This document shows positions 1 through 40,892 of a stretch of DNA of 40,892 nucleotides, piece after piece. The translations under genes and the position numbers were made by a program. Each line of letters starts with the position of its first letter. The first letter of the stretch is position 1. Below the pieces are notes generated by a model, which saw only the letters and a program-made list of their open reading frames with translations, made no database searches and was not told the origin of the DNA. The DNA is from a virus, in IMG/VR virus record IMGVR_UViG_3300036668_000311, positions 1-40,892 of that record. One strand, 5' to 3'.

Positions 1-159
1 GAGAATTATAAGATAGAGTACATTACAGATTACGTAGCCAAAGCAGAAGTAGCGGAGCTGAAAGAGAAGCTTTTCATCTTAATGGAGGAAAACGCTGAGT
101 ATAGAAGGCTGGAGAATACGCGTCTAAAAAACAATCCAACTATTCTTGACAAGGCTTAA
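1..159 (+). CDS. C-terminal end of a coiled-coil protein, possibly an HTH repressor (partial)
   Basis: An open frame runs from the first base to a TAA at 157-159 and encodes 52 residues of a protein whose start lies outside the window. The visible part is highly charged and helical, with a leucine and alanine heptad-like stretch (residues 13-30) typical of a short coiled coil. Many phage and Bacteroidota HTH_3 repressors end in such a segment, and the position next to the integration module would suit a repressor, but no DNA-binding domain is visible. Function is therefore inference only. Confidence 0.6.
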   Translation, partial: ENYKIEYITDYVAKAEVAELKEKLFILMEENAEYRRLENTRLKNNPTILDKA

Positions 160-208
160 TTAGCATTAATAGATTAATAATAACTGTACCAGTACCATTA
201 ATATAGAT

Positions 209-538
209 ATGAAAAATAGGACAACCGCCGGGATATTCGCACTGATTTTGGGAGGCCTTGGCGTACACAAATTTTACTTAGGCAAAACAGGGCAGGGAAT
301 CATATATCTATTATTTTGCTGGACATTCATTCCCGCAATTATTGCATTAATAGAAGGCATCAAATTCTTGACCATGTCAGATGAGCAATTCGCTGGGCAG
401 TATAATTCCGGCATAATGCAAGGCACTCCAAACCCCGTCAATGTTGCAGATGAAATCGAAAAATTACACAAGCTCAAAGAGTCAGGGGCAATAACAGAAG
501 CAGAGTACAACGCTAAGAAGTCAAAACTGTTAGGTTAA
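209..538 (+). CDS. TM2-domain membrane protein with C-terminal SHOCT-like segment
   Basis: A 109-residue protein. Residues 4-60 match the TM2 fold: a first hydrophobic helix with the GGLGVHKFYLGKTGQG signature, a short turn, then a second helix rich in isoleucine. Residues 80-108 match the SHOCT (short C-terminal) pattern, in which a helix with KLHKLKESGAIT is followed by EAEYNAKKSKLL. TM2 proteins sit in the inner membrane; their biochemical role is mostly unknown. A dyad able to form a hairpin follows at 555-576. It lies on the far side of the attachment-like site from the integrase, so it may be a lysogeny or accessory gene, or host-derived DNA. Confidence 0.8.
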   Translation: MKNRTTAGIFALILGGLGVHKFYLGKTGQGIIYLLFCWTFIPAIIALIEGIKFLTMSDEQFAGQYNSGIMQGTPNPVNVADEIEKLHKLKESGAITEAEYNAKKSKLLG

Positions 539-554
539 AATCTGTGACGAAATC

Positions 555-576
555 GTGACAAAACAACTTTTGTCAC
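555..576. terminator. Perfect 9-bp dyad after the TM2 gene
   Basis: GTGACAAAA and TTTTGTCAC are perfectly complementary with a four-base loop. It could end the TM2 transcript. Because the arm contains TGACAAAA, which recurs at 763 and 774 beside the integrase gene, it could instead be an arm-type integrase site. There is no long T run. Confidence 0.45.
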
Positions 577-678
577 CTATTCTGAAAATCCCCAAAATGA
601 CAGCCCTAAAACGCTAAAATGACAACTTTTAAAATGTTAACTACCTGATAGCAAGATATTTACCAACACGTCGTTCAA

Positions 679-702
679 GTTCGATTCCCGTCCTCGGTAC
701 TC
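679..702 (+). other. tRNA 3'-end fragment; candidate attachment-site identity block
   Basis: The bases read as a tRNA T-loop (GTTCGATTCC), the 3' strand of the T stem (CCCGT) and a 3' acceptor strand (CCTCGGT). The T-stem 5' strand to the left does not pair, so this is only a tRNA 3' end and not a gene. Such fragments are carried in attP or left at attR by integrases that use tRNA genes. The integrase start is about 80 bp to the right. As no complete tRNA lies on the left, the site looks like attP (free or circular phage) or the distal junction of a prophage. Confidence 0.55.
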
Positions 703-704
703 TT

Positions 705-731
705 TTAACTTACTAGTAATCAGTAAGTTAA
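705..731. repeat. 10-bp inverted repeat with 7-bp spacer, possible recombinase core site
   Basis: TTAACTTACT (705-714) and AGTAAGTTAA (722-731) are perfect inverted copies separated by seven bases. Tyrosine recombinase core sites commonly have two inverted core-binding arms around a 6-8 bp overlap. It could also be the transcription terminator that once followed the tRNA. It adjoins the tRNA 3' fragment and the integrase gene. Confidence 0.45.
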
Positions 732-739
732 CTCTAAAG

Positions 740-796
740 AAATCGGTTGTCAGGCTTGAAATGACAAAAACATGACAAAAACATGACAACCGATTT
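740..796. promoter_or_regulatory. Inverted repeat and 11-bp-spaced TGACA repeats spanning the integrase start
   Basis: AAATCGGTTGTCA (740-752) and TGACAACCGATTT (784-796) form a perfect 13-bp inverted repeat around the ATG at 783. Between them ATGACA occurs at 761, 772 and 783, exactly 11 bp apart, so copies face the same side of the helix. Further TGACA copies occur at 598 and 619 on the other side of the core. This fits arm-type integrase binding sites and autoregulation of the integrase, or an mRNA hairpin hiding its start codon. Confidence 0.5.
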
Positions 797-1991
797 TATT
801 TCCTTCCAACTCAAAAAATACAACCTCAAAGCCGTTAACGATATGCACCCCTTCAAACTTTGTCGGATAGCAGATTCGGGTGGCGACATGAGCAAGGTCT
901 GGTACGTTGAATATTACGCATTCGACGACCTCAAAAAAGACGTCAAGCGAAAGAGAGTGGTTCTCGCTCAAGAAACCGCCGCCGCTCGGTATCGTGCCGG
1001 GAAAGAGATTGCAAAAGAAATTGACGGCTACCTGAAAGCAGGGGCAGTAACTAACCCGCAAAATAAGTACGAGGCTCCCGTTAACTCCGTCCAGACCAGC
1101 ACCCACATTTTGAAGTCGTGCACCTACTACCTCAAATTCCAAGAATCAATACTGAAGCCGAGAACGCACGAAACTTACTCAACCGACGTCAAACGCTTCA
1201 CGGAGTTCATTACCCGTAATTCGCTCGATAAATACAGCATTTCACAAATCACAGATTGCCACGCCAATCAGTTCCTCGACGAACTTATCATCAAGAAAAA
1301 GCTAACAAATAGGAGCAGGAACAACGCAAAAGGCACGATGTCAACCGTGTTCAACTTTTTCAAAAAACGGAAGATTATCACCGAAAACCCTTTTGATAAT
1401 ATCTCCAAGCTTAACTCCGTCGCCACGAAGCATTCAGCACTCACAGCAAAACAGGTCACTGAGTTCAAACGCATCTGCCTAACGATTAAGGAAAATCAAT
1501 TGTGGCTATTTCTCAACATGATTCACTATTGTTACATCCGCCCCCGCTCTGAGCTTAGATTGCTCAAAATAGTTGATATTAAAGAAAAAACAATTTTGAT
1601 ACGAGGCGAAAACGCAAAAGACAACGCCACTGAGCATGTCATTATTCCGTCATCGCTACAGGATCTTATCGAAGAAAACAAACTTAGAAGCTACCCCGAA
1701 AATCACTACGTGTTCGGGCAAAACGGAGAACCAGGACCCGAACCTTTAGGTCGCGACTGGATGTACAACAAACACCGCCGAATACTGAAGCTCTGCGAGT
1801 TTGAAAACAAAAAGATTGATATGTATAGCTGGAAGCATACAGGAGTTATCGCACTTTTTCAGGCAACGCAAAACATCGAACTAATCCGGCAGCAATGCCG
1901 CCATTCCGATATTTCGACAACCCAAAAGTACTTGCGTGACTTGGGGCTATTCATAGATTACGAACAAATCAACAAATTTCCGGCAATCTAA
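783..1991 (+). CDS. int: Phage tyrosine recombinase (integrase)
   Basis: 402 residues. An N-terminal arm-binding region (about 1-105) is followed by a SAM-like core-binding domain (about 108-205) and a catalytic domain (about 215-402). The first catalytic Arg lies in IRPRSE (Arg253 or Arg255), box II reads YSWKHTG (348-354), where Lys351 replaces the usual Arg as in many Bacteroidota phage integrases, then CRH (372-374) and the nucleophile Tyr383 in QKYLRDLG. It would join attP to a bacterial site. The ATG at 783 lies within a 13-bp inverted repeat and TGACA repeats. A strong terminator follows immediately. Confidence 0.93.
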   Translation: MTTDFISFQLKKYNLKAVNDMHPFKLCRIADSGGDMSKVWYVEYYAFDDLKKDVKRKRVVLAQETAAARYRAGKEIAKEIDGYLKAGAVTNPQNKYEAPVNSVQTSTHILKSCTYYLKFQESILKPRTHETYSTDVKRFTEFITRNSLDKYSISQITDCHANQFLDELIIKKKLTNRSRNNAKGTMSTVFNFFKKRKIITENPFDNISKLNSVATKHSALTAKQVTEFKRICLTIKENQLWLFLNMIHYCYIRPRSELRLLKIVDIKEKTILIRGENAKDNATEHVIIPSSLQDLIEENKLRSYPENHYVFGQNGEPGPEPLGRDWMYNKHRRILKLCEFENKKIDMYSWKHTGVIALFQATQNIELIRQQCRHSDISTTQKYLRDLGLFIDYEQINKFPAI

Positions 1992-2000
1992 CGCCACAAA

Positions 2001-2034
2001 AAAAGCCCCGCAACAATCAAGTTGCGGGGCTTTT
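2001..2034. terminator. Strong bidirectional intrinsic terminator
   Basis: AAAAGCCCCGCAAC (2001-2014) pairs perfectly with GTTGCGGGGCTTTT (2021-2034) around a six-base loop. The stem is flanked by A and T runs on either side, so it can stop the integrase transcript from the left and the minus-strand gene fragment from the right. Confidence 0.9.
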
Positions 2035-2048
2035 GAAAAATAAATATC

Positions 2049-2171
2049 CTACTTCTTTTTCAAAAGCCAATGGTAAACATTAGTTCCGTTCAGACCGTTA
2101 CCAGTTGCAAATGAATTAGAACTCACGAACTCGTAACCATAATTATAGAAGAAATTCGCCGCTTCAACCAT
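2049..2171 (-). pseudogene. 3' remnant of a Bacteroidota small-protein gene, cut at 2171
   Basis: A 40-codon frame from ATG 2171 to TAG 2049 reads as the C-terminal end of a family of roughly 110-150-residue Bacteroidota proteins. These end in a helix, then GY/WEFV, a variable strand and NVYHWLLKK (here residues 31-39). The N-terminal half is missing because the 216-bp repeated segment starts exactly next to its first codon. Family assignment is from memory of the pattern. The fragment marks a recombination junction: left of 2171 is a remnant, right of it is the repeated unit. Confidence 0.55.
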
Positions 2172-2387
2172 TGTTGTAAGAAATACTAAAAAAACTGTTC
2201 GTGTTTTGAGCGTATAATAGAACGCTTCATAATTTTGCAGTTCTCATCTTCGTAATCGTCTAAATCCAAATCCCTGTTTTGATACATTGTATGTTTTGAT
2301 ATTTGAATCATTTCAGATTCATTGTCAAAAAGCATTTTTAGCGAACCGTATAAAACTACACGGTTCGCTTTTTTGTCGATGAATATT
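2172..2387. repeat. 216-bp direct repeat, copy 1
   Basis: Bases 2172-2387 match 40677-40892 with only two differences (2189 A versus 40694 C; 2260 C versus 40765 T), in the same orientation at an offset of 38,505. The copy holds nearly all of a 68-codon minus-strand gene. The second copy is cut by the window end, so the true repeat may be longer. The left edge begins at TGTTGTAAG, one of the complementary boxes discussed for the cassette-like units. Confidence 0.97.
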
Positions 2388-2392
2388 AGCAT
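2186..2392 (-). CDS. Small protein of unknown function (68 aa), duplicated at the right end
   Basis: 68 residues, acidic in the middle (LDLDDYEDENC) and basic at the end. No recognised domain. Its ATG overlaps the stop of the upstream 108-aa gene as TAATG (shared A at 2392), so the two are translationally coupled. A near-identical copy starts beyond 40892 and ends at 40691, with a Leu instead of Phe as last residue. Duplication and coupling show it is a real gene; the function is unknown. Confidence 0.65.
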   Translation of the reverse strand: MLIFIDKKANRVVLYGSLKMLFDNESEMIQISKHTMYQNRDLDLDDYEDENCKIMKRSIIRSKHEQFF

Positions 2393-2718
2393 TAGTCTAT
2401 TGTATAATTTGGGGTAAATGCTACTTCTTTTACACTATTTACTGCTGCAAACAAAACCTTGATGGTGTCATCCATCGTCTTCGTTTGCACTTCCAGTTCT
2501 TGTATGTATATGGACTTATTATTTTGTAAGTCTTCGGTGAGTTCTATAAGTTCGTCAACTGACTCATAAGTATCTACCGAAAAGTGATCGGTAATATATT
2601 TATTCGTAATATTTTTTCTTTCTATCAAAAACATTACACACTCGCTCAATGGCATGGTTAATGCTTCTAAAAATGCTTCTTTATTTTTTCTGAAAAGTTC
2701 AAGTGCTGTATTTTCCAT
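2392..2718 (-). CDS. Small helical protein of unknown function (108 aa)
   Basis: The frame is open from 2769, but the promoter -10-like element TATATTTG lies at 2767-2774, so transcription would begin near 2760 and the first usable start is the Met at 2718. The 108-residue protein is acidic and mainly helical (LFRKNKEAFLEAL near the start, a long ELTEDLQNN helix in the middle). No known domain was recognised. It is the first gene of a two-gene operon with the 68-aa protein. The unit is bounded by CTTACAAC at 2853 and its complement GTTGTAAG at 2173. Confidence 0.65.
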   Translation of the reverse strand: MENTALELFRKNKEAFLEALTMPLSECVMFLIERKNITNKYITDHFSVDTYESVDELIELTEDLQNNKSIYIQELEVQTKTMDDTIKVLFAAVNSVKEVAFTPNYTID

Positions 2719-2766
2719 TTTTATATCATTTTCCAATCCGTGATTCGTTTCCCGAATTGCTATGTA

Positions 2767-2797
2767 CAAATATAGTTATTATAATAATATGTGTCAA
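2767..2797 (-). promoter_or_regulatory. Bacteroidota-type promoter for the 108-aa/68-aa operon
   Basis: On the minus strand TTG (2797-2795), 20 bases, then TATATTTG (2774-2767) match the Bacteroidota sigma-A consensus TTG-N19-21-TAnnTTTG exactly. The start site would be near 2760, giving a leader of about 40 bases to the Met codon at 2718. Confidence 0.75.
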
Positions 2798-2836
2798 GTG
2801 TTTTATATAAATATATTTAAAATATTCACATTTTAG

Positions 2837-2914
2837 CTATTTACCCGTACTTCTTACAACAAAGGCTATATGCAATGCGGCGAAGCCGACAAAGCACATA
2901 GCCCATATCATCAT
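2837..2914 (-). CDS. Tiny single-pass membrane peptide (25 aa)
   Basis: A 25-codon frame starting MMIWAMCFVGFAALH and ending RSTGK: one hydrophobic helix with a basic tail. It resembles the 24-aa peptide at 24473-24547, which also has an AMC...GFA helix, so these may be related phage micro-membrane proteins. An imperfect hairpin (arms near 2861 and 2894) lies inside the frame. A short upstream frame with CSICDGQGW (about 2924-2962) could be a zinc-ribbon remnant. Too short for certainty. Confidence 0.45.
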   Translation of the reverse strand: MMIWAMCFVGFAALHIAFVVRSTGK

Positions 2915-3009
2915 GTATTCGTTTTAGATAGTCCATCCTTGTCCGTCACAAATACTGCACATAACAAAAGATAAAAATAATTAGCCCTTGTTTTGCCAAC
3001 GCACTACTG

Positions 3010-3243
3010 CTAATCTGTGAAGTTCGCTTTTACACCATACATACAGGCAGTTTCAATTTTAGTTTGAGCAATAGAAATCAATCTTCCCTTTTCTCCACTT
3101 ACTTTTTCTGCTTGAGCTGCTACTGGTCGCATTGATTGTAGTAAGTCAATTAATTCAGCAGACTTGTTTTTAATTTGGTCTACTGTGTCATTCTTTGCAG
3201 GGTTGAAGTCTGCTTTCACTCTTTTTTGTCCTAATGTTGACAT
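3010..3243 (-). CDS. acb2: Acb2-like anti-CBASS cyclic-nucleotide sponge
   Basis: 77 residues with the ordered signature of the Acb2/Tad1 hairpin family (T4 Vs.4 and relatives): GQKRVKADFNP (5-15), V21DQIK then AELIDLL in helix 1, and in helix 2 the series RLISIAQT, E64 and MYGVKA (68-73), where T4-type proteins have AMWAVKA. Length matches the compact family. Acb2 proteins assemble into oligomers that bind cyclic di- and trinucleotides and so starve CBASS effectors; Tad1 relatives bind Thoeris signals. It is monocistronic, in the minus-strand accessory block. An (ATTT)5 tract sits immediately before the ATG. Which ligand it binds cannot be read from sequence. Confidence 0.85.
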   Translation of the reverse strand: MSTLGQKRVKADFNPAKNDTVDQIKNKSAELIDLLQSMRPVAAQAEKVSGEKGRLISIAQTKIETACMYGVKANFTD

Positions 3244-3263
3244 ATTTATTTATTTATTTATTT
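3244..3263. repeat. (ATTT)5 tetranucleotide tract next to the Acb2 start codon
   Basis: Five uninterrupted ATTT units abut the start codon of the Acb2-like gene. Because Bacteroidota translation favours A-rich leaders (AAAT on the mRNA), slippage here could tune expression. It may also simply be an AT-rich leader. Confidence 0.7.
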
Positions 3264-3382
3264 CGTGCGATAATTTAAAATCCCCACCGCACATAAGGGT
3301 TAAAATTCTTAGCCCATCCATTATGTTCAAAGCTAAAATCGTTCTCCGTAAAGATTTATCCGATATATTCTTACCATTTCGT

Positions 3383-3844
3383 TTAAGTGGTGGTAATATA
3401 TTTGCCATGTAATACCTTCATTATTTTGAAACTTTTGATCATTTTTTCTTCCTGGTAATTCGATGAAACTGCACTTCGTATTGATAGAATCTTGATAATA
3501 ACCTGCTCAGATATTTCGTGCTTTTCGCACAAAGTCTTAAGCAATTCGTAAAATACCGACTCATCCGCAACGCTCACGTAATTATGAGTAGCCAACCCTT
3601 TTGACTCTCGCAACTCCGTGCAGATTTCAAGGATGTTATTCGCTAATAGTTCCCCGTAGCTTATCGCCACCTTGCTATCCAAGCCGTTTGCGGTTCGCAC
3701 CTGCGATATGGTCACTTTCCCACGAAACTTTACGCCAAATCTCAACTTGGTTTTATCTCGCATATTTTTGCCCGTGTTTGGACTAACTCCGAAGTGCTTT
3801 GATATGTCTTTGACTTGACATACATAATCATCGTGGTATTTCAT
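3383..3844 (-). CDS. Putative DNA-binding regulatory protein (153 aa)
   Basis: The open frame begins at 3886, but a promoter -10-like TATATTTG covers 3874-3881, so the Met at 3844 is the likely start. Residues 8-35 read like a helix-turn-helix (VCQVKDISKHFGVSPNTGKN), followed by KLRFGVKFRGKVTISQV, a possible wing. The C-terminal half is helical with no recognised domain. It is divergent from the capsid operon and shares its upstream region, including the repeated ATATTACG element, so it may control late genes. That role is inference. Confidence 0.6.
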   Translation of the reverse strand: MKYHDDYVCQVKDISKHFGVSPNTGKNMRDKTKLRFGVKFRGKVTISQVRTANGLDSKVAISYGELLANNILEICTELRESKGLATHNYVSVADESVFYELLKTLCEKHEISEQVIIKILSIRSAVSSNYQEEKMIKSFKIMKVLHGKYITTT

Positions 3845-3873
3845 TTGAGGTACATATAAGTAATGGTGAAGTA

Positions 3874-3904
3874 CAAATATAGCCAACTCGTTCCATTATA
3901 GCAA
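3874..3904 (-). promoter_or_regulatory. Bacteroidota-type promoter of the divergent regulator gene
   Basis: On the minus strand TTG (3904-3902), 20 bases, TATATTTG (3881-3874) match the phylum's sigma-A consensus. The -33 element overlaps the first half of the 25-bp element at 3901-3925, so a protein bound there would block this promoter. Confidence 0.75.
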
Positions 3905-3925
3905 TATTACGCAATATTAATATGT
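3901..3925 (+). promoter_or_regulatory. 25-bp element shared with the terminase upstream region
   Basis: The element is made of two copies of GCAATATTA ten bases apart, then AATATGT. It matches 35944-35968 at 20 of 25 positions. TTACTTTG at 3925-3932 is a near-consensus -10 element for the plus-strand late operon directly downstream. The likely role is an operator or activator site for late transcription. Confidence 0.55.
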
Positions 3926-3952
3926 TACTTTGTAAAAAACGGGGGTAAATAC

Positions 3953-4675
3953 GTGCGAGAATACCAGAAAAAAACCATTGAGGGAAAAGCTATCGACGTA
4001 GACAAGAAGGGGTACGTCAAAGTTGCGTTTAGTCGGGTCAATTTCAAAGACTTCGATAACGATGTAATTATGCCAGAGGCGTTCAAAAAAACGCTGAAAG
4101 AACAAGGTCCCGAAGGAGCCGGGTTAATCTACCACCTAACGAATCATTCTTGGAAGTGGAACTCTTCGTTTATCGCCTTGCCTACGAAAATGTATTTGTC
4201 TGGGGAGTACCTAATAAGCGAATCAGAAATTGACCTCAAAACGAATCCGCACGGAGCGTTTATGCATGCAAGGTACATGAACGGGGAAGTAAAGCAGCAC
4301 TCGATAGGCTTCCAATCAATCAATTCAAAACGAAAAAGCGATTACAACGAGATTACCGAGCTGAAGCTAATGGAAGGGTCGGCAGTATTATGGGGTGCTA
4401 ATATATATACTGAAACCATCGAGGCGAAGTATTTAGCCAATCCAAATTTTTTGTTGGAAGAAATCGCCGAAGCAAGCGAAGAATTTAAGAAATATCTAAA
4501 GACCGGATTAAATACAGAGGAGACTCTTTTCTTCGGTCGCAATCTTGAACAATTACACAGTATAGCAAATAAACTATTTTCACCACAACCTGAAACTCAA
4601 AATATCACAAAGCCGTCACCAGACACTTTGCCGACGACAGAACTTCTCGAATTAATCGAACAATTTAAAATCTAA
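3953..4675 (+). CDS. HK97-family prohead protease (S78-like)
   Basis: 240 residues. It begins at GTG 3953, since no ATG lies in frame upstream. The N-terminal half shows the fold of the caudovirus prohead protease: VKVAFSRVNFKDFDNDVIMPEAF near residues 22-44, the HLTNHSWKW segment with His64/His67 region, and QHSIGFQ (about 116-122) carrying the likely catalytic Ser. The C-terminal 80 residues are low-complexity and helical, which suits a cleaved scaffold-like tail. It cleaves scaffold or the capsid delta domain during maturation. It is the first gene of the late operon, 8 bp before the capsid gene. Confidence 0.85.
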   Translation: MREYQKKTIEGKAIDVDKKGYVKVAFSRVNFKDFDNDVIMPEAFKKTLKEQGPEGAGLIYHLTNHSWKWNSSFIALPTKMYLSGEYLISESEIDLKTNPHGAFMHARYMNGEVKQHSIGFQSINSKRKSDYNEITELKLMEGSAVLWGANIYTETIEAKYLANPNFLLEEIAEASEEFKKYLKTGLNTEETLFFGRNLEQLHSIANKLFSPQPETQNITKPSPDTLPTTELLELIEQFKI

Positions 4676-4683
4676 AGCAAAGA

Positions 4684-5913
4684 ATGGAATTAATTGAAAT
4701 TAAAGCCGCAATCAAAGAACAAGCGGACGGAATCAAGTCGCAAATCGACACCCAAAAACTAGAGTTTATCTCTATGGTTAAAGAAAAAGCCAGCACCCTA
4801 GAATTAAAATCCGCTCAGGATAAGTTAATTGAACTGACCGACTTATTAACTAAGCAGCAGGACAAGCTAGACAATATCGAACTAAGTCGCAAAAGCACGA
4901 ATCAAACGGGTTCTGTATTCGCGAACCAATTAGCGGATAAAGTATTTACAAAAGACAACATCCCAAAAATAAAGAGCGGGATGAGAATGACGTTTGACGA
5001 TATTCAGTTAAAAGCCGTTTCAGACATGACACGTGGCTATTCTGCCACAGTTGGGCTGAGGGACCTTTTTGCAGATGTAGAAGCGGGGATTGCCAAAGCC
5101 CCAAAAGCAACACCCAATATATTAGATTATATCCGAATAGGCACAACTAATTCAGAAATCGTAAAGTGGGTTATCAAGACAGCTTCGGAAGGCGGCGTGA
5201 GTCAAACTGCCGAAGGAGCCAAGTTCAATCAAGTTTCTTACAAGTTTGACAAGGAACAAGCATCAGCAAAGAAAACAACCGCTTATTCTAAAATCTCAAA
5301 AGAAAACATTGAGGATGTAGAATTTACTTTGAACGAAACGATTGTCGAGTTACGCGAGGATTTCTTAATCCAAGTTGGAACTCAAGTACTTAGCGGGGAC
5401 AATTCTGGAGAGAATCATAATGGTATTATTAACCAAGCAAGTGCTTTTGCTCGTCAGGCAGGCATAGGAACCTTAACGGGTGTCACTATGCGAGATGTTT
5501 TAGAACACGCATATTTGCAAATTATCGTAGCCGGTAGGGGGAAATATACGCCTAATGCCTGCTTAATTAGTCCAGCAGACTTGACGAAAATTAAAACAAT
5601 TAAAGACAGCACAGGACAGTACGTAATGCCTTTGTATCTTTCAAATACGGGTTATGATGTTAACGGCATTCCTTTGATTGCTGACCATAACATTACGCCG
5701 GGAACTTTTCTAATGGCCGACTTTACGAAATTTGCATGGTTCAATTACCGAGCGTTAACAATTAACACGTATGACCAAAACGAAGATGATGTCTTGAAAG
5801 ATTTCATCACAATTGCGGGATCGCTTAGAGCCGTTTCACGTATCAAAACTCCAGAACTGGGTGCGTTTGTTAAGGGGACATTTTCAACGGCGGCTACCGC
5901 ACTACAAGCGTAA
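4684..5913 (+). CDS. Major capsid protein, HK97 fold
   Basis: 409 residues. Residues 1-65 are a charged coiled coil, the usual HK97 delta domain that acts as internal scaffold and is removed by the protease. The remainder carries family features: a strand-rich N-arm, the long helix with NIEDVEFTLNETIVELRED (about 215-233), the GDNSGENHNGII loop that precedes the E-loop/A-domain, and a C-terminal TFSTAATAL end. It follows the protease by 8 bp, the standard gene order. Position and length are typical, so confidence is high. Confidence 0.92.
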   Translation: MELIEIKAAIKEQADGIKSQIDTQKLEFISMVKEKASTLELKSAQDKLIELTDLLTKQQDKLDNIELSRKSTNQTGSVFANQLADKVFTKDNIPKIKSGMRMTFDDIQLKAVSDMTRGYSATVGLRDLFADVEAGIAKAPKATPNILDYIRIGTTNSEIVKWVIKTASEGGVSQTAEGAKFNQVSYKFDKEQASAKKTTAYSKISKENIEDVEFTLNETIVELREDFLIQVGTQVLSGDNSGENHNGIINQASAFARQAGIGTLTGVTMRDVLEHAYLQIIVAGRGKYTPNACLISPADLTKIKTIKDSTGQYVMPLYLSNTGYDVNGIPLIADHNITPGTFLMADFTKFAWFNYRALTINTYDQNEDDVLKDFITIAGSLRAVSRIKTPELGAFVKGTFSTAATALQA

Positions 5914-5918
5914 AAAAT

Positions 5919-6053
5919 ATGTATAGAGTTGCAATTGAGTTTGCAGGCGTAGCGGTAAGGACAGTTCTAACGAACGTCCCTGCCGAATACGTAAACGAAC
6001 TTATCAAAGACGGTTTTATTACCGAAATAAAAAACACTAAAGCGAAAAAATGA
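5919..6053 (+). CDS. Small protein of unknown function (44 aa) after the capsid gene
   Basis: ATG at 5919, six bases after the capsid stop, runs to a TGA at 6051-6053 that overlaps the start of the next gene as ATGA. The protein has a short hydrophobic strand (RVAIEFAGVAV), then VPAEYVNELIKDGFITEI and a lysine-rich tail. Tight packing and stop-start overlap show it is real. Similar 40-60 aa frames sit between capsid and connector in many Bacteroidota phages; function unknown. Confidence 0.7.
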   Translation: MYRVAIEFAGVAVRTVLTNVPAEYVNELIKDGFITEIKNTKAKK

Positions 6054-6559
6054 CCTACGGAATTATCGTAAAGAAGTCGGGTGAAACCATCGGTGCAGAG
6101 CCAGTTAGCTTATCGGACGTGAAGCAATATCTAAACGTAACGTTTGATGCTCACGACACTAAACTAACTCGATTAATTACGTCTATTCGTGAGTCGTTAG
6201 AGCAATTCAAGAACGTAACACTAATAGACGAGCGTAGTGTTAATGTGTCTTGGCAGACATTTTGTGATGATGAACCCCTCCCGTTTCTTCCAATTAAGGC
6301 AAACACAACCGTTACCGTAACAGACCTTTTAGGCGTTGCGATTGATGCAAGTTCGTTCACATTGTTAGATACGGGCGGTTTCATTACCTTAGTTGGGGAG
6401 TTTCCCAACGGTGTCAAGCTAAGTTACATTACATCAAAGCAGTCTATTTCAAATAATATCAAAGAGTTATTGATTCGCTCGGTAGCCTCTTGTTTTGAAA
6501 GCGATATGACACCGAAACAATCAGTACGCAAACATTTTAATTATGTCGAAATCTATTAA
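6050..6559 (+). CDS. Head-tail connector (gp6/gp15-like adaptor)
   Basis: 169 residues. The N-terminal helical region has the gp6-like pattern EPVSLSDVKQYLNV followed by DTKLTRLITSIRESLEQF, where the HK97 gp6/SPP1 gp15 family forms its ring. The middle is strand-rich and the end helical (ELLIRSVASCFES). It forms the adaptor ring under the portal. Position directly after the capsid supports this. Its end overlaps the next gene by 17 bases. Confidence 0.82.
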   Translation: MTYGIIVKKSGETIGAEPVSLSDVKQYLNVTFDAHDTKLTRLITSIRESLEQFKNVTLIDERSVNVSWQTFCDDEPLPFLPIKANTTVTVTDLLGVAIDASSFTLLDTGGFITLVGEFPNGVKLSYITSKQSISNNIKELLIRSVASCFESDMTPKQSVRKHFNYVEIY

Positions 6560-6749
6560 GCCTAAACTAACTCCCGAAGAAATTAAAGAAATTACCGATT
6601 TGGTTTTTTTGACCAATACGAGTATTGACGGGGTGGTTTATCAACAAGGACAGCAAGTTCTTTCGGTTTCTTTAGGCATTGATAAAACAAGATTGGACGA
6701 TATTTTAAACCGCTCATTAGCACGATACAAGGACGATGGAGAAGTTTAG
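6543..6749 (+). CDS. Small protein of unknown function (68 aa) in the connector cluster
   Basis: 68 residues, starting inside the end of the connector gene and ending inside the next. It begins with a basic stretch and LTPEEIKEITDLVFL, then a central GVVYQQGQQVLSV strand and a helical end. No family recognised. Both ends overlap neighbours by 14-17 bases, so it is translated as part of the operon. Confidence 0.65.
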   Translation: MSKSIKPKLTPEEIKEITDLVFLTNTSIDGVVYQQGQQVLSVSLGIDKTRLDDILNRSLARYKDDGEV

Positions 6750-7047
6750 TGAACCAATTCAGATATGTTCAAAGGCAAAAGCGACAGATGCAGCGGGTGG
6801 CGTAATCGAATCAATCGAAACAATTCACGACACAGTAAACGCAATTATTACGCAATTAGCCCCGAACAAGGATAGCAACGGCAGCCGTCAGGAGTTCGGC
6901 CAAAGCTACAAGATAGAGTTCTGGAAAAATCCTAATTACGTGATTGACGAAAGTTACTACATCAAGTTCCGTTCGTTTCGCTTAACGATTCAGTCAGTTT
7001 TATTCACCCAAGATGACAAAAAGGCAATAATTACAGCAGCACGATGA
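6736..7047 (+). CDS. Head closure / head-tail joining protein (SPP1 gp16-like)
   Basis: 103 residues, mostly beta strand, with the pattern of the phage_H_T_join family: an N-terminal strand pair, a long loop with NKDSNGSRQEFGQ, then IEFWKNPNYVIDESYYIKF and a final strand. It would plug the connector and receive the tail. Its place between connector and neck protein matches the family. It overlaps the next gene by four bases (ATGA). Confidence 0.78.
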   Translation: MEKFSEPIQICSKAKATDAAGGVIESIETIHDTVNAIITQLAPNKDSNGSRQEFGQSYKIEFWKNPNYVIDESYYIKFRSFRLTIQSVLFTQDDKKAIITAAR

Positions 7048-7457
7048 ACGGTTTAACCAATTTTGACGAATGGCGAAAGCAGGCAGAAGCCTATAAAAGA
7101 GCCGTTAAGAAAGTGGCACAGCAGAACATTGAAGAAGCGGCGGGATATGCCGAAACAATGGCGAAGGGTTCCGCCCCCGTTCAATACGGTTTTCACCGTC
7201 AGAATATAAAAGGCTCCGTTGAAAATGCGGGGTACACGGCACGGGTAACAGCTAACGCCACATACGCACCTTATTTGGAGTTCGGTACGGGGGGCGGTGT
7301 TGACGTTCCGCGAGGATTTGAAACGATGGCAAAACGGCTAAAAGGGCGTGGGATTAGGCAAGTAAACCTACCCGCACGGCCCCACATTATTCCGGCCGCA
7401 TATTCGGCACTTGACTTTTTGACACGCAACATTGAAGCCGATTTAGATAAGTTATGA
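7044..7457 (+). CDS. HK97 gp10-like neck / tail component
   Basis: 137 residues. It has an N-terminal helix, then the gp10 hallmark: SAPVQYGFHRQNIKGSV, TANATYAPYLEFGTGG (about 76-91) and PARPHIIPA (about 114-122). This family forms the neck or tail-completion layer. It is coupled to both neighbours by ATGA overlaps. Confidence 0.9.
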   Translation: MNGLTNFDEWRKQAEAYKRAVKKVAQQNIEEAAGYAETMAKGSAPVQYGFHRQNIKGSVENAGYTARVTANATYAPYLEFGTGGGVDVPRGFETMAKRLKGRGIRQVNLPARPHIIPAAYSALDFLTRNIEADLDKL

Positions 7458-7879
7458 AAGATGCTACGTTCTATCTGCTTACTGAAATTTACAGAATCCT
7501 GAATGGTAACGTTTCGGGTGATGTCTTTTCTATTGAGCAGCCACACAGCAACACTTCTAATTTATTCGCAAAGGTTACGAGCGGGTTTATGACTTCAAGC
7601 AATACGAAGGATTCCTTCACGGGTGTTTACGTGGCTAATATCGACGTAATTAATCGAGTAAGTAACACCGCATTAAGTTACGTTGCCTTAGATGCCCTTT
7701 GTAACGAGATAACAGCATTATTAACGCCAACTCCGAATCAAAAAGGCATGGTTGAGAATAACGATTTTAGCCCAATTTATGTACGGGTAACAGGAAGCAC
7801 AAGTTTCACGGACACAAACGACACGAACTACATTTTACGACGAGTTTTAAACATTGAATCACGCATTAAACAAAAATAA
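7454..7879 (+). CDS. Tail completion protein (gp17/DUF3168-like)
   Basis: 141 residues. The start KDATFYLLTEIYRILNGNV, a central VYVANIDVINRVSN strand with a helix containing ALDALCNEITALL, and the strand-rich end match tail terminator proteins that cap the tail tube. Position between the gp10-like protein and the tail tube supports this. Sequence identity to named families is low, so the call rests on pattern and order. Confidence 0.72.
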   Translation: MKDATFYLLTEIYRILNGNVSGDVFSIEQPHSNTSNLFAKVTSGFMTSSNTKDSFTGVYVANIDVINRVSNTALSYVALDALCNEITALLTPTPNQKGMVENNDFSPIYVRVTGSTSFTDTNDTNYILRRVLNIESRIKQK

Positions 7880-7881
7880 TT

Positions 7882-8331
7882 ATGAGCCACATTTTAGGCA
7901 ACAACTACCGTCTTTCTATCGACATGGGTTCGAGTACTCCTACTTGGAAAACATTTCAAGACGAAGTAACGGTAACATTAACGCCAACCAATGATAAGGT
8001 TGAGGTGACAAGCAAGGACACGGGCAAGCATAAGAAGCACATTAAAACGTTGCTCGATCACACTGTAAGCATCACGGCGATTGAGAACAACGCACCCGGG
8101 GTAAACTCACTGAACTACAATGACATTTACTCTTTGTACCTACTGAATTATTCAGATGCAAACGGCGGTGTTAAGTCTTTCAAGTTACAATCAACCGTTT
8201 CGGGTGATAACCTATTTTCTTTCACCGGATTTGTTGAATCCCCAACCCTACCCGCTCCGAATAACGGATTGGTTGAGTATTCATTTAACGTACAAGTTGT
8301 TTCGCTTCCAACAATTGCCGAAGTAGCATGA
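7882..8331 (+). CDS. Major tail tube protein
   Basis: 149 residues, almost entirely beta strand. It shows typical tube features: GNNYRLSIDMGSSTPTW near the start, the conserved KVEVTSKDTGKHKKHI turn (about 36-51), FTGFVESPTLPAP (about 112-124) and a strand ending VQVVS. It forms the stacked rings of a non-contractile tail. It lies just before the chaperone pair as usual. Confidence 0.88.
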   Translation: MSHILGNNYRLSIDMGSSTPTWKTFQDEVTVTLTPTNDKVEVTSKDTGKHKKHIKTLLDHTVSITAIENNAPGVNSLNYNDIYSLYLLNYSDANGGVKSFKLQSTVSGDNLFSFTGFVESPTLPAPNNGLVEYSFNVQVVSLPTIAEVA

Positions 8332-8687
8332 CATTTGAATTAAAACACGGCGAAAACGCCCTTTCACTTTCGGTGAACAACAAGTCAATGAGGATGGCGT
8401 TAGCTTCCGTGCAAAGCATGGGGTTTGACGTACGAAACTTAGACGTATTTACGCAGAGCGAATTCATGATGGAGTACGCTTACAGCTCTTATGTGGTTCA
8501 ATGCCGCTTAGACCGCAAGCCAGTTGCGTTAAACGTGGTAGAGTTTGAGGATATTATAACCGCAGAGGTTGAAGAAAAGAGCAGTAATTTACCTGAACTT
8601 TTTGAAGAATTAGCAAACTCTTTGGTCAGTACCGTTGAAAAGCAACAAAAAAAAACGAAGGGGAAAGTCAAACCGACGATGAATTAG
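8328..8687 (+). CDS. Tail assembly chaperone G
   Basis: 119 residues. The unshifted product of the G/GT pair: an N-terminal strand-helix region with MALASVQSMGFDVRNL, and a lysine-rich tail QQKKTKGKVK. It binds and organises the tape measure before tail polymerisation. A run of nine A residues at 8647-8655, within codons 107-110, provides the slip site for the longer GT product. Confidence 0.82.
   Translation: MTFELKHGENALSLSVNNKSMRMALASVQSMGFDVRNLDVFTQSEFMMEYAYSSYVVQCRLDRKPVALNVVEFEDIITAEVEEKSSNLPELFEELANSLVSTVEKQQKKTKGKVKPTMN
8648..8654 (+). promoter_or_regulatory. Programmed -1 ribosomal frameshift site (A AAA AAA)
   Basis: In the G frame the codons are CAA AAA AAA ACG; the heptamer A AAA AAA at 8648-8654 is a classical slippery site. 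A -1 slip enters a frame that is open from the slip site through 9007 with no stop, giving a G-GT fusion of about 226 residues. This is the expected arrangement for siphophage tail chaperones. Confidence 0.85.
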
Positions 8688-9007
8688 AAGCATACTTTTG
8701 TGGTGAAATTGGGCTTGCTCCTACGCTATTTTGGTATCAAATGACGTGGCGGCAAGCCCTTAACGTTTCAGAGGGTCACAGAAAAAAAGTAGCCCGCGAG
8801 TTTGACCGTGAAAAGTTATTGCACCGGGGCGTTTATACAATGATTCATAACTTTTTAGTTAAGGAGGGCGACCGTAAAGAAGCCCACGTACTTTACCCGA
8901 CTGAATTTGACGATCAGCAAGAAAAGGAAAATTACAGTATGCCGATACAGAACGTGAAGAACTTATTTTACACAATATTTGCCGACAAGGTTGTAAAGGA
9001 TGAATAA
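8654..9007 (+). CDS. Tail assembly chaperone GT, T domain (expressed by -1 frameshift)
   Basis: The frame continues from the slippery A run and adds about 117 residues: an acidic linker (ESQTDDELE), then AYFCGEIGLAPTLFWYQMTWRQALN, as in T domains that follow lambda gpG. An internal ATG at 8741 exists but gives a protein lacking the start of the domain. The end overlaps the tape measure start at 9000. The T domain is thought to bring tail tube subunits to the tape measure. Confidence 0.82.
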   Translation, partial: NEGESQTDDELEAYFCGEIGLAPTLFWYQMTWRQALNVSEGHRKKVAREFDREKLLHRGVYTMIHNFLVKEGDRKEAHVLYPTEFDDQQEKENYSMPIQNVKNLFYTIFADKVVKDE

Positions 9008-11111
9008 TAAATTATTTGTTGACATAGATGCACTAACCAATAAGTTCAACGCCAAAGTGAACGGGGCGATGGATAAGCTGCAAAACTTTGGTGATAAAGC
9101 TACAATGGTTGGCGGTGCGTTATCTATTGCAATAACCCTTCCGGTATTATTAGCGGCAAGACAAGCCATTGCTGCTGCTTCTAATGTAGAGGAAGCCCAG
9201 AATAAAGTTAACGTTGCCTTTAAGACTTCATCGGGTGTTATTCACGAGTTCGCAAAGGACAGCCTAACCAATTTCGGTATCAGTTCAGGGGCGGCACTTG
9301 ACGCAGCGGCGTTGTTCGGTGATATGGCTACAAGCATGGGCATCAACACCGGTCAGGCAGCAGAAATGAGTAAAACGCTTGTCGGGTTAGCCGGAGATTT
9401 GTCAAGTTTTAAGAACATACGAATAGACGTAGCAGAAACAGCCCTCAAATCAATCTTTACGGGCGAAACAGAAAGTCTAAAAGGGTTGGGAATTGTAATG
9501 ACGGAAGCCAACTTAAAGGCATTCGCATTGTCGGAAGGTATTCAAAAGAATATCCGTGACATGACCGAAAGTGAAAAGGTCAATTTACGGTACGCCTTTG
9601 TAATGGCAAAGACGACCAACGCACAAGGAGATTTCGCCCGAACGTCAGACGGGGCGGCAAACCAAACCCGAATTTTACAGGAAAGTATTAAACAACTTTC
9701 TGCGGGATTTGGTGAGCGGTTACTTCCTATGTACGCCAAAGTATTACAGTCAGTTAATAAGGTTATTACCTACTTTGCCAACTTAGACGGTGGCACAAAG
9801 GATTTAATTTTGCAAGTCGCAGGTTTAGCCGCCGCTATTGGGCCGCTATTGTTGGGCGTTGCTGGGGTTATTCAATTAATGCCAGCTTTAACGTTAGGAT
9901 TTGCCGCACTCACGGGGCCGATTGGTTTAACCGTTGGGGCGTTAACCCTCGCAGGAGTTGCCATTTATAAATATGTCGATGATTGGGAGAAGGGTTTTGC
10001 CCGAATCCATAAGGCATATTTGCAGCTTGATTTAGTATTGGCAGGAATTTTCAACGACAGAGAAACCGTTCAGATTGATACATCCGAAATAGAAAGATTA
10101 AATAGAATTATAGATAGAACCTACGAATCAGCTACGAAGCTATACAAAAGCCCTGCGTTTGATTTCTTGCGGGGTGGCGATTCCTCTTTCTCGATGGTTA
10201 AGAAGCCGAAAAGCGTCATGATTGACGAAGTGTTTGCGGCGATGGCGGGGAATAAGCCGAAGGCAGCAGACCCAAAGCCAACTAAAACAAAAAAGACAAA
10301 AAAAGAAATTGAGGATGAGTTAGCGGCAAACCTAGCAGCTAATGAAGCGGGAATTTTAGCTTATCGGTTAAGGTTGCAAAAAGGATTTGACAAACTCAAA
10401 GCTACTCGCGAAAGAATAGCTAAATCTATGGAGGGACTTATGGTCCCTATGTTAGCAAAAGAAATACCCGGCATTTCTTCTAATTATATCTTAGACCCCG
10501 AACTTGGTAAAATATTCAATCAGGAGGTTTTTAATAACAATTTGAACAACCAAGTCGAAGCGATAAAAACTAAGATAAAAGGTTCTGTCGAAGACATTAA
10601 GATTTCCTTTACCGAGGATATGTTATTGTTTGACGATTTTAGCAAGGCGGTTGTTGATGCTTCTTTTATGCTTTTAGGAGATGTTTTTGCAAATAGTTTT
10701 GCTTCTGCCTTTAATCAAGACATCAAATTTGATTTTAGTCAACTACTCGGTGGATTCTTTGCAGCAATCGGGGCAATGATGATGGAAATGGCGATTAAAT
10801 TAGAAGCTATTGCAACAATTAAAGATTCAGCAGTCGCAGCGTTAAACTCCTTAGCACCGGGGGCGGGAATTGCGGCAGCCGCTTTACTGTTTGTTGCCGG
10901 AGCAGCCCTCAAAGGCGGCGGCATGGCAATGAGCGCGAACACAAACAGTAATTCGCAGATAAGTTCTCCCCGACAAGGCGGCGGGAGTTTCGGCGGCAGT
11001 AGTGGGTTTACTATGCCAACCCTAAATTTGAATATTAACGGAGTCTTAAAAGGCAACGGAACAGAACTACAAGCAGTACTCAATAACACTCAATATTCTT
11101 GGAATGGCTAA
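9000..11111 (+). CDS. Tape measure protein
   Basis: 703 residues. It starts with VDIDALTNKFNAK and a helical region, then hydrophobic blocks near residues 37-55 and 262-315 (AAAIGPLLLGVAGV and following), a lysine-rich KPTKTKKTKKEIEDEL region near 425, and a third hydrophobic block near 600-650 before a Gly/Ser-rich end. These features are typical. By the usual 0.15 nm per residue the tail would be roughly 105 nm. It sets tail length and probably helps genome delivery across the inner membrane. Confidence 0.9.
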   Translation: MNNKLFVDIDALTNKFNAKVNGAMDKLQNFGDKATMVGGALSIAITLPVLLAARQAIAAASNVEEAQNKVNVAFKTSSGVIHEFAKDSLTNFGISSGAALDAAALFGDMATSMGINTGQAAEMSKTLVGLAGDLSSFKNIRIDVAETALKSIFTGETESLKGLGIVMTEANLKAFALSEGIQKNIRDMTESEKVNLRYAFVMAKTTNAQGDFARTSDGAANQTRILQESIKQLSAGFGERLLPMYAKVLQSVNKVITYFANLDGGTKDLILQVAGLAAAIGPLLLGVAGVIQLMPALTLGFAALTGPIGLTVGALTLAGVAIYKYVDDWEKGFARIHKAYLQLDLVLAGIFNDRETVQIDTSEIERLNRIIDRTYESATKLYKSPAFDFLRGGDSSFSMVKKPKSVMIDEVFAAMAGNKPKAADPKPTKTKKTKKEIEDELAANLAANEAGILAYRLRLQKGFDKLKATRERIAKSMEGLMVPMLAKEIPGISSNYILDPELGKIFNQEVFNNNLNNQVEAIKTKIKGSVEDIKISFTEDMLLFDDFSKAVVDASFMLLGDVFANSFASAFNQDIKFDFSQLLGGFFAAIGAMMMEMAIKLEAIATIKDSAVAALNSLAPGAGIAAAALLFVAGAALKGGGMAMSANTNSNSQISSPRQGGGSFGGSSGFTMPTLNLNINGVLKGNGTELQAVLNNTQYSWNG

Positions 11112-14100
11112 ATCACTAAAATATTTTTACGAATACAAAGATTACCGCGAAACCCTACACCGTGTGGAGATACACGTGGAAGGTTTTGCGGGAACAGCCG
11201 TTGAGTTGGCAGCGGGGGGTGAACCGTTCAGTATTCAACAAAACAAAGAGGTAGCACAGCAATATTTAGGCGGGTTAGTACCTACAAAATTTAAGCTACA
11301 AGCCGTATCGAATTCAATTTTTAATGCTGCTTCCTTTGTCTCCGAAAATTACGGGGATGTAGCTATCTTAAAAAAGCTAGACGGGGTAGTTGAGTATGAA
11401 GGGATTTTAACTCCTTTTGAATCGAAGGATTTAGATTTGCCGAACGGAATGTTTGTTACTGATTTGGAAGCCGAATTGGGAGTCGTCTACCTGAAAAACG
11501 TTACTTACGCCCATACTACTAATAGAATTACATTATTAGCGGTAGTTAAGAAGTGTTTGGATAGACTAAGTTACTTAACAGCGTTTAATTTTGAAGTAAT
11601 AGCGAACGGCGTTTTATCCGTTGATAATGGCGGCGTAACAACTTGTACGTGGTTCGATTCGTATATTAACGAAGAGAACTTTGACGGGTTAAGCTGTTTA
11701 GACGTTTTGAATGAAGTAATACCTTCATATATCGAATTAACGTTTGACAAATCAAAATGGGTTCTTCGTGATGTGTCCGAACTGAATGCGGGCAACTCGG
11801 TTTCAAAACTCTATAACAACGCCTTAACGCTACTTTCAACGTCCGACTACTTACGCCCCACCGCAACGATACAACGCTTGTCAGGCGGCAGCTTTGGTAA
11901 GTCTTTTAGCTTTTCTAACATCACCGTTCAGAAAGAAAAGAGCCGTAGCAAAAAGTTGTTACCGATTGGCGAAATGGACAGCGTAACTGGATGGACCTAC
12001 GACGGCGGCGACTATGAATCAGAGTTGATGGAGTTCGCAGACGGGAAGTTATTCAATAAGGGTTTTTCGTCTTTTCAGGGTAGCAACAACCTAACCCACT
12101 ACATCAATGCGGCGGGGGTTTCTTACTTTCCAAACAATAATATATTCGAGAATAATGAGTTAGAACAATTAAAAATAAGCATCAAAGCCGAATCGCAGGG
12201 AAATCTAAGGAATCTGCGTTTCCAAATAATTGCGGTTCAAGTTGGTTTGAATAAAAGCTACTTTTTGACAAATGAAGGGGCGTGGTACGAACAAGTTGCC
12301 GGACTCTCAAATACTCCGATTTATGAAGTTCCAATTCAAGAACAAGAATTTACGATTACTCTACCAAAACCGCCACATAATCCGGGTAACTTTCTTTTTC
12401 GATTACCGCAAAGCGACGGGATATTTTCAGACGATTCAATTATACCTACGACTAATATAGAGTATAAGCTATTTATCAAGGTGCTGCTTCCTGAAAGGCT
12501 AGGGTCAGTAGACCCCGCAGCATTCGTAGATTCAAGAATCGACTACATTAGAGTAAGTCAACAAAACCTAATTGATAGCGGAGCCGAAGGGTTTGAACGC
12601 TCGTTTGGTGGAGCCATTAAAGCCGATAGGACGAACAATCTACCCGTAAAATTTAACGTCGGTTATCCGTTAGAACCGAGTGGGTTAGAAACGCTTTACC
12701 CTACCGACTCGGCGACTACCTCGCTAAAGTTCTTCAAACCCTACCACAACGGCACGTTTAAAACTATAACTGAATACATTGCAGATAGATATTTGAGTAG
12801 CCTATCAAAAAGATTAAAAACTTATGATGGGCAAGTGAACAGCGAATTGACGTTTGGTAGTATTGTCGCAATCGACTCCGTAAAATATCGGGTTCATACT
12901 TACGATTACAATACTCGTACAAGATTCGCAAACGTACGATTAGTAGAATTGACCATCAACGCAGTAACGGCAAGTGTCCAAGATTTAACGAATCCATTCA
13001 ATAAGGCGGTTGAGTTGGCGTTGCGCAACATCCCCCGCGAAGGATTAAAATACGACACACTTTTTGGAAATGAAAATTTCACAAGTAAGCTAAACGGGTC
13101 AGGGCAACTGGTTATAGGGTTACGTTCACAACTACGAGCAGAATCCCTCTTGGCTAAAGCGGGTGAGGTATTCTTACGCAAAGAAGGTAACGAAGCAGGA
13201 ACGGGATTGATTTGGGTTGATAACGATTTGACCGAAACCGATTCGATTAAACCCGTAACGGATGGATTCGCTTTCAAAAGCGAAGATAATGCATATACCG
13301 CTGTTCTGGACTTCTCCGAACTTACGTCAAATGTCGTTTTGAAGGTTCCAGTTCTTGCAGCAGACAGTACGATTGCTACGGATGCAACGGCGTGGATGCG
13401 TGGAGCCACGAACGTATTAGCCGCAAAAGATTTTATAGGTTCGGCAAGTGGGAATTTCGATATTGGGATAAAGCGTAACGGTGTTGAGATAGCAACGGCA
13501 AAAAGCACGGGTGTTGATGTTGTTGGGAAGGTGAAAGCGGCAACGGTGAACGCCACGAGCCTAACAACAAATAGAATTATAAAGAGCGGTGCGGATGGTT
13601 TGCTTTCGGACAGTCTAATTTTCGATAATGGCACTAATGTTGGGATTAATGCCAATCCTATCGTATCGGATAAGTTTCAAATATATGGCAATGGGTTTAA
13701 TCTAGGGATATATCGGAACATTGACTTCAATCTTATCGGGGCTGCTGCGTCGATTCTATCTGTCGGGCAAATTGTTGACGCTATCCCTACGCCAGCTTAT
13801 GATTTGATTGGATTTTCTACAACGAAGACAGATGGTCGATTTCTATTAAGAGTTAGAAACGCTAACGTAATGACTGAATATATCCGTGTATTGTCAAGCG
13901 GGACTATTGGATTTGGAACGACTGTTCCCCTCGCAGGTACAAGGATAGACGTAAACGGCATTACCCGAACTACGAACCTAAGAATCACCAATAACGCTGC
14001 GGCAGGCAAAGTGTGGCAATGTAGTAACGCAGACGGGTCGGGCGTATGGACATCACCGCTAACGTCTGAAAGGTATATCGGGGAATGGGATGCAGGTAGC

Positions 14101-16197
14101 GGGGGTGCCCCGTCCGCAAGCCCAAATACGGGAGATTATTATAGAGTAAATGGAGCGGGAACTTACGCAGGTGTTACTTATGCTTCGGGAGATGATACGT
14201 ATTGGAACGGGTCGGCGTGGTTGCTGCGTAAAAATTACTTAACATTGCCGAAAGCGACATCGGTTATATTGGGTGGCATCAAAATTGGGTCAACTCTCGA
14301 AATAGACAGCAGCGGAATCGTAAACCAAAAAACGGGAGTAGTTACGGCGGGTGATTATCAGAACGTAACGGTAGACACTTACGGACGGGTGACGGGTGGC
14401 ACGAATCCAACTACGATTGCGGGTTATGGGATTACGGATTATAATAGTTTGTGGGATGCTCGCTTAGGAACGCAAATAGCTTCGGCTAATTATTGGACAA
14501 GGGAGGGCAACGGTCAACTTAATTATAGCAACAAGGTAAATGTTGGTCTAGTATCAAGCCTTAGTGGGGGGGCGTATTTGAACGTCCGTAATAATATTTC
14601 CCTCTATGCTGACGCTAGTAATAAGCATAGCTATATCGAAGTTGGAAGTTATTATAAGACTTGGGCAATGTCAACGCAAGGAACTACCCCTTCTAACTCA
14701 AAGTTTGCTTTTTTTGCGGAAGGGGTTAACCCGTTAACTCTGCATGGGAATGGAAATGTCAGCGTAAAATCCAACACTGATAATGGTTTTGCAACCTTAC
14801 AAGTTGGTGGAACTATTCAGCAATCAGTAGCGAGTAATTATCTAAAAGCGGATGGGAATGGGGTTATTGTTGCGGCAAATTTCGCAACCGATTGGGATGC
14901 AAAAATGGCAACGTTCATTGATACCGCTCCCGAAGCACTAGATACATGGATTGAACTTGTTACAGAAATTCAAGACAATGACTCTCAGATAGCTAACTTA
15001 TTTACTCAGATAGCTACCAAACAAAGCAAGTTTACTCAAAATGGTTTTGTCAAGTTATCGAGCAACGGTGAAACGGTGAATTATTTGACAACCTTAGCAA
15101 TGTCCGATATTTCAGGTCTTGAAAACTCACTTAATCTATTAGAACCTAATTTCTCAAAAAACACGGCGTTCAATAAGGATTTTGGAACAAGTTCGGGAAC
15201 AGTTGCACAAGGGAATGATAACCGAATTTTGAACGGGCAAACAGCGTTTGTGTACGGAAATCATGCGAATGCGGGCTATCTAACAGAGAACTTCTTCGAG
15301 CATCAGTTCTCCGATGGTTCAGGGGGTGTTCGGAATGAATACGGGTTAAGGTTCTACGACCAAGACAACCTTGAAAAAGGGCGACTAACCTACGACATCG
15401 AAAATGAATTAGTTGGATTTGCAACGACTCACGTAGACGAATCAGGGTCAGCTTTTACTATGCGAAACGTATTCGACGATGCAGGGCGATTGGTCCAAAT
15501 TAACGGTTCGGGTGATGCAAGGGCGTATGCGTTTTCTGACGAAATACAATCGAGCGGCGGTAGCACAACGCCCGGTCTACAAGATGTTGCAACAATTGAC
15601 CCGTTAACACGAATTAGAATTAAGTACAACGAAGGAACAGCAACGAACGTTGCGGCGTATGACTTCGCATTAGTATCAGACACGCAGCGATTAAGGTATC
15701 GGGCAACCGGACAAAGCGTCGAAAACTACGCTTTAATGTCTGATTTGGCAGGGTTAGGCGGTAGTGCTACGCCCAATTTGCAATCGGTAACAAATGAAGG
15801 AGGAAGAACCACAAATGACATAATTCTGAAAAACGTATCTGATGCAAACTTGACTGGGTTATCGTTCGAGAATAGCAGCGGTGTTGCTCAGGCTTCCTTC
15901 GTATTCTATCAAGCAACGAACGCTGATAAGTTTGAAGTTAAGTCTTTGCGGGGGTTGGATTTGATTGGATCATTAGCGGTTAATATCAAGAGCATCGGTT
16001 CTAATATGCTACTTGAAACGCCGACTGATTTGCGATTGAAAGCTAACACAATCAACTTGGATGCCCCCTATCTATCCGTCACCGTTCCAAACGCAAACTT
16101 AAGTGATGCGTATGGTTCGAGGTATGCAATTGAAAAGGTTAATATTGGAACAACCCAGAACCCCAACACCAGATTCCAATGGGTGAAAATTAACTAA
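11104..16197 (+). CDS. Large tail tip / tail fibre protein (1,697 aa)
   Basis: The first 600 residues are strand-rich and likely form the distal tail hub: they start with a YFYEYKDYRETLHRVEI strand typical of baseplate hub proteins in Bacteroidota phages. From about residue 640 onward the sequence becomes repetitive and Gly/Thr/Asn-rich with fibre motifs such as ATVNATSLTTNRI, GYGITDYNSLWDARLG and a WDAGSGGAPSASPNTGDYY module, as in receptor-binding fibres. It therefore joins hub and fibre in one chain. It follows the tape measure with an 8-base overlap. No C-terminal chaperone or peptidase domain was recognised. Confidence 0.8.
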   Translation: MAKSLKYFYEYKDYRETLHRVEIHVEGFAGTAVELAAGGEPFSIQQNKEVAQQYLGGLVPTKFKLQAVSNSIFNAASFVSENYGDVAILKKLDGVVEYEGILTPFESKDLDLPNGMFVTDLEAELGVVYLKNVTYAHTTNRITLLAVVKKCLDRLSYLTAFNFEVIANGVLSVDNGGVTTCTWFDSYINEENFDGLSCLDVLNEVIPSYIELTFDKSKWVLRDVSELNAGNSVSKLYNNALTLLSTSDYLRPTATIQRLSGGSFGKSFSFSNITVQKEKSRSKKLLPIGEMDSVTGWTYDGGDYESELMEFADGKLFNKGFSSFQGSNNLTHYINAAGVSYFPNNNIFENNELEQLKISIKAESQGNLRNLRFQIIAVQVGLNKSYFLTNEGAWYEQVAGLSNTPIYEVPIQEQEFTITLPKPPHNPGNFLFRLPQSDGIFSDDSIIPTTNIEYKLFIKVLLPERLGSVDPAAFVDSRIDYIRVSQQNLIDSGAEGFERSFGGAIKADRTNNLPVKFNVGYPLEPSGLETLYPTDSATTSLKFFKPYHNGTFKTITEYIADRYLSSLSKRLKTYDGQVNSELTFGSIVAIDSVKYRVHTYDYNTRTRFANVRLVELTINAVTASVQDLTNPFNKAVELALRNIPREGLKYDTLFGNENFTSKLNGSGQLVIGLRSQLRAESLLAKAGEVFLRKEGNEAGTGLIWVDNDLTETDSIKPVTDGFAFKSEDNAYTAVLDFSELTSNVVLKVPVLAADSTIATDATAWMRGATNVLAAKDFIGSASGNFDIGIKRNGVEIATAKSTGVDVVGKVKAATVNATSLTTNRIIKSGADGLLSDSLIFDNGTNVGINANPIVSDKFQIYGNGFNLGIYRNIDFNLIGAAASILSVGQIVDAIPTPAYDLIGFSTTKTDGRFLLRVRNANVMTEYIRVLSSGTIGFGTTVPLAGTRIDVNGITRTTNLRITNNAAAGKVWQCSNADGSGVWTSPLTSERYIGEWDAGSGGAPSASPNTGDYYRVNGAGTYAGVTYASGDDTYWNGSAWLLRKNYLTLPKATSVILGGIKIGSTLEIDSSGIVNQKTGVVTAGDYQNVTVDTYGRVTGGTNPTTIAGYGITDYNSLWDARLGTQIASANYWTREGNGQLNYSNKVNVGLVSSLSGGAYLNVRNNISLYADASNKHSYIEVGSYYKTWAMSTQGTTPSNSKFAFFAEGVNPLTLHGNGNVSVKSNTDNGFATLQVGGTIQQSVASNYLKADGNGVIVAANFATDWDAKMATFIDTAPEALDTWIELVTEIQDNDSQIANLFTQIATKQSKFTQNGFVKLSSNGETVNYLTTLAMSDISGLENSLNLLEPNFSKNTAFNKDFGTSSGTVAQGNDNRILNGQTAFVYGNHANAGYLTENFFEHQFSDGSGGVRNEYGLRFYDQDNLEKGRLTYDIENELVGFATTHVDESGSAFTMRNVFDDAGRLVQINGSGDARAYAFSDEIQSSGGSTTPGLQDVATIDPLTRIRIKYNEGTATNVAAYDFALVSDTQRLRYRATGQSVENYALMSDLAGLGGSATPNLQSVTNEGGRTTNDIILKNVSDANLTGLSFENSSGVAQASFVFYQATNADKFEVKSLRGLDLIGSLAVNIKSIGSNMLLETPTDLRLKANTINLDAPYLSVTVPNANLSDAYGSRYAIEKVNIGTTQNPNTRFQWVKIN

Positions 16198-16253
16198 AAT
16201 TTTTCAATTTAATATTTTTATATTGCACAATAGTAACACATAATAAAACACTT

Positions 16254-16598
16254 ATGACGAATAGAGAAGCGATAGGTACACACGCCGCGATAATGGGATT
16301 AATAAACGGGAAATCCGTAGAGTTCATAGGCAAAGCAAAGTTGTTGCAATTGTCAAAGTCAATTGAGATGGTTAGTGCTGAACTTCAAGATTTGCAAAAA
16401 ATCGAAGCTGCCGACAAAGAAGCGGGGATTGAATCTTTTTTTCAGGAAACTTTTGAGTTCACCCCGCTTGCATTAGACCTATTCAAAACGGTAGACAACA
16501 CCCCGACAAGCCTCACTTTCACAAACGGCGAGAGTGAAAAAACAGCAACTGAATCAAACCTTGCTATTCATCTAGTTAATAACGGATTTATCAAATGA
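16254..16598 (+). CDS. Protein of unknown function (114 aa) after the tail fibre
   Basis: 114 residues. It has a helical N-terminal half (AIGTHAAIMGLINGKSVEF) and an acidic C-terminal half. Its 56-bp upstream gap is AT-rich and holds no clear promoter. It overlaps the secreted-protein gene by four bases. No family recognised; position suggests a tail accessory protein or fibre assembly factor. Confidence 0.6.
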   Translation: MTNREAIGTHAAIMGLINGKSVEFIGKAKLLQLSKSIEMVSAELQDLQKIEAADKEAGIESFFQETFEFTPLALDLFKTVDNTPTSLTFTNGESEKTATESNLAIHLVNNGFIK

Positions 16599-18697
16599 AA
16601 AAAATACTCTTATTCTTCCTACTCTCTTTTGCCGCTCACGCTCAAATATTCAGGGCCGTAAATCCGGTTGACCCGCTAACGATTGCCGAAAATAGCGGAA
16701 AGTTCGGCACGTTGGTCACTAAAAAATACATAAACGGAACGCAAAAGTTCTATTATCTTACGTCGGACAACGAGGGAAACATAAACCCATTTGCATTCCG
16801 GCAGGGTAACATTTTCAACGACTTGGCAAGCGTTCAATTACCCGCTAATTTCAGCACTTATAACTTTTTTGATTGCGGACTTTTCGACGGATTAACCGTG
16901 GGAATCTGGACGGTTGCAAACAAGCCAACAAAAATAAGGCGGTTCAACGATGCGTGGTGGGTAGTACAAGAGGTTGACCCCGTTTCGTCACGCGATGTAT
17001 TCCAGCCGCGAGGTATTAACTTCTTGACAACAACGAATCAGAATATAAGCTACGAAAAAATACTAGACAGTCGGTGTTCTTCTCAGCTTTCAAATCAAGT
17101 TACTGGAACGGGCGGGTTAGAGCTTACGCCGAACTTCTCCGCTCCCGACGGTTACGAATTGGCGGGTGAAGCCTACCAGAAAATCAATCAGGTTGTAGTT
17201 ACGGATTGTGCTACGTGTACACCGTTCGATAACTCGTTACCAACTGCGGCAAGTACATTCAAAGGTCGCGTTCGATTCGTGAACGATTCCGAAAACCCTA
17301 ACATAATTTGTTGGGCGTACAATTCAGCCGCCCCAAATACGCCAGTTGATTTGGATTTGTACATTGGAAATTTCAAAGTCATGACCGTCAAAGCGGGTTA
17401 TATTGCCAACGATGTGGTTGAGGCATTCCCGAACGATAACCTAACAAATAATGGACTCTATAATTTTAGATTCGACCTAGAACACCTCTATTGGTGGCAG
17501 AACGGCAACGGGCAACCCGTCAAGGTAACTTTTGCGGGAACAAAAACAGAATTGGAGTTTGATAACAACAATCCAATCCCCGAAGATGGTAGTTCTCGAT
17601 TACCCCCAAAAACAAATATTACAAAAAACAGCGGTGGTACGGGTAACTGCTTCGCTTATCGGGATAATGTTATCCTACCAAGTTACGCAGCCAATTACAT
17701 CACGGGCGTAAATATCGCATCGCAAGGTCTGTCCGTAACGCCATATAACACATCCTACGACGTTATCGAAACAGCAACTTATAAGATTGCGTTGGCTAAC
17801 TTAATGGGTGCTACCCCTGACTGGATAGGCAAAAAAAGTGAAACAAGAAGCCGAAGTCTACAACGCGACTCAGGGATGCAATTTGGAATATATGACCCGT
17901 ATATCGGTGAACCGTCTGAAATTCAGACCATTTTTCGAGGCGTAGATGGTCAAAGTGGCAGAGGGTACACCACCACCGAACCTACGCGAGCGTGGAACGG
18001 ATTGCCACAAGGCGTATATGAATTTGAATTAAGCGGACGGCCTGGTGGTTTCAATTTCGGTGGCGTACCGTTTTTCAAGGAGTGGAATAATACAACAAAG
18101 CTACTTACAACTCAGGCAAATCTCTATCAATACGCGTTTGCATTGAATAATGACAAAGTTTTTGCCGACGCGACCAACGAACAAAAAATTAGAGCAGTTG
18201 CTGACAATGCGTTTGAAATTACCTACAAAATTAACCTTAATCTAACCTACTTGAATGGGTTACAATTTGCTCAAATAAATCCGTTTGGTTTCTTCAATAC
18301 TGAATACAGATATGCTAAGTATTATTCAGGCACTACGCCATTCAATAACGGCGATTTGACTACGATTGACATGGACGGATTACCTAACCAATCCGACCCA
18401 GTTTTGTCTGAAATCACAAGCGTAATTGCCACCGAAAAATGGGTTGCATTATTCAATGCGGCAGGTACGGAAGGTATTGGAATTGTATGGAATAGAGAGG
18501 ACTCCTATCGTGCTTCTGTGCAACAAGAAGACCAATTGGGTGCGGGTGGAAACGTGATATATTACTTTCCGAACCGTGACCGACCTACCGTCTACCCTAC
18601 TGAATCAATCGAAGACAAATATTATATCGTAATGGGGTCAATCTCCGAAATACGTGATTTTGCATACAAATTAAACGGTTTTCCGTGCTACAACTAA
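16595..18697 (+). CDS. Large secreted protein with signal peptide (700 aa), function unknown
   Basis: The first 16 residues (MKKILLFFLLSFAAHA) form a clear Sec signal peptide with a likely cut before Gln17, the usual Bacteroidota pattern. The mature part is strand-rich, aromatic and Asn/Gly-rich, with a CATC pair near residue 205 and many Tyr/Trp positions, which would suit a carbohydrate-binding or surface protein. No enzyme motif was recognised. It lies between tail and lysis genes in the late operon. Export is odd for a virion protein; ideas include a surface-exclusion or decoy protein. Role is unknown. Confidence 0.75.
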   Translation: MKKILLFFLLSFAAHAQIFRAVNPVDPLTIAENSGKFGTLVTKKYINGTQKFYYLTSDNEGNINPFAFRQGNIFNDLASVQLPANFSTYNFFDCGLFDGLTVGIWTVANKPTKIRRFNDAWWVVQEVDPVSSRDVFQPRGINFLTTTNQNISYEKILDSRCSSQLSNQVTGTGGLELTPNFSAPDGYELAGEAYQKINQVVVTDCATCTPFDNSLPTAASTFKGRVRFVNDSENPNIICWAYNSAAPNTPVDLDLYIGNFKVMTVKAGYIANDVVEAFPNDNLTNNGLYNFRFDLEHLYWWQNGNGQPVKVTFAGTKTELEFDNNNPIPEDGSSRLPPKTNITKNSGGTGNCFAYRDNVILPSYAANYITGVNIASQGLSVTPYNTSYDVIETATYKIALANLMGATPDWIGKKSETRSRSLQRDSGMQFGIYDPYIGEPSEIQTIFRGVDGQSGRGYTTTEPTRAWNGLPQGVYEFELSGRPGGFNFGGVPFFKEWNNTTKLLTTQANLYQYAFALNNDKVFADATNEQKIRAVADNAFEITYKINLNLTYLNGLQFAQINPFGFFNTEYRYAKYYSGTTPFNNGDLTTIDMDGLPNQSDPVLSEITSVIATEKWVALFNAAGTEGIGIVWNREDSYRASVQQEDQLGAGGNVIYYFPNRDRPTVYPTESIEDKYYIVMGSISEIRDFAYKLNGFPCYN

Positions 18698-18709
18698 AAT
18701 AAAAACAAC

Positions 18710-19138
18710 ATGATAACATTCTTAGCTATATCAAATATAATTCTATTCAGCGGCATAGTTTACTTTGCCGTAAAACTAAGCAAAATACGGGTCAGCGGTT
18801 CGGACGTTTCACCCCCGCTTGACGATTATTTGTCGGCGGTGAAAATGAACGTAGTGAACGTAAACGCCCTATTTGAAGCACTCAAAACTGAGCAAGACAA
18901 ACGGTACGTGATTCTTTTGTCAAAATTGGAAGAGTTCAATAATCTTTTAGGTGCGATGGACGAAATTTTGCAGGGGCAGGAAATAACACACACAAAAATA
19001 AACGCACTAAGTAAGGGTTTGACTCCCGCCGATATTACTGCCGCAGTAAACCAAGCATTTGATAAGCAAATTAACGGGTTGATTTTGTCAGATACAAAGG
19101 GTAATGAATTAGCCATAGAATTACTTGACACAAAATGA
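18710..19138 (+). CDS. Membrane-anchored coiled-coil protein (142 aa)
   Basis: 142 residues. One N-terminal transmembrane helix (about residues 2-24), then a soluble helical region with VNALFEALKTEQDK and LLSKLEEFNNLLGAMDEIL, which looks like a coiled coil. It overlaps the endolysin gene by four bases and is therefore in the lysis cluster. It could be a spanin-like or holin-regulating protein, but no family is recognised. Confidence 0.6.
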   Translation: MITFLAISNIILFSGIVYFAVKLSKIRVSGSDVSPPLDDYLSAVKMNVVNVNALFEALKTEQDKRYVILLSKLEEFNNLLGAMDEILQGQEITHTKINALSKGLTPADITAAVNQAFDKQINGLILSDTKGNELAIELLDTK

Positions 19139-19581
19139 AACTATCCCAGAATTTTAGCCTTCTCGAAATGATTGAATCACCTACCGCAAGGCGATTAAAT
19201 TACACCGAACAATTCGAGCCACCATTACACGTAATAACAAATCTTACGTGCCTAATCGAAAGCGTTTTGCAGCCAATGAGAACGGCACTAAGCAAGCCTA
19301 TAACGGTTACTTCGGGGTATCGTTGTGAAAGATTAAACAAGCGTGTCAGGGGGGCTAAAAACAGCCAACACGTAGGAGGCGAAGCGGCAGATATTAGGAT
19401 ACATGGACTAACGACAGACGAAATAGTTGACTTCGCCATTCGCTTCAATATCCCCTTTGACCAAATTATTGAAGAGTTTGGGTCATGGGTTCATATCAGT
19501 TTTAGTCAGGTGAGTAATCGAAGAGAAGCGTTACGAGCAACAAAGAACAGTTCAGGTCGAACAGTTTACACAAAATATTGA
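19135..19581 (+). CDS. Endolysin: peptidase M15-type D,D-/L,D-carboxypeptidase
   Basis: 148 residues spanning one M15_3 domain. It has VTSGYRCERLNKRV (58-71), then NSQHVGGEAADI with zinc ligands His79 and Asp86, and SWVHIS with His120. This family cleaves peptide cross-links or stems in peptidoglycan. There is no signal peptide, so it would reach the wall through the holin encoded downstream. Confidence 0.93.
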   Translation: MKLSQNFSLLEMIESPTARRLNYTEQFEPPLHVITNLTCLIESVLQPMRTALSKPITVTSGYRCERLNKRVRGAKNSQHVGGEAADIRIHGLTTDEIVDFAIRFNIPFDQIIEEFGSWVHISFSQVSNRREALRATKNSSGRTVYTKY

Positions 19582-19605
19582 AATACATAAACCAAAGAAA
19601 ACACA

Positions 19606-20115
19606 ATGTTAATATTCGTCAGCACAGCGTTTAACTCGCTACAAACGCACCTCAAAACGGTCAGAATTGAAGAATTTGGATTTGCAATGTTGATTGCAAC
19701 ACTAATCAAATTCCTGACCCAAAGTTGGCAAGTAAACGCCTTACTGTTCATCGTTTTAATCTTGATTATTGCGGTCAATACGTGGAGCGGTGTACGGTTG
19801 TCGAAAAAGAAAGGACAGTACAGCTTGAGAGTTTTGAAAGAAAAACTGATAGCAAAATGTATAGGTTATTTCATTTTAATTATCACCATCAGTCTGATGG
19901 TGATAATGTTGTTTTTGGCATCCCTGCGTGACGGAACGATGATATTTCCAGAATATTATTTGAATTTACTGGTTATTCTAACCTTCGTTATGCTCGGTAT
20001 TTTTGAAATCAAAAGCGTCCTCGAAAACTTGAAGGAAAGTAACACGCACGTACCCGAATTTTTGGCCAAGGTGATTGGCAAGGTTGAAGAGAAAGTAAAC
20101 GATATTATCAAGTGA
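19606..20115 (+). CDS. Holin, phage_holin_4-like (169 aa)
   Basis: Four hydrophobic segments at about residues 24-40, 43-62, 88-110 and 121-138, with a basic loop (RLSKKKGQYSLRVLKEKL) between two and three, match the holin_4 (toxin secretion/lysis holin) family. A charged helical C-terminal tail follows. It forms the lysis lesion for the M15 enzyme encoded 24 bp upstream. Its stop overlaps a GTG-started small gene. Confidence 0.85.
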   Translation: MLIFVSTAFNSLQTHLKTVRIEEFGFAMLIATLIKFLTQSWQVNALLFIVLILIIAVNTWSGVRLSKKKGQYSLRVLKEKLIAKCIGYFILIITISLMVIMLFLASLRDGTMIFPEYYLNLLVILTFVMLGIFEIKSVLENLKESNTHVPEFLAKVIGKVEEKVNDIIK

Positions 20116-20261
20116 CCTACCCCATTATCCGAGTACTTCGATACAAATACGGGGTGAGCAAAGCTGTCGCCCTAGCAACGGTTAAGGCAATCCGCAGACG
20201 ATTGAATATGAAAGCGAACGAAGAGGTTACTGAATTGATGTACCTAAACCACAAAAAATGA
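20112..20261 (+). CDS. Small basic protein (49 aa), GTG start
   Basis: GTG at 20112 overlaps the holin stop and its TGA at 20259 overlaps the ATG of the next gene (ATGA), leaving no untranslated gap. The protein is basic, with YPIIRVLRYKYGVSKAVAL and KAIRRRLN. Perfect stop-start coupling on both sides supports it as a real gene despite its size. Function unknown. Confidence 0.62.
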   Translation: MTYPIIRVLRYKYGVSKAVALATVKAIRRRLNMKANEEVTELMYLNHKK

Positions 20262-21484
20262 CAAGACGCAAGCAGGTTTTTCAAGAGTTCGACAGCATGA
20301 CAAGCGAAGAAATTAATGAGCGGGGTTTTGCTCAGACTCTTGCTGAGAAATACGGTTACACAAATAGTTCGGCAATCCTAAAGGCGAAGGCCGAATATTT
20401 TGCAAGTAAGTCGGATGAAACGGGTAACGCAGGAATCTTAGAGGCGTTTGCAAAAATCGGACTAAAAAAAGAAACCGCCGACCACGGATGGATAAAACAT
20501 AAAGAGATTTCTGCCCACTTCAAAAACCCTTATTACTCTGCCGATAATATTCAAGATGTAACTGAATCATTCGAAAAAATCTTAAAGAAATATCAGACTA
20601 AGATTTTCAAGAAAGCCCCAATAATCAAAGATTCGTTTGAAAAAATGTTAATCGTCACGACTACCGACGATCATGTAGGGATGAACCCAAACCCACACGG
20701 ATTGGGTCTATTCGAGTACGAATACACGCCGCAGGTGTACAGAGATAAGTACGAAGAGGTTTGGGCAACTATCTGCAAAAAGTACGATGATAACCGAGGG
20801 GCGTTTGACGTTCTTTGCTTAGATAACTTAGGAGATGAACAAGACGGGTGGCATGGTTATACGACCCGTGGGGGGCATAAGTTGCCGCAGAACGCCACAA
20901 ACTTTGAAGTTGCCGAGGTCGTCATGGATACGAAAATTGAACTATTACACAAGTGCATTGACAATGGCATTGCAAAGAAGGTAATACTTCGCAAAGTGGG
21001 TAACGATAATCATTCAGGCGATTTTGGTAAGATTGTCAATCTTGGCGTTAAAAAAGCTATTGAAGCAACTTATCAAAAAGAATTAGTTGAAGTGGACATT
21101 TTGCACAAGTTCATCGAGCAACGATTTTGGGGCAAGCACGCGTTTCTGTTAACGCATGGTAAGGATGAAAGCGATAGAAAGTTTGGATTGCCGTTCTATT
21201 TGAACGACAAATCTATTAACTATTTGAAATCTTACATTGACCACTACGGACTGAATCAAAAGTATGATAGAATCCACCTAGATAAAGGCGATTTGCATCA
21301 ACTTGGGAGCGAAACGATTAAGTCACTTACGTACAACAACTTCATGAGTTTCGCCCCCGCTTCGAGTTACTGCCAACATAATTATGCAAATAATGCTCCC
21401 GCTGGTTTTACGTGGCGAATAGTTCACAAGCAAGACACACAAGAAGAAAGAGGTAACATTTATTTTGACTATAAGAAAATATGA
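20258..21484 (+). CDS. Calcineurin-like metallophosphoesterase (408 aa)
   Basis: After a 120-residue helical N-terminal region, the five metal motifs of the family appear in order: TTDDHVG (Asp137/138, His139), LGDEQDG (Asp193), GNDNHSGD (Asn249-His252), THGKD (His300) and GDLHQLG (Asp345, His347). This places it in the metallophosphoesterase superfamily, acting on phosphodiesters or phosphomonoesters. Phage members near the end of the late operon are common in Bacteroidota viruses; the substrate is unknown. It could act on nucleotides, cyclic signals or DNA. Confidence 0.82.
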   Translation: MTRRKQVFQEFDSMTSEEINERGFAQTLAEKYGYTNSSAILKAKAEYFASKSDETGNAGILEAFAKIGLKKETADHGWIKHKEISAHFKNPYYSADNIQDVTESFEKILKKYQTKIFKKAPIIKDSFEKMLIVTTTDDHVGMNPNPHGLGLFEYEYTPQVYRDKYEEVWATICKKYDDNRGAFDVLCLDNLGDEQDGWHGYTTRGGHKLPQNATNFEVAEVVMDTKIELLHKCIDNGIAKKVILRKVGNDNHSGDFGKIVNLGVKKAIEATYQKELVEVDILHKFIEQRFWGKHAFLLTHGKDESDRKFGLPFYLNDKSINYLKSYIDHYGLNQKYDRIHLDKGDLHQLGSETIKSLTYNNFMSFAPASSYCQHNYANNAPAGFTWRIVHKQDTQEERGNIYFDYKKI

Positions 21485-21789
21485 AACTACAAGAACAGAT
21501 TCAAGAGTTCAACGAATTTGCCGAAAAGCAAGCAGATATAATGTTGAAAAAGGGCAATGACTACGCCAACGAAGACCGACTAAGTAACTTCAAGTTAGTT
21601 GCTCAGATTACGGGATTAACGCCCGAACAAGTGATAATGGTTTTCATCGCAACAAAAACGGTGCGGTTGGGCAACCTAATTGCAAGCGGGAAGGCTCCAA
21701 ATAATGAGTCAATCGAGGATAATTTACTCGATTCGTCAAATTACAATCAACTACTTAACATGATTCGCAATGATAAAACTACTAAGTAA
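21481..21789 (+). CDS. DUF1599 / nucleotide-modification-associated domain 1-like protein
   Basis: 102 residues. The pattern KGNDYANEDRLSNFK (24-38) followed by ATKTVRLGNLI and ESIEDNLLDSSNYNQLL matches DUF1599 (Nmad1) proteins, which are found in phages near nucleotide hypermodification or metabolism genes. Most of the domain is present. No other modification gene is seen here, so a role in base modification is only a family-level guess. It overlaps both neighbours. Confidence 0.78.
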   Translation: MKLQEQIQEFNEFAEKQADIMLKKGNDYANEDRLSNFKLVAQITGLTPEQVIMVFIATKTVRLGNLIASGKAPNNESIEDNLLDSSNYNQLLNMIRNDKTTK

Positions 21790-22201
21790 TCTCTCTCGAA
21801 TAACAAGTTTTGGTCGAACCTTAATCGGGTTGGCTGTGGCTGTTGCTGTGTTCTTCTTCCTACGTAGCGTATTGATAGATTGGCACTATAATAAGTACGT
21901 GAATCCCGTTGTTGTTGTGAAGGTGGAACAAGCCACTAAGCCGCTGATTATTTCGATTGATAGTCTTACAACCGCCGCAATCGAGTCGGGCCAAAACTTG
22001 ACAATTGCAACGGGTCAGATAAGCGAATTGCAATTGATTATTCAGACCATCAACGGGCAAAAAAAAACCACCGAAAGCAAGTTGCAATCGGCGGTCCAAC
22101 AGAACAAAAGATTAGTAGATATGGATAAGGTTGATTTGTTGATAATCAGAAAAAAAATATTCAAAGACGATTCAACTTTTGTGAATTGGTGGGAGCGGTG
22201 A
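21770..22201 (+). CDS. Single-pass membrane protein (143 aa), possible i-spanin
   Basis: 143 residues. It starts with a basic cytoplasmic end, a hydrophobic helix (about 17-33), then a long periplasmic-type helical region with glutamine-rich coiled coil (IATGQISELQLIIQTINGQKK). This topology fits an inner-membrane spanin, but no lipoprotein partner was found. It is the last gene of the plus-strand late operon and overlaps the previous gene by 20 bases. Confidence 0.6.
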   Translation: MIKLLSNLSRITSFGRTLIGLAVAVAVFFFLRSVLIDWHYNKYVNPVVVVKVEQATKPLIISIDSLTTAAIESGQNLTIATGQISELQLIIQTINGQKKTTESKLQSAVQQNKRLVDMDKVDLLIIRKKIFKDDSTFVNWWER

Positions 22202-22286
22202 GGCCATTCGTGCCTCACGACGCATAGCCTGCCGCATTCCAAAGTATTTTGATTCTTATGTTACTTTAAACGTTTAAGGTAACATA
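22197..22286. terminator. Convergent terminator region
   Basis: Two dyads lie between the converging late and early operons. GTGAGGC (22197-22203) pairs with GCCTCAC (22211-22217). A 30-bp near-perfect palindrome at 22257-22286, with arms TATGTTACTTTAAACG and its complement and one mismatch, follows. TTATGTTACTTT recurs at 22296. The larger palindrome can end transcription from both sides. Confidence 0.6.
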
Positions 22287-22325
22287 TAATCTTTCTTATG
22301 TTACTTTCATTACTTCTGTAAGGTG

Positions 22326-22403
22326 CTAATTTGTTTTACGTTTATTTAATTCGTTTCGTAATTCAGTTAGCTTCTTTTTTTCAGCGTAGTACCATACCAT
22401 CAT
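22326..22403 (-). CDS. Possible micro-protein (25 aa)
   Basis: A 25-codon frame with MMVWYYAEKK and a charged helical end. Its ATG overlaps the TGA of another short open frame (about 22402-22470) in ATGA fashion, and it follows the 61-aa gene. Size makes it doubtful; it is listed because coupled micro-proteins are frequent in this early operon. Confidence 0.3.
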   Translation of the reverse strand: MMVWYYAEKKKLTELRNELNKRKTN

Positions 22404-22449
22404 TTTGCCCTTTTTTCAACTAACCATACCCGAAGCGTTATGGGTAATG

Positions 22450-22635
22450 CTAAACCAATAGCTTTTTTAGAGACTGAGAAATCATTCTTAACTGTCTCCA
22501 TTTTATATCGCTTTTTATAGCTTCTTCTAATTGGTTTTCTTCTTTATATTCTCTAAAGTGTTTTAGTAATTGTTCACATCTTGCATCAATTTTACCTATT
22601 TCACTTTCTAATCTTTCTCTTAATGTTTGTTTCAT
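22450..22635 (-). CDS. Small coiled-coil protein (61 aa)
   Basis: 61 residues with high Glu, Lys and Arg content, forming one continuous predicted helix pair (LRERLESEIGKIDARCEQL, then EAIKSDIKWRQLRMISQSL). It is downstream of the exonuclease gene in the early operon. No family recognised. Confidence 0.6.
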   Translation of the reverse strand: MKQTLRERLESEIGKIDARCEQLLKHFREYKEENQLEEAIKSDIKWRQLRMISQSLKKLLV

Positions 22636-22818
22636 TTTGTATTTGATTTAATCCGTTTCGTACCTCAAACGGCACATATTCATATTCGTTAGAACGCATC
22701 TAGCCAGTCAAAAAACCCCGCCACTTGCAGAACTACGCCTCCAATCAGGAGGAGCATAAACACCAGAAATGACAAAAATGCCAAGTGTTGTAGAACTCTT
22801 CTTCTCCGTTTTCGTTTT
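22636..22818 (-). other. Gap after the exonuclease gene with overlapping micro-frames
   Basis: On the minus strand an ATG overlaps the exonuclease stop (ATGA) and opens a 25-codon acidic frame starting MKNENGEEE. A second, longer frame ending at 22689 encodes a basic stretch and a hydrophobic helix (AFLSFLVFMLLLIGGVV) but has no usual start codon. A small membrane protein reached by a frameshift or rare start is possible. Nothing else is seen here. Confidence 0.35.
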
Positions 22819-23433
22819 TCATGATTGTATTTGTTTACTGTACTTGTCTAATTCATTTTGAAGTGAATCGCCGAACTTTTCGACGGATGCAATAGTAGCA
22901 TCATAGTTTTTTAATTCTTTCCGCTCAATTCGCTTAACCCACATTGGAAGCGGCTTGAAACGATCATCGAAACTGATGAAATCCATCCATTCTAAATCTT
23001 CGTTAACCACAAATGCTGTGGTGATTTGTGGCAAATATTCGGACGGTATTTTGTCGTGTCGAATATATTGAACATGGTTAGAAGTATTCGGGCATTTAAT
23101 TTCGATTCCACCGTCAAAACCAACAAAACCGTCAGGTGAGTATCCTAGAAATTTGTAAATATCTGAAACACAAAAACCCGCTTGGTGTACTTCTCGAAAG
23201 TTTAACCTTTCGTACAATTCAACTACGTGCTGTTCGTAATCTATCCCTCGTTGCATTGCATCGTTGGAGAACCCTTCGGGAAGCGTAAAACTACTAAACC
23301 TTTCCGCGACTATTTGGTCTTGGAGCGAGAGCCAAGCGGATGATATTAACCGCTTGAAACTCGTTCCTGATACCATTCCGTGTTTTAGTTTATGCCATTC
23401 CTCGCTACGCTGGGGCATATTAAATACTTGCAT
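22819..23433 (-). CDS. YqaJ-like / lambda Exo-family recombination exonuclease
   Basis: 204 residues with the fold landmarks of viral YqaJ nucleases: RSEEWHKLKHGMVSGTSF (9-26), RGIDYEQHVVELYE (62-75), then the active site SPDG (Asp101) and GIEIKCP with Glu111 and Lys113, followed by YLPQI. It would resect double-stranded ends to give 3' tails for the annealing protein encoded just upstream (overlap 14 bases). Together with the DUF3127 protein they form a recombination module. Confidence 0.9.
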   Translation of the reverse strand: MQVFNMPQRSEEWHKLKHGMVSGTSFKRLISSAWLSLQDQIVAERFSSFTLPEGFSNDAMQRGIDYEQHVVELYERLNFREVHQAGFCVSDIYKFLGYSPDGFVGFDGGIEIKCPNTSNHVQYIRHDKIPSEYLPQITTAFVVNEDLEWMDFISFDDRFKPLPMWVKRIERKELKNYDATIASVEKFGDSLQNELDKYSKQIQS

Positions 23434-24028
23434 CCTGTAACTCTTTAAGGTGTTGGACAGTTACTTTGTACTTGTCTGAAATAAAGCCTGTGGTTACTGC
23501 TCCGGTACTCAATGCTTCAATAGCTTTAGCCCATCTTTCTGGCTCATCAGGGGACAATACTGGCTTAGATTGTGGCTCCGCAGGTGGAGATTGCGGCAAA
23601 TCTTCTCCCGCATAAATGTAGTGACCTAAACCAAAGAGTGCTAAATTTTTGGTTAAGCAACGCATTATTGCTGTGTTTATGTCAAACATAGAAGCCGCTT
23701 CGCACTCCTTTGCCCCAAACCTTGTCTCGTAAGTGTACGTAACATTTTTTTGAGACTTATTAGCTCCATCGGTAACGGGCAAGTGCATAGGCAGCGTTTC
23801 TCCGTTTATGGTAACTTCGGTTGAAACTAAGTAGCCTAAGTCTTTATCGTATAAGTACGGCTTCTCTCCGAAATAAATGGTCTTATAAGACGCTTCTGGA
23901 AACTTTTCTTTAACAATTCCCCAGGCCCAAATCCATGAGAGATAATTGAGGTTGCCTTTTTGTTTTACTTTGTGATTGCAGTTTATTATTGACAAAATGC
24001 TCCACGTCTCGTTCTTTTTTTCGGTCAT
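23420..24028 (-). CDS. Single-strand annealing protein, DUF1071 (Sak3-like)
   Basis: 202 residues. Residues 20-150 hold the DUF1071 signature: NLNYLSWIWAWGIVKEKFP, PYLYDKDLGYLVSTEVTI, MHLPVTDGANKSQKN, FDINTAIMRCLTKNLALFGLG and YIYAGEDLP. These proteins anneal complementary single strands during phage recombination. The C-terminal 50 residues are less conserved. It overlaps the exonuclease gene that supplies the 3' tails. Confidence 0.9.
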   Translation of the reverse strand: MTEKKNETWSILSIINCNHKVKQKGNLNYLSWIWAWGIVKEKFPEASYKTIYFGEKPYLYDKDLGYLVSTEVTINGETLPMHLPVTDGANKSQKNVTYTYETRFGAKECEAASMFDINTAIMRCLTKNLALFGLGHYIYAGEDLPQSPPAEPQSKPVLSPDEPERWAKAIEALSTGAVTTGFISDKYKVTVQHLKELQDASI

Positions 24029-24045
24029 TTGTTCTGGTTGGTTAA

Positions 24046-24059
24046 GCCCCTTTCGGGGC
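24046..24059. repeat. Short GCCCC/GGGGC hairpin before the annealing-protein gene
   Basis: GCCCC-TTTC-GGGGC lies in the spacer between the SSB-like and annealing genes, within a context (TTAAGCCCC ... GGGGCGTTTGTTA) very similar to the hairpin at 24906-24935. Both lie just upstream of or around a start codon in the early operon, so they may be RNA processing or attenuation hairpins. Confidence 0.5.
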
Positions 24060-24064
24060 GTTTG

Positions 24065-24439
24065 TTAAAATGGTAAATCTTCTTTGTTGTCTTCCATCGA
24101 ATCAGCCATGGTACGTTTCTGCGATGGTGCTTGTGTTACTCCCTCCGACTCAGCTTTTAATACCTTCCAAGCGGCAAGGGTAATGTAGAATTTGCCGTTG
24201 TATTCGTTCATCGAAATATTGAAGTCTACTTTAACTTCGCCGCCTACTTTGTTGTACTTTTTGAAGGCTTCTACCTTCTCTGCTCCGAAGATTTCAAAAG
24301 CATATTTATTGGTGTACGCTTCCGTCGTTTCGAGGGTAAAGATGATTTTTTGCCATTCACCAGAGCCATCTTTTTTTTGTCCACTTTCGACGGGCATGAT
24401 AGCCTTGATTGTGCCGGTTCTGTTTAATCCTTCGTTCAT
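24065..24439 (-). CDS. DUF3127 single-stranded-DNA-binding-like protein
   Basis: 124 residues. An OB-fold-like strand pattern matches DUF3127 of Bacteroidota phages: GTIKAIMPVESGQ, GEWQKIIFTLET, KYAFEIFGAEKVE and VKVDFNISMNEYNGKFY. The end is acidic and finishes DLPF, like the SSB tail that recruits partners. It would coat single-stranded DNA for the annealing protein and replication helicases. Confidence 0.88.
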   Translation of the reverse strand: MNEGLNRTGTIKAIMPVESGQKKDGSGEWQKIIFTLETTEAYTNKYAFEIFGAEKVEAFKKYNKVGGEVKVDFNISMNEYNGKFYITLAAWKVLKAESEGVTQAPSQKRTMADSMEDNKEDLPF

Positions 24440-24472
24440 TGTGTTATTGATTATTAATTGAAAATTATTTGA

Positions 24473-24547
24473 TTAACAAAAGCACCAGAACGCGATTAAC
24501 GCGAAGCCGTAGCACATTGCTATTATGTATGTTTTTAGGTTTTTCAT
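24473..24547 (-). CDS. Tiny single-pass membrane peptide (24 aa)
   Basis: A 24-codon frame (MKNLKTYIIAMCYGFALIAF and a Cys-ending tail) whose ATG overlaps the stop of the 114-aa gene as ATGA. One hydrophobic helix with a positive N-terminus. It resembles the 25-aa peptide at 2837-2914. Translational coupling and the repeat of the theme favour a real gene; function unknown. Confidence 0.5.
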   Translation of the reverse strand: MKNLKTYIIAMCYGFALIAFWCFC

Positions 24548-24888
24548 GAGTAGTCTTGAATTTTGATGAATACAGATTCATTCAATTCCAAAGTATCCCA
24601 GTCGCTTTTTGTGATAATTTCTTCGCTCTCGATTGTTTCGAGGAACGCTCGGAGCGTGTAGCACCTCGATATGTCGAGTTTCTTGAAATAGCGATGAACG
24701 ACATCTACTGAAAGAAAAACTTTGCGTTCAGGAGGCAACCCCAAACCCGCTCTAATTCTTTGGCGTGTAGCGGTTGCAAGCATTGCCGCCCGAACTAAGA
24801 GTAATTCAACCCCTGAGTATGCTTTCTCAGCATCCTCGTAATAATTTGGTTCTACTGTAATGCCAATTAATTCTTGTATCTTTGTCAT
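24544..24888 (-). CDS. Protein of unknown function (114 aa)
   Basis: The frame opens at 24918, but the first ten codons lie inside a GC-rich hairpin, so Met at 24888 (MTKIQELIG) is preferred; a GAACAATG-type leader precedes it. The protein is helical with VELLLVRAAMLATATRQRIRAGLG in the middle. No domain recognised. It sits between the SSB-like gene and a small unknown gene in the early operon. Confidence 0.58.
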   Translation of the reverse strand: MTKIQELIGITVEPNYYEDAEKAYSGVELLLVRAAMLATATRQRIRAGLGLPPERKVFLSVDVVHRYFKKLDISRCYTLRAFLETIESEEIITKSDWDTLELNESVFIKIQDYS

Positions 24889-24905
24889 TGTTCTATTTTG
24901 GTTAA

Positions 24906-24935
24906 GCCCCGCTTGCATTGTTCTGCTCGCGGGGC
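24906..24935. repeat. GCCCCGC/GCGGGGC hairpin
   Basis: GCCCCGC (24906-24912) and GCGGGGC (24929-24935) pair around a 16-base loop. On the plus strand a run of T follows, so it can act as a terminator for plus-strand transcripts. In the minus-strand operon it lies immediately upstream of the 114-aa gene start. Confidence 0.55.
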
Positions 24936-24943
24936 GTTTTTTG

Positions 24944-25219
24944 TTATGCTAATTGAAGTTCTCTTGATTCTTTGCGGCGATTGTCAACCGCTTCGCCTTC
25001 GCGGTCTGGAATAGAAGACAGTTCGTTGTTCGCCTTATCCATGAAGTCAATCACGTCTTGAAAGCTATTAACGGTTTCAGGTTCTAACACCCGGTCTTCG
25101 TGGTTGATGTTGTGAAAAACGTGAACCTTATTTTTGTGAATCATAGCGATAAGGTCTAAACCGCTATGAAAGATTTCGGACTCACAAAGTGCGAGTAAAT
25201 AAAGTGCTGTTCTGTTCAT
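24944..25219 (-). CDS. Protein of unknown function (91 aa)
   Basis: The frame is open from 25300, but a promoter -10-like element (25243-25250) lies inside it, so Met at 25219 is the probable start. The protein starts MNRTALYLLALCESEIFHSG and includes KVHVFHNINHEDRVL, ending in an acidic-basic tail. No known family. It is the first gene of the recombination operon. Confidence 0.6.
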   Translation of the reverse strand: MNRTALYLLALCESEIFHSGLDLIAMIHKNKVHVFHNINHEDRVLEPETVNSFQDVIDFMDKANNELSSIPDREGEAVDNRRKESRELQLA

Positions 25220-25242
25220 TGTTCTGGTGTTTGATTGTGTTA

Positions 25243-25274
25243 CAAATATACTAATAAATACGTAACTATTACAA
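25243..25274 (-). promoter_or_regulatory. Bacteroidota-type promoter of the recombination operon
   Basis: On the minus strand TTG (25274-25272), 21 bases, then TATATTTG (25250-25243). This would drive the genes from 25219 down to about 22450. It gives a short leader before the 91-aa gene. Confidence 0.72.
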
Positions 25275-25309
25275 TTATTTATGAAATAGTTTTTGAACAA
25301 AAAAAGTCA

Positions 25310-25819
25310 CTATAATTTATTCGCTTTCAATAATTTGTCAAATCCTGCCTGAAATTTGAGTTTAGGTTGTTCATCGCAACTTCGTAAATCCATTAGGGCA
25401 AAAAACAAGCGTTGAACAGTGAAAGTAATTTCCCTCATTTCGTCAAAAGTTGACATTTTCAAATGTTCATTTGCTTTGTGTTCTTCGCTATGTATCACTT
25501 GAAAGCTAACGCCCGAACACATATCTTTTACCGCTTTCAGCACTTCCCTTTTTTCTCTTGCATCGTTCAATAGGTACGTTTCAAAATGACGGTGGATTCG
25601 TTCCGTATGTTGTTTGTATTTACGAAAATCATCAAGTGCGTGGTCGGGAAAATCGTTATACTTGGTGAGTTGTGATACCATTTTTATAATCTTGTCCGTT
25701 CCCGTTTCCATCGCTTTGCGGTTTTTGACCTTATGCTCCATGAAAATTTTGTTTTCAATGGCGTTCTGCGTTTCTTGCAAATTCATCATTTGCCATGCGG
25801 TAGTCTTGTCGTCTGTCAT
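25310..25819 (-). CDS. Helical protein of unknown function (169 aa)
   Basis: 169 residues, charged and helical throughout, with HTERIHRHFETYLLNDAREKREVLKA in the middle and FTVQRLFFALMDLRSC near the end. No domain was recognised. It stands between the recombination operon and the RNA-ligase unit. Its start lies 50-60 bp after a tract that resembles the 37-aa membrane gene at 27078-27191. Confidence 0.65.
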   Translation of the reverse strand: MTDDKTTAWQMMNLQETQNAIENKIFMEHKVKNRKAMETGTDKIIKMVSQLTKYNDFPDHALDDFRKYKQHTERIHRHFETYLLNDAREKREVLKAVKDMCSGVSFQVIHSEEHKANEHLKMSTFDEMREITFTVQRLFFALMDLRSCDEQPKLKFQAGFDKLLKANKL

Positions 25820-25884
25820 TTCTTTATTTTGTTTTAAGGTCTATGTTTTTGAATACTTATTTGATTTCAGCAGGGCGAAACATA

Positions 25885-25939
25885 AGATAACAGCCGCTAT
25901 AACGCCATTCTGCGAACGCCGGATAGCTTGGTGTTAGGC
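25885..25939 (-). repeat. attC-like imperfect hairpin after the RNA ligase gene
   Basis: On the minus strand GCCTAAC (25939-25933, an RYYYAAC box) directly follows the ligase stop codon. It is followed by ACCAAGCTAT, a 20-base middle, and ATAGCGGCTGTTAT, whose arms pair with unpaired bases (GCTAT/ATAGC, AACA/TGTT). Size (about 55 bp), boxes and bulged stem resemble an integron attC site. The right-hand end lacks a clean GTTRRRY box. It closely resembles 40627-40685. Confidence 0.5.
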
Positions 25940-26974
25940 TTAATACTCGCTTTGTGCTTTAAAGAACATTTCTATAACCTTTTTAGATATGTATTTATTT
26001 ACATCTTTAGGCTCTAATCCGTTTTCTGCCATTGTATCCATTTCTTCAGATGCAACGTCTTTCACAAACCAACGAATTAAATCACCCATTTTTTTAACGT
26101 TTAAATCTTCTTTGTCAAATACGTTTTCAATCGCTTGGTTAAATCTATTTTCAGTTACAGAGTAGTTAATAAAATCTTGAATTGTTTTCAATTTCTCAAC
26201 ATCTACACTTGCAAGCTTCTTAACTTTAGTTACAGAGTGTTTATCTCCTTTTACTTTAAATCTATGTACACTATCTTTGTACTCCACACTCCAAACAACA
26301 CCTTCTCCTAATCCGTTATCAATTCCAAACGCTTTAGATATAGGGCATTCATTTTCTACTTTCTCGGTAATCTCTCCAAACTTGTTTTGTGCAAGTTGTG
26401 GCATATTAAAATCTACATCAATAGAATAAGTTTCATAGTCTTCTACATTAAATATTCTACATTCTGCATTCCTGACATTACTCGAATCAATCCAATAAGC
26501 GTTAAATTCTTCATCCTGTGGTTTAGATACTTTTACACCAAAAACATAAAAGGCTTTATCTAATTGAGATATTCCAACTCCTTTTTGTATTCCTTTACCT
26601 GCCCATTCTCCGTAAATAGAAACTGTATATACTTTAGTATCTATTTGGTTTTCGTTAATTAAATCATCTAATAAAGAGCATAATTGTATTTTATGGCTTT
26701 CTGCAAAAAATGCAAACCCAGCATTATCTTTTTCAATTGTAATAATATTTTGTCTCGATTGAACCCAAAAACCGTACTGGGAGTTAAAGCAAACACTTGC
26801 ATTAGTTCCGTGCAATTTAACAGTTCCTTTAAATGTTAAAGTAGGTTTTTTAATTGATGGGTCGTAAATCGCATTTCCATCTTCATCTAATCCAGTAAAT
26901 GTAATTTCTCTATTTATATTCGATACTACATTTCTAAACTGTTCAATCTTTGGGTAACTAATATGTTTCTTCAT
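25940..26974 (-). CDS. Rnl2-like RNA ligase
   Basis: 344 residues. The nucleotidyltransferase motifs are in order: motif I KLHGTN with the adenylated Lys53, a SIYGEWAGKGIQKGVGI segment (119-135), motif IV EGVV (224-227) and motif V RFKVKGDK with Lys240/Lys242. A helical C-terminal domain of about 90 residues follows, as in the Rnl2/RNA_ligase family that seals nicks in RNA duplexes or repairs cleaved tRNA. It could counter tRNA-cutting defences. The gene is bounded by GTTAGGC upstream and GCCTAAC right after its stop, as in an integron cassette, and its codon usage is noticeably more AT-rich than its neighbours. Confidence 0.88.
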   Translation of the reverse strand: MKKHISYPKIEQFRNVVSNINREITFTGLDEDGNAIYDPSIKKPTLTFKGTVKLHGTNASVCFNSQYGFWVQSRQNIITIEKDNAGFAFFAESHKIQLCSLLDDLINENQIDTKVYTVSIYGEWAGKGIQKGVGISQLDKAFYVFGVKVSKPQDEEFNAYWIDSSNVRNAECRIFNVEDYETYSIDVDFNMPQLAQNKFGEITEKVENECPISKAFGIDNGLGEGVVWSVEYKDSVHRFKVKGDKHSVTKVKKLASVDVEKLKTIQDFINYSVTENRFNQAIENVFDKEDLNVKKMGDLIRWFVKDVASEEMDTMAENGLEPKDVNKYISKKVIEMFFKAQSEY

Positions 26975-27023
26975 TTTGTTTGTTTTTCTAATTAATATTT
27001 ATAGTTTAATAATCCGTACATAA

Positions 27024-27079
27024 GCCTAACACGGTATAAAAGCCATTGAAAAAACGGCTCTTATACCCATTCGTTATTC
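27024..27079 (-). repeat. attC-like hairpin upstream of the RNA ligase gene
   Basis: On the plus strand GCCTAAC (27024-27030) is followed by GGTATAAAAGCC (27033-27044), an 11-base loop and GGCTCTTATACC (27056-27067), pairing at 11 of 12 positions, then CGTTATTC (27072-27079). Read on the minus strand, it runs from GAATAAC to GTTAGGC (a GTTRRRY box), the layout of an attC site ending where the ligase unit begins. Length is 56 bp. Confidence 0.6.
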
Positions 27080-27191
27080 ATCGCTTTCCAATTTTGTTGT
27101 TTAGGTCTATATTTTTGAACCATTTCGGCAAGTATTTTAGCAGGGCGAAACAGCCGATAACAAGCCCTATTAATGTTAATATTTCATTCAT
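27078..27191 (-). CDS. Small membrane protein (37 aa)
   Basis: ATG at 27191 overlaps the stop of the 65-aa gene (ATGA) and the frame ends at 27078. One hydrophobic helix (MNEILTLIGLVIGCFALL) is followed by a basic tail. Part of its sequence, around AGCAGGGCGAAACA on the plus strand, recurs at 25869-25882 beyond the RNA ligase unit. Coupling supports it as a real gene. Its stop codon overlaps the attC-like hairpin. Confidence 0.55.
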   Translation of the reverse strand: MNEILTLIGLVIGCFALLKYLPKWFKNIDLNNKIGKR

Positions 27192-27385
27192 GCTCCTTGA
27201 ATTTTTAAAAATGTGATAGATTCGATATTCTGATGTCTATTATCTTGTACGAGGTAGTACTTCGCATCAATGAAAAACGTATTTTTCACCTCTGACATAC
27301 TTAACCCGTCGCATTCGTAAGATTCGCTTATGACCTCACGGTTCCCGAAATATTTAATTGAATAGGCTACTTTGTATGTTTTCAT
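27188..27385 (-). CDS. Small protein of unknown function (65 aa)
   Basis: 65 residues, strand-rich: KTYKVAYSIKYFGNREVISES and YYLVQDNRHQNIESITFLKI. No family recognised. It is coupled at both ends by ATGA overlaps, to the interrupted HTH frame upstream and the 37-aa membrane protein downstream. Confidence 0.62.
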   Translation of the reverse strand: MKTYKVAYSIKYFGNREVISESYECDGLSMSEVKNTFFIDAKYYLVQDNRHQNIESITFLKIQGA

Positions 27386-27615
27386 ATTTCGTTTGTTAAT
27401 TTTTGTAAAAGGTCAACGTACTGCTGCAATGCAACCCGAACGTGATTCCTAAATCTTTCAGTAAGAAAGTCAGCCCTGAGGAGTTTTGATATAATTGGTT
27501 GTGAGTATTGCTGATTAGTGTACACGTAAAACTTATTTTATATCAAAAAATCAGTTAGTGCGGCCTGTGTTAGGTTCATATCTTTTAGTAACTTCCTTAG
27601 TTCGGGTGGTGTCAT
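27382..27615 (-). pseudogene. HTH protein frame interrupted by one in-frame TAA
   Basis: From ATG 27615 the frame reads MTPPELRKLLKDMNLTQAAL, a typical HTH_3 start, then meets TAA at 27538-27540 (codon 26). The same frame then continues open for 51 codons, with SQPIISKLLRADFL like a recognition helix and a helical end, and stops at 27382 overlapping the next ATG. The gene starts with an ATGA overlap on the VRR-NUC stop. Either a nonsense mutation or a short stop-bearing insert has split it, or the stop is bypassed or a short product is made. About 11 extra codons seem to lie between the two HTH helices. Confidence 0.5.
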
Positions 27616-27851
27616 TCTGTTGAGATTAAAACGTTGAAATTTAATTTTGATAATTCATCTATTCTATATTCTTGAATCTTGCTAAGTACGCCAGTAGGCT
27701 TTTTGACCTCAATAAAAAGAACATCGTTCGGTTTTAGGCAAATCAAGTCAGGCACACCGTTTTTGTTAGCTTTGGAGATTTTCAGCACGTACCAACCTAG
27801 CTTCTCGTATCGTTTGATTATTTTGCTTTGTATTTTTTGTTCCGAAATCAT
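27612..27851 (-). CDS. VRR-NUC domain nuclease (79 aa)
   Basis: 79 residues covering one minimal VRR-NUC fold: N-terminal helix, KANKNGVPDLICL with Asp35, FIEVKKPTG with Glu48 and Lys50, and Gln60 in the following helix. Such stand-alone nucleases accompany phage helicases and are thought to cut branched DNA. It overlaps the helicase gene by 86 bases in another frame, an unusually long shared stretch. Confidence 0.88.
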   Translation of the reverse strand: MISEQKIQSKIIKRYEKLGWYVLKISKANKNGVPDLICLKPNDVLFIEVKKPTGVLSKIQEYRIDELSKLNFNVLISTE

Positions 27852-29064
27852 TTTTGAAATGTGTTAGTGTGTAGTTCTTTTTTTTCATTACTTGATTGTA
27901 TATTTTCGACTCAATACCACCTTTCGCAAACAGCCAAAAAACAGTATTTTCGGTGCGTTCTTTGGTTGTCAGTCTGTCACGACTTTGCCAATAGCTAACC
28001 GCTGAGTGGTCTATGTTATAGTACACCAAATAATCAGCCTGACGTAAGCTTATTCCTTCCCGCCCTGCTTGGATTTGCAAGGCGATATACTGAAACCCCT
28101 CCATGTTGAAGGCATCTAATTCAGTAGTCAACTTGTAGCCTAATACCTGCTTGAGGGCATCAAGTTCAGCTTTGAATTTGTAAAAAATCCCCAGACGTTT
28201 TTTAGGAAAATTGTTAGCTATGTATTCAGCTTTTGTAAGGTCAAAAATGATAGCATTACCACTTTCACCGATACACGTTCCTGAAAAAACTTGTTGAATT
28301 TTGCTTTGTTGCTTCACGGCGGTATCTGCCAAGATTGTGTCAGTTTTCCCCCGATAAATACCGTGCGTTGCCAAGTCTTTTGCGATGGCATACGTGAACG
28401 GTTTCATTTGAACTTCAATCACTTTTTCTGTAACCTTCGACTTGAACCCCGCCTCTTCCTGCGTAAAATCAATTATGTACCCTTCCAGAAAGCGATTGAT
28501 TTTTTGTTCATCAGCTTGGGAGTAATCACTTACATCTCCGTAGCCGAAATTCTTTTTTGTGATGTTGACGAAATCTTTTGCCCACTTATAAAACGTCTTG
28601 TAATCAGCGAATGGACTGAAATTCGACACCCAAAACTGGTGATAGAATTGACTGAAACTTTCGGGCGTTGGCGTACCGGATAGATATATTTGCGGCAAGT
28701 GGGCCCACCGCTTCTTAATCTCGACCGCTGAAACGTTCGGTTTCGGGAACGCACCGTTTCTGTGGTGTTCGTCACAAATTACTATATCAAAATTGCCTTC
28801 TACTTTGTGCAAAGATTCATAGTTAATTACCTCGATACTGAATGCGGGGGTCATTAGTGCGTAATCGTACTGCACCGAACTAATAGCTTTCTTTTTTGTG
28901 ATGAATAATACCGACTTCTTTTCGAGTAACTCGCAAGTAAGAAGAGCGGTAAGGGTTTTGCCCGTTCGGACCTGCATCGCTAGATATACCATCCCTTGCT
29001 CAATAATCTTGTAAGCTGCTCGTTCGGCGATATCTTTTTGATATTCTCTGAATTGTAGTGTCAT
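27766..29064 (-). CDS. SNF2/SF2-type helicase
   Basis: 432 residues with SF2 motifs: RTGKT (33-37, Walker A), CDEHH (97-101, motif II), SGTPTP (129-134, motif III), a middle RecA-2 domain with QAGREGISL, and QSRDR (360-364, motif VI). Bacteroidota phages often pair it with a VRR-NUC protein, as here, for replication-fork or branch processing. The last 25 residues are encoded within the overlap with the nuclease gene and look unconserved. Confidence 0.88.
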   Translation of the reverse strand: MTLQFREYQKDIAERAAYKIIEQGMVYLAMQVRTGKTLTALLTCELLEKKSVLFITKKKAISSVQYDYALMTPAFSIEVINYESLHKVEGNFDIVICDEHHRNGAFPKPNVSAVEIKKRWAHLPQIYLSGTPTPESFSQFYHQFWVSNFSPFADYKTFYKWAKDFVNITKKNFGYGDVSDYSQADEQKINRFLEGYIIDFTQEEAGFKSKVTEKVIEVQMKPFTYAIAKDLATHGIYRGKTDTILADTAVKQQSKIQQVFSGTCIGESGNAIIFDLTKAEYIANNFPKKRLGIFYKFKAELDALKQVLGYKLTTELDAFNMEGFQYIALQIQAGREGISLRQADYLVYYNIDHSAVSYWQSRDRLTTKERTENTVFWLFAKGGIESKIYNQVMKKKNYTLTHFKNDFGTKNTKQNNQTIREARLVRAENLQS

Positions 29065-29858
29065 TTCTCGATTTTAGCTAAAAAAGTGTAACCATTCTTT
29101 TTGAACTCTGAAATCCAAATAAGTTCTTTAGTCCATTCGCCGTCTTTCTTTTTTGGTTGCAACCTAAAATGCCCTCGCACGGTAAACTCGTTTGAGTTTA
29201 TTAAATTCGTAAACCATTTGCTGTCCAAGTATGTAACCTGCAAGTCTGTATCGTTAACATATTTGCAGTTTATGTCCTTAATCTTAGTTTTTGCGGGGAT
29301 AATTTTCGTTTCAACCTCTGCAAAACTTTTGAACATTTCTAAAATAACACATTCGTGCAATTTCCCGTAAATCCATTTTTGGACTTCATTGTTATCGCCT
29401 TTCACTTCTTCATAAAAACAGCTACTTAGCCAACCGTTCTGATAGATTTTTCTTTTTTCGCTGTCTACGTACATTGCAAGCGGGATGCCCGTTTTGTCAA
29501 ACATAAAAAAAGCCAACTCGTGATTATCGTTACCTTTTTGCACTTCGTAATCAAGCATCAAGACAAAATCGCCAACAACGTAAGTACCTTTTATATCAAA
29601 GTCTGAGGTATCATTTACAACTATGTCGGACCAAAGTTCACGCAACTTCTCTTGTGCCTTTTTACTAGCTTGGTAAAAAGAGGAACTTACTATGTTAATA
29701 TCTTTCTTAAAATTTTTATGGTAATGTTTCCACTCATGGGTAAAGAATTGACCAGCGAAGTAAAAATAAGATTTATCACCCTCGAAAATTGGCATGTTGC
29801 CTAGTGTGCCTTTATTCAACTTGTCTATGATTGGAATACTTCTGTTACTTACTCTCAT
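29061..29858 (-). CDS. Protein of unknown function (265 aa)
   Basis: 265 residues of mixed strand and helix: YFYFAGQFFTHEWKHYHKN near the start, an aromatic middle region, and KWFTNLINSNEFTVRGHFR near the end. No domain recognised. It overlaps the helicase by four bases and sits just after the primase-helicase, so it probably serves replication. Similar proteins in this position occur in Bacteroidota phages from memory, without known function. Confidence 0.6.
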   Translation of the reverse strand: MRVSNRSIPIIDKLNKGTLGNMPIFEGDKSYFYFAGQFFTHEWKHYHKNFKKDINIVSSSFYQASKKAQEKLRELWSDIVVNDTSDFDIKGTYVVGDFVLMLDYEVQKGNDNHELAFFMFDKTGIPLAMYVDSEKRKIYQNGWLSSCFYEEVKGDNNEVQKWIYGKLHECVILEMFKSFAEVETKIIPAKTKIKDINCKYVNDTDLQVTYLDSKWFTNLINSNEFTVRGHFRLQPKKKDGEWTKELIWISEFKKNGYTFLAKIEK

Positions 29859-29885
29859 AATTTCTCTGTTTGTTTGATTTTTTTT

Positions 29886-32231
29886 TTAAAATGGGACTTC
29901 GGTTTCTATATTTTTGATTGTAAAAAATCTACCTACGGAGTCTTTGCCCCTCTGGAGTTCGAGTTTGTGGAACCTCGCATACCCCTCTATCCAAAGCGAA
30001 AACTTCTTATTCGTTAACCACTTTTTTACGTCAGGGTATTCCTCCGAAAATCCTTCAAAACATACCTTATTGTACGTGCGTGCATTTTGAGTAAGTGGTT
30101 CGTCATTTGTCCACTCAAAAAACTCAAAAGATGTTTCCTTGATAAATTTTCGAGTATGTAGATTTTTGTAGTTAGTTTGGCTAAGTCCGTAGCTCAAAAA
30201 GTACTGCAAACATTGGATCATGAAATTGTCAAAATACAACCATTCATCGCTAGACCAATCGTCGAAAAGCATACAACCAAATTCGTCAATCGGCGAGTGG
30301 TGTGAACCAAAATAGCTACTTAGTTCAACCTCGAATTTTCGACGCTCAAACGAGCCGCCTACGCCCCCGATAGTATAGTTGGTAGTGATTAGTACTTTGG
30401 GTGATTTAGCAATGCCCAAGCGGGTTGCATCTTTGTTCTTTCGCTCAATTGTAATCCCCTCAGTAATGACCGAAAACAAACGTTCAAAATCGAAGTTCTT
30501 TTTTACATCGTCGTAGACTAAAACTTGCGTATCAATATCAACGGTCTGATAGGTAAATGACTTATCAAAGTCAAATTGCTTCCCGTCCAAAACCCCCACC
30601 TTTTTTACCTTTGTTAGCCCCTGAACAATTAAGCCCTTGCCGCTGCCGCCGTTTGGATTTTCACTAATTACCTCGTCGTTGAAAACAATAGCTTTGTTGT
30701 CAGCACTGGTCTTAAAAGAATGCATCAGATAACCTAATACTGATTTAATCGACTCGTAACGCTCTTTTTCTTTATTCGCTACTAAGAATATGAACTTTCG
30801 ATACATACCATTTTTGTAGTCTGCTAATTCAAAAGGGCGGTCAATTATTTGCTTCTCCCAAACGTAGCCGTCTAAGTCAATGTACTCGATTCGTTTGACG
30901 GTTTTCTTAGATATTTCGAGGACACAATTTTGATAGTACAGATAACAAAATTCCTGCGTGTCAGATTTTAGGTTCAAATCAACATTATCCAAGAAACTTA
31001 GGTAGTCACCTTTGAAGTATTTCGTTGCCCCCGCCATTAATTCGTAAGGCTGAAAACCGATATTATCGCGGGTGTGCAGGTCGTTCAAAACAAAGTCTTT
31101 AATCTGCTCTTCTTTGAGAATTGAAACTTTATTTTCGACAATTTTTACAAATACAAAAGATGTTTCATTGGGGTAATACTTGAATATCTGATTCGATTGC
31201 AAGTAAGCTTTGAATTTGTGATGCACAAGATGGTATCTTCCGTTCTTGTCGATACTCCAAAATTCATCAACACTGAGAGTATCTTTGATTTCTTCAATAG
31301 CATCGTCAATACCTTCGATGTTTTTATATTTGCGACTGATTTGGCGGGAGTTTTTGCCATTCACAATATCTTTTTGAATGCGTTCCCGAATGGTCTTGTT
31401 CTCGAATTGTTTCGTATTGTGGTCAGCTTCGCGAGAATAAGCAGATTTGACAATTGTATCCACTTCGCTTTGAGTAAACGTTCCACTCACGAACTGTGCA
31501 AAAAACTCATCGGCATCGGCCTTTGGAATACCAAATTCATTGAACGCAAATGCCAACTTAATAAGGTTGTCGTTTCGTTTTCCCGGAACAAAACCAAATT
31601 TACGCTCCCACCACTTACGCAGATTTTCGATAATCGCGTAATGAGAAGTTTCGGGAATAATTACTTCGATAGTACCTAAATCTTGCAATTCAGGCTCTGG
31701 AAGGTTATCAAACAACTTCGATTCGTAATTCACGTAAATGTCTGGGTCGCTGCTTTCAAAACAAACCCGTGAAACGTCTGAGGTACTGATGTCAAAATAA
31801 GGCGAATTGTAATAGTCTTTCAATCCGTCAAAAAAACGTTTGTGTGTGTTAGTATCAGCCGGGATGCGAACGATGCACTTGAAGCCATTACCGGAGGGTG
31901 AAGAAAATAATAACATCGTGTGTTGGTCTGCTTCAAGCGAATCGCGTACAGCTTTCAACTCTTCGTTATTAGGTATCTTATCGAAGTCCAGACAGATTAA
32001 TCCGCTGTGAACTTTCAACCCCGAAGCCGATCTATTTTTGAACGTTCCGCTAAAGCAAATAGACGGGAGCATCTTTTTTAGATTGTTTCGCTTCTCCTTA
32101 TCCTGCTCTTTTCTTATCTGCTCAATTGCAATATGACTGTGACCGCTCCGGATTCGCTCAACTGCCGTTGCCACATGACGGTCAAACCCCGCCGAAGTAG
32201 CCAATATATTTTTGAAAATGGTAATATTCAT
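29886..32231 (-). CDS. VirE_N primase fused to SF3-type helicase (781 aa)
   Basis: The N-terminal domain (about 1-180) matches VirE_N/BT4734, a primase-polymerase relative: SGLICLDFD with Asp82 and Asp84, and SPSGNGFK (111-118). A primase C-terminal-like helical region follows (200-290). The C-terminal half has the helicase core: Walker A GGSGKG (528-533), Walker B LVYDD (571-575) and sensor TTNY (616-619). It would prime and unwind DNA at the origin. The iteron-rich region at 32260-32525 lies directly upstream. Confidence 0.88.
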   Translation of the reverse strand: MNITIFKNILATSAGFDRHVATAVERIRSGHSHIAIEQIRKEQDKEKRNNLKKMLPSICFSGTFKNRSASGLKVHSGLICLDFDKIPNNEELKAVRDSLEADQHTMLLFSSPSGNGFKCIVRIPADTNTHKRFFDGLKDYYNSPYFDISTSDVSRVCFESSDPDIYVNYESKLFDNLPEPELQDLGTIEVIIPETSHYAIIENLRKWWERKFGFVPGKRNDNLIKLAFAFNEFGIPKADADEFFAQFVSGTFTQSEVDTIVKSAYSREADHNTKQFENKTIRERIQKDIVNGKNSRQISRKYKNIEGIDDAIEEIKDTLSVDEFWSIDKNGRYHLVHHKFKAYLQSNQIFKYYPNETSFVFVKIVENKVSILKEEQIKDFVLNDLHTRDNIGFQPYELMAGATKYFKGDYLSFLDNVDLNLKSDTQEFCYLYYQNCVLEISKKTVKRIEYIDLDGYVWEKQIIDRPFELADYKNGMYRKFIFLVANKEKERYESIKSVLGYLMHSFKTSADNKAIVFNDEVISENPNGGSGKGLIVQGLTKVKKVGVLDGKQFDFDKSFTYQTVDIDTQVLVYDDVKKNFDFERLFSVITEGITIERKNKDATRLGIAKSPKVLITTNYTIGGVGGSFERRKFEVELSSYFGSHHSPIDEFGCMLFDDWSSDEWLYFDNFMIQCLQYFLSYGLSQTNYKNLHTRKFIKETSFEFFEWTNDEPLTQNARTYNKVCFEGFSEEYPDVKKWLTNKKFSLWIEGYARFHKLELQRGKDSVGRFFTIKNIETEVPF

Positions 32232-32259
32232 ATAAAAGACGTTTGAATGACGAATAAAT

Positions 32260-32525
32260 GACGGTTGACCGTCTGACCGTCATGTTGTTAAAAACCTTGT
32301 TATTAGCGAGTTATGAAGGAAAAAGCCTAATGACGGTCAACCCCTCCCTTATTCGCAGTTATTTTTTTTTGTTTTATCTTTTGTGTTTTATTTTCTCTGT
32401 AACCATAAATAGACCGTCTTACCGTCCTTTTACAAGAAAATAGATATATAACTAACTAATAATAAGTAAGTTACAACCACGACGGTCTAAAGCCTTGACC
32501 GTCATACTACCGTCATGTAACCGTC
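32260..32525. other. Iteron array, probable replication origin
   Basis: The hexamer ACCGTC, in either orientation, occurs about ten times in 266 bp: near 32260, 32268, 32276, 32332, 32413, 32421, 32482, 32498, 32509 and 32520. Several copies share a TGACCGTC octamer, and the first three are closely packed. AT-rich DNA with a T8 run (32361 onward) lies between the groups. Position between the primase-helicase and an HTH gene is typical of a phage origin. Binding by the HTH protein as an operator array is the main alternative. Confidence 0.65.
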
Positions 32526-32761
32526 ACCTCGGTTATTACTAATTTTGTACTTGTTACTAATTCTACGTATTCCCGAAGAGATTCAATCGCCCTATCTGTA
32601 GGATACCTATTCCCGCTGCACATAGCATTAATGCTGTTGCTAGAAATTCCCGCACCGTGAATCTTAGCAACATCGACAGCCCAGCCATACGAAGTGGGTA
32701 GTTTATCCCTCAACGCTCTCATTAACTCCCTCTTTTGGTTTGCATCACCACGTCCTGCCAT
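32513..32761 (-). CDS. Small HTH DNA-binding protein (82 aa)
   Basis: 82 residues. The pattern ALRDKLPTSYGWAVDVAKIHGAGISSNSINAMCSGNRYPT is a helix-turn-helix with a typical start and recognition helix. A long C-terminal strand-like tail follows. On the minus strand TAACTTTG (32802-32795), upstream, resembles a -10 element. It may bind the ACCGTC repeats directly downstream, either as an origin-binding initiator or as an early repressor. Confidence 0.72.
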   Translation of the reverse strand: MAGRGDANQKRELMRALRDKLPTSYGWAVDVAKIHGAGISSNSINAMCSGNRYPTDRAIESLREYVELVTSTKLVITEVTVT

Positions 32762-33053
32762 AATTGTGTATTTATTTGTAATAATTTGTTAATGCCAAAG
32801 TTACGTAAAAAATACGCAACGGTTACAATAAAATACACAATAAAATATGAAAAATTACGGAGAAAGGGCACAAGGCCTTTGAAAATGGATCTGGATTGTA
32901 ACATTAAAGGGGCTGTCGGTCCTAACGGCAGTACTTTTTTTGTGCCAAATGAAAATAAACTTGATAATTGTTTGCAAGTATCAAGATGTTTCGTATATTG
33001 TAATCAACGAATGGTTGAAGGCGGGGATTACGAATCAGAGTACTTATGAACGT
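32762..33053 (+). other. Divergent upstream region with a truncated HTH start and uncertain frame
   Basis: A plus-strand ATG at 32846 opens MKNYGERAQGL, a typical repressor start, but stops at once, so it may be a remnant. Another frame, from ATG 32792 to TGA 33049, is open for 85 codons, begins basic and shows no family. It could be a real small gene. The region ends at GTTGTAAGC (33054), the start of the next cassette-like unit. Confidence 0.35.
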
Positions 33054-33084
33054 GTTGTAAGCTGTTATTTAAAAATAATAAAAT

Positions 33085-33435
33085 ATGAAATACATAAATT
33101 TTAATGATGATAAACTTCCGATTGGTAAAAGAAAACAAGCCTACGTAAAATGGGCAACAAGTCAAGGGACAGATATTGTTTCAGCTAAAAGACAAGCCAA
33201 CAAAAAGTTTGGATTTGAAAAAAAATCAGGAATTTTTGCTATTGTAAAAGATGTGAGCGGTAGAAGAGAGCAAAGGTCGTTTACTGGAAGTCAGGAAATA
33301 TTTGCAGGCTATGATTTGCGTAAATATGAAAAGTCAAATTGGGCTGAAATTTGGGATGATGAGGAAATAACAAAAGTAAAAAAAGAGGCAAAAGAAAAAG
33401 GATGGGATGTTATAGAAGTGTCTTTGTATTCTTAA
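33085..33435 (+). CDS. Protein of unknown function (116 aa) in a cassette-like unit
   Basis: 116 residues, basic and helical in the N-terminal half (GKRKQAYVKWATSQGTDI, then SAKRQANKKFGF), acidic and helical at the end. No domain recognised. The unit is bounded by GTTGTAAGC at 33054-33062 and the exact complement GCTTACAAC at 33438-33446, two bases after the stop. It stands alone on the plus strand between early genes and tRNA region. Confidence 0.65.
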   Translation: MKYINFNDDKLPIGKRKQAYVKWATSQGTDIVSAKRQANKKFGFEKKSGIFAIVKDVSGRREQRSFTGSQEIFAGYDLRKYEKSNWAEIWDDEEITKVKKEAKEKGWDVIEVSLYS

Positions 33436-33437
33436 TT

Positions 33438-33526
33438 GCTTACAACAAAAGGCTACTCGATATTCTCGACCTTTCAGGTTTCGAGGATATTATCTCGAAC
33501 AGAATATACAACACGGTGCGTTACGC
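33438..33526 (+). repeat. attC-like structured tail of the 116-aa gene unit
   Basis: GCTTACAAC is followed by an imperfect hairpin, CTCGATATTCTCGACC with GGTTTCGAGGATAT (about 12 pairs, TT bulge, two G:T pairs), and ends near GCGTTACGC (33519-33527). Layout and bulged arms resemble an attC site, although the last box is not the complement of the first. Confidence 0.4.
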
Positions 33527-33541
33527 CCCACTAAACTAAGC

Positions 33542-33598
33542 ATGAAGAATAAAACAATGCACGGGATTTCACAGAGGGGCATTGATGTCCCTCTGTGA
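33542..33598 (+). promoter_or_regulatory. Duplicated gene start ending in a perfect hairpin
   Basis: Around 33534-33564 the sequence AACTAAGCATGAAGAATAA repeats the start region of the gene at 33640. Here the frame is only 18 codons (starts MKNKTMHG) and ends inside a perfect 10-bp hairpin, TCACAGAGGG (33569-33578) with CCCTCTGTGA (33589-33598). It may be a leader peptide with an attenuator hairpin, or a truncated duplicate. Confidence 0.45.
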
Positions 33599-33639
33599 CC
33601 AGACCACTACCCCAAATGGAACGTTGAAGCCAACTAAGC

Positions 33640-33801
33640 ATGAAGAATAACTCAACGCACGGGGGGCGACGAAAAGGCTCAGGACAGCCGAAAAAAGCCC
33701 CCACCAAGACGATTGCAGTCCGGGTGCAAGAGAAGCACTACGACGAAATTAAGGAGAAATTGAAAGCCTTGATTAAAAAAGTAGAGGACCAAGACGAATA
33801 A
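33640..33801 (+). CDS. Small basic DNA-binding protein (53 aa), RHH-like
   Basis: 53 residues starting MKNNSTHGGRRKGSGQPKKA and then TKTIAVRVQEKHYDEIKEKL, a strand followed by two helices as in ribbon-helix-helix or phage GGRRKGSG-type proteins. No stop in frame until 33801. Proteins of this pattern are frequent near phage packaging genes in Bacteroidota. Likely a local transcription regulator. Confidence 0.7.
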   Translation: MKNNSTHGGRRKGSGQPKKAPTKTIAVRVQEKHYDEIKEKLKALIKKVEDQDE

Positions 33802-33814
33802 TATTTTTACATTT

Positions 33815-33846
33815 AATATCGCATTATTGCAGGTTATTGCGATATT
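33815..33846. promoter_or_regulatory. Inverted-repeat operator-like site before the tRNA region
   Basis: AATATCGCATT (33815-33825) and ATTGCGATATT (33836-33846) are inverted at 10 of 11 positions. GCGTAATATTG follows at 33849. The ATATTACG-type core recalls the 25-bp elements at 3901 and 35944, suggesting the same regulator. Confidence 0.45.
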
Positions 33847-33889
33847 ATGCGTAATATTGTAAGCGAGACAGCAACGTTGCTGTTTGGTA

Positions 33890-33952
33890 TTCGGGGTAGC
33901 TCAGTTGGTGAGAGCCTGTTGTTTGTCGCTGGTTCGAGTCCAGCACCCGAAG
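33890..33952 (+). tRNA. tRNA-like gene lacking an anticodon arm (degenerate or unusual)
   Basis: Acceptor arms TTCGGGG and ACCCGAA pair at six of seven positions. A D arm (GCTC-AGTTGGTGA-GAGC) and a canonical T arm (GCTGG-TTCGAGT-CCAGC) are complete. Only 12 bases lie between the D and T arms, where about 23 are needed for anticodon arm and variable loop. So the anticodon arm is deleted and no anticodon can be assigned. Confidence 0.6.
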
Positions 33953-33993
33953 CGACGATAGTCAAAAAGGATTTGTCCACCACACGGACTGCG

Positions 33994-34076
33994 TAAATTA
34001 GGCGATTGGGGTATCAGTCGCCGAATTTATTTCAATTGCGAAAAGGTTTATATCGGTTCGACTCCGATAATCGCAA
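33994..34076 (+). ncRNA. Hairpin plus T-arm-like minimal tRNA-like element
   Basis: The left hairpin pairs TAAATTAGGCGA with TCGCCGAATTTA (one mismatch). The right part has TTGCGA (34036-34041) pairing with TCGCAA (34071-34076) around a T-arm-like stem TATCGG-TTCGACT-CCGATA. The T loop is canonical. No D or anticodon arm can be drawn with confidence, so this may be a degraded tRNA or a tRNA mimic. Confidence 0.45.
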
Positions 34077-34091
34077 CACTTTTGTTAGATG

Positions 34092-34240
34092 CGACAAGCT
34101 AAGGTAGCTTTATTTCAAGCTAAAGTTAAATTGTCCTGCTAAGTGGGTCGCTGAAATATACACCACTAAGGACTTTAGGAAGGTTGACCGCCAGAAGGTC
34201 ATTACAGTCAATATTTTTCTCGAAAAGAAGATTAGCTGAC
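34092..34240 (+). ncRNA. Structured non-coding stretch between tRNA elements
   Basis: No gene fits here. Several short stems can be drawn: AAGCTA/TAGCTT, GCGAC (34092) with GTCGC (34148), GTCCT...AGGAC enclosing AGTGG/CCACT, and TGACC/GGTCA. It could hold further degenerate tRNAs or a structured RNA. By-eye pairing only. Confidence 0.3.
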
Positions 34241-34244
34241 AATA

Positions 34245-34274
34245 TAAATCACGGCAATTGCGGGCCGTGATTTA
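34245..34274 (+). terminator. 11-bp hairpin before tRNA-fMet
   Basis: TAAATCACGGC (34245-34255) and GCCGTGATTTA (34264-34274) pair perfectly around an eight-base loop, ending five bases before the tRNA. No T run follows, so it may be a processing signal as easily as a terminator. Confidence 0.5.
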
Positions 34275-34278
34275 ATAT

Positions 34279-34351
<73 letters not shown>

Positions 34352-34356
34352 CTCTG

Positions 34357-34476
34357 TTTTGGTTGAATAAATTAATTTAATTACCCCGATTATGTCGGGG
34401 TATATTTTCAACCAAAAAAAAGATTCATAGTTTATTATTTAGGGTAGAGAATATCCCTGCTTTTGGCGGGGTATAT
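34357..34476 (+). terminator. Two terminator-like hairpins after tRNA-fMet
   Basis: The first has outer arms TTTTGGTTGAA (34357) and TTCAACCAAAA (34407-34417) and an inner stem TACCCCGA/TCGGGGTA. The second at 34451-34476 pairs ATATCCCTGC with GCGGGGTATAT with one bulge. Both are followed by TATATTTT, and the block CGGGGTATATTTT is duplicated, so the second may be a copy of the first. Confidence 0.6.
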
Positions 34477-34552
34477 TTTAACCTTCACAAAGACATTCCG
34501 TGTTTTATCATTTGATTCTGAAAAAGCTGAGTAGTTAACGGATTATTTCAAC

Positions 34553-34637
34553 AACGGTACTGCAATTACCGTTAAAACGATGGCAAAACCATCGAACCGT
34601 TTTCTAGAGAATGCAGTCTCTAGAAAACGGTTTTTTT
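34553..34637 (+). ncRNA. Three-hairpin structured RNA with complementary loops and intrinsic terminator
   Basis: Hairpin 1 is AACGGTA/TACCGTT with loop CTGCAAT (34553-34573). Hairpin 2 is CGATGG/CCATCG with loop CAAAA (34578-34594). Hairpin 3 is a perfect 16-bp stem (34595-34610 with 34617-34632), loop ATGCAG, followed by five more T. Loop 1 CTGCA is complementary to TGCAG in loop 3, so a kissing interaction is possible. It looks like a small RNA or a leader ending in its own terminator, just before the 56-aa gene. Confidence 0.6.
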
Positions 34638-34645
34638 AATTTAAT

Positions 34646-34816
34646 ATGAGATACTTAATAACAACAAAAGAAGCTTACTCACCATTTTCGACTAAATGGT
34701 TTGATGCAGAAAATCACTTTAATGCTGATTTAGATATGATAGTTTACGATTTAGTAGAAAATAAATATACTACTGATGGTGAAAAATGGCATGAAATAGA
34801 GATTGACCGCCTTTAA
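34646..34816 (+). CDS. Small protein of unknown function (56 aa)
   Basis: ATG at 34646, nine bases after the T run of the three-hairpin RNA, runs to TAA at 34814. The protein is acidic with MRYLITTKEAYSPFSTKWF and DLDMIVYDLVENKYTTDG, a plausible globular alpha/beta protein. No family recognised. The upstream terminator could control its expression. Confidence 0.6.
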   Translation: MRYLITTKEAYSPFSTKWFDAENHFNADLDMIVYDLVENKYTTDGEKWHEIEIDRL

Positions 34817-34901
34817 TAGGTGCTAACAATTGTACATGTGCTGCGAGGTACGAAGCGGAGTTATTGCATCAAGTTTATTATCCCAAAAAACCACCTTTCT
34901 C

Positions 34902-35000
34902 ATGAAAATAACGTTAATTATTATCTTCTTCATCTTAATGGCAATCTTGATATTAGACCCATTTGATAAGGGCGGCAACGATATGGATGGTTGGGAGTAG
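34902..35000 (+). CDS. Tiny membrane protein (32 aa)
   Basis: One hydrophobic helix (TLIIIFFILMAILILDPF) followed by an acidic soluble end (NDMDGWE). No partner recognised. It precedes a 39-aa frame by 25 bases. Probable micro-membrane protein, one of several in this genome. Confidence 0.5.
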   Translation: MKITLIIIFFILMAILILDPFDKGGNDMDGWE

Positions 35001-35025
35001 GAATTAAAAACTAAATAAGAACCAA

Positions 35026-35145
35026 ATGGAATTGACAATTACAGATAAGCAGAGCCAAATCACATTTTGTTCCCTAAAAAATGAAGACTTGATTTCTTTG
35101 AGAAAGCATTTGGACGACGTTATTGATTTGATACCAAAGAAATAA
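35026..35145 (+). CDS. Small protein of unknown function (39 aa)
   Basis: ATG at 35026 to TAA at 35145. It starts MELTITDKQSQITF and continues with a helix LRKHLDDVIDLIP. Its 3' end carries the -33 element of the downstream promoter. No family recognised. Confidence 0.5.
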   Translation: MELTITDKQSQITFCSLKNEDLISLRKHLDDVIDLIPKK

Positions 35146-35157
35146 GAATTATCTTTG
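35127..35157 (+). promoter_or_regulatory. Strong Bacteroidota-type promoter for the structured leader
   Basis: TTTG (35127-35130), 19 bases, TATCTTTG (35150-35157) match the phylum consensus. The start site would fall near 35162-35165, exactly where the 17-bp closing stem of the 141-nt RNA begins. Confidence 0.78.
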
Positions 35158-35161
35158 TAAC

Positions 35162-35302
35162 GCTCAAATACTTTTAAGGGTCCTGAACCCAAACATCTCT
35201 GATAAGGCATTTCTATGCCATATCACTTCTATAATTAGAAGCGATGTCGACTTTTCGCTAAAGGGTAAATCCCTTTAACCTTTCTCTTGAAAGTGTTTGA
35301 GC
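35162..35302 (+). ncRNA. Multi-helix structured RNA or riboswitch-like leader (141 nt)
   Basis: Bases 35162-35178 pair with 35286-35302 over 17 positions (two G:U). Inside lie GGT/ACC (35179), GGCAT/ATGCC (35206-35219), ATCaCTTCTA/TAGAAGcGAT (35222-35245) and TAAAGGG/CCCTTTA (35259-35277). AAGCGATG (35239-35246) in the third arm is also complementary to CATCGCTT further down (about 35315-35322), so an alternative fold could switch expression of the Rha-type gene. Could equally be an independent ncRNA. No known class was recognised. Confidence 0.62.
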
Positions 35303-35360
35303 AGCGTTTATCGGCATCGCTTTTCTATGCCCTTCCCACTTTCATAATACTCAAATACAA

Positions 35361-35939
35361 ATGAAAGACTTAATTCAAAATTCTGAAAAAATGATGTCAA
35401 GTAAGCGTATAGCCGAAAAGACTGGTAAGCTACACAAGAACGTATTGCGGGATATTCGTAGTATGGTTGACGAATTAGATGGTTCAAATCTGAGCCATCT
35501 TGATTATCAAGAAGTAAAAGACGTTAGAAGTTATACAGCCGAAGTCTTACTAAACGAACGCTTATCGCTTTGTCTTGCGTCAGGTTACTCTATCAAACTG
35601 CGGATGATGATAATCGACGACTGGGCAAGCATGAAGACACAAGCCCAACTTCCCCAAGACCCCATCATATTAATGCGGTTGCAACAAATCGAGTTCGATA
35701 GCCGACTAAAACAAGTTGAAGCAAGAATAACGACAAGGCCAGAATACTTCACAATAGCCGGGTATGGTTCGCTGAAAGGAATTCAAGTGGGATTGAAACG
35801 AGCCGCTGAACTCGGTCGCAAAGCATCAAATATTTGCAAGGCGAACGGTTACGAAATGGACACAATCCCCGACCCCCGATTCGGACGGGTGAAACTCTAC
35901 CCTATTAAGGTTTTAGATTTGCTTTTTTTTAAAACTTAA
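35361..35939 (+). CDS. Rha-type phage regulatory protein (192 aa)
   Basis: Residues 10-90 fit the Rha/pRha family: MSSKRIAEKTGKLHKNVLRDI (helical DNA-binding start), then DYQEVKDVRSYTAEVLLN and LASGYSIKLRMMIIDDWASM. The C-terminal half has PEYFTIAGYGSLKGIQ and GRKASNICKANGYEMDTIPDP, similar to the end of phage antirepressors. Such proteins alter phage gene expression after infection. Long structured leader upstream; the 25-bp late element follows. Confidence 0.8.
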   Translation: MKDLIQNSEKMMSSKRIAEKTGKLHKNVLRDIRSMVDELDGSNLSHLDYQEVKDVRSYTAEVLLNERLSLCLASGYSIKLRMMIIDDWASMKTQAQLPQDPIILMRLQQIEFDSRLKQVEARITTRPEYFTIAGYGSLKGIQVGLKRAAELGRKASNICKANGYEMDTIPDPRFGRVKLYPIKVLDLLFFKT

Positions 35940-35943
35940 AATC

Positions 35944-35968
35944 GCTATATTACGTTATATTACAATGT
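35944..35968 (+). promoter_or_regulatory. 25-bp element, second copy, upstream of terminase
   Basis: GCTATATTAC-GTTATATTAC then AATGT matches the element at 3901-3925 at 20 of 25 positions, including both ATATTA cores at the same ten-base spacing. It stands about 150 bp before the terminase genes. A common late regulator is likely. Confidence 0.55.
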
Positions 35969-36086
35969 AAAACATGTGGGGAAAGTCAGAATCTTCGTGA
36001 GGGAATAAGTTAAACGGAGAACGAAGTAAACCCGAAGCAAAGAAGTAAAAGCCACGAACAAAGAACGATTACAGTAGCCTTAGACC

Positions 36087-36117
36087 TTGTCCAATTTTAA
36101 CGGTATTAATTCTTTTG
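36087..36117 (+). promoter_or_regulatory. Candidate promoter of the terminase operon
   Basis: TTG (36087-36089), 20 bases, TTCTTTTG (36110-36117) differ from the consensus -10 by one base. The start site would be very close to the terminase ATG at 36124, giving a very short or leaderless mRNA. Confidence 0.5.
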
Positions 36118-36123
36118 AATAAT

Positions 36124-36474
36124 ATGAAAAAAGACCCAGAAATACATGAAGAAGCGATTGTAAGATGTATAGAAGCGAATAATTTATTTACTTTAGAAAT
36201 GATATTTTCGTTCTACAAAGGCATCGGGAAAACAACGTTTTATGAACTTGACTTGAACAAGTCGGACAGGGTATTAAAAGCCTTAGAAGATAATAAAATA
36301 ATAACCAAGCAAAATCTTTTGTCACGATGGCAAAAAGGTGATAATGCTACGTTACAAATAGCCCTCTTTAAGATAATAGCTACCCCTGATGAACATAGCC
36401 GATTAACGGCAAACAAGACTGAACATTCAGGGTCGGTAGAGATTAAGCCGATAACCGGAATGGTAATAAAATGA
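36124..36474 (+). CDS. terS: Terminase small subunit (TerS)
   Basis: 116 residues from ATG 36124; a TTG at 36115 is in frame but lies in the promoter. The N-terminal half is an HTH (EAIVRCIEANNLFTLEMIFSFY, then GIGKTTFYELDL), and the middle has LLSRWQKGDNATLQIALFKI, common in Bacteroidota phage small terminases. It recognises the packaging site. Its end overlaps the large subunit by four bases, the usual arrangement. Confidence 0.82.
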   Translation: MKKDPEIHEEAIVRCIEANNLFTLEMIFSFYKGIGKTTFYELDLNKSDRVLKALEDNKIITKQNLLSRWQKGDNATLQIALFKIIATPDEHSRLTANKTEHSGSVEIKPITGMVIK

Positions 36475-37799
36475 TAGTTGAATTTGATAGCCACAAAAAC
36501 GAAAAGCAAAAACTTGCCGCAAAATATTGGCTCGATGACGAAACAATGGAAATTGCCTACGGAGGCAGTAAAGGTTCTGGTAAGTCGTATCTTGGGTGTT
36601 CGCTTATATTCGGGGATGCTCTCATTTACCCAGAAACGATGTACTTTATTGCCCGTAAAAAACTAAACGATTTAAGAAAATTCACCATTCCATCAATTCA
36701 CGAAGTTTTAAAAAACTTGGGGATAGGGGCAAAGTATTACAACTATCAAGGTCAGGATAATTATTTTGAACTTTACAACGGCTCTAAGGTTTTTCTTCTC
36801 GATGCTAAACATATGCCATCAGACCCGCTTTATGCACGTTTTGGCTCTATGCAAATGACTCGTGGATGGATAGAAGAAGCGGGAGAATTTGAGTTGTCAG
36901 CAAAGAATAATCTCTTAGCTTCGGTTGGTCGATGGAAGAATGATGTATTTAATTTGAAAGGAAAGGTTCTTCAAACTTGCAATCCGATGAAGAACTATCT
37001 TTACAATCAATTTTACTTACCAAACAAAAAAGACGAATTACCCATTTTTAGGAAGTTTGTTCAAGCCCTTCCAGAGGATAATAAAAAATTGCCGCAGGGA
37101 TATATTGACAACCTCAAATTGATACTAAGCGAAAGCGAGAAACAACGTTTGCTTTTTGGAAATTGGGAATACGACGATGACCCAGCAATATTAATTCCAT
37201 ACGAAAATATATTAAACACTTTCACAAACGCTTTTGTCGATTCAGGCACAAAGTATATTGTTGCCGACATCGCCCGATTTGGTGGAGATAAGACGGTTAT
37301 TGGCGTTTGGTCTGGACTTCGATTATTTAAGATTGTGACCATTGACAAAAGTGGGTTAGATGAAGTCAAAGAAGAGTTAGAAAGATTGCGGACACAATAC
37401 CAAATCCCATTATCAAATATAATCGTAGATGAAGATGGCGTAGGTGGCGGGGTCGTAGACTTCATGAAATGTAAAGGGTTTGTGAACGGGTCTAGGGCAT
37501 TGAAAATTGGCACAGTAGAGCAAAATTACCGTAACTTAAAAACTCAATGCTATTATGGAATAAGCGATTTGATTAATAATAACTTGATTTATTTCGGCAT
37601 TGACGGCGTAGCCAAAGAAAAACTAATAGAAGAACTTCAATACGTCAAGCAAAAGAATATGGACAAGGACGGGAAACTTGAAATAATGAGCAAAGAGGAC
37701 GTAAAAGAGCAGTTAGGGCGTTCCCCCGATTACTCCGATATGGTCATGATGCGTTACTGGTTCGAGATAAAACCCAGCTTATCGTGGGAAGTTGCATAA
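36471..37799 (+). CDS. terL: Terminase large subunit (TerL)
   Basis: 442 residues. The packaging ATPase shows Walker A GGSKGSGKS (31-39), Walker B-type RGWIEEAGEF with catalytic Glu135/136, and motif III-like QTCNPMKN (168-175). The nuclease domain has VADIARFGGDKT with Asp266, and IVDEDGVGGG with Asp320/Asp322. It pumps and cuts the genome concatemer. It begins inside the end of TerS. Length is normal. Confidence 0.95.
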   Translation: MIVEFDSHKNEKQKLAAKYWLDDETMEIAYGGSKGSGKSYLGCSLIFGDALIYPETMYFIARKKLNDLRKFTIPSIHEVLKNLGIGAKYYNYQGQDNYFELYNGSKVFLLDAKHMPSDPLYARFGSMQMTRGWIEEAGEFELSAKNNLLASVGRWKNDVFNLKGKVLQTCNPMKNYLYNQFYLPNKKDELPIFRKFVQALPEDNKKLPQGYIDNLKLILSESEKQRLLFGNWEYDDDPAILIPYENILNTFTNAFVDSGTKYIVADIARFGGDKTVIGVWSGLRLFKIVTIDKSGLDEVKEELERLRTQYQIPLSNIIVDEDGVGGGVVDFMKCKGFVNGSRALKIGTVEQNYRNLKTQCYYGISDLINNNLIYFGIDGVAKEKLIEELQYVKQKNMDKDGKLEIMSKEDVKEQLGRSPDYSDMVMMRYWFEIKPSLSWEVA

Positions 37800-37823
37800 A
37801 CACTATTTTTTTTCGTACATTTG
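37792..37823 (+). promoter_or_regulatory. Bacteroidota-type promoter before the portal gene
   Basis: TTG (37792-37794), 21 bases, TACATTTG (37816-37823) fit the phylum consensus. It overlaps the end of TerL and would give a leader of about 40 bases to the portal ATG. Confidence 0.6.
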
Positions 37824-37866
37824 TCCTGCCAAGACCCGTTAATGCTGCGTTCTTAATTTGAACGCA

Positions 37867-39171
37867 ATGGAATCCAATTATAACAAAATTATTTACGATT
37901 ACGTAAAGAACGTAAGCCTTCAACATTCTGCACCCCTACACAAGTACGCAGATTTGTATCAAGTCAACTCCATTCTATTTGCCCTGATGAATTACAAGGC
38001 AGAGAAAGCGAGTCAGGCCAAACCCATGTTATACAAGGTAAAAGACCAAGAAGCCGCAAAAGACTTTCAGAAGTTTAATGGTTTTGCAAAAGATACCTAT
38101 GAAACTAAGCTACTCAAAAAAGCAAAAGAAAAGGGAGTCGAAGAGATTTACCTAGACGACATAACCGTTACATCCCCTTATTATCGAACAAAACGACTGC
38201 TTACTAAGCCGAACGAAATGCAATCGTTCGGAGAATTTATTTACAGCTTATCTGCTTTTTACGATATTTCGGGTTTTAACCTGATTAATACACAAAAGGT
38301 AGATGGTCAAGTCGCTGCGTTATATTCCTTACCAACTCACCAAATCACCATCGAAGGTGGGAGCCCACAGGACCCCGTTAAGGCATATCAATACGATGGG
38401 TTATTCACCCAAAAGTTTGACCCAAAAGACTGTCACGCTTTGCGTTCGTTTAGCACAAATTACAACAAGATGGGTTCGCACCTGTACGGAACGTCAAAAG
38501 TTCAAGTATGCTATGCCGACCTTCAAACCTACATCGCAGCATTAGAGCGAGAGCATTCAGCTTTTAAGACGGGAGATTCCGCACATTTGCTCTTCCCGAA
38601 AAACGCAGATGCCCAAATCGAAGCCAGTAACGATAACACGCTTTTGCAAAAGATGCGTGACGGAATCAGGTCAGCCCTATGGAAGAAAGACGAACATCGA
38701 GCCGCACTCGTTGCTCAGGAATTAGGACATATTAACTTAGCAAATCCGATTGGGGAAAGTATCACGCTAGAAGTCAAGAAGGATATTCGCGAAATATTAG
38801 CGGCGGTATTCATGTTACCGCCCGAAGTTGTTTTTAACGAATCGTCATCCAGCACATACAATAACGGTAAGGAGAACGGACGTAGAGCGTTACACCTTGG
38901 GGTGTTTCCTTTTCTTAACAAGCAAGAAGAAATATTATCGGAGGAGATCATTAGGCCACAAACCGGGCTAAAGTTCTGTTTCGATAAAACCATTTACGAC
39001 GAATTAGCCCTTGATAAGGTCGAAGAAATGGCGAAAATGAAAGACATCGACTTCCTGACCCGCAGAGAAAAACGGCAATGGTTTGACTATGGCGATGTAA
39101 GTGAGGGCGATTCGTTTGAAGATGCAATAGAGCCAGTAACCCCCTTAAATTTTGATTATGGAAACAGTTGA
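37867..39171 (+). CDS. Portal protein
   Basis: 434 residues from ATG 37867; a TTG nine bases upstream is possible. Features of HK97-type portals: KADLYQVNSILFALMNYKAEKAS near the start, DCHALRSFSTN, the long RDGIRSALWKKDEHRAALVAQEL helix, then VFMLPPEVVFNES and NGRRALHLGVFPFLNKQEEIL. It forms the dodecameric entry gate used by the terminase. It overlaps the MuF gene by 14 bases. Confidence 0.88.
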   Translation: MESNYNKIIYDYVKNVSLQHSAPLHKYADLYQVNSILFALMNYKAEKASQAKPMLYKVKDQEAAKDFQKFNGFAKDTYETKLLKKAKEKGVEEIYLDDITVTSPYYRTKRLLTKPNEMQSFGEFIYSLSAFYDISGFNLINTQKVDGQVAALYSLPTHQITIEGGSPQDPVKAYQYDGLFTQKFDPKDCHALRSFSTNYNKMGSHLYGTSKVQVCYADLQTYIAALEREHSAFKTGDSAHLLFPKNADAQIEASNDNTLLQKMRDGIRSALWKKDEHRAALVAQELGHINLANPIGESITLEVKKDIREILAAVFMLPPEVVFNESSSSTYNNGKENGRRALHLGVFPFLNKQEEILSEEIIRPQTGLKFCFDKTIYDELALDKVEEMAKMKDIDFLTRREKRQWFDYGDVSEGDSFEDAIEPVTPLNFDYGNS

Positions 39172-39949
39172 GGAGTTACGATTGCACTATGAGAAGATGA
39201 AAGAAAAGAGCGAAGCCCAAACTTACAGAATGGTTCGTGCTTACCTTTATAATACCTTAATTCGTTACAAGACAATTGCCGTTAACGAAGCCCCCGCAGC
39301 AGCCGAAAACAGACTAAACGAAATACAGCGGGAGGACTTTCAAAAGCTGTTTGAGGAGATTTATTTAAAAGTTGGACTGTTTTTTTATCAAGATCAAAAA
39401 AATAGGTTAGAGCAATACAAAGATAAAGATACGCCCAATGTCGATTTTTTTAGTTTGATTTGGCGGCAAATTGTGGTTAATGCTACTTCGACTCTGGAAA
39501 TTGCTTCATTAATTACGCGAGTAACTGAAAATACGAAAACAATGATTCGGGCGTTACTCGTTAAGGCAGCAGCCGAACGGATGGCTCCCCGCGACATTGC
39601 GAAATTATTCAATGCGGAGAAGGTTATCTTCACAAAGTCCAGAGCGTTAACCATTGCACGAACAGAAGTCGGCAGAGCGGCGAGTATTGGCATAGAACAA
39701 GCCGCTAAGGACAGTCAATTAGAATTATTAACCGTTTGGCATCATTCCGCAATTGGCAATTACAGAGAGAACCACAGACCGTTAAATGGGAAGTATGTAA
39801 AGAAAGGTGAAGTGTTCAAGGTTGGCGATGTGACAATGAAATACCCGCACGACCCTAACGGCGGTGCGAGCGAAGTGATAAACTGCCGTTGCACTCATAG
39901 CTACGTTACGCGAAGGTCAGCCGAGGCGTTAGGAATCGAGCGAAGTTAA
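39158..39949 (+). CDS. MuF-like head morphogenesis protein
   Basis: 263 residues from ATG 39158, inside the portal gene end. The N-terminal two thirds are helical; the MuF domain is at the end: ARTEVGRAASIGIEQAAK, HHSAIGNYRENHRPLNGKYV, EVFKVGDVTMKYPHDP, and INCRCTHSY. MuF proteins bind the portal and join head assembly. The normal next genes, protease and capsid, are at the other end of the window. Confidence 0.88.
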   Translation: METVEELRLHYEKMKEKSEAQTYRMVRAYLYNTLIRYKTIAVNEAPAAAENRLNEIQREDFQKLFEEIYLKVGLFFYQDQKNRLEQYKDKDTPNVDFFSLIWRQIVVNATSTLEIASLITRVTENTKTMIRALLVKAAAERMAPRDIAKLFNAEKVIFTKSRALTIARTEVGRAASIGIEQAAKDSQLELLTVWHHSAIGNYRENHRPLNGKYVKKGEVFKVGDVTMKYPHDPNGGASEVINCRCTHSYVTRRSAEALGIERS

Positions 39950-39960
39950 TCGTTTGTTAT

Positions 39961-40248
39961 TCAAATAAAATCTGATTTTGACATACTTACCGAATGCCCA
40001 TTTTCATTCTTTACACTAAGCCTCAGGTTGTTTCCTCTCCAACTTCTGACAATATACCTTTCCCCAACTATAAAAGTTTTCGCTGTTGGGGCATGCCCGT
40101 TATATGGTCTATACTCAACCAAATCACCTTTTTTTACAAACCGCTCTTCCCTACTAGCTATAAGGTTTCGTTCTTTATAAATATTCTGATGATACCTTTC
40201 AACAATATCTAAGGCAGCTAAGTATTGGTCTTTTGTAATCTCTATCAT
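39961..40248 (-). CDS. Protein of unknown function (95 aa)
   Basis: 95 residues. Helical start (EITKDQYLAALDIVERYHQN), then a strand-rich end with KKGDLVEYRPYNGHAPTAKTF and YIVRSWRGNNLRLSV, like a small SH3- or KOW-type domain. It follows the 89-aa gene by 11 bases on the minus strand. No family recognised. Accessory gene next to the right-hand repeat. Confidence 0.62.
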   Translation of the reverse strand: MIEITKDQYLAALDIVERYHQNIYKERNLIASREERFVKKGDLVEYRPYNGHAPTAKTFIVGERYIVRSWRGNNLRLSVKNENGHSVSMSKSDFI

Positions 40249-40258
40249 AGGTTCTTTG

Positions 40259-40528
40259 TTATTCGCCTGAATATCTTAGTCGGTAAATCATTAATCCGTC
40301 ATTATCAAGGTCGAGAGTTCTACTTTCGATGGTAAAAGCAATGAAACTCACAAGTACGCGTTCGCCAACTAAAAGCAACGGGAGGTCTTGGTAGTCTTTT
40401 TCGATAAGTGTATGATAATTGCAATTCCTTTCCCACCCCATTGCATTCAATTCACAATCTTCGTGTTCAAAAGGACATTCGAAATGATGCTCAATTTTTG
40501 AATAGTTTAATAAAAATTTACTTTTCAT
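40259..40528 (-). CDS. Protein of unknown function (89 aa)
   Basis: 89 residues. A Cys/His-rich stretch near the start (HHFECPFEHEDCELNAMGWE, with a further CNYH) could bind zinc. The middle has LLLVGERVLVSFIAFTIES. Its ATG overlaps the TGA of a 24-aa frame. No family recognised. Possible accessory or anti-defence gene, by location only. Confidence 0.6.
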   Translation of the reverse strand: MKSKFLLNYSKIEHHFECPFEHEDCELNAMGWERNCNYHTLIEKDYQDLPLLLVGERVLVSFIAFTIESRTLDLDNDGLMIYRLRYSGE

Positions 40529-40599
40529 ATTTTGGGTAAAGTTAATCTTTGTTTCGGGTAATCTAACTTAACAAATTCAATGTCGCCTAATTCAATCAT
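40525..40599 (-). CDS. Micro-protein (24 aa) coupled to the 89-aa gene
   Basis: A 24-codon frame starting MIELGDIEFVKLDYPKQRLT, preceded by an A8 run at 40600 and coupled to the next gene by an ATGA overlap. The A-rich leader and coupling support translation, but size limits certainty. Confidence 0.45.
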   Translation of the reverse strand: MIELGDIEFVKLDYPKQRLTLPKI

Positions 40600-40626
40600 T
40601 TTTTTTCGTTAATCGGTTTTATTAAT

Positions 40627-40685
40627 AACAGCCGTTATAAAGCAATTCTCCTAACGTCGAACAGCGTATAGCTTGGTGTTGTAAG
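40627..40685 (-). repeat. attC-like hairpin after the second copy of the 68-aa gene
   Basis: On the minus strand CTTACAAC is followed by ACCAAGCTATA, a middle of about 26 bases, and TTATAACGGCTGTT. Its two arms closely match the site at 25885-25939: both contain ACACCAAGCTAT and CGGCTGTTAT. At the first copy of the repeat (2172) this hairpin is missing and the gene remnant abuts instead. Confidence 0.5.
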
Positions 40686-40892
40686 AAATACTACAAAAAC
40701 TGTTCGTGTTTTGAGCGTATAATAGAACGCTTCATAATTTTGCAGTTCTCATCTTCGTAATCGTTTAAATCCAAATCCCTGTTTTGATACATTGTATGTT
40801 TTGATATTTGAATCATTTCAGATTCATTGTCAAAAAGCATTTTTAGCGAACCGTATAAAACTACACGGTTCGCTTTTTTGTCGATGAATATT
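40677..40892. repeat. 216-bp direct repeat, copy 2 (cut by the window end)
   Basis: It matches 2172-2387 with two substitutions. The window ends inside it. Short-read assemblies often break at such repeats, so the contig end may be technical. The similarity starts at TGTTGTAAG in both copies. Confidence 0.97.
40691..40892 (-). CDS. Second copy of the 68-aa protein gene (5' end outside window)
   Basis: The frame is open from the window end to TAG at 40691-40693. By alignment with 2186-2392, its ATG lies five bases beyond the window. The last residue changes from Phe to Leu; the other difference is in the middle of the gene. An upstream 108-aa partner gene is likely to follow beyond the end. 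Confidence 0.65.
   Translation of the reverse strand, partial: IFIDKKANRVVLYGSLKMLFDNESEMIQISKHTMYQNRDLDLNDYEDENCKIMKRSIIRSKHEQFL

Follow-up and report, generated by a model that had tools for sequence, protein, structure and literature searches.

Gene cassettes have already been described from phages by Qi et al. 2023, who reported integrons and 17 CALINs in phages, including Polaribacter phage P12002L with its methyltransferases, and who showed that the bottom strand of P12002L attC2 recombines with attI1 under IntI1 (PMC9892861). One P12002L unit (GTTAGGCAC..GTGCCTAAC, 29237-30011) holds an antisense methyltransferase, and because its box-gene-box anatomy is that of the ligase phage described here, phage cassettes are already known in kind. 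Among cellular integrons, those of Spirochaetota carry the integrase in reverse orientation (PMC9668308). Bacteroidetes are reported to have hardly any integrons, the IntegronFinder 2.0 survey listing one complete example there, in Salinibacter ruber (PMC9024848), and Smyshlyaev et al. describe the IntI-specific insertion as essential to integron function although incompletely conserved (PMC8138268). Like the phage CALINs and P12002L, the phages analysed here combine boxed cassettes and attC-type ends with the lack of an integrase, a Bacteroidota phage background and methyltransferase cargo; they differ in exchanging cassettes at exact points among siblings, in carrying an RNA ligase, in a hairpin family that is almost exclusively viral, and in having as candidate enzyme a host recombinase that is not IntI. 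With canonical integrons (IntI1, Vibrio IntIA/IntI4) the system shares an array at attI, attC ends, complementary boxes, the G|TT crossover and the bottom-strand fold, whereas its boxes are GTTR, its recombinase has no IntI insertion and turns its 3' end toward the array, and its phage genes are antisense. The reversed orientation in Bacteroidia recalls the Spirochaete integrons, from which, by their description, the system differs in phylum and in a recombinase without the IntI insertion.

The window, i.e., the whole stretch of DNA analysed (40,892 nucleotides), is one IMG/VR phage contig, and its genes include those for terminase, portal, head and replication functions. Its RNA ligase gene is a mobile gene cassette that fills exactly the interval between two G|TT points, and is made up as follows:
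25889 to 25935, plus strand: resident attC/attI-like site 1, AACAGCC...ATAGCTTGGTG|TT, constant in relatives; it reads AACAGCCGCTATAACGCC..GGATAGCTTGGTG from 25889, then |TTAGGCTTA
25933 to 25942, plus strand: R'-type box GTTAGGCTTA, whose G is part of the resident site
25934 to 27073, plus strand: the complete cassette of 1,140 bp, crossover G|TT to crossover G|TT, with its gene antisense
25940 to 26974, minus strand: the cassette gene, an RNA ligase of 344 aa (PF09414; phrog_548, 1.6e-61)
27021 to 27030, plus strand: R''-type box TAAGCCTAAC, complementary to the R' box at every position
27031 to 27073, plus strand: the short attC-like hairpin of 43 nt that closes the cassette, ACGGTATAAAAGCC..GGCTCTTATACCCATTCG and then |TTATTCATCGC; its minus strand reads AGAGCCGTTTTTTCAATGGCTT

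A sequence-only reading of this DNA had proposed that the ligase is packaged like an integron cassette, with a unit that begins on the minus strand at GTTAGGC and a stop codon followed at once by GCCTAAC. On the minus strand GTTAGGC indeed lies at the 5' end and the ligase stop TAA (25942-25940) runs directly into GCCTAAC (25939-25933), and the complementarity is longer than had been noticed: GTTAGGCTTA and TAAGCCTAAC match over 10 nt anchored on GTT, or 12 nt when the adjoining GT/AC is counted. A 10-nt match was reached in 0.05% of same-geometry random placements and a 12-nt match in 0 of 20,000, and box complementarity at the remaining annotated ORFs of the window never exceeded 9 nt. The strand on which the unit is read had to be corrected. 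On the window plus strand the order is G|TT-AGGCTTA, antisense ligase, TAAGCCTAAC, 43-nt hairpin and |TT, and since what moves together, read on this strand, is TT-box, gene, box-AAC, hairpin and G, the gene is antisense to its cassette. The ligase unit has the composition of a cassette, a single gene between complementary R'/R'' boxes with an attC-like end. Hairpins had been claimed for both flanks; the right one (27031-27073) is well borne out, its minus strand giving a folding z of -3.7 and beating 200 of 200 shuffles, while the left one, i.e., resident site 1, folds weakly (z -2.2 for the minus strand, -0.6 for the plus). In its circular form, reconstituted as 62 nt, the ligase site reaches a z of -6.6. 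An Rfam search of the window returned tRNA only, and the attC-like sites match no Rfam family. The AT-rich codon use ascribed to the ligase was likewise recovered, with a GC3 of 0.21 vs 0.38-0.54 in the other long genes of the window.

That the ligase is a cassette follows from near-identical phages, which hold methyltransferases and small ORFs at the same two base positions. Five related contigs carry the neighbouring helicase at 96-100% identity, and homology to L036-L039 and the circular relative G004 breaks exactly at 25933|25934 and 27073|27074. Window homology to L036-L039 ends at 25935 with the common TT counted and restarts at 27006-27026 (similar cassette leaders plus the hairpin), and the aligned junctions put the changeover at G|TT. 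Site 1 is occupied in L037 and L039 by an N6/N4 methyltransferase (GTTAGCAGTA..TACTGCTAAC) together with a small-ORF unit (GTTGTATG..CATACAAC), in L038 by a second methyltransferase (GTTAGGCAC..GTGCCTAAC), and in L036 by a boxed gene (GTTAGCATTA..TAATGCTAAC), methyltransferase-like by eye, beside the GTTAGGCAC..GTGCCTAAC methyltransferase unit; every replacement gene comes with its own complementary boxes of 8-10 nt. The unit by which L036 and L038 differ consists, in plus orientation, of precisely TT box, gene, box AAC, hairpin and G, which identifies the right hairpin as part of the cassette and the left ..TTGGTG|TT as the constant site. The L036 and L037 arrays have at least two attC-like sites close together and no integrase, as phage CALINs do, and the window holds one full cassette at site 1.

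Further cassette features lie elsewhere in the window:
2174 to 2920 (right end approximate), minus strand: DUF cassette with ORFs 2186-2392 and 2392-2769, boxes GTTGTAAGAA (2173-2182) and TTCTTACAAC (2851-2860), and a hairpin after the boxes
33054 to 33446, plus strand: third cassette-like unit, ORF 33085-33435, boxes GTTGTAAGC and GCTTACAAC
40627 to 40680, plus strand: second resident site, AACAGCC...ATAGCTTGGTG|TT, with an ending ATAGCTTGGTGTT (40668-40680) identical to that of site 1
40679 to 40892, minus strand: start of a DUF cassette at site 2, cut by the contig end, a 216-nt repeat of 2172-2387

At site 2 (swap point 40678) the window has the DUF cassette and G004 a Dam-like methyltransferase (by eye), so that comparative junctions at two sites place insertion or loss at G|TT. 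The DUF cassette is whole at site 2 in contig L234, with an intact junction, and in L235 the end of the DUF gene is followed, exactly after AAC, by a different hairpin; a plasmid search with the DUF region gave no match. The contig terminus (40677-40892) is a second, slightly different copy of this cassette, and positions 1-2171, which include a tyrosine integrase and a tRNA 3'-end-like sequence near 663-700 (by eye), meet the DUF cassette exactly at G|TT; the arrangement of 1-2387 and 40677-40892 reflects either integration at the cassette point or an assembly chimera. Beside the DUF cassette, on the minus strand at 3010-3243, a small ORF has an Acb2/Tad1 hairpin domain (PF24729, 8e-13), and its product is a candidate anti-CBASS/anti-Thoeris sponge. 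Homologues of the third-unit gene (87% nucleotide identity) have different yet self-complementary boxes in L237 and L238, and no boxes in L240 and L241. A degenerate tRNA-like sequence (33886-33950, by eye) lies ~0.3 kb before the intact tRNA-Met at 34279-34352.

The hairpin belongs to a family that was looked for and recovered with different genes in other phages: the string AGAGCCGTTTTTTCNATGGCTT is present in 37 viral contigs, with differing left flanks and differing cargo, among it methyltransferases of the N6/N4 and C5 kinds and a T5orf172/MUG113 protein. To the right of the viral hairpins GTT and a private box follow, and in many cases the ATG is preceded by a leader, GTACGGATTAATTAAC; this leader between box and start codon is kept in unrelated cassette genes (L045, L046, L051, L066, L068, L074 and L076) and may serve as a promoter of the cassette or in translation. 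In all 24 viral units in which a second box was found, the gene is on the bottom strand (the hairpin's AGAGCC strand). Across the genomes of 84,980 bacterial and archaeal species (257 Gb), a loosened hairpin pattern matched only six times, once in an AAC/GTT setting; the other five have no AAC/GTT edges and look like chance. Homologues of the ligase itself (at most 84%, one partial at 90%) sit without such boxes in unrelated, often larger phage contigs, which implies that the window ligase became a cassette gene, by packaging or capture, later than those lineages or independently of them. Homologous phages that keep the flanks and lack the boxes, which would have spoken against a cassette, were not encountered.

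The bottom strand folds better at 23 of 24 phage sites and at 15 of 18 chromosomal sites (described below), as in integrons. A rule by which wobble pairs decide the strand fits the phage sites, with 47 vs 0 G.T pairs, but at chromosomal sites these number 33 vs 33, and the rule was given up as a general explanation. The R box is GTTR in 59/59 units and GTTRRRY in 4/59, the ligase unit being one that fits GTTRRRY.

The phage does not seem to encode an enzyme for cassette recombination. The one candidate in the window is:
783 to 1991, plus strand: a phage-type tyrosine integrase, not IntI, missing from the circular relative G004

With the TIGR02249 profile this integrase scores 41 bits vs a cut-off of 265, and the window contains no canonical integron integrase, just as the sequence-only reading had stated. 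Phage-encoded recombinases were also rejected more widely: of the records that bear the hairpin, only 4 of 39 contain PF00589 and 2 of 40 contain PF00239, a bacterial genome being one of these two, and several records of 64-74 kb have neither. In G004 a serine resolvase gene (25901-26167, L128) is truncated directly at the cassette end (TTGTAAGAAATACTACAAAAAC).

A chromosomal counterpart was found in a MAG labelled Chitinophaga pinensis, where a phage-type hairpin closes the first of seven successive units, mostly 117-118 nt apart, and where, ~100 bp beyond the hairpin unit, the gene for a 370-aa tyrosine recombinase ends. The 62-aa gene of this phage-type cassette has no copy in the viral contigs searched. 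At 1e-40, 152 of 295 Bacteroidia genomes have a homologue of the recombinase, and at E<=1e-100 46 of 295 do; at the 3' ends of the latter lie arrays in which a conserved attI-like site is followed by cassettes set apart by attC-like hairpins of ~118 nt. An attI-like site beside the recombinase and tandem cassettes are thus both in place, as in a canonical platform. Downstream of twenty homologues, 24 pairs of consecutive units are spaced 116-119 nt apart (none in the reversed strings, 0.1 in shuffles); the ~124-nt sites (AACAGC...GCAAACCGTT) fold into long arms, and 22 of the 24 cassette genes called are sense to the site. The attI-like motif (R)TATAAnnnnAGTTR is present at 18 of 30 loci, 74-162 nt (mostly 74-101) past the stop codon, vs 4.6% of random windows; 12 of the 30 loci are without the motif as written. 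At the Chryseobacterium recombinase WP_143853951 the attI reads ..GACATATAAACAAG|TT. Contigs end within 1 kb on the recombinase 3' side in 24 of 73 cases vs 4 of 77 (Fisher 1.4e-5), and five contigs from different genomes terminate exactly at AGTT or AGTTA, the insertion point, which we would ascribe to assembler behaviour where different cassettes follow one attI.

The 370-aa recombinase has Pfam domains Phage_integrase and SAM_4. Its best NCBIfam model is NF040815 (XerA-like; 208 bits vs a cut-off of 220), and TIGR02249 (IntI) matches it in two stretches with 194 bits (cut-off 265). The alignment to 2a3v, the structure of Vibrio IntI4, falls into two blocks, with 22 residues opposite 64 of IntI4, and the best PDB match, XerA 5hxy, aligns throughout without a large internal gap. 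It departs from XerA/NF040815 in an extra N-terminal ~90 aa, a C-terminal SPFD as in IntI and the array at its 3' end. Aligned with IntI1 and with an IntI from Bacteroidia, it lacks the IntI-specific insertion and shares the C-terminal SP(F/L)D. In an unrooted tree with only two IntI, rough bootstrap and some long branches, the recombinase family makes up a single clade that falls with IntI, separate from Bacteroidia XerC/D (97/90). As far as its sequence can tell, the recombinase is a sister of IntI without the IntI-specific insertion. Canonical integrases are transcribed away from the array; here the recombinase 3' end faces it. Chryseobacterium plasmids of named isolates carry the recombinase, one annotated as 'site-specific tyrosine recombinase/integron integrase', and ~50 Acinetobacter plasmids have recombinases that share 46% identity with the Bacteroidia family, among them one annotated TnpF. 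Given the missing insertion, the scores below the IntI cut-off and boxes that are GTTR and rarely GTTRRRY, the system appears to function like an integron, though not a canonical one.

The sequence-only reading had offered either a host IntI or an unknown attC-like recombination as the source of insertion, and the comparison narrows this choice. Were a canonical host IntI at work, with the Bacteroidia recombinase family merely a neighbour, the ability of IntI1 to recombine a Polaribacter phage attC in E. coli (PMC9892861) and the box-gene-box anatomy that P12002L shares with the ligase phage would both be accounted for. We nevertheless regard a canonical IntI as improbable, as IntI above cut-off was found in just 1 of 395 Bacteroidia genomes, R boxes are seldom GTTRRRY, and the arrays sit at the 3' end of the non-IntI recombinase, whose homologues are common.

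It is more doubtful still that the hairpins are ordinary terminators or repeats between which homologous recombination swaps genes. Private complementary boxes in every unit argue against it, as does the exact stop at G|TT, at two sites, of the flank homology shared by phages with different cassettes, and swaps at the constant site have just TG|TT as common bases; in its favour, L037 combines an L038-like left arm with an L039-like right arm, so that recombination may take place inside hairpins. Folded hairpins and inverted end boxes occur in several transposition systems, and IS200/IS605 or IS110-like elements, a MITE, Xer-dif or a serine recombinase could be imagined to move the units, the more so since a serine-resolvase fragment adjoins site 2 in G004. 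This we judge the least probable explanation: the boxes are unit-specific and hence not a fixed terminal repeat, and resolvase and tyrosine integrase occur in only 2/40 and 4/39 of the records searched, respectively.

The RNA ligase is thus probably an integron-type mobile cassette recombined by a host-supplied IntI-sister recombinase. We infer that the cassette would be transiently circular, its two boxes pairing around the hairpin; that a tyrosine recombinase would bind the folded bottom (window minus) strand; and that it would join the cassette at G|TT to a resident attC/attI-like phage site. The enzyme most likely comes from the Bacteroidia host, as the IntI-sister recombinase whose gene ends ~100 bp from an attI-like site, and phages would draw on the host cassette pool, often for DNA methyltransferases and here for an RNA ligase; an anti-defence use of phage cassettes is a guess. 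The link between recombinase and phages consists of one chromosomal copy of the phage hairpin plus the common anatomy, across contrasts in size (43 nt for the phage hairpin, ~118 nt for most chromosomal sites) and orientation (phage genes antisense to the site, chromosomal genes mostly sense). On balance we favour the broader reading that Bacteroidia have a second integron lineage, with an IntI-sister recombinase reversed at attI, ~118-nt attC and cassette-specific boxes of 9-10 nt, in which phages run a short-hairpin, antisense branch and exchange cassettes with host arrays.

Our literature search, with preprints and most subscription papers outside its scope, returned no paper on a Bacteroidia-wide array beside an insertion-less recombinase, and the novelty of the system is accordingly provisional. 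The results point to a gene-capture system common to phages and their Bacteroidia hosts that has gone largely unnoticed. If a second lineage exists, standard integron finders would largely miss it, and a common integron-like platform in Bacteroidetes would alter the picture of where genes are captured as cassettes. The insertion-less enzyme would then be a natural test of the role of the IntI insertion, and exact-point cassette swaps would account for the gain and loss of methyltransferases and an RNA ligase by small phages.
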